A stretch of 64,000 nt of DNA. Source: Gracilaria domingensis. Taxonomy: Eukaryota > Rhodophyta > Florideophyceae > Gracilariales > Gracilariaceae. A program made the translations under genes and the position numbers. The DNA is taken from assembly GCA_022539475.1 (NCBI GenBank), contig VCMS01000025.1:186001-250000 (forward strand). The letters run 5' to 3'. Below the pieces are notes generated by a model. That model did no database searches. It saw nothing but the letters and a program-made list of their open reading frames with translations, and was not told the origin of the DNA. Of this stretch, positions 1-64,000 are shown in pieces; position 1 is the first letter of the stretch; the number at the start of each line of letters is the position of its first letter.

Positions 1-231
1 GTGCAAACAAAGGAAGTGTACATATTATCAAATGCAGACGCGATCAGCGGATGAACCGCTCACTACCTTTGTCACATGCGTAAATTGCAACAACCGCTGG
101 AGGTTCTAAATAACGTGCACATAGTACGACGACTGTACAAAAACCATTGCGCCGGACGCCAGTTTGTAATTTGTAAAGTATACACGCGAGCTGCCGTTTA
201 CTTACCTTCGCTTTACAAGTTCAACTATCCA

Positions 232-1215
232 TCAACTTGCTTCCAATCTGTCACGGAGTTCGTACAGTCTGAGTCTCGTCTCCTCGTTTACAGTCGACAT
301 GAGCATGTTCGCCCTCATAGAATTCCCGTCAACTTCTGCTAGCTTTTCTCTGGTTTCTCGCCGCGCGCGTTTTATCTCTTGAATAAATAAGTTGGAAGTC
401 ATTACATGCGCCCCTTTTCCTTGTGAAAAGTTAAGTTGTGCAATGTCACTAGTGGCCGCCCATACTTGTCGACGCCCGCTTTCACATAGTTCGAATACGG
501 AGCGTTCGATATATGAGTCTGCATTTTCGTTGCCTGTAAAGATTACAGTAACCCTCTCTACCGTTTTCTCTTCCTTGGTGTCTTCTGTTGTTCCTTGCGC
601 GTCGAATACAACGACGCATTCCCATCCTCGCACGTACGAGTACTCAGTAACGTCGTCAACCAAAAGTCTGCGAGCTGTTTCCCAATCGGATCTATCTCGC
701 CATTTTCGTAGCCGTGGCCACGCGCCAATAACGTTGTACGCGTCAATGAAGATGATGGGATCTTTCGCAATATCATACCTACCGTCTGGTATCTGCGCCT
801 CAGCCTGAAGTCGCTTACCACTTCGAATGACATCCTCCTTTTTCCGTCGAAATTTGGTGCGAACCACTGGTTTAGACGGTGCAGACGATTCAGTGTTTGC
901 CTTCGCAATCTGTAATTGCTCTCTGAGACTCAGAGTGGAGCTCTGCAAGTTGACCCGTCGCGGGGGTCTTCCAGGTCCTGAAGGCTGCTCCGAGGAATTA
1001 GCACGGTGCTTACGACGCTTGGACTTCATCACTGGCTGGAAGTTAGTTGAGGTATGTTGTCCGCGAAGCCGATGACAACGCAGGCACAAGTCATCGCCAC
1101 GAAAGGGTCTCAACATGGATGGAGCCATGCTGCGAAGCGATGGTGCAATGAATGTAATTACAGGGGATGAGAACTCATGAGACGAATGCAACCCAAATGG
1201 GACGCATGTTGACAT
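232..1215 (-). CDS. YacP/Rae1-like NYN-domain protein, probably plastid-targeted
   Basis: The protein is 327 residues from the ATG at 1215; the frame runs further upstream but without a nearer ATG. The C-terminal half is a NYN (PIN-like) domain of the YacP family. It shows an opening IDAYNVIG strand, a VVFDAQG strand, an ENADSYIE acidic motif and a TSD motif before the C-terminal helices. In Bacillus the family member Rae1/YacP is a ribosome-associated endonuclease, and plant homologues are plastid proteins. The first ~70 residues are rich in Ser, Arg and hydroxylated residues and are followed by a basic linker, which fits a transit peptide. RNA cleavage or binding in the plastid is inferred from the family. 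The exact start is uncertain; another Met lies about 30 residues downstream. Confidence 0.75.
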   Translation of the reverse strand: MSTCVPFGLHSSHEFSSPVITFIAPSLRSMAPSMLRPFRGDDLCLRCHRLRGQHTSTNFQPVMKSKRRKHRANSSEQPSGPGRPPRRVNLQSSTLSLREQLQIAKANTESSAPSKPVVRTKFRRKKEDVIRSGKRLQAEAQIPDGRYDIAKDPIIFIDAYNVIGAWPRLRKWRDRSDWETARRLLVDDVTEYSYVRGWECVVVFDAQGTTEDTKEEKTVERVTVIFTGNENADSYIERSVFELCESGRRQVWAATSDIAQLNFSQGKGAHVMTSNLFIQEIKRARRETREKLAEVDGNSMRANMLMSTVNEETRLRLYELRDRLEAS

Positions 1216-2083
1216 GCTGTTAAGACGCTTGGAGAAAGAAACCACACCAGAATAGCTTGCATGTAGAGCAACTACCTTAGCATTACAAGGAGCAAGCACC
1301 AAGTTACCGTTTACGACATGCGGAAAACTCCAATCCGGCAGTAATACGACGGTATGATAATAGCTCGTCTTGAAACTGTTCGTCAGATTCGCATTGGGCT
1401 GACCATAGCCTTCTCTGTCCCCCAGCAATCAGGTTTATTCACAAAGATGAAGTTACGGCGGGTGTTGCGGAAAGTTGTGAAGCTCTGGTTCTGGACGGAA
1501 CAAGCATCCTTCAGGCCTGAATCCTTGCCGAATAACAATATGACAAGTGTAACCAGAACGATCTACAACGCCACGATCGATGAAGCCTTGTTCTCTGCCC
1601 CTGATCTTCTGTAAGATAAGATATGCAGTGTCGATTGAGATCTTTTCACCACCTTGGTCAAGGCAGCACTGGTCTGTTCGATGAGAGGTTGTTCAATTTG
1701 ACCTGCGAATTGAAACCGCTCTTGGAGCGGTAACATTGATGCAGGTTCCCGCCTGTGATTAGGAAAATCACACTTCGGGTTCATACGAAACGGGATCTGT
1801 AGTGGGAACCAGAAAACATTACGCAAGGAGCGTAATGTCTGGCTCTATCATCTAATGTTCCCAACCCTTGGAGTAGCTCCCTTCTCTACAACACCACGAG
1901 GCGCAGGGCAACGTGAGGAAGGCTTTCCTTCTAGCCCCCAGTTTTTGATGTAACTCTTCGCTTAGTTACATTCGTTGGTGAAGCTGTCCAGTACCTGAAA
2001 CATAAAGTCAAAACGGGCATCATCCAGGTATCTTCGAGTCGTTCATGGATTTATCACATCAGCAGCGATAAATCCGGTCATTA
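1216..2083. other. Intergenic stretch with several perfect stem-loops
   Basis: I found no convincing gene here. The interval lies between the starts of the NYN gene and the stop of the karyopherin gene, both on the minus strand. It contains three perfect short hairpins at 1754-1772, 1816-1838 and 1949-1970. The first is enclosed by an outer GGTTCCC/GGGAACC pairing at 1744-1750 and 1804-1810. They may be decayed repeat material or a structured RNA. Confidence 0.6.
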
Positions 2084-4963
2084 TTATCGAGTCACCATAC
2101 TACATACTTTTCCAAATTCATTGAGAGCTTGTCTGAATTCTTTCTTATTACCAACGGAGGTGTAACATCCCTGAAAGAGCATCTCCCTGACATTTCTATC
2201 CAGTCCTTCCCTTGGCACGCTATCCACACCGAATGCAGATTTCAAACAATCTCTCAGAACTGTATTCTCATCCAGTTCCCCTGAAATTATTCGGCACATG
2301 GCAAACAGGACATCTGCAACATCAGACGCACATCGGGAATTCCGCGCTGCACATAGTGCTCCGGCTGAGACTCCATTTGGTCCGCTCGCGACACTCAAAA
2401 TCGTCTGCTGTAGGGGTGCCCCAGCTGTTCTCGAAAAGAGAGCTTTCCAGAAGTTGAGGCTCGCCTTCACAATCACCACGTTGCCGCAGTGCAACGTACT
2501 CAAAGCCGCTCGCGAAATCTCTGGTGCCACTGGGAGTAGAGTTCTACTTGCTCGTGATGTCAGTGTTGTCAGAAGCTTGAGTAACATTCGCGTCATTTCT
2601 GGTTGGGTGTCGTAATTCCCCCCAGAAAAAGTGTTGAGGCCAAGTACTCCGCACCTCACGCATTCTGTGACGCAGTCCAACGCTTCACCGTGACAGGAAC
2701 CAAATACATCCTCTACGCCAGTCACAAGATCAGGAATCAGCTTATTCATTGTCTTCAGCCATACGCACTCTCCATCAGGCCCGGAGTCCTTAAAGCAATC
2801 TCCAAGAAGCTTGGTAATAGCGACTATCAATTCAAGTCGTGACTTTTCATCTCGATCAAAAACTCGATCACCGCTCGCCTCATCTTCTTCGTCGAACAGT
2901 GTTGGCATTGCATTGATTTCTAAAAGGTTGCATATGGCTTTGGAAATTATCCCATTTCCACAATGCCTCCGGGCCAAGAGGAACACAGGCTCCTTTATGC
3001 GTTGGAACACAAAAGCAACTGCTTCATGATCATTGTAAACACGCATAGCCGTGCTGAGCAGCGTTAGGTCTCGGCACAGAACGGATTCATTCAAAGACGC
3101 TTCTGCTCGTCCTGCGGCCGCGACACACAATCTTTCACAGGGCTTCCGCACCATTTCTTCCAGAGCGTTGACTCTTTCTTGTCGCAGTCGCAGTAAGCTC
3201 GCAACACTGGCTACTGCGTCTGTGGCATCTTCAGCCGCACTTGTTGACAAACTTGAAACGGACCGGTTCAGCGCTGTAATCAAATCCCGCAGAAATGGTA
3301 GGAGAGAGTGAGCTTGTATTTCTGACATGCTTTGGAGCAGCGCCGCACCTCTATCAGCTAAATCTCGTCGTTGCAAGGCATTCACGGCACAAACTGCGGT
3401 TCTGTAGAAAAGCTTTTCGTCCTTTCGCACCAGCAATCCATGCGAGGCTAATGCACTAAGAGCAGAATTTTGCACAACGGTGCGCCAATGCAGACTTCCT
3501 CCGCTTGTATCTGAGAAACCATCATCAGAGCTAACTTCGGCAAGCCGAAGTACGCTGTCAAGGACTTGATGAAGACTGTCCCATTCTCTTTCGTCGATAC
3601 GAGCGTCTTCAACAGAATCCTTGCTGGCTCCTAATGCTTCCAGAGCTGCACATATTTGGCTTGGCGGTGTATTGTCATCGGACAGAAATTGGAATACCAG
3701 GTCTAGGTACTTCTGATGACCAACAGAAAGCGCTCCTGTGGCAAGAAGTTCAAGAACTGAGCTTTTCTCATCTTCAGTCTCGAAATCTTCCAGATCGGGA
3801 CTGAAGTGGTTGTGGATAAAAGAAAGCGATTCCATTCGCTTAATGACGACAGAAAGAACTGCACAAACTCGTTCCGAACCAAGCCGAGCCTGGTCTTTTT
3901 GCATGAGATGATCCGCAGCTACCCATGCCATCCACCCTTCTATAGCTGCGAAGAAGGACGGCTTATCAGGCGCGTTAAGACAAGTCCATAGCAAGTCAAT
4001 GACGTTTCGGATAACTTCGCCACTCTGCTCTGTCTGTTGCTCCATTAGTTCGTCGGCATTCCATTCGGATAAAGAGCAAACGACTTCTGAAATTGCGTGA
4101 TGTATAACATGAGCGTCTGGGCCGCTGGCTCCGTGAAAAGCTGCTGTCAGACCTTTGGTGGTGGTGAGCAGAAGGGAAAGGCTTGTGCCGCTATACCCCA
4201 CGATTTCATGCAAGGCTTCTGTCGCCGACTGGGCAAGTTTAGGTATGGTTATCACTTCTAGAAGCGCGTTTGCGATTTGCATTTTGTCGGCGTAGGGCGT
4301 CCAAGCTTGTAGACATTGTATGGCAGCCTTCAACTGCTGCATTTGCTCCTCGGAAAGCGCTCCGTTTCGGCGACATGAGGCCAACATAAAGACTGCGTCT
4401 GGCACCACTTGATGAGCCTTAGATCGACAAAACGCACGTATCTGAACATGGTTCGCAACGTGACTTGTGGCATTCTGATCCATTTCCGTGGCGACGGCAG
4501 CCATAGTACCGCACTTCAAAGCTGGCTTATTCCGCAGTTTTAGAATGAGCATTTCCCACACAGGCTCTTGGAAATCCATTGGCGACCGAGACACTGCGCA
4601 GCCTAGTGCCTTGCCAAAGTAATACACTCCAGAACTACGCGTAGCTTGACTCTGTCGAGCTAAAGTCGGGTTCAACAGGGCTTCTGTGGCTAACGAAACC
4701 GCAGTTGAACGAGCGTTATTATCCATTACCAACCAATCGGCACGAATACGTGTATACAGAGCTTGAGCGGCGAAAAGGAGCTGTGGCTGCAACGGAGAGT
4801 TGAGCAGCGCTGGTAGGACATGCCAGACCTGTGGCGAGGCCCTAGCTTGAGCGAGAAAGCGGTCAGCTTCCGAGACGCGCTGGTCTCCTCGGTGGAGAAT
4901 CGAAAGAGCATTGAGTATGTTCTCCATCGTGATTGGGACGTTGGGGTCTCCATTTCCCTGCAT
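2084..4963 (-). CDS. Importin-beta family karyopherin, transportin-3/importin-13-like
   Basis: A protein of 959 residues built throughout of paired amphipathic helices (HEAT repeats), close to the usual length of the TNPO3/IPO13 group. The N-terminus (ENILNALSILH, then ALYTRIRADW and the ALKCGTMAAVATEM region) resembles the Xpo1/importin-13 N-terminal arrangement, in which the first repeats bind RanGTP. Family members carry SR splicing factors (TNPO3, plant MOS14) or other cargoes through nuclear pores. The start was set at the ATG at 4963, because the upstream extension begins with TTG; a second Met at 4927 is also possible. The gene faces the alkenal reductase gene across about 760 bp. Assignment to TNPO3 rather than IPO13 is by overall impression. 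Confidence 0.8.
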   Translation of the reverse strand: MQGNGDPNVPITMENILNALSILHRGDQRVSEADRFLAQARASPQVWHVLPALLNSPLQPQLLFAAQALYTRIRADWLVMDNNARSTAVSLATEALLNPTLARQSQATRSSGVYYFGKALGCAVSRSPMDFQEPVWEMLILKLRNKPALKCGTMAAVATEMDQNATSHVANHVQIRAFCRSKAHQVVPDAVFMLASCRRNGALSEEQMQQLKAAIQCLQAWTPYADKMQIANALLEVITIPKLAQSATEALHEIVGYSGTSLSLLLTTTKGLTAAFHGASGPDAHVIHHAISEVVCSLSEWNADELMEQQTEQSGEVIRNVIDLLWTCLNAPDKPSFFAAIEGWMAWVAADHLMQKDQARLGSERVCAVLSVVIKRMESLSFIHNHFSPDLEDFETEDEKSSVLELLATGALSVGHQKYLDLVFQFLSDDNTPPSQICAALEALGASKDSVEDARIDEREWDSLHQVLDSVLRLAEVSSDDGFSDTSGGSLHWRTVVQNSALSALASHGLLVRKDEKLFYRTAVCAVNALQRRDLADRGAALLQSMSEIQAHSLLPFLRDLITALNRSVSSLSTSAAEDATDAVASVASLLRLRQERVNALEEMVRKPCERLCVAAAGRAEASLNESVLCRDLTLLSTAMRVYNDHEAVAFVFQRIKEPVFLLARRHCGNGIISKAICNLLEINAMPTLFDEEDEASGDRVFDRDEKSRLELIVAITKLLGDCFKDSGPDGECVWLKTMNKLIPDLVTGVEDVFGSCHGEALDCVTECVRCGVLGLNTFSGGNYDTQPEMTRMLLKLLTTLTSRASRTLLPVAPEISRAALSTLHCGNVVIVKASLNFWKALFSRTAGAPLQQTILSVASGPNGVSAGALCAARNSRCASDVADVLFAMCRIISGELDENTVLRDCLKSAFGVDSVPREGLDRNVREMLFQGCYTSVGNKKEFRQALNEFGKVCSMVTR

Positions 4964-5726
4964 CGTTGCCGCGAAGCAATCGGTTGGAGCGTTCAAAGGA
5001 ATTGCATGCCGACAGCTCTCGTTTGCAGCGATAAGAGAGACACATTGAGCGTACCGGACGACTCCGAGTCGGCCGCAAGGTATAGTCCCGCACCTACGTC
5101 ACGTATCACTCAAGTGCTCGCTCGGTCGTATGAACCTGATAGAAGCACCAGCCTGCGTGGGCTCCTCGGCTCCGAAAGTGGCACATTTTCTGCTGTTCTG
5201 TGCTGCTTCTGACGGCCCTATACGGGATCAAAGGAATCGAATATAGAAACCCAGAAATATGCAAATTTTTGCAGTTTTTCTCGATTCCTCCGGCACTACC
5301 TCGGCTACCGACGGTACCTTTGTACACCAAAAGGAAAGCCTAACGCTGTATCTAGTGTGCGTGCCCTCGCGCACACGTTTACGCCGCTTTCTCAATTCTT
5401 GAACTTCAGTATTCATTTACCATATATCCGTGCCCGTATCGAAGATCGATGCTGACGTTAAGCAAACTGTATTATCGGAGAATCGCAGACGTCGGAATCT
5501 CAGGCATCTTCCCGATACGAACATTCCGAGGACAAACGAGTCGACCTCTGCTTTCCCGATACAGCTCAAGGGAAAAGGAGAACGGTGCTATGCACTCTGC
5601 TGCTATACGCAAGCCACACCTGCTTTTGTGAGGAATCCCGCATGTTTGCTCCTGTTCTGAGTAATTCGAAGTTATCCTAAACCTGCACTTGAGCGCTCAA
5701 GATACTTGCCGTGCCCTCTGTCCTTC
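4964..5726. promoter_or_regulatory. Divergent intergenic region between karyopherin and reductase
   Basis: About 760 bp separate the two divergent starts. Short open frames on both strands have no recognisable protein features. The stretch presumably holds both promoters and 5' leaders; no TATA-like element is convincing. Confidence 0.4.
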
Positions 5727-6833
5727 ATGGTCGGGTTCTTTTCAGAGTCGAGAGCAGAACTTGCTCCTCCGACACATGCGACGCAGATATACCTTGCGAA
5801 GCGGCCGAAAGATCACATCGATGACGAGACCTTTTCCTCGCGATACATTCCACTCCCAGACGAACTTCCACCCGGGCACATTTTGGTAAAGGTCCTATAT
5901 GTCTCGTGCGATCCTGCTATGAGGGGTTGGCTGAGCACGCGCAAATCATACATCGAACCTGTAGCTATTGGTGCAACGATGAGAGCGATGGGTGTAGGAA
6001 CGGTGGTACGTGGAGCGGGAGGTTTTCGAGTCGGACAGCTCGTCACAGGCATATTTGGATGGACAGATTATAGTATCATGAGAGTCGAACGGGTGACTCG
6101 AGTAAGACTGCCCGCTGATATGTCCAAGTCTGTTGCACTCGGTGTATTGGGTACCACAGGCATGACCGCTTATTTTGGATTGCTAAAGGTGGGCAAACCA
6201 AAAAAGGGCAATGTTGTCGTGGTATCTTCTGCTGCAGGTGCCACCGGGAGCATTGTAGCGCAGATTGCCAAGAACGTAATTGGATGCGAGGTGATTGGTA
6301 TCGCTGGTAGCTTAGAGAAATGTCGCTATTTGGAAGAAGATCTTGGCATTAAGGCTGTAGACTATAAGAGCGAAGAAGGTGTAGATAAAGGCTTAAAGCG
6401 TGCTTTAGAAGGGAAAGGAATTGACATCTACTTCGATAATGTTGGAGGCAAAACCCTAGAGGCGGCTTTGAGAAGAATCAATATCGGCGCTAGAATAGTC
6501 GTTTGTGGGGCCATCAGCGGGTACAACAGCAGTCGTCTCCCGCCAGGGCCCGCAAATTATGTCGCTCTAATATCCAAACGTGCTTCGATGACAGGTTTCC
6601 TGTTGTACGACTTTGAGAAGCAGTTCCCCAAAGCTAGATACGATTTGACGAAGTGGCTCGCGTCCGGAAAGGTCAAGGGCAGAGAATATGAGATCGTCGG
6701 GTTGAAAAATGCACCTCTGGCACTGAGGGCGCTGTTTGAAGGAAAGAACATTGGGAAAGTGATTGTGCGAGTGCTTGAAAACGAAAGCAGTAAGGGACAT
6801 GGTTCAAAGGAGCAACGAACGGCAAAGTTATGA
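5727..6833 (+). CDS. Zinc-independent NADPH-dependent alkenal/double-bond reductase (MDR family)
   Basis: The product is 368 residues from the ATG at 5727. It belongs to the medium-chain dehydrogenase branch that includes plant alkenal reductase and mammalian prostaglandin reductase. Visible marks are YVSCDPAMRGWLS near the N-terminus, LGTTGMTAYFGL, the nucleotide-binding SSAAGATGSIVAQIAK (AxxGxxG type), YFDNVGGKTL, and the GAISGYNS stretch near the active site. Zinc-binding cysteines of classical alcohol dehydrogenases are absent, as expected. The enzyme reduces the C=C bond of alpha,beta-unsaturated aldehydes or ketones with NADPH, a detoxification step for lipid-peroxidation products. No clear targeting peptide is seen, so a cytosolic location is likely. 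Substrate range cannot be read from the sequence. Confidence 0.88.
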   Translation: MVGFFSESRAELAPPTHATQIYLAKRPKDHIDDETFSSRYIPLPDELPPGHILVKVLYVSCDPAMRGWLSTRKSYIEPVAIGATMRAMGVGTVVRGAGGFRVGQLVTGIFGWTDYSIMRVERVTRVRLPADMSKSVALGVLGTTGMTAYFGLLKVGKPKKGNVVVVSSAAGATGSIVAQIAKNVIGCEVIGIAGSLEKCRYLEEDLGIKAVDYKSEEGVDKGLKRALEGKGIDIYFDNVGGKTLEAALRRINIGARIVVCGAISGYNSSRLPPGPANYVALISKRASMTGFLLYDFEKQFPKARYDLTKWLASGKVKGREYEIVGLKNAPLALRALFEGKNIGKVIVRVLENESSKGHGSKEQRTAKL

Positions 6834-6908
6834 TACAGCGCTCAGGAAATTAGGCTGGACTGTCGGTGCAGTGATATCACGCGCAAATGAAGTTACTTGT
6901 ACTTGGTT

Positions 6909-7838
6909 TTAAGTTGGTTGAAGCGGCGATGACTTGGTAACGATGTCGGCGTGTGGAGCATAGTGAAGATCATGTCCTGACACGTAATCAGATATATCTA
7001 GTGCAACTTCAACAGATTCCCTAACAACCTCTTTCCGATCGGTTCGAAACTGTGACAGAATTTTCTCGGCAGTAACAGAACCAATGCTGCCCAGCGCCTC
7101 GGCAGCTTCGTGACGAACCATCTCGTGCTCGTTCTGATCGCTGAGAAAGTATTGAAGCGTAGGAATTGAAGCTTGATGTTGCATTTGTCCCAAGACGTAC
7201 GCCACCTCATGACGGAACAAGGCGCTTTCCTTGTCGGCTTGCATACCGGCACACAAGGCTAGTACTGCTTGTTCGCCACCTTTGTTCCTCAAGGCAAACA
7301 TGGACTTGTATCGTTCAAACAGGGGCTTTGAAGTATCACAAAGAACCGTCCGAAGTTGGTCAACGTCTTGTTCATGATGTGCAGGCGCTGGGTCCACCGA
7401 GGTATATGGCACGTCAGGTGCGTTCCCGTGGGCGATCTGCAGCCATTTGATTCGGTGGACGGCAAGCAAACAAGTTTCTCTAATCTCCTGGGCGAGCGAT
7501 TGATCCGACGCGTATCGTTCCAACAGCGGCAGAGCTGAAGTGTGGGCGATTGCTCCCATGGCCTCTGCAGCCTCATGACGAACCATGACATCCTCGGAGG
7601 CATCCTGAAGAACCTTTTCCAGAGTTGGAAGCGAGTCGGTGGCGCACATCTGACCCAGGACGTAGGCGACTTCATGACGAACGAGGGCGGACGGGTCAGA
7701 CAGGAGAGAGCGCTCTAAGGCACGCACGGCGTCCGGGGTTGCCAGCCCCTTGAGACTGAAGATGGAGCGCATGCGAGCGGACACCGGGCTGTCGCTGCCA
7801 TGGAGCTGCGCCACGACTTGGTCAACGGTGGTGGTCAT
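6909..7838 (-). CDS. DOHH: Deoxyhypusine hydroxylase (HEAT-repeat di-iron enzyme)
   Basis: A 309-residue protein with two symmetric blocks of HEAT-like repeats. The four His-Glu pairs that bind the two irons are all present, at about residues 55-56, 88-89, 210-211 and 243-244, in the repeating phrases RHEVAYVLGQM and RHEAAEA.G. Length matches the family. The enzyme completes hypusine synthesis on eIF5A by hydroxylating deoxyhypusine and acts in the cytosol. The gene diverges from a class II eIF4E gene with about 865 bp between starts. All key residues are intact, so an active enzyme is expected. Confidence 0.95.
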   Translation of the reverse strand: MTTTVDQVVAQLHGSDSPVSARMRSIFSLKGLATPDAVRALERSLLSDPSALVRHEVAYVLGQMCATDSLPTLEKVLQDASEDVMVRHEAAEAMGAIAHTSALPLLERYASDQSLAQEIRETCLLAVHRIKWLQIAHGNAPDVPYTSVDPAPAHHEQDVDQLRTVLCDTSKPLFERYKSMFALRNKGGEQAVLALCAGMQADKESALFRHEVAYVLGQMQHQASIPTLQYFLSDQNEHEMVRHEAAEALGSIGSVTAEKILSQFRTDRKEVVRESVEVALDISDYVSGHDLHYAPHADIVTKSSPLQPT

Positions 7839-8703
7839 GGTGAAGAGTGTAGAAGCCCGGTATCGAGTTTGCTGCCTTTGGTAACGGGACCGTTGTATTC
7901 TACCTGCGTATCGTCTGCGTCAAGGATGGCGGATCAGGAGCAAGATGCGAATCGGAGCGCTCAAACGGCGCAACACGTGGCAAACGAACGGTGCAGCGAC
8001 GTCGCGGCGCTACGCGTGGCCAGTGGCGCGTCAATCATTCGGCGCGGAGCCAGCGCGTGCATTGCATTTGTAGCTTGGCATTCCCATCGAATCGTTTGGC
8101 CGCTTCGCATGTTCTGCGCCTACGGTTAGCTTTCAGCTTTGGTTCTTCTCCATCGCGCCGCCTGCGTCGAGTCGAGAGCATTCCGTACCGCACCTTCATC
8201 GCTTCTGCGCTGCTGTTCTGCCTCGTTTTTCTTCCGTTCTTTTTCGCTTTCTTTTCGCTTCTTTTCGTTCACCCACCCTTCGCTGCGCTTGTGTGTACAT
8301 TCCTTTCTTTTCGTCGCTGCCGAGCGAGTGCTGCTTATCTTCCTTGTTCTCATAGTGCTGCATTCTACCCACTCCCCACCCCTCCTTCCGTTCGGTCTTC
8401 CCCCCCCCCCCCCCCCCCCCCCGTTCAATTGTCGTCAGAACCAACTCAATCGTCCCCGTAAGCCTTCACTCCCCCTTCACCCACAGACCACCCGGCCCCC
8501 CCTGACCCTGCCCTCCGGCCGCCATCCTCCCCCAACAGGTTTATCCCAAAATCTCCGCAACCATTCAGTCGTCTAAGTTTCGTTCCTTCCCCCGCGCCGC
8601 CCATCGCACCACCACCACGCTAAGTTCGTTCAAAACAAGCGCCCCTCCGATCCAAACCTCCGCCAAAAAAAGCAGCGCCTCCGCGCACGCCGCTGGCTCC
8701 AAC
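7839..8703. promoter_or_regulatory. Divergent DOHH / eIF4E upstream region, pyrimidine-rich
   Basis: No gene seen. From about 8130 to 8560 the plus strand is strongly C/T-rich, with repeated TTCTTTTC-type runs and a 23-base C tract at 8400-8422. The proximity to the eIF4E start suggests a pyrimidine-rich 5' leader or promoter. Confidence 0.5.
8400..8422 (+). repeat. Homopolymer tract of 23 C
   Basis: An uninterrupted C run inside the pyrimidine-rich region upstream of the eIF4E-like gene. Length is likely unstable between individuals and prone to sequencing error. Confidence 0.9.
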
Positions 8704-9300
8704 ATGGCCGCCACAGGCAAGAGCTGGTTGGCCGCCGCCGCCGCGCCCGTCCGCACGCAACCAAAAGGCGCTCACTTACTCCATCGCACCTATCAATTCA
8801 GTTACGTACATCGTTCCATGGATCGCAAAAATGAGGATTACAAGAATCAGATCCGTAACATTGCCACCGTGGGAACGGTGGAGGAATTTTGGGCAGTGTA
8901 TACTCATCTTAACCGTGTGAATAAACTGTCACCCAATACTGACTATTTTCTGTTTCAAAAGGGTGTGCAACCTATGTGGGAAGACGAAGCTAACAAACGG
9001 GGAGGCAGGCTTACCATCCGACTACAAAAGGCCGCTAGTCCTCGAGCGTTTGAGGATCTGTGTTTGGCTCTCATCGGGGAGCAGTTCGAAACCGATGACA
9101 TTTGCGGAATTGCTTGCTCGGTAAGAACTTACGAGAACAACCTCAGTATCTGGCTCAAGGACGCCAACAACAAGCAACTGCTTGTGCGTGTGGAGTCGAC
9201 TGCGCGACGAGCGTTGAACCTGGAACCCAAAATCGTGTTGCGCGACTGGTCGTTCAAGGCGCACAACACGGATCAATCATCTCCAAGCCCGCAAAAGTAA
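8704..9300 (+). CDS. Cap-binding protein, eIF4E class II (4EHP/eIF4E2-like)
   Basis: The 198-residue protein has the eIF4E fold, with VEEFWAVYTHL, a PMWEDEANKRGG cap-binding loop (Trp92, Glu93) and LSIWLKDAN (Trp150). Relative to human eIF4E, the positions of Trp43 and Trp56 are Tyr30 and Tyr46, the hallmark of class II proteins such as 4EHP and plant nCBP. The position of Trp46 is Ser33, whereas class II proteins normally keep Trp there. The dorsal-surface Trp that meets eIF4G or 4E-BP partners is kept (Trp63). Class II members bind the cap more weakly and often repress translation; that role is inferred. The ATG at 8704 gives a short Ala-rich N-terminus. Confidence 0.9.
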   Translation: MAATGKSWLAAAAAPVRTQPKGAHLLHRTYQFSYVHRSMDRKNEDYKNQIRNIATVGTVEEFWAVYTHLNRVNKLSPNTDYFLFQKGVQPMWEDEANKRGGRLTIRLQKAASPRAFEDLCLALIGEQFETDDICGIACSVRTYENNLSIWLKDANNKQLLVRVESTARRALNLEPKIVLRDWSFKAHNTDQSSPSPQK

Positions 9301-9775
9301 ACATCTACGCGAATGTAAAGGCAGCTGCTGCAGCTGGTCGATTATACCGAGCTCGTGCGAGAGAGCGGATGTGGAGAACGGCTCGAGTGCCGCCAGCTCA
9401 CGGGGTGTGCTCTGCTTTTGCAGCCGTTGCCGCTCGAGACTTGTAGAGAAGCTGCAGCAGCCTTGCGCAGATGCAGCCGTTCAGATGCAGCGTGATTGCA
9501 CTGCCAGCGCGCCTTCCACGACCCATCGACGAGCCATCGCCGCGGCCGGTCACCGGCCGTCCGTGCACGCGTGGCGCGCCAGCTCGCGCCCAATGGGCGC
9601 CGTACACGTGTGCCGCGCGTGTGGAACCCGGCGCAGCGCTTCCAACCTTCAACTCTGCTTCAATCTACGCGCAATCCCCAACTCCGCCTCCGAATCTGCC
9701 TCTTACACATCTTCTCGCTTCCGCGCAGTTCCCGCCGCTTTCCAGTTGCGCACCAGTCCGCACCCTCTCGCCGCA
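9301..9775. promoter_or_regulatory. Upstream region of the thioredoxin-UBX gene
   Basis: The frame of the downstream gene stays open here, but the translated residues are low-complexity and unlike any domain. I treat it as promoter and 5' leader; the last 200 bp are C-rich. Confidence 0.5.
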
Positions 9776-11197
9776 ATGCCGATCGAGCACGTCGCCTCGC
9801 TGCAGCAATTTGAGTCCGTCCTCCGGTCGTCCGCCGACAAGCTCGTCGTCGTCGACTTCTTCGCCACCTGGTGCGGACCATGTCGCGCGATAGCCCCATT
9901 CTACGAGTCGCTGTCGAACCGCTACGCCGACCGTGCCGTCTTCCTCAAGGTCGACGTTGACCAGGCACAAGATGTCGCCCGTTTCTGCTCTGTGTCGTCC
10001 ATGCCTACCTTTCATTTCTACCGTCGTGGCGTCAAGGTCTCCCAGTTTTCGGGCGCAGATCAGAACCGTTTGCAGAGTGCGATAGAAATGCATGCCCCTT
10101 CGGCTGCCGAGGTCGCGTTTGCTGGCTCTGGCAATCGACTTGGCTCACAGCCTACGTCTTCTGGTGCGCCGTCGCAGCCACCCGCGGAAACAAGTGACGA
10201 GGATGATATGCGTCAGAGACGAATGGCTGCTGCTGCCGCCGCCGCGAAGAGAATGGAGACTTCCAAGGCTGAGCAAGAGGCCGCTGCCAAGGCGGCTGAA
10301 CCAAAGCCTGAAACTGCTCCGGCTTCAGAGCCAGTCGCTGAGCAAGAACCTGATTCTGCCGCCAATGCCTCATCTTCTGAAACTCCACAGAATGACCCAC
10401 GTCTCAATGTCAATCTACTGTTTCTGACCCAGATGGTGGACGATATGGGATTCCCAAAGGTTCGCGCACAGAAGGCCCTGATTCTCACGGGCAACAAGAG
10501 CGTAGAACAAGCTGTTGAATGGTGTTTTGAACACGCTGATGATCCTGATATCGACGAAGCTTTACAGATTGTAACAAAGGAGGGAGAACCAAAGCCCAAA
10601 TTGAGTCAGGAGGAGGCCAAGAAGCGTGCAGATGAGCTGTATGCACGCGCGAGAGCCAAGAGAGAGGCGCAGGAAAAGAAAGAGGTCATAGAGCGGGAGA
10701 AGGAACGTCTTAAGTCGGGCAAAGAAGCCGGTGAGACTAAGAAGAAGCTCGAAGAAGAAAGTCGTAGACGAGCTGTTGAGGAGAAAAGAAGAGAGAAGCG
10801 AGAGGCTCTTGCAGAAAGAAAAAGAGTACGTGCGATGCTTGAAGCAGACAAGAAGAGGCGTCACGAGAAGTTCCATATGCCGGGTGACCCGCCTGCCACT
10901 CAAGCCGAGGCGTCTTCTTCTAAGCCGAAGCCGAAACCTGTTGACCCATCGGCAGCGGCTGGTAAAATACAGTTTCGGATGCCCGACGGGTCACGTGTCG
11001 AGGGAGAGTTCACTGGTGACCAAACTATGGATGATATCATTTACTTTTTGATGACCGCTCGTCCTGAACTGAGTTCTCGAACTCTGACATTTTCTCAGCA
11101 ATATCCACGGAAGGTGTACACTCAAAACGAATATGGAATGTCTCTCGCAGACCTCAAGCTCTTGCCGCGGGCCGCGCTGAGTGTTTCTTACTCATAA
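9776..11197 (+). CDS. Thioredoxin-UBA-UBX fusion protein
   Basis: The product is 473 residues from the ATG at 9776. Residues 1-105 are a complete thioredoxin with active site WCGPC (Cys33, Cys36) and the cis-Pro loop SSMPTFHFY. A low-complexity Ala/Glu-rich linker follows. Residues about 215-257 form a UBA domain (MVDDMGFPKVRAQKAL..TGN..VEQAVEWCFEH), then a long Lys/Glu/Arg-rich helical segment. Residues about 392-473 are a UBX domain with the p97-contact loop in the form YPR (usually FPR). UBX proteins recruit cargo to the p97/Cdc48 segregase and UBA binds ubiquitin, so this looks like a Cdc48 adaptor carrying a redox module. The UBA-helix-UBX part resembles UBXN1/SAKS1. Cytosolic or nuclear location is inferred. 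Confidence 0.9.
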   Translation: MPIEHVASLQQFESVLRSSADKLVVVDFFATWCGPCRAIAPFYESLSNRYADRAVFLKVDVDQAQDVARFCSVSSMPTFHFYRRGVKVSQFSGADQNRLQSAIEMHAPSAAEVAFAGSGNRLGSQPTSSGAPSQPPAETSDEDDMRQRRMAAAAAAAKRMETSKAEQEAAAKAAEPKPETAPASEPVAEQEPDSAANASSSETPQNDPRLNVNLLFLTQMVDDMGFPKVRAQKALILTGNKSVEQAVEWCFEHADDPDIDEALQIVTKEGEPKPKLSQEEAKKRADELYARARAKREAQEKKEVIEREKERLKSGKEAGETKKKLEEESRRRAVEEKRREKREALAERKRVRAMLEADKKRRHEKFHMPGDPPATQAEASSSKPKPKPVDPSAAAGKIQFRMPDGSRVEGEFTGDQTMDDIIYFLMTARPELSSRTLTFSQQYPRKVYTQNEYGMSLADLKLLPRAALSVSYS

Positions 11198-11479
11198 TGT
11201 CGAAGCGACAGGTTGCTCCTGTCAAACATGAGCGTGTTCACAAGGGACGCTGTTCACAAACGCAAAAGGGATGAACAAAGTGCATATATGTACGTCCAAC
11301 ACATATACGTCCTGCTTCAAAGACACGGTACAGAAAAGGGATATACATTAAGATAATGTACTCTCATATGTACTGGAAGAAATCGAGGTTCAATGCTTCG
11401 ATAAGCATCGGACATCGTTTTAGTATCTTGATCAATTAGCTTGTTCACCCCTCCTTAGTTCACCAAATGAAGTACGTAT
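11198..11479. other. Convergent 3' region
   Basis: About 280 bp between two convergent stop codons, AT-rich, presumably both 3' untranslated regions. Nothing else seen. Confidence 0.5.
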
Positions 11480-13015
11480 TCATTCAATGTACTTGCCGAA
11501 AACGACTGTGCTGTTGTGTCCTCCGAAACCGAAAGAGTTAGAAATACCGACGGAAATGTCCGCCTCTTGCATCACATTGGGCACGATATCAATATCGACC
11601 TCAGGTTCTACGTCAGTGACGTTAATTGTAGGATGGATCTTTCCAGTCTGGATGGCTTTAACAGTAGCAATAGCTTCCAATCCTCCCGCTGCCCCCAGCG
11701 CATGACCAATCATCGACTTCGTAGCATTCATTTTCAATTTGCTCACATCGCCGTCAAATACGCTTCGCACTGCCCGAAATTCAGCAAGATCTCCGGCTGG
11801 AGTCGAAGTGGCGTGTGCATTGATATAGTCAACATCCTCTTTCTGGACTCCAGCATCCGCCAAAGCTCGTGTTATGCAAAGTTTGACACCGCTACCGTCC
11901 TGTCTTGGCTCCGTGATGTGATGTGCATCACAACTCTGTGCCCCACCAAAATACTCTGCGATGATTGGAGCGCCACGTTGTAATGCGTGCTCCAGACTTT
12001 CCAGCACTAACAAACCAGCGCCTTCTCCCATCACGAAACCATCGCGATTTTTGTCCCACGGTCTTGACGCACCTTGTGGATCGTCATTTCTGGAGGAAAG
12101 CGCACGACAAGCAATGAAACCTCCAAGCCCCACCGGCACAATGGCTGCTTCTGATCCGCCAGCAAGACAAACATCACACTCGCCTCTTCTGATGTGGATG
12201 GCGGCATTATTAATCATGAAGTTACCTGTTGCGCACGCCGTTGATACCGAGTAATTGGGCCCCATAAAGCCTGTTTCCATGCCGATGAGTGCAGACCCCT
12301 GATCGCCGAGCATACAGAAACAATAACAGTGATTGTCGTTAGTATGCTGATCGCCAACTTAAATGAGCCGATGTTCGTCCGACGTGCAACTTACCATATT
12401 GGTGATCGCGTAGGGAACGAAAAACGGTGACATACGATTGTGACCAACCGTAATACACTTCTCGACGCCTTCCGAGTAAACATCCAACCCACCCATACCA
12501 GAACCACAAAGAACGCCCGCCCTGTGCTTATTAAGTGCCTCCAGCGCATCAGATCCAATACCCAGATTCGCATTTTCGAGGGCTTTCTTACCAGCAATAA
12601 GTGCATACACAAGAAAAGGATCAAAACGTCTCATCTGCTTATTAGAGACGTACCCTTCAATTTCAAGTTGATCCTTCTCAATGCAGGCGGCAAAGTTGGT
12701 TTTCCATCCATCAGTGTCAAAACGTGTAACTCTCTTCGCTCCGCTCTTTCCCTCGAGAAGAGATGAGTAGAAGACGTCGGAATCACAACCAAAGCAGGAT
12801 ACGACGCCTGTGCCGGTTACGACGATACGCTTGACGGGGCCGTGCGCGGTTTCGCGCGTCAGAGAAACCATTTTGATGGGCGTCCCGTAGGTCCTTCGAG
12901 AAGGCCGAGATGGAAGAGGAGTGAGATTTTGAGACGTGGGCCGAACCCATTTGCAATTGGAGGACGACGTCAGCGAAGCTGGCGCTGAAACAAACGTGGT
13001 TTGAAAACGCTTCAT
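11480..13015 (-). CDS. Plastid beta-ketoacyl-ACP synthase (KAS I type), two exons
   Basis: Exon 1 is 13015-12395 and exon 2 is 12298-11480; joined they encode 479 residues. The splice falls after the phrase FFVPYAITNM. The thiolase-fold enzyme shows the active-site Cys in VSTACATGN and the two catalytic His in NAHATSTPAGD and SMIGHALGAAG, plus the NSFGFGGHN glycine loop near the end. The first ~65 residues are Ser/Thr/Arg-rich without acidic residues, which fits a plastid transit peptide before KRIVVTGTGVVS. It elongates acyl-ACP by two carbons in type II fatty acid synthesis. KAS I versus KAS II cannot be separated firmly by eye. The 5' start was set at ATG 13015; the frame opens upstream only with TTG. 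Confidence 0.93.
12299..12394 (-). other. Spliceosomal intron (96 bp) in the KAS gene
   Basis: On the minus strand the intron begins GTAAGT and ends CGATCAG, with a perfect TACTAAC branch site about 45 bases before the 3' end. It contains an in-frame stop, and removing it restores the strongly conserved continuation of the KAS protein. Phase 0. Confidence 0.95.
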
Positions 13016-13947
13016 GAGGAGGCGAATCAAAGACGAGGGTATTAAGGGGTGAATGATAGCGGACCCTGAACGGAAGCAGAAGTGATGGGGTATCCCTTTA
13101 CCTATAGAGGTTTACGCCAGCGAAGGAAATGCTAGTAGCTTTTGTGTGTGTGATCATAACGTTGATGTGATGGCGTACGGCGCGTGTTCGAGCTCAGATC
13201 GGATCGCGCACGGATCAGATAACACGTGTACAACGTGCTACAAATGGATGCCGTTGGTTGCAGGGTTTGGGTGCTTCAAATGTGTGCCCACAATGGGACT
13301 CGCGTTTGGCGACTGTGGTCGCCGATACCAGTGCTGCTCTTCGAGCATTGTCGCTTCCTCGTCCCTGCGGGAGTGTTCTCCAGGACATTAGTTTTGCCAA
13401 GGGAAGCCTTCCACCACAGGGAAGGTGGAGGTTCTTCGTTCCCAGTGCTGCACACGATACGTCCCCACTTTCCACACCGTTGCGTTGCCTGAAATTGCTC
13501 GGAACGCAGACGACGTCAACCAACGCTTTGCGATGGATCGCGATGGGAAGAGCTTTCTGTGTCTACTCAGCGACATAATCTTGAGCAGGTCTTTAGACGT
13601 TTTAGATCGACAGAAGAATTTCGCGGTTGCCAACATAATATGCCTACAATAGACTTTTGGTCACAACTACTCAAAGAGTATCGGAAGCGGGCTACACCCT
13701 TTCCTCGTGCCACCTATGAATATCAAATGCGAAACGGTGCATCCAAATTCCTTGCCACCGCTTTGCCATAGAGGCTAGTCGATTCGCGCTGAACAATTCA
13801 AACGTGCACCATGCTTTGCATGTAAACAAATCGAGACAAGAGAAGAAAGAGAATATATAGATCTAGAGATTTTATGAACAACAGATACGCTCGAAGGAAA
13901 TACAGAGACAAAGTGGCCATCTTCGATGGGAATAAAAGCATTTCATG
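13016..13947. other. Intergenic region, no gene recognised
   Basis: Several short open frames on both strands between 13146 and 13790 show no domain, signal peptide or consistent coding character. I see nothing definite here. Confidence 0.5.
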
Positions 13948-14367
13948 TTACGGTCTTCTTACGCGACTTCTTGCGCCACAAACAGTACCGAACGGATTAG
14001 CTGTCGCGTAAAGTTGTTCGTCTTCCCGTATTGCGCCTTCAACAAAACAGAAAGGTGGGTCCGAATGATCCGGAGAGGGTCCGAACTGGTCCGATATTAT
14101 CACTTCTCCAATATGATCACAAGTATCACCACCGTTGCTGCTCTCCTCAACATAGTGTATTCGCTTCAGATCTATTCCCCCTCGTCTTGATCCGGACCCG
14201 TGACCAACTGCGATGAAACCTTGTTTTACGTCGAAGCCTCGACAAAACAAGGCAGTTCCGTGCTGTGTGAAGCACGAATGATATGTATTAGAGCCGAAGC
14301 ACACGACGAGCAAACCTTGGCATAAGCTTGCGAGTGTAAGTGAAAGCACAAAGAATATAATCATCAT
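13948..14367 (-). CDS. Possible small secreted protein, unknown function
   Basis: An open frame of 139 residues starts with ATG at 14367. The first ~22 residues form a good signal peptide (MMIIFFVLSLTLASLCQG). The remainder contains seven or so cysteines and many Gly, Ser and charged residues, which suits a small disulphide-bonded secreted protein. No family is recognised. It stands alone in a gene-poor stretch, so it could also be a chance frame. The hydrophobic start followed by a Cys-bearing polar body is the only support. Confidence 0.35.
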   Translation of the reverse strand: MMIIFFVLSLTLASLCQGLLVVCFGSNTYHSCFTQHGTALFCRGFDVKQGFIAVGHGSGSRRGGIDLKRIHYVEESSNGGDTCDHIGEVIISDQFGPSPDHSDPPFCFVEGAIREDEQLYATANPFGTVCGARSRVRRP

Positions 14368-15802
14368 GTTCGCCAGCGTGTTTGCATCTACTGAGCCCAG
14401 TTCATTCCAGAAGCGAGCTGATTCGAATGCGTCCGGTATGTTGACTCTCCCAAAGAGAACACTTAAGAAGTAAAATCTAGAGCAGATTCCACATGAGCCG
14501 CTGCTACTGTGCTTGTTATGGTTGTGTAGCTTTCTTTCAGCATCCGAGTAGCCATATGAGAAAAGCCTCGTAACCTAAATACTCGTTTTTGGTCTTTCTC
14601 AGGAGAGAGATATCTTGAAGGAAAGCTATTCTGGCACATGGGAATCAAGGTGTGTCAAATTCAGAAGGGAAGAGGACCCATACAAATGAGATTGCCTTAT
14701 TGCACGATTGCTTTGTTCCCACTGTAGTGTTTCTCCACAACAGTATTCAAGTATCTAGCCGGGCTCCCTCAATCATTAACGATTAATATACCATTGAGGC
14801 TCAATGGGATTGTGATTGTTGGGATTCAATGTAACAATTTCCGCACGATGATCATCACGGAATTCTTGTGAACAACGTTTACTGCACCAAGGTTAAACTG
14901 TATTGCGTAGGCTTATCGCTGCCAAATAAACGAGTGTGATACTGCACCATGGGTAAGTCTATCCTTACCAAGGTATGGTAAGAGTTTATATCGAAACTAT
15001 GGCAAAAAAGAGGAAAACCGGGAGCAATTATTCGGATACGCATAGCCTCTGCCTTGTAAGCTAATGACATTGTCAAGTATGAAAGATTCCCAACTCGAAG
15101 GGGATCTTTATATGCTACTTGACCACCAGTAATACTGGAGTGCTCAGCTTACGAGAGATGAGAGCGCTATAATCTATCCTTCGTAACACATGTGCAAGCA
15201 ATCCAATAATAAGCAACTTAGAAAGAGGGAACGCAAAGAACCACCACGCAAAGGGCTAGTCGCGCTACAGTGGTAGACAGCGCAGACGTGCCAAGGACTG
15301 GTGCAAAACAGCAGCATTAGAGCAGCAGGGCTCAAGCGATCCGCCTTCACGTGGTGAGTCTGTCTTCCTCTAGGAAGCAAAACGGATCTGCGGTCGGGTC
15401 TCCAACGGAGGCCAGCATCTTTTCAGCCATAATCCTTGTATCGGTAGCATACAGGCTTTCATAGAGGAGAAAAAGTTTTGTTGCTTGTCTCACAAGCGCG
15501 GATTTTTGATGAGGTATAAGGATAGCCTTCCAGGATAGTACCTCACATTACAACAAGGAGGAAGCGAATCGTTTCAGTTCCACCCTGCAGTTGAGCAATA
15601 CTATGAAAAGCTTCGAAAGTTTCTGAATCCTCTTTCCGTCCTTAGAGACCATGTCAACAATCTTCAATACTGCCTTACTAACGCAAACATTTCCCATAAA
15701 TAGAGCACAAGTACCGAGTATAAGAATCAAAACTCCAGTCAAAGCGATTGTTCCTCTTGGAAAGCAAATGATCTCCAGGGACAAAGGCTGCTCTCCTGAA
15801 GA
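14368..15802. other. Intergenic region with a decayed repeat copy
   Basis: No intact gene. A stretch at about 15321-15410 matches, with roughly 80 percent identity, a stretch at about 46603-46694. The rest shows nothing clear. Confidence 0.5.
15321..15410 (+). repeat. Dispersed degenerate repeat, copy 1
   Basis: Aligned by eye with the copy near 46.6 kb. Shared blocks include AGGGCTCA, CGCCTTC.CGTGGTG, AAACGGAT and TCGGGTCTCCAA. In both copies one plus-strand frame reads a similar PSRG-containing peptide interrupted by a stop, so the element may once have been coding. Confidence 0.6.
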
Positions 15803-16762
15803 ATGAAGGCTTACCGAAAACTCATTGCGAAGATATGGGGTTTGATATTGATTTTTACGCCATTGGGCGCCTCGCAGTGCATCGATGACAAGCCCATGAC
15901 GGTGTCCGGAACAGCAAGTTGTTATGGTCGACCTCTTCCTAACTCGAAAGTGTCGCTGAATCATCAGATAGGCTTCGTCGTAAACCGGATTGGAGCAACA
16001 TTTACCGATGCGGACGGGCATTTTTCAATAACTGGAAATGCTCTCGATACATCTCGTAACTCAGCATCTGAAGGATTGCTCATAGCGGGGAGCCTTCTGT
16101 TCTTTTTTCAATTCGATTACGCCGAACCTGGAACAAACGAACGAAGCTTCAGTGTTGGGCAATGGGAGCCTAGGTCAATAGACGGTCTTCAAGGAAAGAT
16201 AAACCTGGGTAATTTCAAAGCCGATTCCGATTCGTGCCAGCGCTACATGCTCTTCTACGACGTATGGCAGGATTTCATACGAAGGGGAGGAAGTACAGAA
16301 TTTAGATTCCATGTCTCCGCTGAGGAACGAATAACTTCAAAGGTGCCGTTCGCGGAGTGGGGGACTATCAGAATACCTTTTGGTTTTAAAATGACGGCAG
16401 AGATTGCGAAGCATGAATTCGGTCATGTCATTCGCAACATCTTCGACGGCGATAAGGCTCACTTCGAGGAAGACGTTGAGGCCTACGGAGGTTTTGAGCC
16501 CCATTCATGTGACGAACCGACGTCGTTGCAATTTGCTTTCAACGAAGGGTGGGCTAGTTTCTGGGCAGGCGAATGCCTCACCAGTGACGCAAACGGACCA
16601 AAGGATATTGAAGGTAATGTAGCTTCTGCTATTCGTGGTCTTCAAGTACGATGTGAAAGCGGAGACAAAGAAATGTTGGACGTGCTATTTAGACACCCGG
16701 GAGTGATTCACACGTACGAGGAGTTTGAAGCCGCTCATGAAAAGCTGTACAACTGCCCTTGA
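15803..16762 (+). CDS. Secreted protein with transthyretin-like domain and HExxH metalloprotease-like domain
   Basis: The product is 319 residues. The first ~24 residues form a signal peptide ending near LGASQC. Residues about 31-145 resemble the transthyretin-like (nematode TTL, PF01060-type) fold: VSGTASCYGRPLPNSKVSL, then ATFTDADGHFSITGNA. The C-terminal half has a zinc-protease signature HEFGH at 204-208 and a downstream NEGWASFW with Glu248, which could be the third ligand as in gluzincin peptidases. Cysteines are scattered as in extracellular proteins. A secreted peptidase or a binding protein derived from one is a reasonable reading. Substrate and partners are unknown. The two domain calls are by pattern and not by alignment. 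Confidence 0.7.
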   Translation: MKAYRKLIAKIWGLILIFTPLGASQCIDDKPMTVSGTASCYGRPLPNSKVSLNHQIGFVVNRIGATFTDADGHFSITGNALDTSRNSASEGLLIAGSLLFFFQFDYAEPGTNERSFSVGQWEPRSIDGLQGKINLGNFKADSDSCQRYMLFYDVWQDFIRRGGSTEFRFHVSAEERITSKVPFAEWGTIRIPFGFKMTAEIAKHEFGHVIRNIFDGDKAHFEEDVEAYGGFEPHSCDEPTSLQFAFNEGWASFWAGECLTSDANGPKDIEGNVASAIRGLQVRCESGDKEMLDVLFRHPGVIHTYEEFEAAHEKLYNCP

Positions 16763-19700
16763 CGATAGAAAGCTAGTGAATATCTTTGAGAACGAGGTCC
16801 AAGTGAGCTCGTAATGGGAGAGCAAACTGTATATATTTCCGTTTCCTACTTCACCGTCGATACCCTCAGTAACACCATAGATTAGTTCAAAGTCTCGACG
16901 ACACTGCGTGCCCCGCGGGCAAGATAAAAGTAATAAAGGCTAATTCATGGGCAGGCAATCTGGAGACGGAATTGAAGCGGCTTCGTCTTCGCTAGAGAAC
17001 ATACTGTAGCACGCCAAGTTGGCGTCGCCAACTACGGTGCAGGTAAAGGGTACGCTAATTTTTGGAAACAATCCATGCACGGGCAAGTGGTGCACCAGAG
17101 TTGGTAGGGAGGACCGCGACTTCGGTGAAGAGCAGGCAGCCTTGAACTTTTAAATCGTCGCCTAAGCGAGAAGTCGGAAGAAGCTATGAGCGCTCTAGGG
17201 AGGCCTTTAAGTTTATCGCAAGGACAAGTACGAGTTGAATACGTTTGCTAGGAACAGGAGGACAAATGCGAAGAGCTGCTTTGGCCTTTCAAGGAAGAGA
17301 GGGCAGACACAAGGAAGTTACAAGCGAGCAGTAGTACACTAATGAAAGAGATGAGGAAACGGGATGCTGAGATTGAGCGATTAAAGGCGGAGAACAGAGT
17401 GGTTGACATAGAGAAGCTTCAGGTAGTGGACCAAGCTGAAATGGCATAGCTTGCAGGATTCACTGCAACGCATAAGGCTTAAAGAGTAGCAAAGGAAAGT
17501 GGAAAGTTCCGTAAGTACAGCCCCGAAGCATGAAGAACTGGAGAGGGCGTCGCAAGAGACAGACAGGCTTGTAAGGGCCGCTGCCAGTAAGTCGCACCCT
17601 TCCCGATCCCGCTAGTTAGAAGGTCAGTTTGGGTTTCCGATGAAAAAGACTCTTAGGTCGGGTCCGAGCGGCATTTTTGCGAGCCAGAAACAATTCACGT
17701 GTCAGCGGTGAAAATCACGACGACTAAGCACATGTCGATGAGACGGAGCACGTTGGTCATGCCGGTCTTACAGAATCACTAGCTCTCATATCTGGAAAAA
17801 GAGGATCTCTTGGCTTGTTCAATTCGCACCCCAGAGAGCGAAGCCATACGCAGATAGGGGTGTTTCGAAGAATCACTAGCCGCGACGAATATGAAAGTCA
17901 GGCACAAACAAACGAGGCTCAGGCAGTGCGGTACGTTGCGAAGACCTTGCAAACGCTCGAGAAAAACCTTGGGACTCCACAAAACGCGTACGGACCTAAA
18001 GAAGATGAAGCGCATCGGCTCAACCGGGACTTTTTGAGAAGCTGTTATACTTTCATATGCATTTAAGCAAGGAATGAAAAGCGAACGCCACAAAGCGCGT
18101 TGACTTGGAACAACAACTGGCTTCAAAGAGCGGAGAATGAACGGTGAGCGGGACAAAAGTTCTGAAAAAAGCTTGGCTGATGTGGTTGATCGCGACAGGA
18201 GCGTTGGTGACCGAGTGACTGGTGCGCTCGACACGTCGCTGGTTCTAGGGTGTAGGCCAATGTGTAGGTAGCCTTGAGTATTGATGTTTTGTGCGATCGG
18301 TGACCATCATTTCCAGCAGAGATGAGGTGTTGTTCTCCTTTGACACTGATGTTGGTGTTCTATTTATTGACGAGAGGCCAAACACCTGTTCGTAAATACG
18401 GTTCTTCTGGCAAGAGAGATCGCAGACGCCGGCAGAATTACTAAGCTCGTGTCTCTGTGAATGTGGTTTAAAAGTGTGTTATGTGGACAGAAAAAAATGT
18501 TTGTTAGCTCAGTGGTCGCACAAAGGAACATTATTTGCTTGGGAAGGCGACCACGTTGAGGTTGGTGCAGCGTTGTGAATCTCACAACTGAGTCGTTCCG
18601 CGGGAAACCATATAGGATGTTTTTTTTTGGCCACAGCCATTGAGGGAGGGTTTTGAATGGAATGGAACCGATTAAAGATTGAACGCTGAGGGGGTGCAGT
18701 TGCGGCTCGGCCATTATACTTTGGGGGCGCACGACGATGCTCCAGAAGGCGACAAACGGCAGGTAGCTTCCCTCCGACAAGCCATCAACACGGCCAGACA
18801 TTTGCAACAAGTAACGCAACTGCGCAAGGTTGGCCTGTAACAGTACAAGGGTATCTGTAACCATTGAGGGTTCGCGCTCCAGAATGCTAGCGCTCGTTAA
18901 CAGTCGGTATGGTAGTCGACTTGAGATATTGCATGGTGTGAAGTGCAACATCGTCCACCCGCTTACTGCTTAACACACAGTGTGGGACTTGGCGCGCTAT
19001 TTATGGCCGCAGGAACAAAATTAAACCACGTCGTCAAAAGATGTCATGGATTTTTGCTGAGCGCATGTTTGTTTGTGCGGACGCCAACATCATGTTCTGA
19101 TGAGCAACAGCGGCGCTGACGGCGGGCTTTGAGAAGCGGTACGATATTGGGGATTCGGAACAGCCTCAAAGCACCGAGCACGCTGCCGTCACGCAAGCAA
19201 GCCATTGCTTGGTTTGGTGGACAGGGGCGCTGCGAAGATGGTGTGACGTCCAAGGCAAAACGATTGCCGTCGACGACTGCGGTTCACAGAATCGGTGTGG
19301 AAGATGTGGGAGATGCGCAGGCCGCTGTCCGAGATATGGGGCAGATGAAGGGCGGTGATGGTCTTCACGACAGAACTGACGCGTGAAGTTGTGGAAGGAA
19401 GAAAGAAGCGGGTTTGCAGCGTTTACGTCCACGAGAAGCGGGGTCAGACAGTGCTCAACCAGGATGCTGAACTGGTGACCGACTCGGAAATGGAATGCGG
19501 TGTGCAAAACATACAGAGCCAACAACGAGCTGAGCAAGCGCGGAAAGTGATAGTATCCGTAGGTTGGGCGCGGCGCAAGTGGCGCCAAAGTGTGGAGGCA
19601 TCACAGCACGAGCGTGCAAAGTGGTTGTAACGGTGCGGGTTGATGAAGACGGCGTTGAACGGTGGAGATCGAGGCAGATTAATGGCTGGCTATGAAGCAG

Positions 19701-19949
19701 TGGGACAGTGAACGCTCCGAAACGTAAAGCACTTGCAGCAGGTTGATGATGGCGGCCGAAGTTACAGCCAGGGATCGATAAACAGATGCGAAAAGTGGAA
19801 TCGTGCATAACGGCGGAAGCGGATGGCCACAACGCAGTCTCGCGAAGGCGAAGCGCAGGGCGAAACAGCGCGACAAGTAGGGTTGGTGGCGGAGAAAGGG
19901 CGAACAAGACACAAGCGATGCATTAAAGCAAAACCTGACAAGCATAAGG
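16763..19949. other. Gene-poor region with decayed coding sequence
   Basis: Apart from the coiled-coil relic at 17.1-18.2 kb no gene is convincing. A 195-residue minus-strand frame at 18364-18951 and a plus-strand frame around 19355-19630 lack recognisable features. Confidence 0.5.
17095..18240 (+). pseudogene. Relic of a coiled-coil protein gene
   Basis: Between about 17130 and 17620 the plus strand reads heptad-rich, Glu/Lys/Arg-rich peptide interrupted by stops and frame changes. Readable pieces include LNRRLSEKSEEAMSAL, KEMRKRDAEIERLKAEN and HEELERASQETDRLV. Further pieces such as NGERDKSSEKSLADVV appear up to about 18240. No intact start-to-stop frame exists. The parent protein is not identified. 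Alternative: a highly diverged repeat that merely favours such codons. Confidence 0.5.
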
Positions 19950-20880
19950 GAGCCTCAAGAGCGGCGGCCGCGGCGGCCGCGCCGTCCGCGCACCACAAAG
20001 CGCGGAGTGTGAAGCCGCGAACAAACGCGGCGCCCGCGTTGGAACGGCGGCGCGCGCGGCGCGGCGCACAAATGCTCCGCGAGAAAAGTCGCGCGACCGC
20101 ATCAGCGAAGATATTTTGTAGGCGTTCCGTCGCCAAGAAGGAGCTGATGCACACAAAAGAAACATACAAACCGCCGGCACCGCCGCGCCGCGCGCGAAGC
20201 GCCGCCGCGCACGCGCACGCGCGCGGCGCGCGGCGCGGCGCGCGCGCCGCGCGCCGCGTGACGCGTGACGCGCGATGCGGGCGCACCAGCGCCGCAGTTC
20301 GGCAGCAAACGGCAGCGAGCGCCATCTGCCGCCCGCGCATTAGACGCGCTGCGCGGCGCGCTTCGCCGCGCAAAACGCGCCCGCATCCGCCGCGCCGCGC
20401 CGCCTCGGTTGCGCGCGTCGGCTCCGCGGAGAAAATTCCGCGCGCGTGCGAGCGTGTTGACGGCGTCCGGCCGCCGCGCGCCATCCGCCGCGCTCGTATG
20501 AGCGCTGCGCCCGCGCACTTGTGAGAGCCCGTCTTGTTTCCACCGCGCGCGCGCCGCCCGCCGCGTTTTGTGGCTGTCTTCTTCGCGCACGTTCCGTCCG
20601 TCTTTGACGCCGCCACCCACGCGCGCGCGTGCTCACGGCCCTCCCCTCCCCCGCTCCGGCTTCCCCCCCCGCCCCGTGCATACCGCCCCGGTGCCCATCC
20701 GCGCCGCTTCTTGCTTGTCGGCGCTTTGACGAGCGGCGTGTGCGTTGCGTGCGCGCGCGCTCCGCGCTCGCGCTGTGCTGTTTGAGCGCCGCTTGACGTC
20801 TGTTCGCCACGCGTCTTCGTAACTTTCCTCATTGCGTCACTCGCGCGTGCTCCCGATATCTCTCTCGAGCTTGTGTCCAC
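19950..20880. other. Extremely GC- and CpG-rich block
   Basis: The stretch is dominated by GCGC/CGCG strings, with alternating purine-pyrimidine runs and near-perfect inverted repeats around 20215-20265. Long open frames occur on both strands and are a by-product of the lack of A/T-containing stops; none looks like protein. It lies just upstream of the gene starting at 21031 and is probably its promoter domain. Confidence 0.6.
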
Positions 20881-20932
20881 TCTCCTTCAGCAAACGTATT
20901 TAACCAATCTCTTCTACCCCCTCCAGCATCTT

Positions 20933-20960
20933 CAACAACAACAACAACAACAACAACAAC
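20933..20960 (+). repeat. (CAA)9 tract in the 5' leader
   Basis: About nine CAA triplets lie some 70 bases before the ATG of the next gene, followed by a few CAG/CAA units. Unstructured CAA leaders are known to favour ribosome scanning in other systems; an effect here is inference. Confidence 0.8.
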
Positions 20961-21030
20961 ATCAGCAACAGCAGTTGCTTCCTATCCCCCACCGCATCGC
21001 TCCCCTGCTCCCCGTTCTCGCCTGTGCATC

Positions 21031-21717
21031 ATGAAGTTGGCGTCTATGCTGTGGTCTATGCTGCCGGCTTTGCGAACTGCGCCCCCGCAGCATGACTTGT
21101 CCACATCCGCCCCGGTTGTGTCTATCAAGTCAGCTCCCTCAGCCACCCCGACGCTCCCGTCCTTTGGTTCCATTTCAGAGTATCCCGATTCCCCACGCAC
21201 CCCCAGAAGAGTCACCTTCACTCTTCAGCGTCAAATCTACCAGTGGCTGGAGGCAATGGCTGTCACCCATAATTACGGTTCCGTTCATAAGTCCCTGCGC
21301 GACCTGCTCGAATGGGCCAACACTGGAAAGGATGATGACATGCAGTGGTTGTTCGCCACCCCCCATCACATCCCAGACGCACTGCAGCTCAACGCATGCA
21401 ACCGTCTCACAGACGTCTCCTGCATAGCTGGCAAGCAAGCCTGTATTAACGATGATGGAATACTGCTGCATGCTCGTTTGAATGATGGCTTATACCAATG
21501 GATTGTTGACTGCGTTCACAAGTATCAACTGTGTGGACCCTCTCAGCTGCTGGACACACTTGTTCGGTGCGCTATTCAGCTGGATGCTGAACACGATATA
21601 TTTGATTCTCCAGAATGTGGGCGTGATTTGGCTACTACTTCTGCTGAACTCTACCATGATCTTGGTATAATGCGATATACCGCAAATGATGGCGTTCAGT
21701 TTACGCGTCTACTTTGA
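21031..21717 (+). CDS. Unknown protein with two ribbon-helix-helix-like units
   Basis: A 228-residue protein. After a Ser/Pro-rich N-terminal ~55 residues there are two similar segments: about 59-98 (RRVTFTLQRQIYQWLEAM, then HKSLRDLLEWA) and about 145-185 (LHARLNDGLYQWIVDCV, then SQLLDTLVRCAIQ). Each has a short strand, a helix with the shared Y-Q-W core, and a second helix starting near Ser, the layout of MetJ/Arc (RHH) DNA-binding domains. RHH proteins work as dimers, so two units in one chain could make a built-in pair. DNA binding is inferred only. The leader carries a CAA tract and the upstream DNA is extremely GC-rich. I do not recognise a named family. Confidence 0.65.
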   Translation: MKLASMLWSMLPALRTAPPQHDLSTSAPVVSIKSAPSATPTLPSFGSISEYPDSPRTPRRVTFTLQRQIYQWLEAMAVTHNYGSVHKSLRDLLEWANTGKDDDMQWLFATPHHIPDALQLNACNRLTDVSCIAGKQACINDDGILLHARLNDGLYQWIVDCVHKYQLCGPSQLLDTLVRCAIQLDAEHDIFDSPECGRDLATTSAELYHDLGIMRYTANDGVQFTRLL

Positions 21718-21946
21718 TTCTCTCCGTTCTTTTTTGTTGTAGTTTGCTGCTCATTCTGTTGTTGTAACCATTGTAATGCTCCACTGCTTACTTTGTATAT
21801 CGCCCTTCATCGCTACTTGTTAGCCTTCTCATCGTCTACTATCGTTACTCGTCTTCTACAGTTGGTAAAACAGAAAAACAGCAAAAAAAAGTTACATACA
21901 AACAAGCTCCTCTTTGCTGTTGCGTCAAGAGCGTGTTCTTCGTTCG

Positions 21947-22663
21947 TCATTCTAAAAGTTGTTCATCCGCTGGCACCTCTTCTTCACCTTGTGCCAGTGG
22001 AAACAAGCACTCCTTCACGTCCATACTACCGTCTGCAAGGGCCGCCGATACGTCGTGCGGAAACACCGTAATTTTGGCCTCGGCCAGTACACTCTCGTCC
22101 TCCCTCGAAATGCGCTCCTGTCGGTCAGGCCCGATGAAAACGGCGTCTGCGACGCACCATTTTGCAAAGCGCACAACGTCCTTTGGTCGCTCCTCAGCGC
22201 TCACAGTAGTCGACTGCGCGTACTTATTCATCTCAATGTCGCAAGCAACGTCATGATCCGGGCAATAATACAAGCCGCAAATGACACCACTGTCAATCAG
22301 GGTCTTTGCAAGTTGCAACTCTCTACGTCCGGAGCCCACGATGACGCAGCGAAACATGGGCTCCCCGTTCTCTGTGCGCGGCCGCTTCATATAGTCTTGC
22401 ACTTCTCGCCCGTCGTCGCCAAAGTAATCTCGCATGGCGGTTAGTAGCGTGCTGCTGAGATGCGGCGAGTCTCGGAGAGTGTCCCCAATGCTGTACGCCT
22501 TCACATCAGACTGCGTTTCTGCGCGCTTCGGACGCGGCTTCTGACGCGGCGTCGGCCGCGGGCTGCGTTTGGAGCTCTTCTGTGCGGCGCAAGCACGCAC
22601 GGGAGCGTGTGAAGGTAACGGCGCCACGAAGGCACACGCTTGCTTGGCAGATGCGCCCTTCAT
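21947..22663 (-). CDS. PurD (GARS) N-domain-like protein, probably plastid-targeted
   Basis: The protein has 238 residues from the ATG at 22663. The first ~55 residues are Arg/Lys/Pro/Ala-rich without acidic residues and look like an organelle targeting peptide. Residues about 103-210 follow the N-terminal domain of phosphoribosylamine-glycine ligase: RCVIVGSGRRELQLAKTL, YYCPDHD in place of the usual PGN loop, VRFAKWCVADAVFIGPDR, and KITVFPHDVSAAL. The ATP-grasp and C-terminal domains of GARS are wholly absent, so it cannot be a complete ligase. A regulatory or nucleotide-binding role is possible. It diverges from a YqgF-like gene with 287 bp between starts. Confidence 0.65.
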   Translation of the reverse strand: MKGASAKQACAFVAPLPSHAPVRACAAQKSSKRSPRPTPRQKPRPKRAETQSDVKAYSIGDTLRDSPHLSSTLLTAMRDYFGDDGREVQDYMKRPRTENGEPMFRCVIVGSGRRELQLAKTLIDSGVICGLYYCPDHDVACDIEMNKYAQSTTVSAEERPKDVVRFAKWCVADAVFIGPDRQERISREDESVLAEAKITVFPHDVSAALADGSMDVKECLFPLAQGEEEVPADEQLLE

Positions 22664-22950
22664 GTTGAGAGCCAACAGTTAGAACGGAACAGTTGCGGTA
22701 GTCGTCGTTGGAGGAAAGGACGGGCGCTCCCTGCCTGCGTTCTCTGTGACGGCGGACGAGGTTGACAAGACCTCGACAAGTTCAAACTTTGCTCAATAGA
22801 TAGGACAAAGCTGTACATTTTTTTTTGGAGTGCACGCCGTGGTCAGACTACTTCGCCACTTGCTCGTGCCGCGCACACAACGCCGCCGTACATACGCGCA
22901 TCGAAGGACTCCAGTTTAAGTGGCGCAGCCTTCTGCATCGCCTCTCACAA

Positions 22951-23577
22951 ATGGCTGCCGCCAAAGCAGCGAGCGCCGTAACAGCGCCATCGTTCCGCAT
23001 CCTTCGCTCCGTCGCCGCGCTCCGCTCGCACATAACACCAGTTTCTCGCCTGGCCTCTCTCGACGTAACCCGCACCCATCTCTCAATCGCCCTCTCCGAT
23101 CAAACTCAACGGCAAGCAATTCCGTTCGGCATCCTCGCCCGCACCAGGCTCGCCTCAGCCGATGCCAAGATACTGTCGTCCGCGTTTTCAAAACTGCCTC
23201 AACATGACACGCACACTGAAGACATTCACGCCTTGATCATTGGCGTCAGTCCCATCGAAGCCGATGTCAGCATATCGTACACAACAGACTTGTTACAACA
23301 CGTTGATTTCCTACCGAATCTCAGTGCCATCTTGTATTATTCCGAGGCGCATGCGCTTCAACAGGCCATCCACGCTCAACATGACGTTCTAAATGCGCTC
23401 AAACTCATTCCAGACGACCTGGAAACGCGCAAGCAAAAGCGATATGATAGCGCCATGAATCCGCGAACTGCAAAGCCCAACCTGGTGAATTCCGTGCAAT
23501 CACGCGCTCAACTCAGTCCAACAGACATTCTTCAGGCCGTACTGAGCGACCTGAACAATGTTGGGCACAAGCAATAA
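22951..23577 (+). CDS. YqgF/RuvX-like RNase H-fold protein, divergent
   Basis: A 208-residue protein from the ATG at 22951. The stretch LASLDVTRTHLSIALSD matches the first strand pair of YqgF, including the catalytic Asp and the basic residue before xIAlSD. Then come IHALIIGVSPIEADVS (second strand, usually VVGLP) and ILYYSEAHALQQA (third strand, usually DERLTT/S-A). Bacterial members process 16S rRNA 3' ends; plant members are organellar. The first ~30 residues are Ala/Ser/Arg-rich and could be a transit peptide. The loop residues are poorly conserved, so catalysis is uncertain. Assignment is tentative. Confidence 0.55.
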   Translation: MAAAKAASAVTAPSFRILRSVAALRSHITPVSRLASLDVTRTHLSIALSDQTQRQAIPFGILARTRLASADAKILSSAFSKLPQHDTHTEDIHALIIGVSPIEADVSISYTTDLLQHVDFLPNLSAILYYSEAHALQQAIHAQHDVLNALKLIPDDLETRKQKRYDSAMNPRTAKPNLVNSVQSRAQLSPTDILQAVLSDLNNVGHKQ

Positions 23578-23616
23578 AAAAAGAAAGACAGATCCAAATA
23601 CATGTACACACCATTT

Positions 23617-24717
23617 TTACCTTCTCCCACCGCCACCCCTTCTCCTGCCGCCTCTTCCGCGCCCGCGACTCCCGCCATAACTGCCACCACCGCCTTTGGA
23701 CAGATGTAATTCCCCGTCTTCTATGGAGTGTAGCACTACGTACGTGCTCTCCATATTGGTTCTTCCCGAGGAGCCTTGCATCCAATCATAGCCCACAGCA
23801 TACGCGTACATACTTCCATCACTACTGAAGTCCATGTCGCAAATAGCCTGCCCCATCCTTTGAAATCGGCGCATAGAAGCACGATCCTTACGGTCCTTGT
23901 CCCAAAAGTGAAGCATGCCATCACTGCCTGCAGTGCAAAACGCACCGCTCTTGTAATGAAATCGAATGGCATTGACAGCGTTCAAAGTTCCTTGTTTATC
24001 CTTGTGACAATAGAACGAATAGTTTTGTTTGCTCTTTGCTTCCTGAACGTTTTCCACACTCACTTTCCCCTCCACGCTACCTACATTATAGCCCATTGCG
24101 TTCGGCCACGCAGTTATGCATCTGGTCTGATACTTGAGCTGTGAAAAGCGCTCAAGATAAAGCTCGGTGGGTTTTCTGACGTCGTAGATAGCAATCCTTC
24201 TCTCAGCGAGCGCCAGAACCATCAGGGGCCCACGGCCGTCCATCGCATAAGCGCGTTCCGAGAGCTGCACCTCCGAAAGCGGAGAGCCCGTAGGAGAACG
24301 AACGTCCCAATATCTGAGCGATTTGTCCCAACCAGCCGTGGCAAAAGAGTTAATACTGTGTATATCATGCGTGCATCGTATCGTGCCTTGATGCGCAGCG
24401 ACAGTCTCAGTGGCGCCAGTGGCCAGGTCGCAGCGCCGCGCCATGCGACTGGCGCCCGCAAAGATGAAGCCGGAGCCATCGCTCAGCCAGGAGAGATCGA
24501 GAACGGGCGCCTGGTCGGTGGTGAGAAAGGCCCCGGTGGCGTTTCCCACGGACGGGTCAACCTTCCAGACGCGCACGGTGCCGTTCCAGGAGGCGGCGGC
24601 CAGCAGCGGGTTGGGGCTGGGCGAGAAGCGCAGACGGGAGATGGTGTCATCTGGCGGATCCGGCAGCAAGTAGCCGTTGTTTGGGTTTGCTGGCGCGTTG
24701 GAGACAAAGGGGCTCAT
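23617..24717 (-). CDS. RAE1: RAE1/Gle2 mRNA export WD40 protein with RGG tail
   Basis: The 366-residue product starts at the ATG at 24717; the frame extends upstream but into GC-rich promoter DNA. The body is a seven-bladed WD40 propeller of the Rae1/Bub3 group: opening DPPDDTISRLRFSP, ASWNGTVRVW, AGWDKSLRYWDVRS, LALAERRIAIYDVRKP, then the characteristic GYNVGSVEGKVSVE and a SFYCHK loop that fits Rae1. Rae1 docks mRNPs at Nup98 in the nuclear pore and also acts at spindles. Unusually the protein ends in about 30 residues of Gly/Arg repeats (GRGRGGRRRGGGGRR), an RNA-binding type tail not typical of Rae1. Confidence 0.93.
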   Translation of the reverse strand: MSPFVSNAPANPNNGYLLPDPPDDTISRLRFSPSPNPLLAAASWNGTVRVWKVDPSVGNATGAFLTTDQAPVLDLSWLSDGSGFIFAGASRMARRCDLATGATETVAAHQGTIRCTHDIHSINSFATAGWDKSLRYWDVRSPTGSPLSEVQLSERAYAMDGRGPLMVLALAERRIAIYDVRKPTELYLERFSQLKYQTRCITAWPNAMGYNVGSVEGKVSVENVQEAKSKQNYSFYCHKDKQGTLNAVNAIRFHYKSGAFCTAGSDGMLHFWDKDRKDRASMRRFQRMGQAICDMDFSSDGSMYAYAVGYDWMQGSSGRTNMESTYVVLHSIEDGELHLSKGGGGSYGGSRGRGRGGRRRGGGGRR

Positions 24718-25770
24718 GGTCTCTGCCGCGGTTGCGCGTGGCCGGGTGTGACGTCGACCGCGACGCGCGAGCGCGAGCAAAAGCGCGCCTGACGTTGGCG
24801 AACGCACGCCGTCTGCAGTGCAGGCGCAGCACTCGCGCCGGCACTCGCGCGCGGTTCGGCAACGGGCACCGCACTTGTCATCTACAAAGGCACCACTTTG
24901 CCGTTTGGCCGAGTGCCCAAGTGGCGAACGCCGCCCGCCCGCGCCGCCCGCAGTTCACCATTTTGGCAAACGGCCGCCGGGAAACAAGATTCGATCACAG
25001 ATCGTATTTATTGCGTTTTACCTTCATACGCGGTACAGGTACGTCAGCGCGTCGATGATGACAAGGCTTTCCCCCGCCCGCAGCGCCTTCACGCGCGAGA
25101 CGTTGTCCGTCTCTGTTGACCGCGGGGCATCTTCCTCAGCCGCCGGAATACTGCAAGTCGTGTTCCGTCGATTAATATCTTTCGTCCAGCGCGCTGTCAC
25201 GCGTCGTTTACCCAGACACTTCGTTGTCATCCCTCCTGTCGTCGCCTGTCCTTCACACAGACGCCCACACGCACATTTCACAGCGCACCTTTGCTGTCGC
25301 ATGCAAAATCTCCGCACGTAATCTCCTCCTGCAGATATCTTTGTCACAGTTCTTTCTTCGCACTGTTGTTCTTTCTACCGCTGTGATGAGCCACGTCTTT
25401 CTTCGACGTTGCGACTCTCTGTAAGATCAGATACGACCATTTTCTCATCTGCTCAGGTTGCTCATCTGTCTTGCCGGCAGTGCAACAAAAACTTTTATCT
25501 TTCATCCCCATCTGTCGATTGCCCTAATAATTAATACTCCAACGAGGAGTCACATGCTCTGACGAAACCTCAAGTGCTCCAAGCACCGCATCTCAAACAA
25601 AAAGTAAATAAAACAACATCTCAAGTTCGCCTGCGTCATACCGCCTCAATTCTATGCAACCAATAGCGACAACGCGTAACTTTTGATTCACAGCTAACCT
25701 GTTCAACTTTGAAAATCATACCGTCTTTGATTGCTGACTTACACACCTCTCTTCTGCAACGTATATCTAC
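24718..25770. promoter_or_regulatory. Upstream region of RAE1 and 3' flank of the next gene
   Basis: The first ~250 bp are very GC-rich and adjoin the RAE1 start, so they probably hold its promoter. The remainder is pyrimidine-rich on the plus strand with short frames only. No gene recognised. Confidence 0.45.
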
Positions 25771-26547
25771 TCAAACTTCCATACCTTCTTCATATCCGTT
25801 GACATCGCCAACAATCTCTCCCCTGCCCGTCACGCACACATCCTGGCTAGTCGTCTTCTCACCGCCGACCACGCCCCAGAAGCACTTGAAAACCACGCTG
25901 CACCAGCTGTAAATCATAATCCACAGCCAAATCACGATTCGAATCGGCCACAGCTTCGCGGCCCGTTTTCCCACCGATGAGCAGCAGACCGACATCGATT
26001 CCTCATCCAACGGAATGACGCACATATCCGACAGCGATTCACATTGGCTCAGCGTACTTTGCACCACAATAAGATCATACTCCGTATTCGATTCGTTTCC
26101 ATCCCCGCTCTCATCCGTCACCACGGAAAACACTCTTTGAATTGGTTGTAGCAGAGAACTAACCGTCCGCTCCACCTTTCCCATCTTTCGCGGTACACAC
26201 AACGAACATACACTTTCAATCAAACCAGTCTTTTCCTTTTGACACTCGTCTGTCAAACCCTTTGTTCTTCCCACCACCAAGCTCGACAATTCTTGACGCT
26301 GTCGTTTCCCACTGGGCGTAGCATACGTCAAAACCGTCGAGAGCAAAGTAATCGAACGTCCATGCATGAACATCGTAAACGGAATACATAACCTCAAAAC
26401 AAGTCTCAACGCAAACCGCAAAAGATGAACTGGAGCTGCCGCTTCAACCCTACTGTCCGCTTCATCGACTGCTTCAGTCTCCGAAGCACACAGTACAGGC
26501 GACGTGGTAGCTGGCACCGAAAGCACTAAACATTCAACCTCCCTCAT
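25771..26547 (-). CDS. Hypothetical membrane protein
   Basis: An uninterrupted frame of 258 residues from the ATG at 26547. There are two hydrophobic stretches: LLRFALRLVLRLCIPFTMF with the following ITLLSTVLTYA, and near the C-terminus IRIVIWLWIMIYSWCSVVF. Between them lies a polar region rich in Ser, Glu and Asp. This suggests two membrane spans or hairpins with a cytosolic loop. No family is recognised and codon-level support is weak, so a chance frame cannot be excluded. Confidence 0.4.
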   Translation of the reverse strand: MREVECLVLSVPATTSPVLCASETEAVDEADSRVEAAAPVHLLRFALRLVLRLCIPFTMFMHGRSITLLSTVLTYATPSGKRQRQELSSLVVGRTKGLTDECQKEKTGLIESVCSLCVPRKMGKVERTVSSLLQPIQRVFSVVTDESGDGNESNTEYDLIVVQSTLSQCESLSDMCVIPLDEESMSVCCSSVGKRAAKLWPIRIVIWLWIMIYSWCSVVFKCFWGVVGGEKTTSQDVCVTGRGEIVGDVNGYEEGMEV

Positions 26548-27345
26548 CGTATACAAACGAAGCTGGCGTGCACCTGATCTCTTCTGTTCGCAAGACCAGA
26601 GGAAGACACGTCCGCTTTGCGAAGACCAAGACACGTCCGCTTCACGAACGAGCCTTCTGCCTACACTAAGCCATGTTTATGAGAGCCATGGAGTTGCAAT
26701 GATCACGTCTGCTACATCGCTCAAATCAAATCTAATTCGAAGCGAGACAACCGTTTAACGGTGCATGCGCCGGAATGCGTATCGGCTTCGCGGCAACGAC
26801 AACTTCGATTTGACCTCAACGCAACGGAATTCGATACATGCTTGTAACGTGGGCTGCTCGCGATAAGAGCCTGAGATACCAACGGTCATGAGCTGCGTGT
26901 GCCAGATGCTTCGAATTAACGAGTACAGCTCAGATCGTCCGCAAGGACCATGTTCTAACCAGCCACGGAGTGGTCAAGACGAAGCGGAGCAGATCTGCTG
27001 AACATGGGCCGTTGTGCAACGGTAGGTGAACTATTGGTTCTAATTAAACAGTAATAAAAGTTTTTGACACAAGAACAACAATGGCTAATACTTTGAAGGT
27101 ATTATGCCTCTTTATTACAATCACTCTTTGGCAAGGAGACAAGAGTACCAACAAAGAACAAATACGAGAAAGATTCAAAGCAAAACGCATAACAGTATAA
27201 CAATGAAAAACATCCACTTTCATGACAAAGAGGCGATCGATATGACATAATCAGGATCACCTGAAGCAATAACAACATCCCTCAGCTGGCCAGGATAGGA
27301 GCCGCGCAGGGAGGGACAGATGGACAATAACATCTGTCCCACAAA
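26548..27345. other. Intergenic region
   Basis: About 800 bp with no recognisable gene, containing the 3' flank of the PB1-ZZ gene and the upstream flank of the hypothetical membrane protein. Confidence 0.5.
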
Positions 27346-29007
27346 TTAACCCTGTGCAGGAGGCAGATCAGGAGTGGGATTCGGCGGCACAGCAGAGTCC
27401 GGAGTAGGAGTGCTTGCACCTCCTGCAGCAGCAGTCGGTGGGACCTGAGCTTCCATCATAGACAACATACTGGCGGCAGTAATATCATCGTAGACACCAA
27501 GCTGAGCAGTACCGTCCAGGCCGTACTCACGCTGGAACTGCGATACGGCATTACGCGTACGAGGACCATACATTCCAACCACGCGACTATACATGGATTC
27601 ATTCATGTAGCCAAGATCGGTGAGCAGCTTCTGTAGAAACGCGACGCTAGGACCGCGCGAGCGGAGGGAAAGCGGGGCATTGGGGGCCTTAAGATCACCA
27701 AGACTAGCTTCCCAGAGATAAGTGAGCTTCTTGAACTCAATTCCCTCTTTTGAAACAGCAGGATCCTCATAACACTTGCAGCAAAGGTCATAATCATCAC
27801 GATTGGTGGCCTGGTAACGAACACCCACAATTGGACAAGCATCGCAGTTATCACATTCAACATTGACGTGAGTTTGGAATGGCATATTATTATCTGGCAT
27901 GGAAAACGCGGATTCGAACTCTGCTCCGACATCGAAAGGAAAGTCCATATTCCAAGGGATCTTACGCAAGATCTCCACAACAGCGGCATCATTCAGTGCA
28001 GTACGGAGAAGATGAGTGGTACGATTGGTAATATCGTCTCCAACAGAGGGACGAATAGACCTCTCGACAGTAGAAATCAAAGAATCAATGGCCTCGGGGG
28101 TGATAGAGCCACTCTGACCCAGATTAGCGATTAACCAGTTCCTCAAAGCAGGGAAGGCATTACGGGCAGCCTGGAAGGCTACGTTAGTGTTATCCGAGTT
28201 CAGAACCGCGTTCTTCAGTTGTTCAAAAGCATCACGGGTACTCTGCGAAACATTAGGTCCCTCCTGAGCAGCCATCATAGGAAACATGGAAGCAAAGAAA
28301 GGAGCGAGACCAGCACGACCAAACATTGCGTATGGGTACTCACCACGGCGGCGGCGATGATGACGTCCGCGGTGGTGACGAGGCGGGGGCGGCGGGTGAC
28401 GGAACGGCGGTGGAGTAGTAGTCCACGACGGCATTGGCGGAGGCTGGGGAGGTTGAGCAAAACCTTGGTGAGGATTGGCTCCTATATCCCTTAGAAAGCT
28501 GCCGACGGATTGAAGAATACGATCGACGTTGTACTGGGCAGCATCCATTGACGCTTCCGCGCGACGGAATGAGTCGCGCATATGAGGCGGGAAGAAGGGC
28601 GATGGGGTGGGGCCTGATGACTGCGGCTGCGGCTGAGGCTGCGGCTGAGGCTGCGGCTGCGGTTGAGCCGGTTGCGGCGTGGCTCGCGGCTGAGAGGGCT
28701 GCGGCTGCGGCTGCGGAGTGGGCTGCGGGGCGGGCAACGGGGTGGTCTGGGCCGCAGCATCGGCGTTAACGAAGAGACGCAGCAAGGTGATGGACTCACT
28801 CTCCGCAAGACGGAAGAGCTCGTTGAGCTCCGAGTCAGTGGAGACGGCGATATAATCACCCTCATTATCCTGGTAGGTGAGACTGAAAGGGGGGGACAGA
28901 CCAAACACGGACGCAATCTGATCCGAAAGATCGCTGAAAGACAGGGTGCTTTCAATGGAGAAGCGGCGCTTCACCTGGCCGTAGGCGGCCTTGACGGGCA
29001 GTTTCAT
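27346..29007 (-). CDS. PB1 / ZZ-like / peptidoglycan-binding-like multidomain protein A
   Basis: 553 residues from the ATG at 29007. Residues 1-85 are a PB1 domain with a basic patch (KRRF) and an OPCA acidic motif (YQDNEGDYIAVSTDSEL). Then comes a long Gln/Pro-repeat and Pro/His/Arg-rich linker and a helical segment around 230-340. Residues about 379-416 are a ZZ-type zinc finger in the HVNVECDNC...DLCCKC form; the usual KCxxC pair after RY is missing. Residues about 446-518 are a PG_binding_1-like helical domain (LRSRGPSVAFLQKLLTDLGY, MYGPRTRNAVSQFQREYGL). PB1 plus ZZ is the core of p62/NBR1 autophagy receptors, but no NBR1 four-Trp domain or UBA is present. The 392-residue paralogue lies just upstream. 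An oligomerising scaffold or receptor role is inferred. Confidence 0.85.
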   Translation of the reverse strand: MKLPVKAAYGQVKRRFSIESTLSFSDLSDQIASVFGLSPPFSLTYQDNEGDYIAVSTDSELNELFRLAESESITLLRLFVNADAAAQTTPLPAPQPTPQPQPQPSQPRATPQPAQPQPQPQPQPQPQPQSSGPTPSPFFPPHMRDSFRRAEASMDAAQYNVDRILQSVGSFLRDIGANPHQGFAQPPQPPPMPSWTTTPPPFRHPPPPPRHHRGRHHRRRRGEYPYAMFGRAGLAPFFASMFPMMAAQEGPNVSQSTRDAFEQLKNAVLNSDNTNVAFQAARNAFPALRNWLIANLGQSGSITPEAIDSLISTVERSIRPSVGDDITNRTTHLLRTALNDAAVVEILRKIPWNMDFPFDVGAEFESAFSMPDNNMPFQTHVNVECDNCDACPIVGVRYQATNRDDYDLCCKCYEDPAVSKEGIEFKKLTYLWEASLGDLKAPNAPLSLRSRGPSVAFLQKLLTDLGYMNESMYSRVVGMYGPRTRNAVSQFQREYGLDGTAQLGVYDDITAASMLSMMEAQVPPTAAAGGASTPTPDSAVPPNPTPDLPPAQG

Positions 29008-29604
29008 GGCGGCAGGCAGCTCTCCAGACAGAAGAGACAAGTAGAACGGGGTGGCACGAACGACCGGGCGAGAGCGAGGTGCAGCGGGAGCGCACCTAGC
29101 GCGCGACGGCGGCTTTTATGCTGACTGGCAAGCAGCAGCAGGCAGGCGCGGCGCCCCCCGAGGGAGCTGGCTGGAGGATGTACCATTGTGCATCAGAATG
29201 TTCGTGTAGACACAGGTGCATCTGTGCGAGAAGCTTCTTCAGACGCGCGACGGATGCACCTGCGCGCAGATTCAGGGCGAGAGCGCGGGCATGGGCGCGG
29301 GCAAGGGCGCCAGCAATGCGCGCGGTCGGACGACGCGGCCCCACGTGTGGCACTCGTGACGGCGCGATCGGCGCAGCCGGTAGCAGCTTCTAGACGCGCG
29401 CGCACGTGGCCGGGCGCCATTGGCCACGGCGCGCCAGCAAACGCGCGCATGGCAATCCGCACGCGGAAGAGATACAGCGCGCGCGCGAGAGCGCAGGCGC
29501 CGCGCGAGCCCCGCAAACCGATCAACCCTTGGTAACTTACCCAGGGGTAGAGTTAGGAACAGAGTCAGATATCGTCTACAAGTTAACAGGAGCGCCAACA
29601 AGCT
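29008..29604. promoter_or_regulatory. GC-rich promoter region of PB1-ZZ gene A
   Basis: No gene. The block is GC-rich and contains two CACGTG (G-box) cores at 29344-29349 and 29403-29408 and an inverted CCAAT-type ATTGG near 29419. It also holds the 3' end of the paralogous gene at its far side. Confidence 0.45.
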
Positions 29605-30783
29605 TTACGCCGCCATGGCCGTGCGGAAGCGCGTGCTATTGGCGCCGTCCATCGCCGCACACCGCGCCGCGCCGCGCCGTCCCTCCACCTCGTCGAACAG
29701 AGCGAGCAGCACGCTGCGGATCAGCGCCGTGTACACGCCCTGCTGCTCTCCCACGCGCTGCTCGCTCTCAAACAGCCGAATCGCCTCCCGCGTGTCGCCG
29801 CAGAACACGCCAGCGCGAAAGCGCCCGCGGCACACGTTCAGATAGCCCACCTTGTACAAAACGTACTGCAGGTGCATCACCCTCGGCCCCACATCGCCCA
29901 TTCGCAGCGGCGGCCGCGGCGCCTTAAATATGTCGCCGCACGTTTGCGCGTAGTCGTCCGTAGCCTCCCACGGGTGATCGTACACCGTGAAGCTCGTGGT
30001 GCACGCGTCCGGCAACGATCTTCTGCACCTCTCGCAAAAATTCACCGCCGCGCTGCTGCGGTAGCGCGTGCCCTCGATGGCCTGCACCTTGCACGCCGCG
30101 CAGCTCACGCCCGTGTGCGTGCAGAAGCACGCGCGCGCCGTCGACTCGGTGGCGCGATACACGCTGGCGTCGAACACGTCGTCCCTTTCCATCGACGCGG
30201 AACGCACGCTCTCTGTCAGCGCGCGCGAGCATTCCGGCACTTTGTTCTCCAGCGCGCGAGTCACGCACGAGTCGAACTGTGTTTGAAGCGGGTGCGCTCT
30301 CCGTCTCGCGCTCATCTGCACCGGTTGTGCTGGTGGTGGGGGCGGCGGCGGCGGCGGCGAGGGCGGCGGCGGCGACGACGACGCAGCGCTCACGCTGACG
30401 CTTGCGCAGTCGGCCAGTTCTCTCGAGGCGACCTCCCACGCGCCCGAAAGCGCCAGAAACACCGCTGCCGCCTCGCCGCGCGCGGCGGTGTCCACGACGG
30501 CGCGCAGAACAGTGGTCATGCATTGATCGACGGTGGGCAAATGCGACGACGAAACCAACACAAGCCTGCCGGCGGAGCGATCAGCGCTCAAGACAAGCTG
30601 GAGCGCAAAGTCGGACGACACGGCGGCCTGATCGCCGGAAGGCGTCTCGAACGCCAACACCAGCGCGGGACCATTCGGCGCCAGCGCGGCGGTGGCGCGC
30701 GACCAAACATGCCGCACAGAGCGCTCCGAGAGCGGCACGCGCACGGTGTGCTGCCCGTACGACACGGAAACGAACTGCAGCAT
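29605..30783 (-). CDS. PB1 / ZZ-like / peptidoglycan-binding-like multidomain protein B
   Basis: A 392-residue paralogue of the neighbouring gene in the same orientation, start ATG 30783. Residues 1-75 are a diverged PB1 domain (VSYGQHTVRVPLSERSV, then LVLAFETPSGDQAAVSSD in place of a clear OPCA motif). A poly-Pro/Ser linker follows. Residues about 223-254 are a ZZ-like finger (HTGVSCAAC...NFCERC), again without the KCxxC pair. Residues about 292-365 are the peptidoglycan-binding-like domain (LRMGDVGPRVMHLQYVLYKVGY, GDTREAIRLFE). Coding GC is far higher than in gene A and acidic PB1 residues are lost, so it may have a separate partner or be evolving fast. It probably arose by tandem duplication. 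Confidence 0.8.
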   Translation of the reverse strand: MLQFVSVSYGQHTVRVPLSERSVRHVWSRATAALAPNGPALVLAFETPSGDQAAVSSDFALQLVLSADRSAGRLVLVSSSHLPTVDQCMTTVLRAVVDTAARGEAAAVFLALSGAWEVASRELADCASVSVSAASSSPPPPSPPPPPPPPPAQPVQMSARRRAHPLQTQFDSCVTRALENKVPECSRALTESVRSASMERDDVFDASVYRATESTARACFCTHTGVSCAACKVQAIEGTRYRSSAAVNFCERCRRSLPDACTTSFTVYDHPWEATDDYAQTCGDIFKAPRPPLRMGDVGPRVMHLQYVLYKVGYLNVCRGRFRAGVFCGDTREAIRLFESEQRVGEQQGVYTALIRSVLLALFDEVEGRRGAARCAAMDGANSTRFRTAMAA

Positions 30784-32560
30784 GACGGCGGGCGGGCGGA
30801 AGCGCGACGAACTCAAACAGCAACAAAGGCCAAAGGCGGAAGCACGCAGCCGCGCAACAAGAGACGCTGCCGAGGCGCGCCAGCGCGCCCTCAACGGACG
30901 CGTCGCCATTTGCAGCCCGCGCGGGCGAGGTGCGCTGTGTCGGTGCTGAGTGCGCACGTGGCCACGTGCGCCGAGTTGATTGTTGCTCGCGCGTCTGGCG
31001 GCGCAGCGCAGCCGCCCATTGCGCGCCCTGTATGATACGCGCCGCGCTTGCGCGTGCGCCCCCCCGCCGCAGCACGCTCCGCGTACCGCCGCGATTGCAA
31101 TGCGGAATGGAACGGAGAAAACAACGGGTGGTGATGCTCTTCTGTCTTCCTCACGGCGCCGTCTTCATCAGTGTGCTCAGCGTTTCTCCGTGTGCCATGG
31201 CGCCACCGCTCCTTTTGAGCTGCAAAACCGTGCATTTCGTTTCTCTCACACTGCTTTTCGCGTTGCGGTAGCCGCCTGTGAGGCGGCTACAACCCTGCGA
31301 TGCAGATTTCTTACGGACAGCATAAACGGCTTCCAAGCACGCTCAATGCGGCAACTGCGCGAATCTCTGTCCGACGCCAAATGCGCTCAGCATGTGGTAT
31401 GAAAAAGGATGTGGAACACGCTTCACGGGCGGTTGCAAGCACTAAATAGCTCACCGATCGGAATTACGATACTTGTATATGAACTCTATGGTGAAGTTGG
31501 TACTCTGTATAACACGCGCGAATTGGAACAACCTTTAATGTGAAGATTAGTAGCAAGAGCAGTGTGGGATACTAAACTCCGTGGTTTTAATCGCATTCGC
31601 TTGAAAACTCGAGATTGTGCGTGAACAGCATGCGATATGCTGTTGTCGTTGGCGTATGCTTTCAACGCATTTCGTTCCATTCAATGAAACTAATTCCTCA
31701 ACTTTGAATGCCTTCAAAGCACATGAGCGCTTCGAATATGCAGCGTTAGCGCTGTTCTTTGTTTGTTCGTTCTGTGACGGGCATCGGCTTGACTCGTGCG
31801 ACGCCTATCGACTGTGATGCACGTCACACTTATAGGATGCCATACTGTGGCGTTAGGTGGCGTTCGTTGTAACTTGGATTCAGAAACGGTCCAGACGATA
31901 ACAATTCCTGTTGATGACAATGGTACAGTATCCTTTGTACATCGCGTGCATTTGCTCCAACAAGTGCACAAGTGTTCAGCACTGCTTAGCCTACTGAATT
32001 GTCCCATAGGGGAAACAAATCAATTTTGTTGATTTCGCTCATGATACCCTTTTGAAATGGATGTTCTGCTATACCCTTGGTTGGGGGAGACAGTGGTAGT
32101 GTCCGACAAGCACGTCGCGTAAAGGCAAGGCCTGCGCTGGAGGGACCAGAGCCATTGTACCTATGGTTGCGAGCTGCCGAATGTGCGAGAGGTCGACTCT
32201 TTCAGGCACAGCTCAGATCTCCACGTATCCGCTTTTCTTTGGGGCCATGGGAGCGCAAATCTCTTCCTGCCCGCGAGCCCTTTAAAAGAGACAGCTCTCC
32301 CCCAGCCCAGGCGATGGCTTTGAAGGAGAGAGCCAACCAAGCTTGCTTTCCGGCCGTCTGCTGTTCAACCTGAATGAAAGGTCAAATAACTGTCGTTTCC
32401 CTGTTTTCTGGAGCAACTCAATCCTTGCTTTCTGCCGTTTCCGTGTCTTTCATGTGACTCTTTTCGGTCGATAACAGCGCTGCCCGGGTCAGTAGGGCGA
32501 ACTAATCTGCGACTGCACCCGTCCTGCTTCCGCGATAGTACCGTGATTGCATCATAAAAG
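30784..32560. other. Intergenic region with G-box palindrome and a strong hairpin
   Basis: The GC-rich first 300 bp contain a 20-bp perfect palindrome at 30952-30971 with two CACGTG cores and probably form the promoter of the paralogue B gene. A perfect 9-bp stem hairpin (GTAGCCGCC / GGCGGCTAC) lies at 31268-31290. Frames further along show no recognisable protein. Confidence 0.5.
30952..30971. promoter_or_regulatory. Double G-box perfect palindrome
   Basis: The central CACGTGGCCACGTG is flanked symmetrically by GCG and CGC. CACGTG is the classic bZIP/bHLH core. It sits 169 bp upstream of the start of PB1-ZZ gene B. Confidence 0.5.
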
Positions 32561-33457
32561 ATGGAACGTGTACGAAGCTCCTTGCCCGCGATACGCGTCT
32601 TGCTGCTTATTGCATGCTGTGGGTTGGTTCTCATGATAACAGTTCTCAAATCCGAAGCTTTCACAACAATTTTCATGTCCGAAGCATTCAGAGCTTCCCC
32701 ATCAACATCAGTTTCCATCGCAGTGAACCCGATACAGGCAGAGCTCATATCTGACCCTCTGCAAAACCTCTCAGAAAGTCAACGAGCAATGGTTGAGAAG
32801 CAGCAACACGTAAACTACCACGCAATCTGGATGGGAGATCTTGAGATTAATCTGGTGCTGAGGTATATGGATAACGTGAGCACCTACCTGGAATGGGGCA
32901 GCGGTGGAAGTACTTTCAACTTTCCTCAATTCGCTAAACGTGCATACTCTATTGAACATGATCAAAGTTGGTGCGCACCGATGATGAACAATATAAGCTC
33001 GCATCCAGAGCTCAAACATCTTCGATACGACTGTGTACCAATTCCACGTGGTACAAAAGGTTGGGGACTAGAAGATCCTTTTGAGGAGGGTACTTACGAA
33101 GTCTTCAAACCATACGTTGACCATATTTCAAAGCTTGGCGAGGAAATGTTTGATGTTGTCTTGATTGATGGGCGGGCAAGAGTCGATGCTTCCATCAAGG
33201 CGTTGTCGTACATTGGAAAGGACAGCGTCGTCATTTTGCATGATGCAGAACGGATTCGGAGAAACGGAGCGTACTGGGGTGTGTCTGCTTACTACGACAT
33301 CATCGATTTTGTTGGTGGCTTGAGACGGCAAGGAATTGCGGTCTTGCAAAGAAAACCAGCATATTCTCACCTGCAAGGAGACCATACCGCTGTTCAAAAC
33401 ATGCTTTACCGGAAATATCCCATGATGAGAGAAACAGGGAATCGTAGCTCGACATGA
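32561..33457 (+). CDS. Membrane-anchored SAM-dependent methyltransferase-like protein
   Basis: A 298-residue protein with a single N-terminal membrane segment (about residues 10-29, IRVLLLIACCGLVLMITVL) and a short basic cytosolic end, so a type II protein of the secretory pathway. The body has class I methyltransferase features: YLEWGSGGSTFNFPQFA as SAM-binding motif I, AYSIEHDQSWC as motif II, MFDVVLIDGRARVDASIKAL as motif IV, and SVVILHDAERI. The layout resembles sugar O-methyltransferases of the plant DUF579 type, which methylate Golgi polysaccharides. Red algal cell walls contain methylated galactans, so wall polysaccharide methylation is a plausible but unproven role. Confidence 0.7.
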   Translation: MERVRSSLPAIRVLLLIACCGLVLMITVLKSEAFTTIFMSEAFRASPSTSVSIAVNPIQAELISDPLQNLSESQRAMVEKQQHVNYHAIWMGDLEINLVLRYMDNVSTYLEWGSGGSTFNFPQFAKRAYSIEHDQSWCAPMMNNISSHPELKHLRYDCVPIPRGTKGWGLEDPFEEGTYEVFKPYVDHISKLGEEMFDVVLIDGRARVDASIKALSYIGKDSVVILHDAERIRRNGAYWGVSAYYDIIDFVGGLRRQGIAVLQRKPAYSHLQGDHTAVQNMLYRKYPMMRETGNRSST

Positions 33458-34427
33458 AAGGGGATTCGTTGAATTGGTGATCACTCTTGTCTATTTTTAT
33501 TGATGCTCATGATGAAGTTTATAATATTATAAAAAATGACATTTTCAGAAAATGACGATAGGTGTTTTGAGTGGGCGCTATGGCAGTGCTCTGCACCATG
33601 ACGATCTTTGAGAACGCAAGAAAGAACGCATATCTTAGATATTATCTAGGGTGATTTGAGCCTTGCTTTACAGCGCTTGCAGAGCGAGCACGAAATTTTC
33701 GTCTTTCGGGGCGGTATCTAATGGGAACATGTGGAAATTGTACTGGTACGAAAGGTACCGACGATGCCGACGGTATCCCAGTACAACGGCATCTTGATGA
33801 ACCCACACTGCCCCATCGAACGCCCCACAGGGGCGTTCTACACCGTTTCAATTTGAATTAAACACATACATGTAGTACATTCTCTAGTAGAGAATCTCTA
33901 CCATACACAGGGGGTATTTAATTCAAACTGAGAGGGGATATGACGCCCCTGTGGGCCGTTGTATACCCTTTCAGTTTGAATTCTGTACACCCCTGTTGGT
34001 GGAAGGAGCATGTACTACTTACTCTCTTTTGGAGGTTACCTTCTACCTTATCCTCAATATCCCAACTTCGTGGTACGAAGGCCCACAGGGCCGTACTGGT
34101 GTTTGCACTGCAAATTTTGGAGACTGCAAATTGCTGTGCAACACTGTTTTTCAAAATTTGACTTTGGCGCTCTTTGAAAATTCAAAAGTGTAGTACGCCC
34201 GACGGCAGCATCCGTGGACTCGATAGTGCCGAGGCTCGACTGTGTGTCCTCATGAAGCACAATTTGGCGAGCGAGCGAGCGAATCCCGCCCACGCGTAAT
34301 CACGCAACAGTGTTAAGTTAACACCTTCTTCCTGCGTACGAAAACAAAACAGAGCTTTCACCGCTAATTCGAATGTTCTAGTTTTCCAACTAGACCCACT
34401 GGATATACTTTGTCAGTCAAATCTGTG
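33458..34427. other. Intergenic region with foldback repeat
   Basis: Contains the foldback element at 33823-33955 and related shorter copies up to about 34110. The last 250 bp precede the condensin gene and presumably hold its promoter. Confidence 0.6.
33823..33955. repeat. Imperfect foldback (MITE-like) element
   Basis: Arms begin CCCCACAGGGGCGT on one side and end ACGCCCCTGTGGG on the other. Both arms carry a TTTGAATTAAA block at matching distance, and the midpoint is the palindrome ATTCTCTAGTAGAGAAT at 33879-33895. No coding capacity. A third arm-like copy follows at about 33955-34020. Confidence 0.7.
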
Positions 34428-36755
34428 ATGAAAGTTGCTACGCCCCCCAAAGACATTACGCCGAGCGCTGCGCGTCGCCGCCGTCGATTGAGTAATTTCC
34501 ACATCCATGGGCAAACTCCTCAGAACGTCACCCCTGGCCCTCGACGAAATTCGTGGACCCCTGCACGTCACCTTTCACGAACTCCGACTAAAACACCACG
34601 AATAACCCCATCGAGGACCCCAGGAAAAACACCGACGTCGTATAGACGTCGTTCTTCAATCGCACAACGAATTAGCTCACACACACCGCGCGCGTCTGTG
34701 GGTCGAGCAAGGGCTCCCGCTCTTTCCCGAGAGGAAATCGCGCATATGTATTCAGCGACTATTAAGTTGTGTCAAGACAATAAGATCAATGCGCGAAACA
34801 CATGGACGTTAAATCTCATTGATTACATGTCCATGCTGGTGAAAACTGACACCGCCGAAAACCAAGTGGCGAGAACGGTGTGTTTCGAGGATGAGATCGG
34901 GCCCCCCGGTAATCTTCCAACCGGAACTAACTTTCAATTAGCAGGCGTCACGTTAGATGCAGGAGTCAAAATCTACTGCTCTCGCGTCGATTCAGTCCAT
35001 ACAAATGCTTTCAAAGTATTGGGTGGCCTATCAAGAAGCGGAAACCAAGAGGGCTCAGATGCGTCTGAAGAAGCAAGAGAAGGAGAGCAGGAAGGAGATA
35101 CAAGAAAATCTAGAAGGAATGGGAGAAGGGCTGGTAATGTCACCTTGGAGACCAATCTTGGAAACATTACGTCCCAGAGACTAGAAACAGACCTTGCTGT
35201 CGACCCACTCTTTCAGAAAATGTCTGCTGCTTTTGACGAAGGGGGAGCTTCAGGAATGCTAATGAACAATTTGCCCATAGGGCCGAAAGCACAGATTATT
35301 TTCGATAGTGGTGAAACAGCGGATTACCTTGTCCTTATGGACGATGAGGAACAACAGAATGAGGGAGGCAGCTCGAGTAACATCACCTACGACATTTCGA
35401 AATGGTTACCAGAGCAGCCAGTAACAGAACATGACACTATATGCGGACCATTTCTTCGTTATTTTGAGTCCAAGCAGGCATCTGCAGCCGCTCGCAACCA
35501 GTCTGCAGGTGCCAAAAGTGGAAGTCATGATGCTGCTGGCGCTAACAACGATGATTCTGATCTGCTGGAGCACAATTTTGGCTACGACGATGGTGACATG
35601 GAAGACAGTGCTGCCATAGGGATGCTACCAACACCCGAGATGCCATTCGATGTACCCGAAGGTAATGACCACGATGACGTTACGTTGAGTGTGAATGTCG
35701 ATCATAACCAACGACCACTGGAAGGCGGTTCCATGGCAGTTCGGCGCGGAAGTGTGGATCTTGTAGAAGCTGGTGTCACGCTTGTGGAAAACCCGGACTA
35801 TTCATACTTCGACAACAATGCGTTAGTGGGATGGGCTGGTCCAACGCATTGGACCTTCAGAGCTACCAGTACATCTACTGCGGGAGGCGAAAATGGTCAG
35901 AAACGTCCGAAGAAGAGAACTAGAAAGCCGAGAGACGCGAATGCCATGTTGTTGGATTTTTCACTGGATGCTCCAGAGATTGATTTCGCCTCACAGTTTG
36001 CTCCAGCGTCAAGGGAATCTTTAATTCAGATGTCAGCTTCTGTCCGAAACGGATTCTCAGAGAAGAAAGTGACCTTACCAGAAGATCACCATCTTTCCAT
36101 TGAGGCTCTTTGCTCCTTATTTCTCAGACCGAATACGTATGTCAAACCAAACGGCAGTTTGGCAAGTAAGGTTGGGAAAGAATCTGATGTATCTGAAGGC
36201 CAAAACTGGTATGACTTTGATAATCCAGGAGATAGGGAGAATTTCGTTGGCGGAGATCCAAACGTCTTGGAAGACTTCTCGCAGGACCCCTTCGAAGACA
36301 GCTTTGAGCCCGATGATGATGTCGGCATGGAACTTCTAGCTGAACCTACTCGGGTTGAAAAGATTGATATCAATTATGCGAAGGTGGCGAAGAAAGTAGA
36401 CGTACGGAAATTGAAGGCTGGAATCTGGACAAAGCTTTGCGGTGACCAGATAGATGAAGATCTTGGGCCTGATGCAGAGAATGGAGAAAACTACAGCCTC
36501 ACGTCGGGTACTGCATCCGACTCTTTACCGGATGTTAGAAAGGGTGCATCGCAACGGCTCCAAACAATAGTTTCAAACATTCCATCTATTGTGCCGCCGA
36601 CATCGCTACCAGATGTATCTCTGCCCTACGTGTTTATATGCCTGCTCCATCTAGCAAATGAGAAGCAGCTAAGAATAACGCAAACAGAAGATAAGTCTTT
36701 GACAGATCTCATTGTAACGGCTGATGGACAGGGTGAAAAGGAGGTTGATTCCTGA
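34428..36755 (+). CDS. Condensin complex non-SMC subunit CAP-H/Brn1 (kleisin)
   Basis: The 775-residue protein starts at the ATG at 34428; the frame upstream opens with TTG. It belongs to the Barren/CAP-H family: an N-terminal Ser/Thr/Pro-rich, SPxR-like segment with several TP sites that could be Cdk targets; then IKLCQDNKINARNTWTLNLID; then LDAGVKIYCSRVDSVHTN and KVLGGL typical of the family. The middle is acidic with a WAGPTHW block, and the C-terminus has the winged-helix-like TSLPDVSLPYVFICLLHLANEKQL that contacts SMC4. CAP-H closes the SMC2/SMC4 ring and is needed for mitotic chromosome compaction. It is complete and of normal length. Confidence 0.95.
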   Translation: MKVATPPKDITPSAARRRRRLSNFHIHGQTPQNVTPGPRRNSWTPARHLSRTPTKTPRITPSRTPGKTPTSYRRRSSIAQRISSHTPRASVGRARAPALSREEIAHMYSATIKLCQDNKINARNTWTLNLIDYMSMLVKTDTAENQVARTVCFEDEIGPPGNLPTGTNFQLAGVTLDAGVKIYCSRVDSVHTNAFKVLGGLSRSGNQEGSDASEEAREGEQEGDTRKSRRNGRRAGNVTLETNLGNITSQRLETDLAVDPLFQKMSAAFDEGGASGMLMNNLPIGPKAQIIFDSGETADYLVLMDDEEQQNEGGSSSNITYDISKWLPEQPVTEHDTICGPFLRYFESKQASAAARNQSAGAKSGSHDAAGANNDDSDLLEHNFGYDDGDMEDSAAIGMLPTPEMPFDVPEGNDHDDVTLSVNVDHNQRPLEGGSMAVRRGSVDLVEAGVTLVENPDYSYFDNNALVGWAGPTHWTFRATSTSTAGGENGQKRPKKRTRKPRDANAMLLDFSLDAPEIDFASQFAPASRESLIQMSASVRNGFSEKKVTLPEDHHLSIEALCSLFLRPNTYVKPNGSLASKVGKESDVSEGQNWYDFDNPGDRENFVGGDPNVLEDFSQDPFEDSFEPDDDVGMELLAEPTRVEKIDINYAKVAKKVDVRKLKAGIWTKLCGDQIDEDLGPDAENGENYSLTSGTASDSLPDVRKGASQRLQTIVSNIPSIVPPTSLPDVSLPYVFICLLHLANEKQLRITQTEDKSLTDLIVTADGQGEKEVDS

Positions 36756-36891
36756 AACCGGAGCTTATGATATACATAAATTCAGATGATCCAAAATGCG
36801 GTGCTCGCTCAACCATTGCTTCAGTCAGCGTATTGTTGTTAGGATGGTTCTATGATAGAGGTGGGTTTTCGTGGCGTGCAGTCAATTGACT

Positions 36892-37749
36892 TCATTCTTC
36901 CTTTTGAAGTTTGCGTTCTTCTGATACAACAGAGTATGTACAGATTACAAGGATGGTCCATAAACTTAGATGGAATATGAGATGATTGAGAGATATGGCT
37001 GGTCCAGCCGAAATATGTGGCCACAGTCGATAATACATGGTGAGGCTTATTATCGAATTTGCAAGCAAAATGGTTAAGCGCTTATCCGTGGTAAAACCGT
37101 TTCCATCTTCAAAGAGAACAGCGTCCAAAACGCAATGGGAAAGAATGCCGAGTGATGCACCGAAGGAGATTTGACGAGCGGAATGATAACCATGAAAGAA
37201 AGTACGATACAACGTGGCGACGCCTCCCACACCGAAAAGAATCAGAAAAAGGGCAGCCACGGCTTTGATCAAGGGCGATGCGTTGGGATTCGCTTTCAGA
37301 CGACGCCGCGCGTAACGTGATGCTGTGAATGCAACGAAGATGAAGTAACAATAGTGACCAGATATCCCGTTCGGGTACTCCGTGTGACGACCTGCGCAGT
37401 TGAAATCATCTAACGGCGCCTTGAAAGCTGCAAGGTAGATATACGTGACGTGAAACCAGATTGAAGCGAACGTAAGAGAGAATAAAGCGGTGGCTCGTGC
37501 ATGTGGAAGAAGCGCTAGTAGAAACATGGCGGTCCACATGATGTAGACGGAATAGTTGTGAAGCGCCCCATCTCGAAGAGGTATTAGAGGAGGTGGAGGT
37601 GACTCTAATTCGCGACGAATGTAACAGGCGTTAATGCGAGTGGGCAACGCGCGCGATATGAGCAGGGTGAGCGGGAAGAGAGTTAAGGCGGTTATTGCTA
37701 AGATCATACGCATGTTGCGATATGGATAGGAACTGGTTGTCGTGGACAT
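36892..37749 (-). CDS. PAP2-superfamily polytopic membrane protein, DOLPP1-like
   Basis: 285 residues with six or so hydrophobic segments. Two motifs are placed as in lipid phosphatases: YPNGISGHYCY (compare PSGH, motif 2) and YRTFFHGYHSARQISFGASLG (compare SRxxxxxH, motif 3). The HxxxQ spacing is closest to dolichyl-diphosphatases and related sphingomyelin-synthase-like proteins. Motif 1 (KxxxxxxRP) is not obvious; the RHTEYPNG context may take part. Such enzymes remove phosphate from lipid pyrophosphates or move head groups in the ER or Golgi. The start was taken at ATG 37749, two codons inside the open frame. Confidence 0.7.
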   Translation of the reverse strand: MSTTTSSYPYRNMRMILAITALTLFPLTLLISRALPTRINACYIRRELESPPPPLIPLRDGALHNYSVYIMWTAMFLLALLPHARATALFSLTFASIWFHVTYIYLAAFKAPLDDFNCAGRHTEYPNGISGHYCYFIFVAFTASRYARRRLKANPNASPLIKAVAALFLILFGVGGVATLYRTFFHGYHSARQISFGASLGILSHCVLDAVLFEDGNGFTTDKRLTILLANSIISLTMYYRLWPHISAGPAISLNHLIFHLSLWTILVICTYSVVSEERKLQKEE

Positions 37750-38236
37750 TTTCAAGAAGAATTCTGTCGTGAACTGAGACAGGGCAATAGATGGATAGTC
37801 GGTGAAACTGACGAGGGAATTGATGCCAGCACAACTTTTGATGTACTTCTATTTGTTTCCAACTGGAAAAAAATGGATGTGTCGGAGATTGTTTCTAGAA
37901 GTTACGAAGCGACGGATGAGGCTTTTAGAGTGCACGTCCAGTTGAGGTGTGGCTTTTATCAGAGGAAACTTGAGAAAGTAGCATGGCTGACTCGGTGGCG
38001 ATCAATGATGGGACTGCTGATCGTGCAGTTCAATCTTGGTTGTTCAACAACACTGGCAATGGAACGAGCCACTGGCCCTTGGAATCGGAGGCAGCCCGGC
38101 AGCCGGAGATGGGTAGTGTGGGCAGACAAATCGAATTTTAAAACACTTGTTTTCAAGACCTTTCGGGTCAGGCTGTTGATTAGCGCCTTTAAATTCAGTT
38201 TCGAATCGACGTGTGGGCACAACGATTTCGTGAAAC
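37750..38236. other. Intergenic region upstream of tRNA-iMet
   Basis: About 490 bp between the PAP2-like gene start and the initiator tRNA. A 133-residue frame overlaps the tRNA and is therefore taken as spurious. Nothing else seen. Confidence 0.5.
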
Positions 38237-38309
38237 AGCATCGTGGCGCAGTGGTTAGCGTGCTGGGCCCATAACCCAGCGGTCCTGGGATCGAAACCCA
38301 GCGATGCTA
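38237..38309 (+). tRNA. Initiator tRNA-Met (CAT)
   Basis: A complete 73-base cloverleaf without an intron. The acceptor stem AGCATCG/CGATGCT starts with the A1:T72 pair of eukaryotic initiators. The anticodon stem CTGGG/CCCAG has three G:C pairs and the loop carries CAT at 38270-38272. The T loop reads ATCGAAA, the eukaryotic initiator form in place of TTC. The discriminator is A and CCA is not encoded. Internal A box (TGGCGCAGTGG) and B box (GGATCGAAACC) are clear. Confidence 0.95.
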
Positions 38310-38328
38310 GAAGCGTTTCAAGGCTTGC

Positions 38329-38334
38329 TTTTTT
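38329..38334 (+). terminator. RNA polymerase III terminator of tRNA-iMet
   Basis: A run of six T begins 20 bases after the mature 3' end, the standard pol III stop signal. Confidence 0.8.
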
Positions 38335-38401
38335 CGTTGTTATCGTGTTGTTGTCAAACGAACGCCAGGGGTACATCTATCAGACTATCGCCGCGATGGC
38401 G

Positions 38402-39778
38402 TCAAAGCTTTTGGGCTTCGCCTCGAACACAACTCAACACCGCATTGCGAAAAGCCTCGTCTCCGTCCATTCTACGCAGCACCGAAAGCTGCCTCTCAAA
38501 GCTATCATGTTCATTGATATCCTCCGAACAAAGCAACAGAGCCGCGCCTTCCACCGGCGACCCTTCAAACGAGCACTCCACCTCCGTCTCCGCCCCCTGC
38601 GCCCTGTTGTCTCCCGCAACGCGAAAGCGTTGTTGCCATTTTTCATCAATGAAGTTCTTCATGCGATAAACCCAAGTACCCTTGAACGCCAACCCATACT
38701 TTGTGCCTATTCCCCTCCCATCTCCCGTCGACAACAGCGACAAGAACGACGCTTGCGGCACGAACTCGCTCAGTTTCGATGAGTTGTTCAGCCGTTGTTG
38801 TAGATTGTGCGTCAAAACCGGCCCCTCTCTCACCGCGTACACGCCCGCCTTTGGTGGAAAGTTGTCTCCAAACAGCCCATCAAACGAGACACAATCGCCA
38901 GCCGCAAACACATCGCTCTGCCCCCTACATCTGAGACTAGCATCAACCAAAATCCAACCCTGCTCACAAGTTTGCAGGCCAAACTTGGTACAAACGTCAT
39001 GCGCAGCAGCGCCGGTTGCCAGCACCACCATGTCATAACTGAGCTTTGTATCATCATCCAAGCGCACGACGCCGGCGTCCACGGACAGTACATCGCGTCC
39101 AACCTGCACATGGATGGCGCGCTTTCTACACTCGGCCGCGACGGCGGCGCCGGTGGCGCGCCCAAACTGCGACGAGATGGCGTCGTGTTTCGATACTATG
39201 GTGAGCATCACGTCGCCTACAGACCGCTTCAACCGTGCTTCGAGCGCGAACGCCAGTTCCACACCGGCCGCGCCGGCACCCACGACGACGACGTGCGCGC
39301 ATTTGAGACCCGCTTCGTCTGCCAATCGCTCAAAGTTACACACTGCGCTCTCCAGGCGCAGAATCGGGCGTGTGCGCACAGCGAGGGGCAAAGCACTCTG
39401 CTCCGACACAAGCGACGTCTGCACCACGTCTCTCGTGCGACTTCCTACATTAATCGACAGCACGTCGTAATGCAGCGAGCACTGTATGGTGGAGTGCGGC
39501 GCGTGGAAAAACACGCGCTTGTTGTGCGGATCGATTCGCGTCACTTTGCCCTGCACGAAGTGGAAGCCGTGCGCGTCGCACAGCGGCTGAAGCTGAACGA
39601 GCGAGTTGCGATGCGGGACGAGTGCGGCAATCACGGCGGGCAGCATGCCGCTGTACACGGCGACCGCCGCCTCGGAGATGAGCATGCATTGCGTAGCGCG
39701 CGGAGGTCGCAAAGCGGTGACGACCTGCACATGAGAGTGGCCGCCTCCGACAAGCAGCAGCACCTTGCGCTCCGCCAT
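38402..39778 (-). CDS. FAD-dependent pyridine nucleotide oxidoreductase, SelD-associated type
   Basis: The 458-residue protein has an N-terminal FAD dinucleotide fold opening LLLVGGGHSHVQVV, a second NAD(P)H fold VVVVGAGAAGVELAFALE, and the C-terminal FAD contact VFAAGDCVSF. The HSH after the glycine loop is typical of the oxidoreductase fused to selenide, water dikinase in cyanobacteria and some algae. The family's closing phrase is present (VYRMKNFIDEKWQQRF), but no SelD domain follows; the protein continues with about 80 low-similarity residues. It probably reduces an unknown substrate with NAD(P)H. No clear targeting peptide. The gene diverges from the desaturase gene with only 513 bp between starts. 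Confidence 0.85.
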   Translation of the reverse strand: MAERKVLLLVGGGHSHVQVVTALRPPRATQCMLISEAAVAVYSGMLPAVIAALVPHRNSLVQLQPLCDAHGFHFVQGKVTRIDPHNKRVFFHAPHSTIQCSLHYDVLSINVGSRTRDVVQTSLVSEQSALPLAVRTRPILRLESAVCNFERLADEAGLKCAHVVVVGAGAAGVELAFALEARLKRSVGDVMLTIVSKHDAISSQFGRATGAAVAAECRKRAIHVQVGRDVLSVDAGVVRLDDDTKLSYDMVVLATGAAAHDVCTKFGLQTCEQGWILVDASLRCRGQSDVFAAGDCVSFDGLFGDNFPPKAGVYAVREGPVLTHNLQQRLNNSSKLSEFVPQASFLSLLSTGDGRGIGTKYGLAFKGTWVYRMKNFIDEKWQQRFRVAGDNRAQGAETEVECSFEGSPVEGAALLLCSEDINEHDSFERQLSVLRRMDGDEAFRNAVLSCVRGEAQKL

Positions 39779-40291
39779 GTCGGCCACGGGCAGCGCGCGC
39801 GGGCGCGGGAGCGCGCGCCATGGCGCAGCCGCCCCGCCCCTCCCTTCAACGGCGGAGGCGCGCGCGCGGCCTCGGTTGTCGCCGCGTCACGGCGCGCATT
39901 GCTCGTTGCGCGCGCGTGCAAGCCACTTGCATCTCCCACGCGCGCCCGCGCCACGTGGCCACGCGCCGGCGCGTGCGCCATCACGCCGCTGCTGCGCGGC
40001 TGTGGGAATGGAGCCGTTACGTTTCGCGCGTCGATTTGGCGCGATGTGATTGGGCGCGGCGATACAAGTTGGCTCGATTCACCTCGCTTGCTTGACAGCG
40101 CCGCGTTGCTCGTCGTGTATCTTATCGCACGCCCCCCCACCCCCGGGCCATTGTCGCCACGCCGCCGCGCGTGGCGCGGCTGCTCACTACGCACCGTTCT
40201 TCGGCTGTACTGTTATCTCGCTGCGCGCGTGCGAGTTGCCTTTACGTCGAGACTTTTGTTTGGTCTTTTGCTGCGGAAAGCTGCTGTCGAT
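39779..40291. promoter_or_regulatory. GC-rich divergent promoter of the FAD oxidoreductase and desaturase genes
   Basis: The frame of the desaturase stays open through this block on the plus strand, but the translation is low-complexity and antisense to the neighbouring gene further up. Within it lie CCGCCCCGCCCC, a CACGTG core at 39952-39957, and a TTTGGCGCG (E2F-like) followed by an ATTGG box near 40035-40050. Confidence 0.5.
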
Positions 40292-41359
40292 ATGGGTAGA
40301 GGGGGATCTTCTGAAGAGGGGCTGGTGCGAAGTAATCTGCTTTCCACCGAGGATGCGGAGGCCATAGTGCATAGGAAGAGTGGCGCGAAGCACCCCCATG
40401 CCGATCGACGAGCAGAGATTTTGAACAAGCACCCTGAGGTGAAGAACCTTTTCGGTACCTATCGTGGAACTGCTGTTTATTCCGCCGTGCTTGTATCCTT
40501 TCAGATTGCTTTTGCCGTGTTGGTCACTCACAACCTTCCTGTGTGGCTTGCTGTCGTCCTAAGCTACACAGTCGGAGCCGTCGTCGACCATGCCTTATGG
40601 GTGCTGATTCACGATGCCACGCACAATCTTGTCTTCAAGAGTGTGGCGAAGAATCGATTCGTGTTGCTGTTGTGCAACATTCCTCACGTATTCCCATCCG
40701 CCATGATGTTTCGTTACTACCACATTCTTCATCACATTGAGCTCAATCGCGCCCACAAAGATCCAGACGTTCCGTTTGAATGGGAGGCCAAATTCATCGG
40801 CAACTCACCGTTTAGGAAGTCCATCTGGCTTGCCTTCTTCTTCATCGTTCAAGCTCTAAGGACTGCCTTTTATACCTATCGAATTCCAAAAGGAACAGAG
40901 CTTGCGTGGATGGCCTTTAATTGGCTTCTCAATGTCGCCGTCCTTTCCACCGTTGTATCCTATTTTGGATGGGCTCCGCTAATGTTTCTGGCGTTTTCAT
41001 CCATTTGCAGCATTGGCTTGCATCCGTTGGGTGCTCGTTGGATTCAGGAACATTATCCTACCCAACCTTTTCAGGCTACTTATTCATACTATGGCATTGC
41101 CAATCGCTTTGCGTTTGCAATTGGTTATCATGTTGAGCATCATGACTTTCCGTCCGTACCTTGGAACAAGCTCGCTGTGCTGAAGGCTACAGCACCAGAG
41201 TATTATGATACCTTGTTTGCATATACCAGTTACACAGAGCTACTCAAGGATTTCATTTTTGAACGGAAATGGAGTTTGTCTAACCGTTTCGAGGTAGAAC
41301 GGGAAATGTCCGAGAACGCATCTCCAACAGCTGATGCTTTCACGAAGAAAGAACGATAA
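40292..41359 (+). CDS. Sphingolipid delta-4 desaturase (DES/DEGS family)
   Basis: The product is 355 residues from the ATG at 40292. The N-terminal lipid-desaturase segment has HPHADRRAEILNKHPEVKNLFG, typical of DES1. The three His boxes are HDATH (107-111), HILHH (144-148) and HVEHH (280-284). Several hydrophobic spans lie between them. The family inserts the 4,5-trans double bond in dihydroceramide in the ER membrane, giving ceramide. Some members also hydroxylate at C4. The length is close to the animal and plant enzymes. Apparent coding sequence upstream of 40292 is antisense to the divergent gene and is not included. Confidence 0.93.
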   Translation: MGRGGSSEEGLVRSNLLSTEDAEAIVHRKSGAKHPHADRRAEILNKHPEVKNLFGTYRGTAVYSAVLVSFQIAFAVLVTHNLPVWLAVVLSYTVGAVVDHALWVLIHDATHNLVFKSVAKNRFVLLLCNIPHVFPSAMMFRYYHILHHIELNRAHKDPDVPFEWEAKFIGNSPFRKSIWLAFFFIVQALRTAFYTYRIPKGTELAWMAFNWLLNVAVLSTVVSYFGWAPLMFLAFSSICSIGLHPLGARWIQEHYPTQPFQATYSYYGIANRFAFAIGYHVEHHDFPSVPWNKLAVLKATAPEYYDTLFAYTSYTELLKDFIFERKWSLSNRFEVEREMSENASPTADAFTKKER

Positions 41360-42366
41360 GGTAACTTTTTTACACAACTCCTTGGGGGAAGCTGAGTGTG
41401 TCACTCGCTCATGCACCACAGATGGACATGCGTGTCATCGAGCTTGCAGCTCATTTTTTTCGAAACTCTATGAAACCAGGTAGGCAAAATGAACTCCTTG
41501 TCACTGGTTTGCGACATTCTCATCTCCTTGTCCATCCCACCGAGGTCGCCTGTATTGGCGGAAGACAACATCATTATGTAAAACCAACATCATCTGTACA
41601 AAATATCAATTCGAAATTATCGCGCTTCGCGATCCAAGAAGAGTCACGTGCTGCTCGCAAAGTCTTCTGTTAGCAATGAAACTAGCACAATGACCTCCCT
41701 ACACATCATGTATCCAACAAACCAAGAATCTGTGTTTCCTCATTAAGATGATAGCATACTTGTCCTCACCTGCGCAGCAGAGTGATAACTTGAAGAGCAG
41801 GCACCATCATCAAGTCTCTAGACTGCTTTTAAACTGTGAACATTTCACATTCTGTACTTTTGCCTAGGTGGTTTGAAGATTGATGACCAAAACTTGCCTC
41901 AACTGAAGCCCTGCTTGAGATATCTCAATGTAATATGAACCCCACACAACAAACATAAGCCTTCGCCAAAACGATTTCTTACTCTTGCACTTAAACTCGT
42001 TCTCTCTCTATCTTTTTGTACATTTTACATATACTCAGTACAGTGACTGTGAATAAGATAAAAGGGTCAATGTTTCTCTCAAGATACACTAAACCTGTTC
42101 CCTCCTTTCTTATACTCTCACAAACACAGATTTCAGAATGCATCAGTATTCTCCCCTACGTGCATATCTGCTTCGTGTATCCTCACGGAACATGCCTCCT
42201 GAAACCGACCGAATCTTTCCATTTCTTTGACCTTATTTATTTCGGACATCGACCTCTAATTCCTAGGTCGAAGTAGAACGTTCTTTTTAGAGAAAGTTCT
42301 CTCTCGTCACAAAGGCCAACAATCTATGCGGAAGTTGTCTAATCAGTTCTTGGAGACTATTTCTTT
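41360..42366. other. Convergent 3' intergenic region
   Basis: About 1 kb, AT-richer than the genes, between the stop codons of the desaturase and MUS81 genes. Short frames only; no gene, repeat or RNA recognised. Confidence 0.5.
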
Positions 42367-45300
42367 TCACGTATTGTTTGCATTGTAGTCCTCAGAACAA
42401 AACAACTGAGCGACGGCTTTGCTAATCTTCGGTCCAATCCGAGATCCTCGTGGATTCAGCAACGCTTCCTTTTCCTGCATACTGTTCTTCTCTTGGTATG
42501 CTTGATAGAGAGATTGGGGGGTCCTATACCCAAGTTTTACAATAGTCTGAGCCTTTCCAATTCCAAGCCCTTTCACGCCGATAAGCTGCAGCATGAAAAG
42601 CTCCTCTAGAGTAGTCTTTCTTTTTAACCGATCTATCTGCTTACTCCACTCTGAGAATTCTTGTCTTCCTTGGACAATTTCTGACCTGTTGAGCTGATTA
42701 TACTTTCGCTGCAGCCTTCTCAAAATGCAACCATAAAAGTGTACAGTATCGTTGACATCCTTTGTTCTTTTCACATACACATCTGCACACACTTCGAGTT
42801 CAGCGAGTTTGCTGTGCATACGAGTTTGACTATAAACTCGCGGATTGGCTTTCATATCTCCTTCAAGAACGAGAATAGGATTAGCAATGTTTGAATTAAG
42901 CAGGAGATATGACTGCTTAGGAATTCGCCCGTCGTCCATAGATCCTCCAAAGTCGCTAATAGTTTTTCGTTCTAAAACGTAGTCCAGTACAAACTCAGAC
43001 GCGTCATTGAATCGAGCAAGAAACAAGGCGTCACCGCACGGCAAAGGTCGAACCTCACACATAATATTTTTTGTTCTCAGTAAGTTTGGAAATGATGCCG
43101 TAGCCTGACTCTTATTCCGCTGCAGTCGTTCATTTGCATCTATTACTAGGATTATCTCACATTCTTCATGCCGGAGCGCATCGTTCGAGTCCAACCCAAC
43201 GCTGATTACCGGGTCTTGACTTCTTTCCAGCGGCATTGAATCAAGATCGATGACCTGGTTCGGGGCAGCAGACTGTTCATTACTTTGAGATGGGCGTAAT
43301 TCTTTTTGTCCGAGTGAATTGTGATCTCGTACATTACCGACTATTGTATCAGTTAACGACTGGGACTTGCGAAGGTCTTTTGCACATCCGACATTTGCAG
43401 GCATCACAGGCTGTTCGCCCCATGTTCCTTGAGAGCCCCGATCATGGATTGTATTCCGAGAGGGGTCTTCATCGTCATCGCTTCCGACATATATTGGCTC
43501 GTCATGAATCAATCGAGCACGGTTGATTCCTGACGCTGAGCCAGATTCTCTGTTAGGTTTTCCAACACCTAAGGTCGCCTCGGGACTACCAATGGACTCT
43601 TTTATGGCGTTGTTTGGTGAAAAGCTGTCGTCAAGCAAAATGACTGTGCTCTGATCGCGAGATTCCTGATGTGGCAGACAAGCAGCAGCATGTACTGGAG
43701 CGGTCTGACCTCCGTCTTCATTAACGAGATCAACTATCTCAATCCCTTCCTCATCTACACCAGACCGAACAAAGTTTCTGGCTATGCCGGATTCATAAGA
43801 TCGCAATTTTTGGGCTCCTCCGAAGGACTTGTGAATTTCTTCGTCATCTGAGTCGATGTTATAGACGTCATTTGAACGATGTATGTCATTGTTCATGGAT
43901 TCGTCTATCCCATCCATTAGATCGATGACATCATTGTCTTCAACTGTATGAGATGTTGATGGATGCTGGTTGCCTTGCATACTAGAATTGCGCTCGACGG
44001 TCTTCTCCCCCGTCTCTTTCCTGATTCGCTCTGCTTCAAAATTCGACAACTCGACATTGTCGTCGGGGTCCTCTTCAGTGCGCCCAAGGGTCGTCAACAC
44101 AAGGTCCAAGGGTTGCGGGCTTCTATTTTCCCCGTCTTCGGCTTCCTGCACGGCGCGCAAAGTTTCTCTCAAACACCTATTCAGGGCATCGTCAGTTTTC
44201 GGAAGCTTTCCTTGATCGAACATTTCACCCACGATCATTATCATATCTTGTCTTGATTCCCCTTCGTTTTCTAGCTTTTCGATGACCTTACATATTCTTT
44301 GTAGCTGAGCTTCGGATGGTTTCCTTCGACGCTTGTTGCGGTTCCTACTAGGAGCGAGTGAAAATGTGTTAGTCGAATGTATTTCGGGGTGGCTAGGTTC
44401 TTGCTGATTAGCGTTTTCTCTCAGTGAACCATTTTCCGCAGGATTGTCCGCTTGAGCACCTGGAATGCAATTGTGCAAAACAGATTTCTTGCCTGACGAG
44501 TTTGAGACTGTGCCGAATTCTTCTCCTGTAGCATACTTTCTCGCCAAGCGTGTCCCACATTGCTTGTCGGCGGCACTAGAACCCTTTGCTTCTGATGACC
44601 GCACAGAATCAGCAACGCGGGAGGCAATTCGTGATCCCCGAGACTCGGTAGGCTTATTCGCATGCAAAAAGTTCTGGTGTCCCTGAGAATAACCTGATTC
44701 ACGATTGAATTCCTCTTGCAACCTCTGGGCTAGTAGAAGGTCATGATTTTGTTGTTCAGATATTCTGTCGGCAACAGGGACATTTGCGTTAGAATAGTCT
44801 TGCTCCTTTTCTGTTCTCCGCTCATCTTCGTGGGGAGGTATTGGGGACGGCCCGGGACTAGTTCTTGTCTGGTCTCTACCCTTACTTGAAGGCAAGGCTG
44901 ATGAGGAAACTGAGACGACACATACCTCATCTTGGTCTTCCTCGCGGACTCCAGAAGACATTCTTGTAGGCAAAGGAACAGCAATGGGTTCTAATCCGCC
45001 TTCGCCATCATAATTTTGCTGCTCACTTCTTTTAAGCTCTTCATATTGTTTCAAGCATGTTGTAGCTGTATCCAGTCCTTTGTCAGTAAGTCTAAACACG
45101 AGCGGTCGCCCGCGCTTCAATACGAGACCTTTGGGGATTAGTTGCTTATTCATGCTAGACCATCCGTCGTACCATGACTCTCGTTCCGAATTGTGAGCAC
45201 GGAGAACCTTTTCGACAGTGTACCGTTGAGCACGCTTACATATATCTTCTTTTTCCAACTCACGAATATCCTCATCTTCTAAGGCCTTGAGCATGGCTAT

Positions 45301-45861
45301 GAGTAGCGCTGCAACCCCGGTTGCTACACCAGGAACATACTCCTTCTTGGATCTTTTCCGTGGGGTCCCTTCTCGTGACCTGTCTCTTTTCTGCGTTGGT
45401 GTCGACATGGCCGGAGATTGTTCAACGGGATTAGAGGCATTGGCTTGCTCCACGTCGACGACGGGAGAACCTACCGCCCTTTGCTCTGTAGTATTACCTG
45501 TTGCACGCCCACCTCCGCGTCCTCGACCTCGTCCGCGTCCCCGGCCTCGTCCCCTACCGCGAGAAGTGGGTGTGGAAGTTTGGGCTTTCCTCCGTACTTC
45601 TAAAATGTGTTCAGGAACGCCATCTGGAAAAGGGGGATTCTCGTTCAGATACGTTTGGATGATATTCCCGATGTAGTTGCCAATGCCGTTGATCTGTTCA
45701 GCATCTGCTTTCGTTAGAATGATATCTTTGCATTTCTTGACGTTTCTGATAGCTTTTTTAAGTGCTGCTCTGGGCCAGTCACCTGCTGCGTTGTTCTCAA
45801 GCTCCGTTTGGAGCGCATCCACAATCCCTTGATTTACACATCCCCTTTTTCGAGGAGCCAT
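42367..45861 (-). CDS. MUS81: MUS81 structure-specific endonuclease, unusually long
   Basis: The protein has 1164 residues from the ATG at 45861, about twice the usual length. Residues 1-85 form the N-terminal helix-hairpin-helix (VKKCKDIILTKADAEQINGIGNYIG). A RGRGRGRG tract follows at about 101-114, then the winged-helix region around 190-300 (ALLIAMLKALED, KGLVLKRGRPLVFRLTDKG). About 500 acidic, low-complexity residues are inserted before the ERCC4 nuclease domain. The catalytic motif is ERKTISD at 964-970, and IDANER stands where DNRE is expected. A second HhH (LIGVKGLGIGKAQTIV) ends the protein. With EME1 the enzyme cuts branched recombination and replication intermediates in the nucleus. 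No frameshift is seen. Confidence 0.93.
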   Translation of the reverse strand: MAPRKRGCVNQGIVDALQTELENNAAGDWPRAALKKAIRNVKKCKDIILTKADAEQINGIGNYIGNIIQTYLNENPPFPDGVPEHILEVRRKAQTSTPTSRGRGRGRGRGRGRGRGGGRATGNTTEQRAVGSPVVDVEQANASNPVEQSPAMSTPTQKRDRSREGTPRKRSKKEYVPGVATGVAALLIAMLKALEDEDIRELEKEDICKRAQRYTVEKVLRAHNSERESWYDGWSSMNKQLIPKGLVLKRGRPLVFRLTDKGLDTATTCLKQYEELKRSEQQNYDGEGGLEPIAVPLPTRMSSGVREEDQDEVCVVSVSSSALPSSKGRDQTRTSPGPSPIPPHEDERRTEKEQDYSNANVPVADRISEQQNHDLLLAQRLQEEFNRESGYSQGHQNFLHANKPTESRGSRIASRVADSVRSSEAKGSSAADKQCGTRLARKYATGEEFGTVSNSSGKKSVLHNCIPGAQADNPAENGSLRENANQQEPSHPEIHSTNTFSLAPSRNRNKRRRKPSEAQLQRICKVIEKLENEGESRQDMIMIVGEMFDQGKLPKTDDALNRCLRETLRAVQEAEDGENRSPQPLDLVLTTLGRTEEDPDDNVELSNFEAERIRKETGEKTVERNSSMQGNQHPSTSHTVEDNDVIDLMDGIDESMNNDIHRSNDVYNIDSDDEEIHKSFGGAQKLRSYESGIARNFVRSGVDEEGIEIVDLVNEDGGQTAPVHAAACLPHQESRDQSTVILLDDSFSPNNAIKESIGSPEATLGVGKPNRESGSASGINRARLIHDEPIYVGSDDDEDPSRNTIHDRGSQGTWGEQPVMPANVGCAKDLRKSQSLTDTIVGNVRDHNSLGQKELRPSQSNEQSAAPNQVIDLDSMPLERSQDPVISVGLDSNDALRHEECEIILVIDANERLQRNKSQATASFPNLLRTKNIMCEVRPLPCGDALFLARFNDASEFVLDYVLERKTISDFGGSMDDGRIPKQSYLLLNSNIANPILVLEGDMKANPRVYSQTRMHSKLAELEVCADVYVKRTKDVNDTVHFYGCILRRLQRKYNQLNRSEIVQGRQEFSEWSKQIDRLKRKTTLEELFMLQLIGVKGLGIGKAQTIVKLGYRTPQSLYQAYQEKNSMQEKEALLNPRGSRIGPKISKAVAQLFCSEDYNANNT

Positions 45862-47662
45862 TCTTTTGCGGGCGACGCAGGTTGAGATACTGGTATGTGT
45901 AAGAGCGAAGATTACTGCATAAGAGATGGGTTTCACTTGAGAACGCCCTAGTTCTGGAACTGAGAACCATACACTGCCATGCTTCTTATCCTATCCTTTT
46001 GGATACTAAGCTCAGGCGTGATATGCTGCAGATAGGTGAATCTGCTGAGAGACGATTCCCCTAAGAGACGAATCCGAGGTCTACTGCTACATTTCCAGGT
46101 CCTGGAGCGAAGAGCTCTCCGGCCACGCGCGAGCATTGTCGCATTGAACTTGTTGGCTGCATTCATTTTCGAAAATTTGGCGGGAATCGAGTATTTGTCT
46201 CAAAAAGCAGTTCGCTCGAGAAAGGGTGTGGACAGTCTCCATGAAGACTTGCCCGCAGCATGACCTTTCATAGCACCGCGTATCGCCTATGGTGACTTTC
46301 GAGACAGAACATGAAAAAAAAGTTACAAGGATACCACACATTGTAAGGTTACGACAGAAGGCTTCTCGTAGAAGAATGCAAAGCCATGGTTCCTCGCTGG
46401 TTAGCTAGATACAATATAAACCATTTATAAGGCAGGGTGGAAAACTGTTGCCCAGAAGACAATGAAATGGGACGTGCTACTCGCCTCCCCGCAGTTTGCC
46501 TGGGTCTAAATAACATCCGCATAGATTGTTAGCCTTTCTGATGTGGGAGAGCTTTCTCCAGAGAAAGTTCCCCCTCAACCTCGAGTTTCTTGTCCTCATG
46601 AAAGGAAAGGAGGGCTCATGTGATACGCCTTCTCGTGGTGTGCCTGGCTTTTCCTTGGGAAAGCGAAACGGATTGCGTTCGGGTCTCCAAAGGAGACTGT
46701 CACTTTTCGAGTCGAGGATGAAGGAAAACGAAAAAAATAGGGACCTAGAGAAGCCTGTCGCCGTTGTATAGAAAGTACAAGAGCGGCAAAATACTTGAAT
46801 GAAAGAGCTCTTCTTAAGAACAAAGTTTGAGTCTATGATGAGGGAGAACAAATCCAAAAGGCCACATTTCTGGTGTGAGCTGTTGCAGTCTGCAGCAGTG
46901 CAACGCTATGTGTTTGGACCACAAATGACAGCCCTTTCTAATGGTTCCTCTACAAGGAGAGAACGCCATATGTAAAGTTTTCTCTTCGGTACCGTTCGAC
47001 TAACGCGTCGAGAAGACACGAAAGTTCCGCACTCGCAAAGCCCCGGAAACTGGAGTTAGCTACTTTGACAGTAGAATATCCCATCAGTTCTCAGCCTTCT
47101 TTGCGATAGAAAACCAGTTGCAGATAGTTTTACATTAGCCCCGTAGTTAGGGGCTATCGTCCACATTAAAGAAGTGAAGTTTTACTTCACCAAGTAAAAC
47201 ATCAGGAGTAAATTTGTGATATCCATGATTCAAAGAGACAGGGATCATCTCGATGGTGGTTTCTCGTCAAAGCTTAACATTTAAGAATATTAAAACGTTC
47301 AAGAGCGTTAAGAATGTACACTCCTCGAAAATCTTGGTGTTGACACCCGTGTCAGCATTCCAAGGGTTTATAGGTTTATAGTCTATGCGCGGTACTGCTA
47401 GAGCAGGCTCACGGGGACGAGCGTGACACTGAGCCCTAGGACAACCAGGCCAGAGTACTACTTTTGCTGCAACATACTGTCGGCTGTGACTGACGTGGCA
47501 GAAAACATCGATGTTTTCAAATCTCTTTTCTTGTCGAATCGTTTGTGAGGCCAGGCAAGTACCGACGGTACCGTAAGGTGGATAAAGCTAATCAGGAATT
47601 ACTCCAGCCCAACCACGGCAGCAATCTTATCTTAGGACAGTCAAATGGAAGTAATCTTTATT
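45862..47662. other. Gene-poor interval with a decayed repeat and stem-loops
   Basis: Holds copy 2 of the dispersed repeat at about 46603-46694 with further broken coiled-coil-like peptide to about 46900, and a cluster of perfect hairpins around 47130-47380. No intact gene recognised. Confidence 0.55.
46603..46900 (+). pseudogene. Degenerate repeat copy 2 with decayed coding sequence
   Basis: The first ~90 bases match the copy at 15321-15410. The following plus-strand frame reads charged helical peptide (FESRMKENEKNRDLEKP, then MKELFLRTKFESMMREN) broken by stops. It may come from the same family as the relic at 17.1-18.2 kb. Confidence 0.45.
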
Positions 47663-48652
47663 TCATTGCGGATTCAAGTGTCGGAAGTTGTCCAATGTTT
47701 TGATAGCACGCGGTGGCCATTTGCGCTCCTCAGCAAGGAAAGACTGGCTTTCAAACAGCCGTGGGCGATCCACAGCGCTCCACTCTGTCTCAGCTGCGGC
47801 AATATCGCCGCGGTCGTAATAGATAAGAGCCAAAGCAGCGTGAACGTCACTCACGTCCGGAAATTTAGCCACCACACGCTTTAGAATAGCAAGTGCTTCA
47901 AAACTTTTGTTCCTCTGGAACAAAACTAGTGCATACCGTATCCAAAACGGCTGGACATCATTCGACTTCAATGCCTTCTGATAATCGCGAATCGCATTAT
48001 CCCACTTGCCCAATACTTCATAGACACTGGCACGGTTTGATAATATTGTCTGATCATCCCCCCTAAGGCGGTACGCATCATTCAAATCCGCCAGGGCATC
48101 CTCAGTGCGCCCCAGAGCTAACCGCGTCGCGCCGCGATTCACATATAGCACCCAAGTGTCACCATCCAAAGGCGCGAGTTTCAAGGCCTCACCATAATCG
48201 CGTTCTGCCTCCGTGAACTTACCCCCAGCGACTAAAATATTCGCACGGTTTGAGTAAGCCGGCGCAAAGGTGGGCGCCTCTCCAACGAGTCTGTTATACA
48301 TCCCCAGAGCCCCATCCAGATCACCCTCCGCCGCGGCCCGTCTCGCCGACGAAAATAATTGCGACTTCTTCCCCGTCAAACGAGTATTCCGTCTTGACAT
48401 CTCGCGCAAATCCCGTTCTGTACGCTCCTGCTGCGGTTCAGCCACCATCTCCTGCGCGCGCACCTGTGCCATAAGGGGAGAAGTATTCAACGCTAGCACC
48501 AGCGCAGCCGCCGCAACAGATCGTCCCAACCGCAGCGAGCATCGCGGCACGTAAGCAACTTGCGTCACAGGCGTCAATGCGCGACGCGTGCGTCTCTTGG
48601 GCAGCGCGACTGGCACGCAGAACGCCGCTTGTGCACAGCGACCAGAGGCCAT
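47663..48652 (-). CDS. TPR protein, probably of the thylakoid lumen
   Basis: A 329-residue protein. The first ~40 residues are Arg/Ala/Thr-rich (transit-like); then a hydrophobic stretch with Ala-rich end (RSVAAAALVLALNTSPLMAQVRAQ) looks like a lumen-targeting or thylakoid transfer signal. The mature part has five or so tetratricopeptide repeats (ALGMYNRLVGEAPTFAPAYSNRANI, AERDYGEALKLAPLDGDTWVLYVNRG, AIRDYQKALKSNDVQPFWIRYALV). It ends with a KWPPRAIKTLDNF phrase similar to plant and cyanobacterial lumen TPR proteins. Such proteins help assembly or protection of photosystem complexes. Exact partner unknown. Confidence 0.8.
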   Translation of the reverse strand: MASGRCAQAAFCVPVALPKRRTRRALTPVTQVAYVPRCSLRLGRSVAAAALVLALNTSPLMAQVRAQEMVAEPQQERTERDLREMSRRNTRLTGKKSQLFSSARRAAAEGDLDGALGMYNRLVGEAPTFAPAYSNRANILVAGGKFTEAERDYGEALKLAPLDGDTWVLYVNRGATRLALGRTEDALADLNDAYRLRGDDQTILSNRASVYEVLGKWDNAIRDYQKALKSNDVQPFWIRYALVLFQRNKSFEALAILKRVVAKFPDVSDVHAALALIYYDRGDIAAAETEWSAVDRPRLFESQSFLAEERKWPPRAIKTLDNFRHLNPQ

Positions 48653-49002
48653 TACGACGGTTGACGTGGAAGGACAGGTCTAAGCCAGTATTGTCGGTGG
48701 ATACTCCTCCGCGCAGTCGACAGTGGGCGTTGAGACGGTTGGCGGCCATGCACGTGTTGGGAAACAGCGCGATCTGCGGCTCTCTGACGAGCATCACCAC
48801 GTGGCCCATTCTCCCCCTGACAGCGAGCGCGTCACGCGTGCTGCTACCACCTCGCGATGCACTCGCACCGTGGCACCCACAAAGGGCTCTAGTACGTACT
48901 ACGCAAGTTTGACCAACCCATCCTCTAGACCGAAGTGCTTTCGTTGCAAGCATACTGCTGTGCCTTGGAGTTGTTCTTGCTACGCCCGGCTCGTTGCTCG
49001 TC
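48653..49002. promoter_or_regulatory. Divergent promoter region, TPR protein / GT14
   Basis: 350 bp between two divergent starts. No gene recognised; a CACGTGG core lies near 48800. Confidence 0.4.
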
Positions 49003-50181
49003 ATGCGCTGCTTACAATTCTCACGTTTTCTGGCGCTGCTATTGCTGCTTTCTGCATTTGCTTGCCCTGGTGGGGCCGCGTCTCTGTCGTGGATACCCTC
49101 TATTGTTCGTGCGCAGGATGAACAGGTTTCCATTGCGTACTTCATCCAAATATCGGAAGCTACCATTACCATGCTTCCTCGTCTCCTGCGTGTCATGTAC
49201 CATCCCGAAAACACATACGTGATCCATATGGACAAAAAGATTCCTGAGTGGCAACGCGCACATGCGGTGTCGTCGCTTATGAACGGCGACGATCGATACG
49301 AAAGCAACGTGCACATCTTGCCGTCTGAACCTGTCACGTATCGTGGAATTAGCATGGTGCTCAATTTGCTCAGCGCCATGCAAGCTGCGACTGATAGTTC
49401 TGGGGACTGGACATACTTCATCAACATTAGCGGCAGCGACTACCCGCTGGTGTCTGCAACCAATCAACGCCGGCTTCTAACTTCTCAGGACTTCGCGACA
49501 CGCAAACGAAGCTTTCTGTCAATCGCGAACAAAGACTGGTGGTCGCAGAGCAGAGAATATCGCTTTGAACGTCTGTTTACGGACACAAGTCTCTCCTTCA
49601 ACAACTCGGAGCATCGTATAGTTGATTCGTATACCGATCAACCCATTGCTTTCGTCCACAACTTCACATTCGTTGCTGCGGAAGCTTGGATGGTGCTTCA
49701 CAGAGATCTTGTTGATTTCATGCTGACGGGCTCGAGAGCAAGACGTATGCTACTTGCATTCGCATATGCACTAGAGCCAGAGGAGCATTATTTCGCAACG
49801 CTTGCATATAATACTCCAGAGTTCAATGATTCGCTCGTGCCCCATTCTTTGAGACACGTCGAATGGGTGCATAACGGTAAACATTCTGGTCAGCATCCTT
49901 ATTATGTTGACCAGATGGAGAGCGACGGAAACACATTCATGTTCTTAGAAAAGATCCAAAGGTCTGGTTGTTTCTTTACGCGCAAGATACGTGAAAAGGA
50001 CTCTCCCATCCTTGACTATATTGACACTCATATTAACGGCATGTCTGACAAAGCTGTAACCAAAGACGTTGACGATTATGTGAAGCTTGTTAGTGATAAG
50101 CTTGAGTGTGTATCGCAGCTGAAGAGCTCGGAATATGCCGATCCATGTTTCTACGATGACGAATCTGTCGACGATAAGTGA
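49003..50181 (+). CDS. Core-2/I-branching type glycosyltransferase (GT14)
   Basis: The 392-residue product starts at ATG 49003. An N-terminal hydrophobic segment (FLALLLLLSAFACPGGAA) is a signal anchor or signal peptide. The body follows the branch domain: VSIAYFIQISEATITMLPRLLRVMYHPENTYVIHMDKK, VTYRGISMVLNLLSAM, YFINISGSDYPLVSATN and the acceptor-site region SEHRIVDSYTDQP, with PEEHYFATLAYN and the downstream HVEWVHNG. Family members add GlcNAc, xylose or glucuronic acid in the Golgi, and plant and algal members act on arabinogalactan or xylosylated proteins. Donor sugar is not readable. Length and motifs are complete. Confidence 0.9.
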   Translation: MRCLQFSRFLALLLLLSAFACPGGAASLSWIPSIVRAQDEQVSIAYFIQISEATITMLPRLLRVMYHPENTYVIHMDKKIPEWQRAHAVSSLMNGDDRYESNVHILPSEPVTYRGISMVLNLLSAMQAATDSSGDWTYFINISGSDYPLVSATNQRRLLTSQDFATRKRSFLSIANKDWWSQSREYRFERLFTDTSLSFNNSEHRIVDSYTDQPIAFVHNFTFVAAEAWMVLHRDLVDFMLTGSRARRMLLAFAYALEPEEHYFATLAYNTPEFNDSLVPHSLRHVEWVHNGKHSGQHPYYVDQMESDGNTFMFLEKIQRSGCFFTRKIREKDSPILDYIDTHINGMSDKAVTKDVDDYVKLVSDKLECVSQLKSSEYADPCFYDDESVDDK

Positions 50182-50872
50182 TCAGTTGTAAGCCTCTCTT
50201 GACCGTTGGAATCAACTCGAGATCTTTAACCTCCCTTTCACATCCTAAGCTAATCGTGTAACTTCACCGAACAGACGTGGTTTTCGTGCACAACAGGGGC
50301 GCACGTATGAGTTCGGTTTTGATAACCAATCTGTTTTAACTGTTTTTTTGGTCTACTCTGCCCTTCGACGAAGGCATGCTCAATTCGATGTTGTCCTTCA
50401 AGTGAATGACATACATTGTTTTCTGCACGTTGAAAGAGAATCGATGATTATCCCGGCCTTCGTAGCAGCACGCAACAGAAGAATGTGTGCACAGCTGTTG
50501 ACCATGTTGTTTTACAATGACATTCACACATATTTCTTACACACATGCTTCTACACAGATGACACTAGCTCGTCTTCAGAAGACAATAAACGGTTGAACA
50601 TAGGAAAAGTTCTGCCTGAATGCTTGAAATGATTACTAATCATATAAGCATCCATTTGCTCTCTATTGTGTATATACATATGCAATACAGAATGTGCTCA
50701 AAAAGAACCGACGTTGTGATCGCGGCCGGAAAATGTCAGAGCACGTACGTCCAAGGCTGCATGTGAAGCACACGCTGCGTTCCTCTTCCCTGGAAGTCCC
50801 AGAACTCGCACGAACTCGCCGGCATCTGACTGACGCTTATGTTGCGTTAGCAACAAACACCAGCCGGTCACC
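50182..50872. other. Convergent 3' intergenic region
   Basis: AT-rich, about 700 bp between convergent stop codons. Nothing recognised. Confidence 0.5.
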
Positions 50873-52075
50873 TCATAAATTCCACTCAATTCTGTCGACT
50901 TGGCGCCCTTGTATGCGCTCATTGCTGTTCAACCCATTGTCCACCCCTTTCATCGCATTCTCACATAATGAACCTACACATTCCCAGAAATTTTCAACCC
51001 GTACTAATCTCTGCTTCATACCATCGTCAAACTCGCGTCCCTCTGCGGCTGTAACCAGTTCCAATAGACCATCCTGGAGCCCAGTCGATACACCCTTCCA
51101 GAAGGATTCTGCTTGCAGCATAACACCAGCCAACTCTCTTAGCAAGGAAGCGCAGTGTTCAAGCGAATCCAAAACAGTGCTTTCCAAAACCGCCTCTTTC
51201 CTACATTCTCGCAGTTCAGTGACAAGCGTAGCTACATTACCTTCTAACTGCGAGCGACGATCACGAGCATCATTACGGTTTCTGAGATGCACGGCACGCT
51301 CTTCACGAGCACGCATGACCTCACCTTCAAACGTAGAAGCCAACGCAGCAGCCGAGCCAGCACCAATAACAAATGGTGTCGACCTGGCACTGACAAAACC
51401 ACCCACAACAGCCGCAACATGCGCAGCCTGCATCGCCATAACGCCCTTTCGCGCCACGCTCTCTCTCTGCTCAGCTTCGGCGTGGCGCACTTCAGCTTCT
51501 TCAAAGGCAAGTAGTGCGCCTTGTGCGCTCCGTCTGGTGCTAGTGAGTTCACTGAATTTGCTGGCTACGGCAGTCTGGCGCTCCTGATGACGGGAACTCT
51601 GCTGGGCACGAGCGTGGGTTGCTCGACTGAGACATTCCGTCAACGCGTGTGCGGCCTGTTCGAATTGCATTGCGAGCGTGCTGGATACATGTGAGAGTCT
51701 CTTGTGCTGGGAATTAGAGGCCGTAAGAAGAGACTTTGCAGCAGGATTCAAACCGTCTCGCAGAAGGTCATGTACGACGCGGATATCATAGCGTTCCTTA
51801 ACGGCAGACGAACAAAACAAGCGCAATGTATTCAACGTCTCTGCGGATAGATGCGTCACTCGAAGGCTGGCGCGCTGCAGATCATCATGCAACGACGGAA
51901 AAGGCACTGTTTTGATGGAGAGAATGGACAGTTCATCCAGCAACACACGCAACCTTTGCAGCGAATGAACGGGAAGGACCGGCGCGATGGAGTCGTGAGC
52001 GCTTTGAGAAGACGAGGCAAGTTGCACGGCAGAGCTGGTAGACGGCGGATGGCGAGAAGCACCAGGTCCGGTCAT
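50873..52075 (-). CDS. Unknown long alpha-helical protein with central hydrophobic hairpin
   Basis: 400 residues from the ATG at 52075. The N-terminal ~120 residues are mixed. The rest is a run of long amphipathic helices rich in Ala, Glu, Arg and Gln (coiled-coil type). At about residues 205-245 a hydrophobic, Gly/Ala-rich stretch (VMAMQAAHVAAVVGGFV, then PFVIGAGSAAALASTF) lies between the two helix groups. This layout, helices flanking a hydrophobic hairpin, occurs in alpha-helical membrane-active proteins and in some fungal unknowns. No family is recognised and function is not inferred. It diverges from the SNU66 gene with 227 bp between starts. Confidence 0.6.
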   Translation of the reverse strand: MTGPGASRHPPSTSSAVQLASSSQSAHDSIAPVLPVHSLQRLRVLLDELSILSIKTVPFPSLHDDLQRASLRVTHLSAETLNTLRLFCSSAVKERYDIRVVHDLLRDGLNPAAKSLLTASNSQHKRLSHVSSTLAMQFEQAAHALTECLSRATHARAQQSSRHQERQTAVASKFSELTSTRRSAQGALLAFEEAEVRHAEAEQRESVARKGVMAMQAAHVAAVVGGFVSARSTPFVIGAGSAAALASTFEGEVMRAREERAVHLRNRNDARDRRSQLEGNVATLVTELRECRKEAVLESTVLDSLEHCASLLRELAGVMLQAESFWKGVSTGLQDGLLELVTAAEGREFDDGMKQRLVRVENFWECVGSLCENAMKGVDNGLNSNERIQGRQVDRIEWNL

Positions 52076-52302
52076 GGCGGCGAGGGTGGCAAGCGGCAGC
52101 TTGGCATGGGCAGGAAAGACACATGCTAAGCAAGTTATGATGCGCGAGATGATGCGGCACCCTGTTTGGTGCGTGACGTCGGTTGACGCGCAACGAAACG
52201 CGGTGGCACGCACATTGCTGGCGCGTGGCCCCTTCGCTCGACACCACGCGGCTGCTTACGGCCCGCTGAGAATTGCGGCCCTTTCGGGACATCCACGGAA
52301 GC

Positions 52303-53958
52303 ATGTCGTCCAAAGCGCAGCCTTCCTTTCCACGCGCTCAACTTGCGACTTTCCGTGCTTCGCCGCTTCCGATGGACGCCGCCTTCAAGCCTAAATCGTC
52401 CAGAAACGGAGCCGGTGAGGTCGTGTTTTCCACGGAAGAAACCAATCGGGTCAGGCTAGCGCTTGGGCTTCGTCCCCTTACTTGCTCTGCAGACGCAGTC
52501 CTCCCTGGCGTTCAAACCGTTACCAAGAATGGCGAGATATCCTGCTCCGTTGCGGAAACAAACAAACTGCGCGCCGCCCTCGGCTTGCGTCCTCTTCGAA
52601 CGCACCAATCCTCGCCGGAATCTTCATCCGCCCCTTCCCGCTACGAGAGCAAGGAAGATGGCATTGCCCTTGAGCGTCGTCTGCAGAAGGCTCGCGCCGC
52701 GCGAGCGGCGCGCAGCGTAATGGCTCCGCTTTCAATATCAGAAGAGGTTGCCCAGCTTGAGACCCAGAGCGAAGCATCTCTTTCGAAAAAGAAGCATGCG
52801 GCCCCAACCAAGAAAAGAAAACGCGAAAGTCTTGATGCAGTTCAGCTTCCATCGCGTTTGAAGGAGGAACTAGGCCCTGGACAACAGGCAATCCTTACGC
52901 TGCGAGACAAGCACGTTCTCGGAGATGATAACGAACCTCAGATTCTTCAGCGAGAGGAGTCATCTAGAAAACGCGATCGCCACTCGGACGACGAAAGCGA
53001 AGACAGCGATATAGATGGTATGAACTATGATGGTACTGACACTGCGCAGTTCCAGATAGAACCAAAACCACCGAAAGACGTGACCACTCATAACATTCAG
53101 CGCACAGACATGCTTGTGGATGACGACTACGAAAAACAGCCTGCGTTTTCGAAACGAAAGCGAAACAAGCGGAAGCGTAAACGAGCTACACAGGATGAAC
53201 CGATCACTAGGGGACATCTGCAGGCCTTGAGAATGAAAGAGCAACAAAATATTGTTGATGAATCAGATAACGACGACGAATACTACGAGAAGATGTTGGC
53301 TGCGAGGAGAAAATCAAAACGAGAAGAGCGCGACAGAATTGCAAAGCAAATTCTTGAACGAGTCCATCATTCGGACAGCGACAACGAACAGAAATCTGCG
53401 ATTGTATTTAGCGAGATGGAGCAGGTTTCTGTAGAAGCAACTCCAGATGACAACGATCAGAATAAGAAGCATTCCGCTGACTTCTCCAGTGGAGTACTGA
53501 AGACCGCTGGGGAAAGCGAACGACATTCAACTGTGCAAGCAGATCATGAACGCAAGCAAGAACCGGCAACTACCAAACCCGTCAGAACCACCCCGAGTGC
53601 AATGAACGTTTCCGATAGCGCTCCCACTGTAGCAGAAGTGAACCCGTCATCTGAAACGAATGGGATGACTGGGTTGGCTGCGACACTGAAGCGTTTGCGT
53701 CAAACAGGTGTACTGCATAGAAAACCAGAGCAAATCGGAAGAGCAAGGGATGAACGCTACAGCGATAGTGAGGATGAAAGTGTTGGAGATGGCAAACCTC
53801 GAGTGAAACTTCATTACACAGACGAATTTGGGAACAAGCTTACCCCAAAGGAGGCCTACCGCCTTTTGAGTCACAAGTTTCATGGTAACGCTCCGAAGCA
53901 GAATAAGAGAGAGAAAAGACTCCAAAGAATGCTCGAAGAGAAACATCATGCGTCTTAG
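52303..53958 (+). CDS. U4/U6.U5 tri-snRNP protein SNU66/SART1
   Basis: A 551-residue protein from the ATG at 52303. The N-terminus carries the SART1 phrase twice: STEETNRVRLALGLRPL and SVAETNKLRAALGLRPL. A long Lys/Arg/Asp/Glu-rich helical middle follows, with many basic stretches that could direct nuclear import. The C-terminus VKLHYTDEFGNKLTPKEAYRLLSHKFHG is the family's most conserved block and ends in KREKRLQRMLEE. SNU66 helps hold the tri-snRNP and activate the spliceosome. The protein is shorter than the human one (about 800 residues) and nearer the yeast length. It fits the presence of introns in this genome. Confidence 0.93.
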   Translation: MSSKAQPSFPRAQLATFRASPLPMDAAFKPKSSRNGAGEVVFSTEETNRVRLALGLRPLTCSADAVLPGVQTVTKNGEISCSVAETNKLRAALGLRPLRTHQSSPESSSAPSRYESKEDGIALERRLQKARAARAARSVMAPLSISEEVAQLETQSEASLSKKKHAAPTKKRKRESLDAVQLPSRLKEELGPGQQAILTLRDKHVLGDDNEPQILQREESSRKRDRHSDDESEDSDIDGMNYDGTDTAQFQIEPKPPKDVTTHNIQRTDMLVDDDYEKQPAFSKRKRNKRKRKRATQDEPITRGHLQALRMKEQQNIVDESDNDDEYYEKMLAARRKSKREERDRIAKQILERVHHSDSDNEQKSAIVFSEMEQVSVEATPDDNDQNKKHSADFSSGVLKTAGESERHSTVQADHERKQEPATTKPVRTTPSAMNVSDSAPTVAEVNPSSETNGMTGLAATLKRLRQTGVLHRKPEQIGRARDERYSDSEDESVGDGKPRVKLHYTDEFGNKLTPKEAYRLLSHKFHGNAPKQNKREKRLQRMLEEKHHAS

Positions 53959-54388
53959 CTTCGAATTTCGTCCAAGTAAACAGCGGAAGTCGATTCACAA
54001 GTCTATCGTTTGGATTCCTAAAGGTGGGGACAACCTTGCATGCTATGGTTTTGAGCTTCATACTAGCAAGCATTGAGTTTACGTATACGGCGTCTTTGCA
54101 CATAGCAATCTAAGGGCTTTCTTGCATGCATACCTCAGAGACTCACTAGTATGAATAACCTATCCATAGTCTTCTGCATAATCGCGGATTTTATTTCTAA
54201 ACACGAAGGATCTGGTAGCTGTTCAGTTGGTCAAAAGAAAATGAAATAAGACAGGGAAGATTGCCGTCAGAAGTTTGGAAAGCCAAAAAAATGTATGCAG
54301 CGATGTCGCATGCCCGTGCAAGTCAATAATTCACTGAGGCCTTGCGGTGAAGAATCCATCCTACCCCTTGGTAATGCTTTGGTTTTGT
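53959..54388. other. Convergent 3' intergenic region
   Basis: 430 bp between the SNU66 and TOP1 stop codons. No feature recognised. Confidence 0.5.
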
Positions 54389-56620
54389 CTAGCTCCGATC
54401 GATAGCAAAGTGGAAGTCTTCGGATGTTTCCATTGCCCACGCAAACTTCACTTGCAAAGTCTTGGGGAATATCTTTTCGATTTGTACCTCGCTCTTCTTG
54501 CACCATGCCACCACAATACGTGGGTCAATGTAGTTGATCTTGGATGTTCCCAAAGCAACCGTTTTCAAGTCGTCTTTCATTATCATCGTGTTTTCAGTCT
54601 TAGCCAGTCGGACTTCCGTCCTGCCAATTTCGTTCTCAATCTGTTGTAAGTTACGTTTTCGAATGGTTGGTATCCGTGGCGCTTCATTGGCTCTCTTTCG
54701 TTCCGCCGCCTTTTGTTCCGCCGTCATTTTGTCTGTTAATTGAGGCTTCTCCGGTACCATCTGCGTCAGCTCGACAGTTCCCCCTGCTTTGGACTTTTGC
54801 GAAAGAATTTTCCTACCACGTTGCAATTCCTCTAGCCAGGCGATGATTTCGCTCTTCTTCTTGTCCATTCTCTGCATTTGCGCCTCATGTGTCTTCGGAA
54901 GAGAACGCTGATGATTACACAGAATAGCGACCTCTTTGTTTTGCTTGTTAAAATAGACAACAAGTTCGTCCTGGGTCATGTCTTCGGGTGTTTCTTGTAA
55001 CAGGCGATCCAGGGTAATTGATGCATTATAAGTACGAAATACCTTGGCACTTAAACCATCCATACAGGATTTCAGATAATCATTCAAACCTTGGACCGAT
55101 AATCTATGAAACACTTCATTTCCTGGCTGCTTACCGCGGCAAAACAACTTAAGAGCCTCATATGCAAGGCGTTCGATTTCGACGGTGTTTCGATACTCAA
55201 TGCTGTCCTTTCCGAGAAAATTGAGCTCAATAGTTGACGGAGGGTGGAACTTAATGTGTTCTACCCGCAAGGAACAGCAACCCACAGTGTCAGCTTCATC
55301 CTCACCCTTCTCATTTCCCACACGAAGGGCCAATTTGTCGATGAGATACATAGCGACCGCACGTTGACGGACTTCCTTTGATTTGGCTTTCCAATCGTTC
55401 TGATAATCCTCACGAATGCCGTCAATATAATTATGGAGTTTCCGTGCTTTTTCGAACTTAGCAAGGTCGGACATTCCCTTGAATGTCGACCCAGCAGCAA
55501 ACCAAAGGTATTTTGCCTGATTCGTAACGCGTTCTTTCCAGTAACAGACCCAGGTAACATCATGTTTGTGTACAATAGATCCCCACTGATGACCCGGCAT
55601 GGGGCATTCCGGGATAGGAGCGTCTTCCCCTATGTTGATCGTTACTTCCTCTGGATAGATACGTTTCTTGACCTTCCCTTGCTTGGGATGGTCTCCGCGC
55701 CCCATGAAGAGACCAGGCGGCTCGATCTTGAACGAACCTAATTTCTCCCTGCGACCGTCAACATATGCGTATAAGTACCGGTTGGCGAGTTCTTCTTCAT
55801 TTTTCTTCTTGGCTTGCTTCTCCTTCACAGTCATTGCTTTCTTTGCTTTCCTGGCGGCTTCGACATGTCCATGGATCAATGAGAAATCACAGTGCTCCAG
55901 CTTTTTAACAATGCTGTATGCTTCAGTGCCTCTCATGGAAGCGCGAAAGTCCTCGAAGAAGTTGGCATTGAACTTGGAGCGCTTTACATAATCCGTGCCA
56001 AGCTTCTCGGCATAAAACGTTGCAATCTCTTCTGCAGGCGGTTCTAGAGGAACTCTGTTTCCTTTGTAAATGAGAGGTTTTCCATGAGCGACATACTGCG
56101 GGGGAAAAACGACGCCGTTGTGAACCAAGGTTCTCCATTTCATCTTGCTATCTGCCATTTTCTTATCGTCCCACCATCTGTAACCACCATTCGCGTGATC
56201 GGAAGTGCCATTTGCAATACCGTTGGCTACTGGTTCTGTCTTGGGTTCTGCCTTGGACGAGGCGCGATCTCCTGCAGGGGCGTGGTCCGTAGTTGGTTCA
56301 CGCTTTGACTCACGCTTGATGCCATTCTTATTTCCATTTGCAAAACGAGAGAACTTTGCTCTCTTGGCATGCTTGTCGGGTCTGGCATCTTGCGATTGGC
56401 CATTGAGTTGAGAGGGGCGCGAGCGCTTACCATTAGGGCGATTGATGCTAGAGAGCGGAACGTCGGAATCGTTGGAGTGAGAGGGTGAAACGCGTTGCTT
56501 TTTGGGGACGCGACGACGGGCGAGCGGAAGCTCGTCCTCCTCATCCTCATCGTTATCGCTGAGGGGACGCGAGACAACGTTGGACAGGGGCTCGTCGGAA
56601 TCGGAATCCGAGTCGCGCAT
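54389..56620 (-). CDS. TOP1: DNA topoisomerase IB
   Basis: 743 residues, ATG at 56620. The first ~150 residues are acidic/basic and Ser-rich with phosphorylation-like SDSDSDEP stretches. The core begins WWDDKKMADSKMKWRTLVHNGVVFPP. It has IYPEEVTINI..DAPIP, the RQRAVAMYLIDKLALRVGNEK segment with a catalytic Arg, and the VGCCSLRVEHIKF stretch. The C-terminal domain has SKINYIDPRI, with the catalytic Tyr at about residue 697, and ends as in other eukaryotic enzymes. TOP1 relaxes supercoils during transcription and replication in the nucleus. It is complete. Confidence 0.97.
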   Translation of the reverse strand: MRDSDSDSDEPLSNVVSRPLSDNDEDEEDELPLARRRVPKKQRVSPSHSNDSDVPLSSINRPNGKRSRPSQLNGQSQDARPDKHAKRAKFSRFANGNKNGIKRESKREPTTDHAPAGDRASSKAEPKTEPVANGIANGTSDHANGGYRWWDDKKMADSKMKWRTLVHNGVVFPPQYVAHGKPLIYKGNRVPLEPPAEEIATFYAEKLGTDYVKRSKFNANFFEDFRASMRGTEAYSIVKKLEHCDFSLIHGHVEAARKAKKAMTVKEKQAKKKNEEELANRYLYAYVDGRREKLGSFKIEPPGLFMGRGDHPKQGKVKKRIYPEEVTINIGEDAPIPECPMPGHQWGSIVHKHDVTWVCYWKERVTNQAKYLWFAAGSTFKGMSDLAKFEKARKLHNYIDGIREDYQNDWKAKSKEVRQRAVAMYLIDKLALRVGNEKGEDEADTVGCCSLRVEHIKFHPPSTIELNFLGKDSIEYRNTVEIERLAYEALKLFCRGKQPGNEVFHRLSVQGLNDYLKSCMDGLSAKVFRTYNASITLDRLLQETPEDMTQDELVVYFNKQNKEVAILCNHQRSLPKTHEAQMQRMDKKKSEIIAWLEELQRGRKILSQKSKAGGTVELTQMVPEKPQLTDKMTAEQKAAERKRANEAPRIPTIRKRNLQQIENEIGRTEVRLAKTENTMIMKDDLKTVALGTSKINYIDPRIVVAWCKKSEVQIEKIFPKTLQVKFAWAMETSEDFHFAIDRS

Positions 56621-58861
56621 GATGGGGTGACGGTTCAGGATGGAGGGGCAGGGAAGCTATTGGGTGTTGAAGAAAGGCACGCTTCTACGAACGTCATGGG
56701 ACCTCTGATAGGGCGCGACAGCTACAGCACGGCCGAACGGAAAGAGGCGGGAGAGCTTTATCCGATGGATTAGGGTGCGTATGTGGAGCGTATGCTTGGA
56801 CTTGATTTTTTTTTTCACAGCGGGCACTTAACATTTTGGACTGTTGGACAGGCTGAAATTCCAAACAGGCGCTTGCCTTTTCGGCATTCAGCAAGTTTTC
56901 AATCCCTACAGTGGGTGCCCACTGGCGGCACGCTATGTGACAATCCATTTGAAACGGCTGAGTACGTACACATCACAGGTAGGCTCGTCAGGAACACAGG
57001 TCAGCTTTCTTCCATACGTGCTGTTCCTACACATCTCCCACGGAGCTGCTAACATTATCACAAGTACCACTGGGTGTTGTCGCCGCAGGGCCCTTTGTTT
57101 GGTCGCGTTTGTACTGTACCACGCTCTTGACAGCAGTAAATCAAAAGTTTGAACTCCTGGCTGAGACTTGTCTGAAATGTATCAAGCTGAAGACAGCATC
57201 CTCACACGACTTACTGAAAGCTTGGAGCCTCTTTCCGGCTGTTGAATAGAAGCATAGTGCGCACCAGCGTTATACAGCTTGTCTGTCTCGAATCGCTGCA
57301 GCTGTCCACAGTCAACTAGGTGCAATTTGTTTCACTGTCCAAGAGAAAAAGGGCCTTGCATCTGGCATTTAAACTCCTGCAATGCTCACAAGACCTGCAT
57401 CACTATCCTGGCTCTTGCGACTTACGGTGAAAGCTACATAACATCTATGCAAAACTGCGGCCGCTTCGTATAATTTGCACCAGAGCAACCACAAGACTAA
57501 TGTGCTGAACTTGTGTTTTGACGATCATACTGAGTAAGGTTAGATAGACAAGTATGCACATGCGAATTCGAGCCTCCGTTTAATTCGGGCCCACATATCT
57601 TGTAACCTCTCCGTACGTATGTGCCTGGAGCCCCCAAACAAGGCTCGCTTGGTGTGGTGGTGTGGATGGGAGGTTGACAAATCCTAAAAATTATATCAGT
57701 GCTCTCATTGGATGCAGAGGCAGAACCACAAAGGAGACAGCACATTAAAACGTGCTGTTCTGTTTGAGTGACTTCGAGTTGAAAGCTCCAAGGTAGGTAT
57801 CTGTTCTTTAAAGCCGGGGTTATGATTGTTTGAGCCAAGGATGTTTCGAGGTGACATGAGTCATATCCAGCTGAACAAAACACAAAAGGACCAATGCTCT
57901 GGTTTGACCAGAACTCAGCTGAGCTCTAAGAACTTCAGCGATGCAGGGAAACTTGAGCTATTTTTTTATTTCATACATTTTCAAGCAGTCAATACCTCAG
58001 GCTTTTTGTGGTACATCTTGTTGTCCAACCGATTGGAGTCTATTCACGAAGGCAGAGTTGCCCCTTACAACAGTATTGAATCTTACACTTCTTCGAAGTT
58101 CTGGATTTACGTCAGCTGATACTTTCAATTTTTCTTCTCTATCTGCTCGTGTTTGTAGTAGAACAACTCCATGTCAAAGCTTTTAGGATATATCCACACC
58201 TCAGGGAAAAATGTAAAAGCTCCACAAACCCCCCTTCCCCAGAAGTTTTGTCCTGAGGGGGTGGTAGGCCACATGTAAGGCTTATACATTGCAAGGCTCT
58301 CATGTTCCCCAACATATTTACTCTTACCCTTCGTATTCATGTAACACTATCTGGGATAAATGCGCGAGAAAATCTGCATGAGAGCATCATCAGGAATCCG
58401 GATTCAGGATGTCGGTGGCGGACTGGAGGTGTCGTGTCACAGTGTATCACAGCATGTGATCATCATCATGATCACGTTCAGTTCTCAGAGGCCTACAGCG
58501 ATTACACGCAGCTTCGAGGTGCTCCGACTTCACGGAAAAAAAAAGCCGGCTATTCATTCTATGAAGGGCAGTTATCCTACCCTACTAGAGTACACGTAAG
58601 ATACTGTAGGATATATCGTACATCGTTGATCAACGCCAGAGACCCTTTGTCACCTCTGAAATGCGTCTGGCTTGTGGCGACAGGGCTCAGGCCTCCCCGA
58701 ATAAGCTCGACTTCGAGCGCATTTCTCCGCAGATTCGAGATCTTTTGTATCAAAAAGTGTTCATGTATTGATTTTCCAGTTCCTCGAGGCGGTATTGCGT
58801 TTTTTTTTGCGACTGAGAGGTGTTGACAAGAGCAAAGAGAGCTCCTGGTAAGCAAGTCTCG
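56621..58861. other. Gene-poor interval
   Basis: About 2.2 kb with short frames only on both strands. No domain, tRNA or clear repeat was recognised. The part nearest 56.6 kb is presumably the TOP1 promoter. Confidence 0.5.
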
Positions 58862-59278
58862 ATGGCTCGCAGAATAGCTTTACGTTTCATGTGCACTAAT
58901 AATATCTCGCTCCGGCGGTTTGATGCTTTGGGCGTTTCAACGCGGAGAACAGCCCAGAGGGTGGAAAATGCCATCCAAGCCGCTAGAACGGCGACAAAGG
59001 TAGCAGGCGATGAAGGATCTGATCAAGTCGATCGAACTGAAGCGCTCCTCAAGGTTAAGTACGCTATATCCGAATACCGAAGACTCGCTGCGTTGGGCTC
59101 ACCGCCTGTAATACTTGGTGAATTTGGGTCAGTACCTGTTGACGAGGACCAGCAACATGCTGAGCCATGTGAAAACGACATAACTCGACTCTTTGCCGAA
59201 GATATCCAGGCCATGAAGAACGAAATTTTTGAATCGAATAAACAACGCGTTTGGATCGGATGGCGCGGTTGGTTTTGA
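58862..59278 (+). CDS. Small protein of unknown function, possibly mitochondrial
   Basis: 138 residues from the ATG at 58862. The N-terminus (MARRIALRFMCTNNISLRRF) is basic and free of acidic residues, like a mitochondrial or plastid presequence. The rest is helical, with an acidic end segment and a terminal WIGWRGWF. No family recognised. The stop lies two bases from the convergent stop of the HAD gene. A real short gene is likely because the frame is uninterrupted and the ends meet neatly, but this is not proof. Confidence 0.5.
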   Translation: MARRIALRFMCTNNISLRRFDALGVSTRRTAQRVENAIQAARTATKVAGDEGSDQVDRTEALLKVKYAISEYRRLAALGSPPVILGEFGSVPVDEDQQHAEPCENDITRLFAEDIQAMKNEIFESNKQRVWIGWRGWF

Positions 59279-59280
59279 GT

Positions 59281-59966
59281 TCATATCGCCCTTAAGTTGT
59301 CCATCACTTCATTCCAACTGTGTGCTCTCGTAACCCCAACCGGTAATTTGCCGCTCTTGTTCCATGGGTACTTCCCATCCAAGTCGAACAAAATGCACTT
59401 TATGCCACTTTGTGAAACTTCTTTCGCGTAAGCTAGCGAATCATCGATAAGGACGCTAGCACCGAGCTGTTGGCACAATTGGAGTTTTGTTACCTTTTTA
59501 CCTTCCAGCCCCCAATGATTCCCGAACGCTACTTCCTTAAACGTTCCAGAAGGGAAGTTCTTTGAAAGCCATTCCCGAGTGTCATCGGCTATCTTGAACT
59601 GTCGAGAAGTTACGACGACAAGCTCGAAGCCCAGCTCTCGTAACCGTGGAAGCGTTTCCCGTGCGCCAGGTATCACAGGCAGGTTTTTGAAGTACGATGT
59701 TTTGAAAAAGTCGTGCACTTTTTCCGTGGCTTGCCGATCGTTACCGCCCCAGACCTACATACAAAGTTGCGGATGGGTTAGATTGCAAAAAGAGTTGACT
59801 CTCAGGAATTGATGCAGTTCCTAGCGTTGCTTACATCACAGAATCGATACGAAAAGAAGTCTGACTGCTTCAAACTCGTGCCGTACCTGTCATTGTGGAA
59901 CGAACACAGAGGAGAAACGAAGTCGCCGAGAACTTCATCAAGATCAACTGCTATAACTGGAGCCAT
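59281..59966 (-). CDS. HAD-family nucleotidase-like phosphatase, two exons
   Basis: Exon 1 is 59966-59835 (44 codons) and exon 2 is 59754-59281; the joined product has 201 residues. HAD motif I is the N-terminal VIAVDLDEVLGDF, motif II is near VVVTSRQ, and the VLIDDS stretch with its DD is motif IV. The sequence resembles the plant 5'(3')-deoxyribonucleotidase-like proteins and MDP-type small HAD phosphatases. Exon 2 on its own has a misleading internal Met and looks truncated, so the intron must be removed to recover motif I. Substrate unknown. No targeting peptide is evident. Confidence 0.85.
59755..59834 (-). other. Spliceosomal intron (80 bp) in the HAD gene
   Basis: Begins GTAAGC and ends TGTAG on the minus strand. 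A CTAAC branch-like site lies about 30 bases before the 3' end. Splicing joins RFCD to VWGG in phase 0. Confidence 0.88.
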
Positions 59967-60864
59967 ATGTCATTAGCCAGAAAAAGGTAATCTAAAAACT
60001 TCCTCGACCTTGTATGGACTTGGTTCAGGAAGCGGCTAACTGGCGAAGAGTTTCGAAGAATCTTAACAAGCGTTGACGACGCGTTGTCGTTGTCGGCCGT
60101 GTTGTGAAGCGTGTACCCTTTCACCCTGTTCTCGTAGAGTTCAATTTCGGCACGGGTCCTCTTTCGGGGAGAAGACTACCTGTTTCACAAACACCAGCTA
60201 GAAGCACACGCTCCAAAGATGTCGGGACCAATGGGTTTGCGTATGTCGAGAAGCGCCCGACGGAATGGAATGCAGGATACCACCAGCGGTATCTTGCTAA
60301 TTAGAACGTCCTGACGCACCTGAACGTGTACAAAGGACTGTATCATATCCATCATACATTTGTACTCTTGATGATTAGATAAACGAATGACCATCATGCA
60401 GGAGCACAAGGTCCATTTATTCAAGCAGTTTTTACTCATCTCATCTTGATCAATTTGATCCAGACAATTATCCTGACAATTAAAAGGAAATACATTAATC
60501 AAATGCAAAGGAAATCGATTTGCGAAATCCAGCCACTTGAATCTGGGTTCCTACCATTTCCGGCTCCGCGGTCATCGACTCTTCGTTCTGGATACGACTT
60601 GGTTGTTTGGGTAGATACTCTGCTGTACAACGTTTGGGAGGTTAGGGATGAAGTTGTTCTGGTTGCTTAATGATTAGCTTTATAGCGACTCACAAAGAAT
60701 CCCACGAAGTATAAAGACTGTGGTTTGCCCTCTGATTGAGTGGAATTTCAAGTGATTCGTATGAGCACATTCGCCACTGGGAAGTGCAGCCGAACGGGAC
60801 GATTCGATCGATAGAAAAAGTATTTGTTTGATATACCAGACAACTGCGTACCCACTATACATGA
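59967..60864. other. Intergenic region
   Basis: About 900 bp between two divergent genes. A 66-codon plus-strand frame at 60104-60304 begins with GTG, has no upstream ATG, and was not accepted. No other feature seen. Confidence 0.45.
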
Positions 60865-61818
60865 ATGGAAATCGGAAGTGGTCCTACAAATTATTTGCCC
60901 AGAGGAGGAGAATTGAGCAACCGCCAGCTGAATGAAGAGTCTTGGGAAGGGTACCTGAAAAATCTTGGGACGTGGATAGGGAAGCGAGCCTTGTCGAACC
61001 CCAGTGGTAAAGTACTAATTGATATACCAACTCGCACAACTGCCGAAAGATTTCGAACGCCACAAGGAGAAGATTTTGTGCTATGGCGTTTCTCCGTGAG
61101 AACTGCGGACGGTGTCGATGAAGCAGAGGAAGAGTGGTCTCGCTCAGAACTTGCGGATTTGGGGTCCCTCGCAGTCGACGGAAGCTTTTCCGTTGGAGGT
61201 GATATGTTTTGCGGTGAACCTATGACTGTGGACCAGTGTTTGGTAGACGACTCATGTCGCATTCGAACAACTCACGCTTTTGACTGGGAAGGATGCATTT
61301 CAGGGATAATTGCGACGAGAGAGCGAATTGTACCGAAGAGCGAACCTTTAGAAAAAACTCTAAAACTCAGTTTTGTAGAGCCCGCTGCGTGGAGGAGCCC
61401 ACAAGTCCTGTTTGACTATATTCTGGGGCTGTGGGAAGGGAAAGGGATATCGGTACATACACGAACTGGTCAAGTCTATACGCTAACTTCGAGACTGAAA
61501 ATTAACCAAACAATTGAAGGTAGAGTGACAGAGAGCTCTGTTCTACGAATTGGAGAAGACGGGCCAAGTCGCGTTTATGATGCATCTGGACGGATAGATG
61601 GGAATTTTATCATATATGCGATGTCCAATGTTCAAGTGTTTCTGTTGCCGGGGGGTGTTTCAGTAGCATCTCCCATTAGAATACGGAAAGGTAGGCCTTT
61701 CACGATTGAATCCGCGTTCTTGATGAGGCCGGATTGCAGGAAGCGAGTGCTTCGAGTCTATAACAACCAATGTGAATGGGTTAATACAGTCTTTATCAAC
61801 GAAAGACGAGTCGGATGA
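60865..61818 (+). CDS. DUF3598-like protein of photosynthetic organisms
   Basis: A 317-residue protein. The sequence fits two lipocalin-like halves: the first around ESWEGYLKNLGTWIG and the later GLWEGKGISVHTRTGQVYTLTSRLKI. Trp-Glu-Gly and conserved Gly/Arg positions are those of DUF3598, found in cyanobacteria, algae and plants. A binding or structural role near the photosynthetic membrane is inferred from distribution only. The start has no clear transit peptide, so an unrecognised upstream exon is possible. Another ATG lies 4 bases upstream in a different frame. Convergent with CCT6, 38 bp between stops. Confidence 0.6.
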   Translation: MEIGSGPTNYLPRGGELSNRQLNEESWEGYLKNLGTWIGKRALSNPSGKVLIDIPTRTTAERFRTPQGEDFVLWRFSVRTADGVDEAEEEWSRSELADLGSLAVDGSFSVGGDMFCGEPMTVDQCLVDDSCRIRTTHAFDWEGCISGIIATRERIVPKSEPLEKTLKLSFVEPAAWRSPQVLFDYILGLWEGKGISVHTRTGQVYTLTSRLKINQTIEGRVTESSVLRIGEDGPSRVYDASGRIDGNFIIYAMSNVQVFLLPGGVSVASPIRIRKGRPFTIESAFLMRPDCRKRVLRVYNNQCEWVNTVFINERRVG

Positions 61819-61856
61819 GTGTTAGAAGGGATTCATGGAGCGATACGAAGATCACC

Positions 61857-63446
61857 CTAACGAGTTGTATCCCGTCCAGCCCGCAAAATCTCATCGACGA
61901 GTAAAAGTTGAGTGCTTATTATAGACGCCAAACCGAGCAACTGACGCTTCACGACGTAATTATCGTATATGCCGCTTGCTTTCGGATCAAGTGGGTCACC
62001 AGTAGCAAGGTCTAGTCCCGCAAAATGACCTTTAGCGTTATCCTCTTCCAATTTGATGATACAGTCTAGAGCATCATGCCCGCTAGTCTCTGCAAGCGTC
62101 TTTGGAATGACCAGCAGAGCTTCGGCGAAGGCATTGACTCCGAGCTTGGTCTTACCGGTTATCCCCTTATTGGCGAATTTCTTTAAATGTGCATGAGCAG
62201 CAACTTCAAACGCACCAGCTCCCGGTAACACACATTTGTCTTCCAGGGTATTCTTTACAGCACGCAGTCCATCCCGAATTGCATCTTTCATTTGCGTGAT
62301 CGTGTGCTTATTGGGACCACGTAGGAGCACAGTGCAACTGAACGGATTCTTCACTTCTTCAACGAACGTGTACTTATCGTCTTCGTGAACTTCTTCATAA
62401 ACAGCCCCTGCGTATCCCAGATCATCGACTGTTAGGCCTTCGACGGAATTTACTGGAATACCACCGCAAGCCAAAGTGATTCGTTCCATATTCCGGCGTT
62501 TTGCTCTTCTCAAAGCTAGGATCCCTTCCTTGGCAAGCATATCTAAGGACATAGGATCGATTCCTTTCTGGTTGATAACGACAAAGGACTTGTCGGTACC
62601 ATCACAAACCTCCTTCTTCAGCGCAATAACCTTCTTGACAATGTCATCGACCACGGCTCGCTCGGCCTCTACTAAACGTTCACGTTGTTCTGCTGACGAA
62701 TAGAAGAACCCAGACTGCACTTCAGATTTTTCGTGCTCCATACTTACATTACATGTCAAAATGTATGCGTTCTTTACACGCTTTGGCATATCTGGATGAC
62801 GACCACCATGGTCTAAAACGAGACCTCTAACTAGACGTGAACCTCCAGTGGCCATACTCAACACAGGCATGATCTCAACCATATGAAGATCAATTGGCTG
62901 ATCTTCGCGAGCAACCGTTATCACTGCATCGGTGACGACTTCAGAGAGGTTAAGCGCTAGTTTCTCCTGAAGCTTTGTGAGTAAAGAACATCTCGCTACC
63001 GATACCAACAGCTCACGCTCAAGTTTGATCTCAATCTTCTCACCTTCCATCCATTTCATCACCTCAGCCTTCGCTATATCGAAACCATCTACAATGATGC
63101 GTGGATGCAGCCCTTCGATCAACAGCTGTTCCGCTTTCTTCAGAAGTTCCCCGATAATTAGGACGGTTGAAGTGGTTCCATCCCCGCAAATATCGTCTTG
63201 AGCAGATGCAGCTCTGGCAATCATACCACTAGTAGGATTCTGAATTTGCATCTCATCCAAGAGCACTTTTCCGTCTTTGGTGATCTTAATATCACCTGCT
63301 CCGCTGACAAGCATTTTAATCGTTCCATTTGGTCCTAGGTTAGATCGGAGAACTCCTTGTAATCCTTTGGCAGCAGCGATCGTCGTGTGCAGCGCAATCC
63401 CCCGGCGAGACACCTCTGCCCCAGGATTCAGTAAACGAACCGACAT
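61857..63446 (-). CDS. CCT6: T-complex chaperonin subunit zeta
   Basis: 529 residues, typical of a CCT subunit. It has the ATP-binding features of group II chaperonins: LRSNLGPNGTIKMLV, the phosphate-loop-proximal DDICGDGTTSTV, and the later GAGAFEVAAH. The N-terminal stretch RLLNPGAEVSRRGIALHTTIAAAKGLQ and the VVKRQLLGLASIISTQLLLVDEILRAGR end match the zeta subunit. CCT6 sits in one position of each eight-membered CCT ring, which folds actin, tubulin and other proteins in the cytosol. It is complete and the catalytic Asp of GDGTT is intact. Confidence 0.97.
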   Translation of the reverse strand: MSVRLLNPGAEVSRRGIALHTTIAAAKGLQGVLRSNLGPNGTIKMLVSGAGDIKITKDGKVLLDEMQIQNPTSGMIARAASAQDDICGDGTTSTVLIIGELLKKAEQLLIEGLHPRIIVDGFDIAKAEVMKWMEGEKIEIKLERELLVSVARCSLLTKLQEKLALNLSEVVTDAVITVAREDQPIDLHMVEIMPVLSMATGGSRLVRGLVLDHGGRHPDMPKRVKNAYILTCNVSMEHEKSEVQSGFFYSSAEQRERLVEAERAVVDDIVKKVIALKKEVCDGTDKSFVVINQKGIDPMSLDMLAKEGILALRRAKRRNMERITLACGGIPVNSVEGLTVDDLGYAGAVYEEVHEDDKYTFVEEVKNPFSCTVLLRGPNKHTITQMKDAIRDGLRAVKNTLEDKCVLPGAGAFEVAAHAHLKKFANKGITGKTKLGVNAFAEALLVIPKTLAETSGHDALDCIIKLEEDNAKGHFAGLDLATGDPLDPKASGIYDNYVVKRQLLGLASIISTQLLLVDEILRAGRDTTR

Positions 63447-64000
63447 TTCTCTTGTTGTTATAGATGCCCTTCGTTAGTCTCTTGATCGACTAGCAGAGGG
63501 TGTATCACATTGCGTTTCAAAGCGAACTCGATCCGTGGCAAAGCCGGACGGATCAATGCCATTGAGTTCGCCACGAACAAACTACAAAACATGATTTTAG
63601 ATCCCAAAACGTTTTAAAAGTTTTAAGAAAAATTAGCACCACCCCGAGAAAAGCATGGCACAGCCTGTGCCGCACAGGTGCCCTCTTCAACACATTCCAA
63701 ACGGTCAGCGTTGTTTGATCTTCAAAGAATCTTCGGTGTCTCTCGCCTGCTCCGCGAGTGTGGGAGAATCTGCGACCGCAAGTTTGCGGTTATTGTTAAA
63801 GCCACAATCGCGAACCTTTGCACGCGCTTAACTGTAACTCTCGTCATTGCAGTTACGAAGAAAATCAGTCAGCGAAGACCGGAAAGTCCACCAAACTCTT
63901 TGAACTGCGCTACAATCTGGGTTGCTGCCCGTACGGATGGCATATATTGGATTTCGTTCGTTCATAACAGTCGATTAGAAGATTAAGAAAATGGGGATTT
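63447..64000. other. Upstream flank of CCT6, to window end
   Basis: About 550 bp with no convincing gene. A GC-rich hairpin GGCACAGCCTGTGCC lies near 63658. The sequence presumably includes the CCT6 promoter. Confidence 0.45.

Follow-up and report, generated by a model that had tools for sequence, protein, structure and literature searches.

We identified two adjacent genes on the minus strand of a 64,000-nucleotide window of the Gracilaria domingensis genome (C25:186001-250000), the whole stretch of DNA analysed here, which contains 33 open reading frames of at least 200 amino acids. The products of the two genes, called A and B below, and those of 10 neighbours were compared with Pfam, and genome searches covered the 77.9 Mb assembly of 680 contigs. 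The features of the pair are collected in Table 1.

Table 1. Features of genes A and B, with positions counted from the first nucleotide of the window.
Feature	Positions	Strand	Residues	Description
Gene A	27346..29007	minus		553-aa protein with the order PB1, Pro-rich, helical region, ZZ, PG_binding_1; positions include the stop codon
PB1 domain of A	28765..28998	minus	4-81	K6, R14, R15 and D47/E49/D51 give the type A/B (polymerising) pattern; Pfam E 1.8e-15
Pro/Gln-rich linker of A	28588..28752	minus	about 86-140	Direct reading
Helical region of A	27964..28245	minus	about 255-348	No known family
ZZ finger of A	27763..27870	minus	380-415	Cys pairs of zinc site 1 and acids of the N-degron pocket kept, usual ligands of zinc site 2 missing; Pfam E 2.1e-9
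Conserved ZZ-PG linker of A	27670..27720	minus		Around the WEA and KAP motifs common to B (A/B alignment)
PG_binding_1 domain of A	27469..27657	minus	451-513	Pfam E 6.2e-10
Gene B	29605..30783	minus		Tandem paralogue of 392 aa, diverged; lies upstream of A in the direction of transcription; positions include the stop codon
PB1-like N-terminus of B	30538..30783	minus	1-82	Charged interaction residues mostly lost
Poly-Pro linker of B	30322..30384	minus	about 134-154	Direct reading
ZZ-like finger of B	30022..30120	minus	222-254	Acidic pocket mostly lost, as is the usual zinc site 2; Pfam match under the cut-off (E 0.016)
PG_binding_1-like domain of B	29755..29889	minus	299-343	Pfam E 0.0099, or 0.0034 on the C-terminal part alone, both below cut-off

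In A, the PB1, ZZ and PG_binding_1 domains follow each other in that order, each above its curated Pfam cut-off, with 37.5 bits against 21.4 for ZZ (PF00569) and 39.6 bits against 23 for PG_binding_1 (PF01471). The original prediction, made from the sequence alone, had assigned this order to both genes and had proposed a check by profile searches. For A the order is confirmed throughout, including the C-terminal position of the PG_binding_1 domain; for B it is confirmed only in part, as the ZZ (15.5 bits) and PG_binding_1 (16.5 bits) matches fall below the cut-offs and the PB1 domain is detectable only through comparison with A. The predicted absence of a UBA domain was borne out, with no match in either protein in a Pfam scan at E values up to 10, and the same scan found no FW (N_BRCA1_IG) domain in A or B. 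Residues 252-342 of A have no Pfam match, and the helical region is modelled as helices at residues 255-270, 274-299, 304-318, 327-338 and 341-348, with pLDDT values of 26-61 by blocks of ten. NCBIfam gave eight matches (six in A and two in B), every one below its own cut-off.

Judged by its sequence, B is a genuine, strongly diverged tandem paralogue of A. That the two minus-strand genes are tandem paralogues had been predicted, and both the alignment of the proteins and a genome search with A as the query agree with it. In that search B was found at E 3.7e-8 and five other matches had E values of 0.005 or worse; apart from A itself, B is the only convincing relative of A in the genome. Similarity to A is still clear over the ZZ-linker-PG part of B, and in both proteins the linker before the PG domain has two conserved motifs, Trp-Glu-Ala and Lys-Ala-Pro. 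A single gene split by an assembly error, the alternative that the original prediction had named, is ruled out because a ZZ-like and a PG-like part are present in each of the two open reading frames. Three further collections (viral_contigs, genome_contigs and phages), which by description consist of viruses, bacteria and archaea and have little bearing on conservation, were also searched. The viral_contigs collection yielded three pattern stretches with A and 71 with the A/B alignment, and genome_contigs yielded 36 with the alignment, none of them confirmed; tblastn with A found no match among the phages. A scan upstream of B for bacterial-type promoters and terminators found nothing, and such a scan is not meaningful for a eukaryote.

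The feature set of a type A/B PB1 domain, comprising the basic lysine, the double arginine and the OPCA acids, is present in A. Residues K6, R14, R15, D47, E49 and D51 of A align with K11, R19, R20, D60, D62 and D64 of AtNBR1, and E60 or E63 is a candidate for the counterpart of AtNBR1 D73. In the available part of the AtNBR1 study, K11, R19-R20 and D60/D62/D64 are described as filament contacts, and the double arginine is tied to self-polymerisation among the type A/B PB1 domains compared (PMC6978347). On the strength of these residues, the PB1 domain of A may polymerise head to tail. At positions 6, 14, 15, 47, 49, 51 and 60 of A, where the alignment is ungapped, B has S6, V14, R15, T47, S49, D51 and A60; among the six interface residues of A listed above, only R15 and D51 have counterparts retained in B.

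Structures were predicted with AlphaFold2 from an alignment of just two rows, A and B. Over residues 1-80, the model of A has pLDDT values of 72-80 when taken in blocks of ten; outside the PB1 domain its confidence is low. With this model, Foldseek returned 43 matches at E 0.001 or better, headed by the PB1 domain of AtNBR1 (6tgs; E 3.5e-7, 31% identity), followed by aPKC iota chains at ranks 2-3, and with the filament structure of AtNBR1 (6tgn) in fifth place. PB1 domains make up most of the 43, with some FERM domains besides; a ubiquitin-like fold is common to both FERM and PB1. The structural check that had been proposed for both proteins was informative for A but not for B, whose model contains nothing confident (mean pLDDT 36.4) and has no Foldseek match at E 0.001 or better, those to SleC and TtsA being at E 1.4 or worse. 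A scaffold of the p62/NBR1 kind, as the original prediction had it, is supported by the PB1 and ZZ domains of A above the Pfam cut-offs and by the best fold match. Descent of A from NBR1 is not established, because by sequence in the PDB aPKC zeta (1.8e-6) outranks AtNBR1 (1.6e-5) and by fold aPKC iota occupies ranks 2-3.

The matches to aPKC could also mean that A is a signalling scaffold, its PB1 domain pairing with the PB1 domain of another protein, as in aPKC-Par6 or kinase PB1 pairs, while the ZZ and PG domains bring in a client. A candidate partner exists, since one further PB1 domain was found in the genome. Its protein, encoded on contig C194, has by reading the order CBS-PB1-TPR and an acidic OPCA-like stretch. 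We consider this arrangement unlikely, as A keeps the double arginine linked to self-polymerisation in PB1 domains of its type (PMC6978347), and the Pfam scan shows no catalytic domain, kinase or otherwise, in it.

The best PDB matches of the ZZ finger of A are chains of HERC2, PRT1 and p62. Residues D386, R397, D405 and D407 of A correspond to D129, R139, D147 and D149 of p62, four identical residues among the five of the N-degron pocket as named in the accessible text of PMC6197226; the fifth, N132, is replaced by Asp389. In B, the arginine of the pocket is kept, Ala and Lys occupy the positions of p62 D129 and N132, Asn occupies that of D147, and the D149 position holds Glu in one alignment and a gap in another. 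Neither protein has the two zinc sites (Cys4 and Cys2His2) of a usual ZZ finger. The second Cys pair is absent from A and B, A has no His beyond the last Cys pair, and B lacks a His pair at the usual position, with a single His ahead of the conserved Trp. According to the part of PMC6098011 available to us, the structures compared show strict conservation of the zinc ligands of ZZ domains, and the pocket depends on both zincs for its position. Because the usual second zinc site is gone and both zincs are said to hold the pocket, binding of N-degrons by A is doubtful; from its residues we would call it possible, not likely. Arginylated N-degrons could exist in this organism, since the genome encodes an arginyltransferase (ATE_C E 5.6e-43).

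Eight ZZ stretches in the genome pass E 0.001, with A included and B not, and all eight loci were compared by direct translation. The second Cys pair is kept in five of them (L002, L003, L004, L006 and L008) and is missing from A, L005 and L007, so variants that deviate at zinc site 2 exist in the genome outside the A/B pair. We take L005 and L007 to be members of a SWI3/RSC8-like family. They resemble A and B in departing from the second zinc site, but they occur in another protein context and keep the third Cys, which is lost in both A and B.

The C-terminal domain of A resembles those of PG_binding_1 proteins such as bacterial wall hydrolases, with the difference that A joins it to PB1 and ZZ domains and not to a wall enzyme. 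From a reading of its N-terminus, which is not hydrophobic, A would be cytosolic, whereas two other PG_binding_1 genes in the genome encode proteins of about 300 amino acids with a hydrophobic start, and their products look secreted or anchored. In the PDB, phmmer found no strong sequence match for the PG domain of A. The top matches, SAKe repeat proteins, were treated as chance because each single domain scored below 6 bits in the four alignments shown.

The original prediction had proposed a receptor whose target would be glycan, or material from plastids or bacteria. In such a system, the PG_binding_1 domain would recognise cytosolic peptidoglycan of bacteria or plastids, or a related glycan, and polymerised PB1 would convert this recognition into a signal or into clearance. 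The Pfam match of A above the cut-off agrees with this proposal, as do a weak NCBIfam match of the PG region to the spore_SleB model (E 0.00012, 22 bits against a cut-off of 236.5) and credible phmmer matches to bacterial wall proteins at E 0.017 or worse. A family name in Pfam does not identify a ligand, however, and PG_binding_1 also includes non-peptidoglycan members, for example the prodomains of matrix metalloproteases. A has no wall-enzyme domain, the PG region of B is similar to that of A yet falls below the Pfam cut-off, and peptidoglycan synthesis is not known from red algal plastids. None of the analyses indicated ligand binding; peptidoglycan binding is unsupported, the proposed receptor is likewise not supported, and we regard peptidoglycan sensing as quite improbable.

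B has lost most of its interface and pocket residues, and both proteins are without the usual zinc site 2, as might be expected if A and B were relics of an ancestral NBR1 that are decaying and no longer functional. The chance of this is slim, given that the frame of A is open over 553 codons and encodes PB1, ZZ and PG_binding_1 domains above the cut-offs, and that the frame of B is open over 392 codons with a ZZ-linker-PG part clearly similar to that of A.

The NBR1 family is defined by an FW domain together with PB1 or ZZ (PMC9582228, in the part available). Only A has PB1 or ZZ above the Pfam cut-offs, and it has both; lacking an FW domain, A is not an NBR1 by this published definition. The N-terminal type A/B PB1 domain with a double arginine and the ZZ finger are shared with AtNBR1. 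A differs from plant NBR1 and fission yeast Nbr1 in being without FW, UBA and the second zinc site that ZZ fingers usually have, in its C-terminal PG_binding_1 domain, and in coming from a genome in which a search run without a positive control found no Atg8 match. With p62/SQSTM1, which is described as confined to metazoans (PMC9582228), A shares PB1, ZZ and four of the five pocket residues, but the UBA and the second zinc site are missing and a long Pro-rich and helical insert separates PB1 from ZZ.

PB1 and ZZ have been found together in scattered combinations in a eukaryote-wide survey (PMC7051960), the main text of which, as far as it was available, does not mention peptidoglycan, red algae, red algal, rhodophyte or Chondrus. 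Among the literature matches listed, which are mostly from outside subscription journals, no title or abstract part describes a PB1-ZZ-PG_binding_1 protein, and in one set of 25 of them PG_binding_1 is not named. Relative to those matches the order PB1, ZZ, PG_binding_1 seems new; the combination of PB1 with ZZ was already known. Two reports were set aside: an NBR1-like ubiquitin fusion concerns Bigelowiella and not red algae, and the red algal passages in the accessible part of a paper on the origin of ARF deal with a domain other than PB1.

Red algae are reported to lack the core ATG genes or autophagy (PMC11449223 and PMC9582228, as far as available). Our six-frame, unspliced searches of the genome gave no match for ATG8, ATG9, ATG3/10 or the FW domain; they were run without a eukaryotic positive control, so absence is not established, and the same type of search did detect PB1, ZZ and ATE. 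An ordinary Atg8-dependent autophagy receptor, with its UBA swapped for another cargo domain, would explain the PB1 and ZZ resemblance but is highly improbable in view of these reports and the unmatched ATG8, ATG9 and ATG3/10, and it was dropped as the leading idea. On the same grounds, a binding partner of the Atg8 type is probably absent and the test of Atg8 binding that had been proposed is probably moot. Since red algae are reported to be without the autophagy pathway, A probably performs a similar task in a different way. Fission yeast Nbr1 functions without the autophagy machinery, delivering cargo through ESCRTs, with ZZ domains that bind the cargo (PMC9582228, in the accessible text).

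The direct observations, namely the domain order, the paralogy, the residue patterns and the lack of a match for the ATG families searched, lead us to favour, tentatively and with somewhat less than even confidence, an Atg8-independent, NBR1/p62-like polymerising cargo scaffold (A) with a non-polymerising, diverged duplicate (B). A would be a cytosolic scaffold whose PB1 domain, judging from the conserved interface residues, could form head-to-tail filaments or condensates. The ZZ finger and the C-terminal PG_binding_1-like domain would hang off the polymer as modules that bind cargo or partners, and would gain avidity from it. Delivery without Atg8, which we have modelled on the ESCRT pathway of fission yeast Nbr1, might proceed by ESCRTs and microautophagy to the vacuole, or the cargo might be sequestered before proteasomal degradation. 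B is a tandem duplicate that retained the ZZ-linker-PG part but has few of the PB1 charges left and has lost the greater part of the acidic ZZ pocket. It could bind the partner of A through its PG part without joining the polymer, and so may act as a non-polymerising partner or competitor of A.

A broader version of this scaffold proposal, in which red algae kept a polymerising receptor of the NBR1/p62 type after the loss of ATG genes and added a peptidoglycan-binding-type domain for Atg8-free clearance or sensing, with a non-polymerising paralogue that caps or competes, strikes us as distinctly unlikely. With a PB1-ZZ protein that carries polymer-type residues in a red alga, it can be put to the test whether scaffolds of cargo receptors survived the loss of autophagy and how they would then deliver cargo.

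A phycobilisome-bearing red alga as the source is supported by the genome itself, which has phycobiliproteins on contig C680 (eight full-length matches and two partial ones). The phycocyanin beta chain encoded there matches chains of 5y6p and 2bv8 best and is identical to neither; both structures are red algal, 2bv8 being from Gracilaria chilensis.

Outside the tandem pair of PB1 - ZZ - PG_binding_1 genes (A and its diverged paralogue B), a domain search of the whole Gracilaria domingensis assembly (G000) placed PB1 at one further locus, L017, on contig C194. The open reading frame there encodes an 827-aa protein with apparent CBS-type repeats at the N-terminus (judged by eye from the sequence), followed by PB1 and then by C-terminal TPR-like repeats. 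This protein is a possible PB1 partner of the gene A product.

The two other PG_binding_1 genes, L018 and L019, resemble each other, each having a hydrophobic N-terminus, the PG_binding_1 domain, and a hydrophobic stretch at the C-terminal end. Judged from these sequences, their products look secreted or anchored.

Among the remaining ZZ loci, L002, L003, and L004 are alike and lie one each on contigs C52, C177, and C123. Open frames of about 500 aa are present at L002 and L003; at L004, no start-to-stop open reading frame of at least 150 aa was found in the 3126 bases of sequence covering the locus. The ZZ fingers of L005 and L007, like those of genes A and B, deviate at the second zinc site.

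Two ordinary nuclear genes lie close to the pair: one encodes Condensin subunit 2, the other an ERCC4/MUS81-like nuclease. Positions 28001-32000 of the window form a GC-rich patch (local GC 0.60-0.62), and third-position GC is 0.83 in gene B, versus 0.43-0.56 in gene A and four neighboring genes. In the nearby desaturase gene, an extension of about 500 aa of open reading frame precedes the sphingolipid delta-4 desaturase motif.

Neighboring genes in the window and PB1 or PG_binding_1 loci elsewhere in the genome
Feature	Location	Coordinates	Strand	Remarks
319-aa ORF	window	15803-16759	+	transthyretin-like (TTR-52) Pfam match, weak, under cut-off
Condensin subunit 2	window	34410-36752	+	Pfam
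Fatty acid desaturase	window	38807-41356	+	Pfam; sphingolipid delta-4 desaturase N-terminal motif present
ERCC4/MUS81-like nuclease	window	42370-45936	-	Pfam
PB1 ORF	L017	307-2790		
PG_binding_1 gene	L018	922-1827	-	about 300 aa
PG_binding_1 gene	L019	1336-2250	+	about 300 aa
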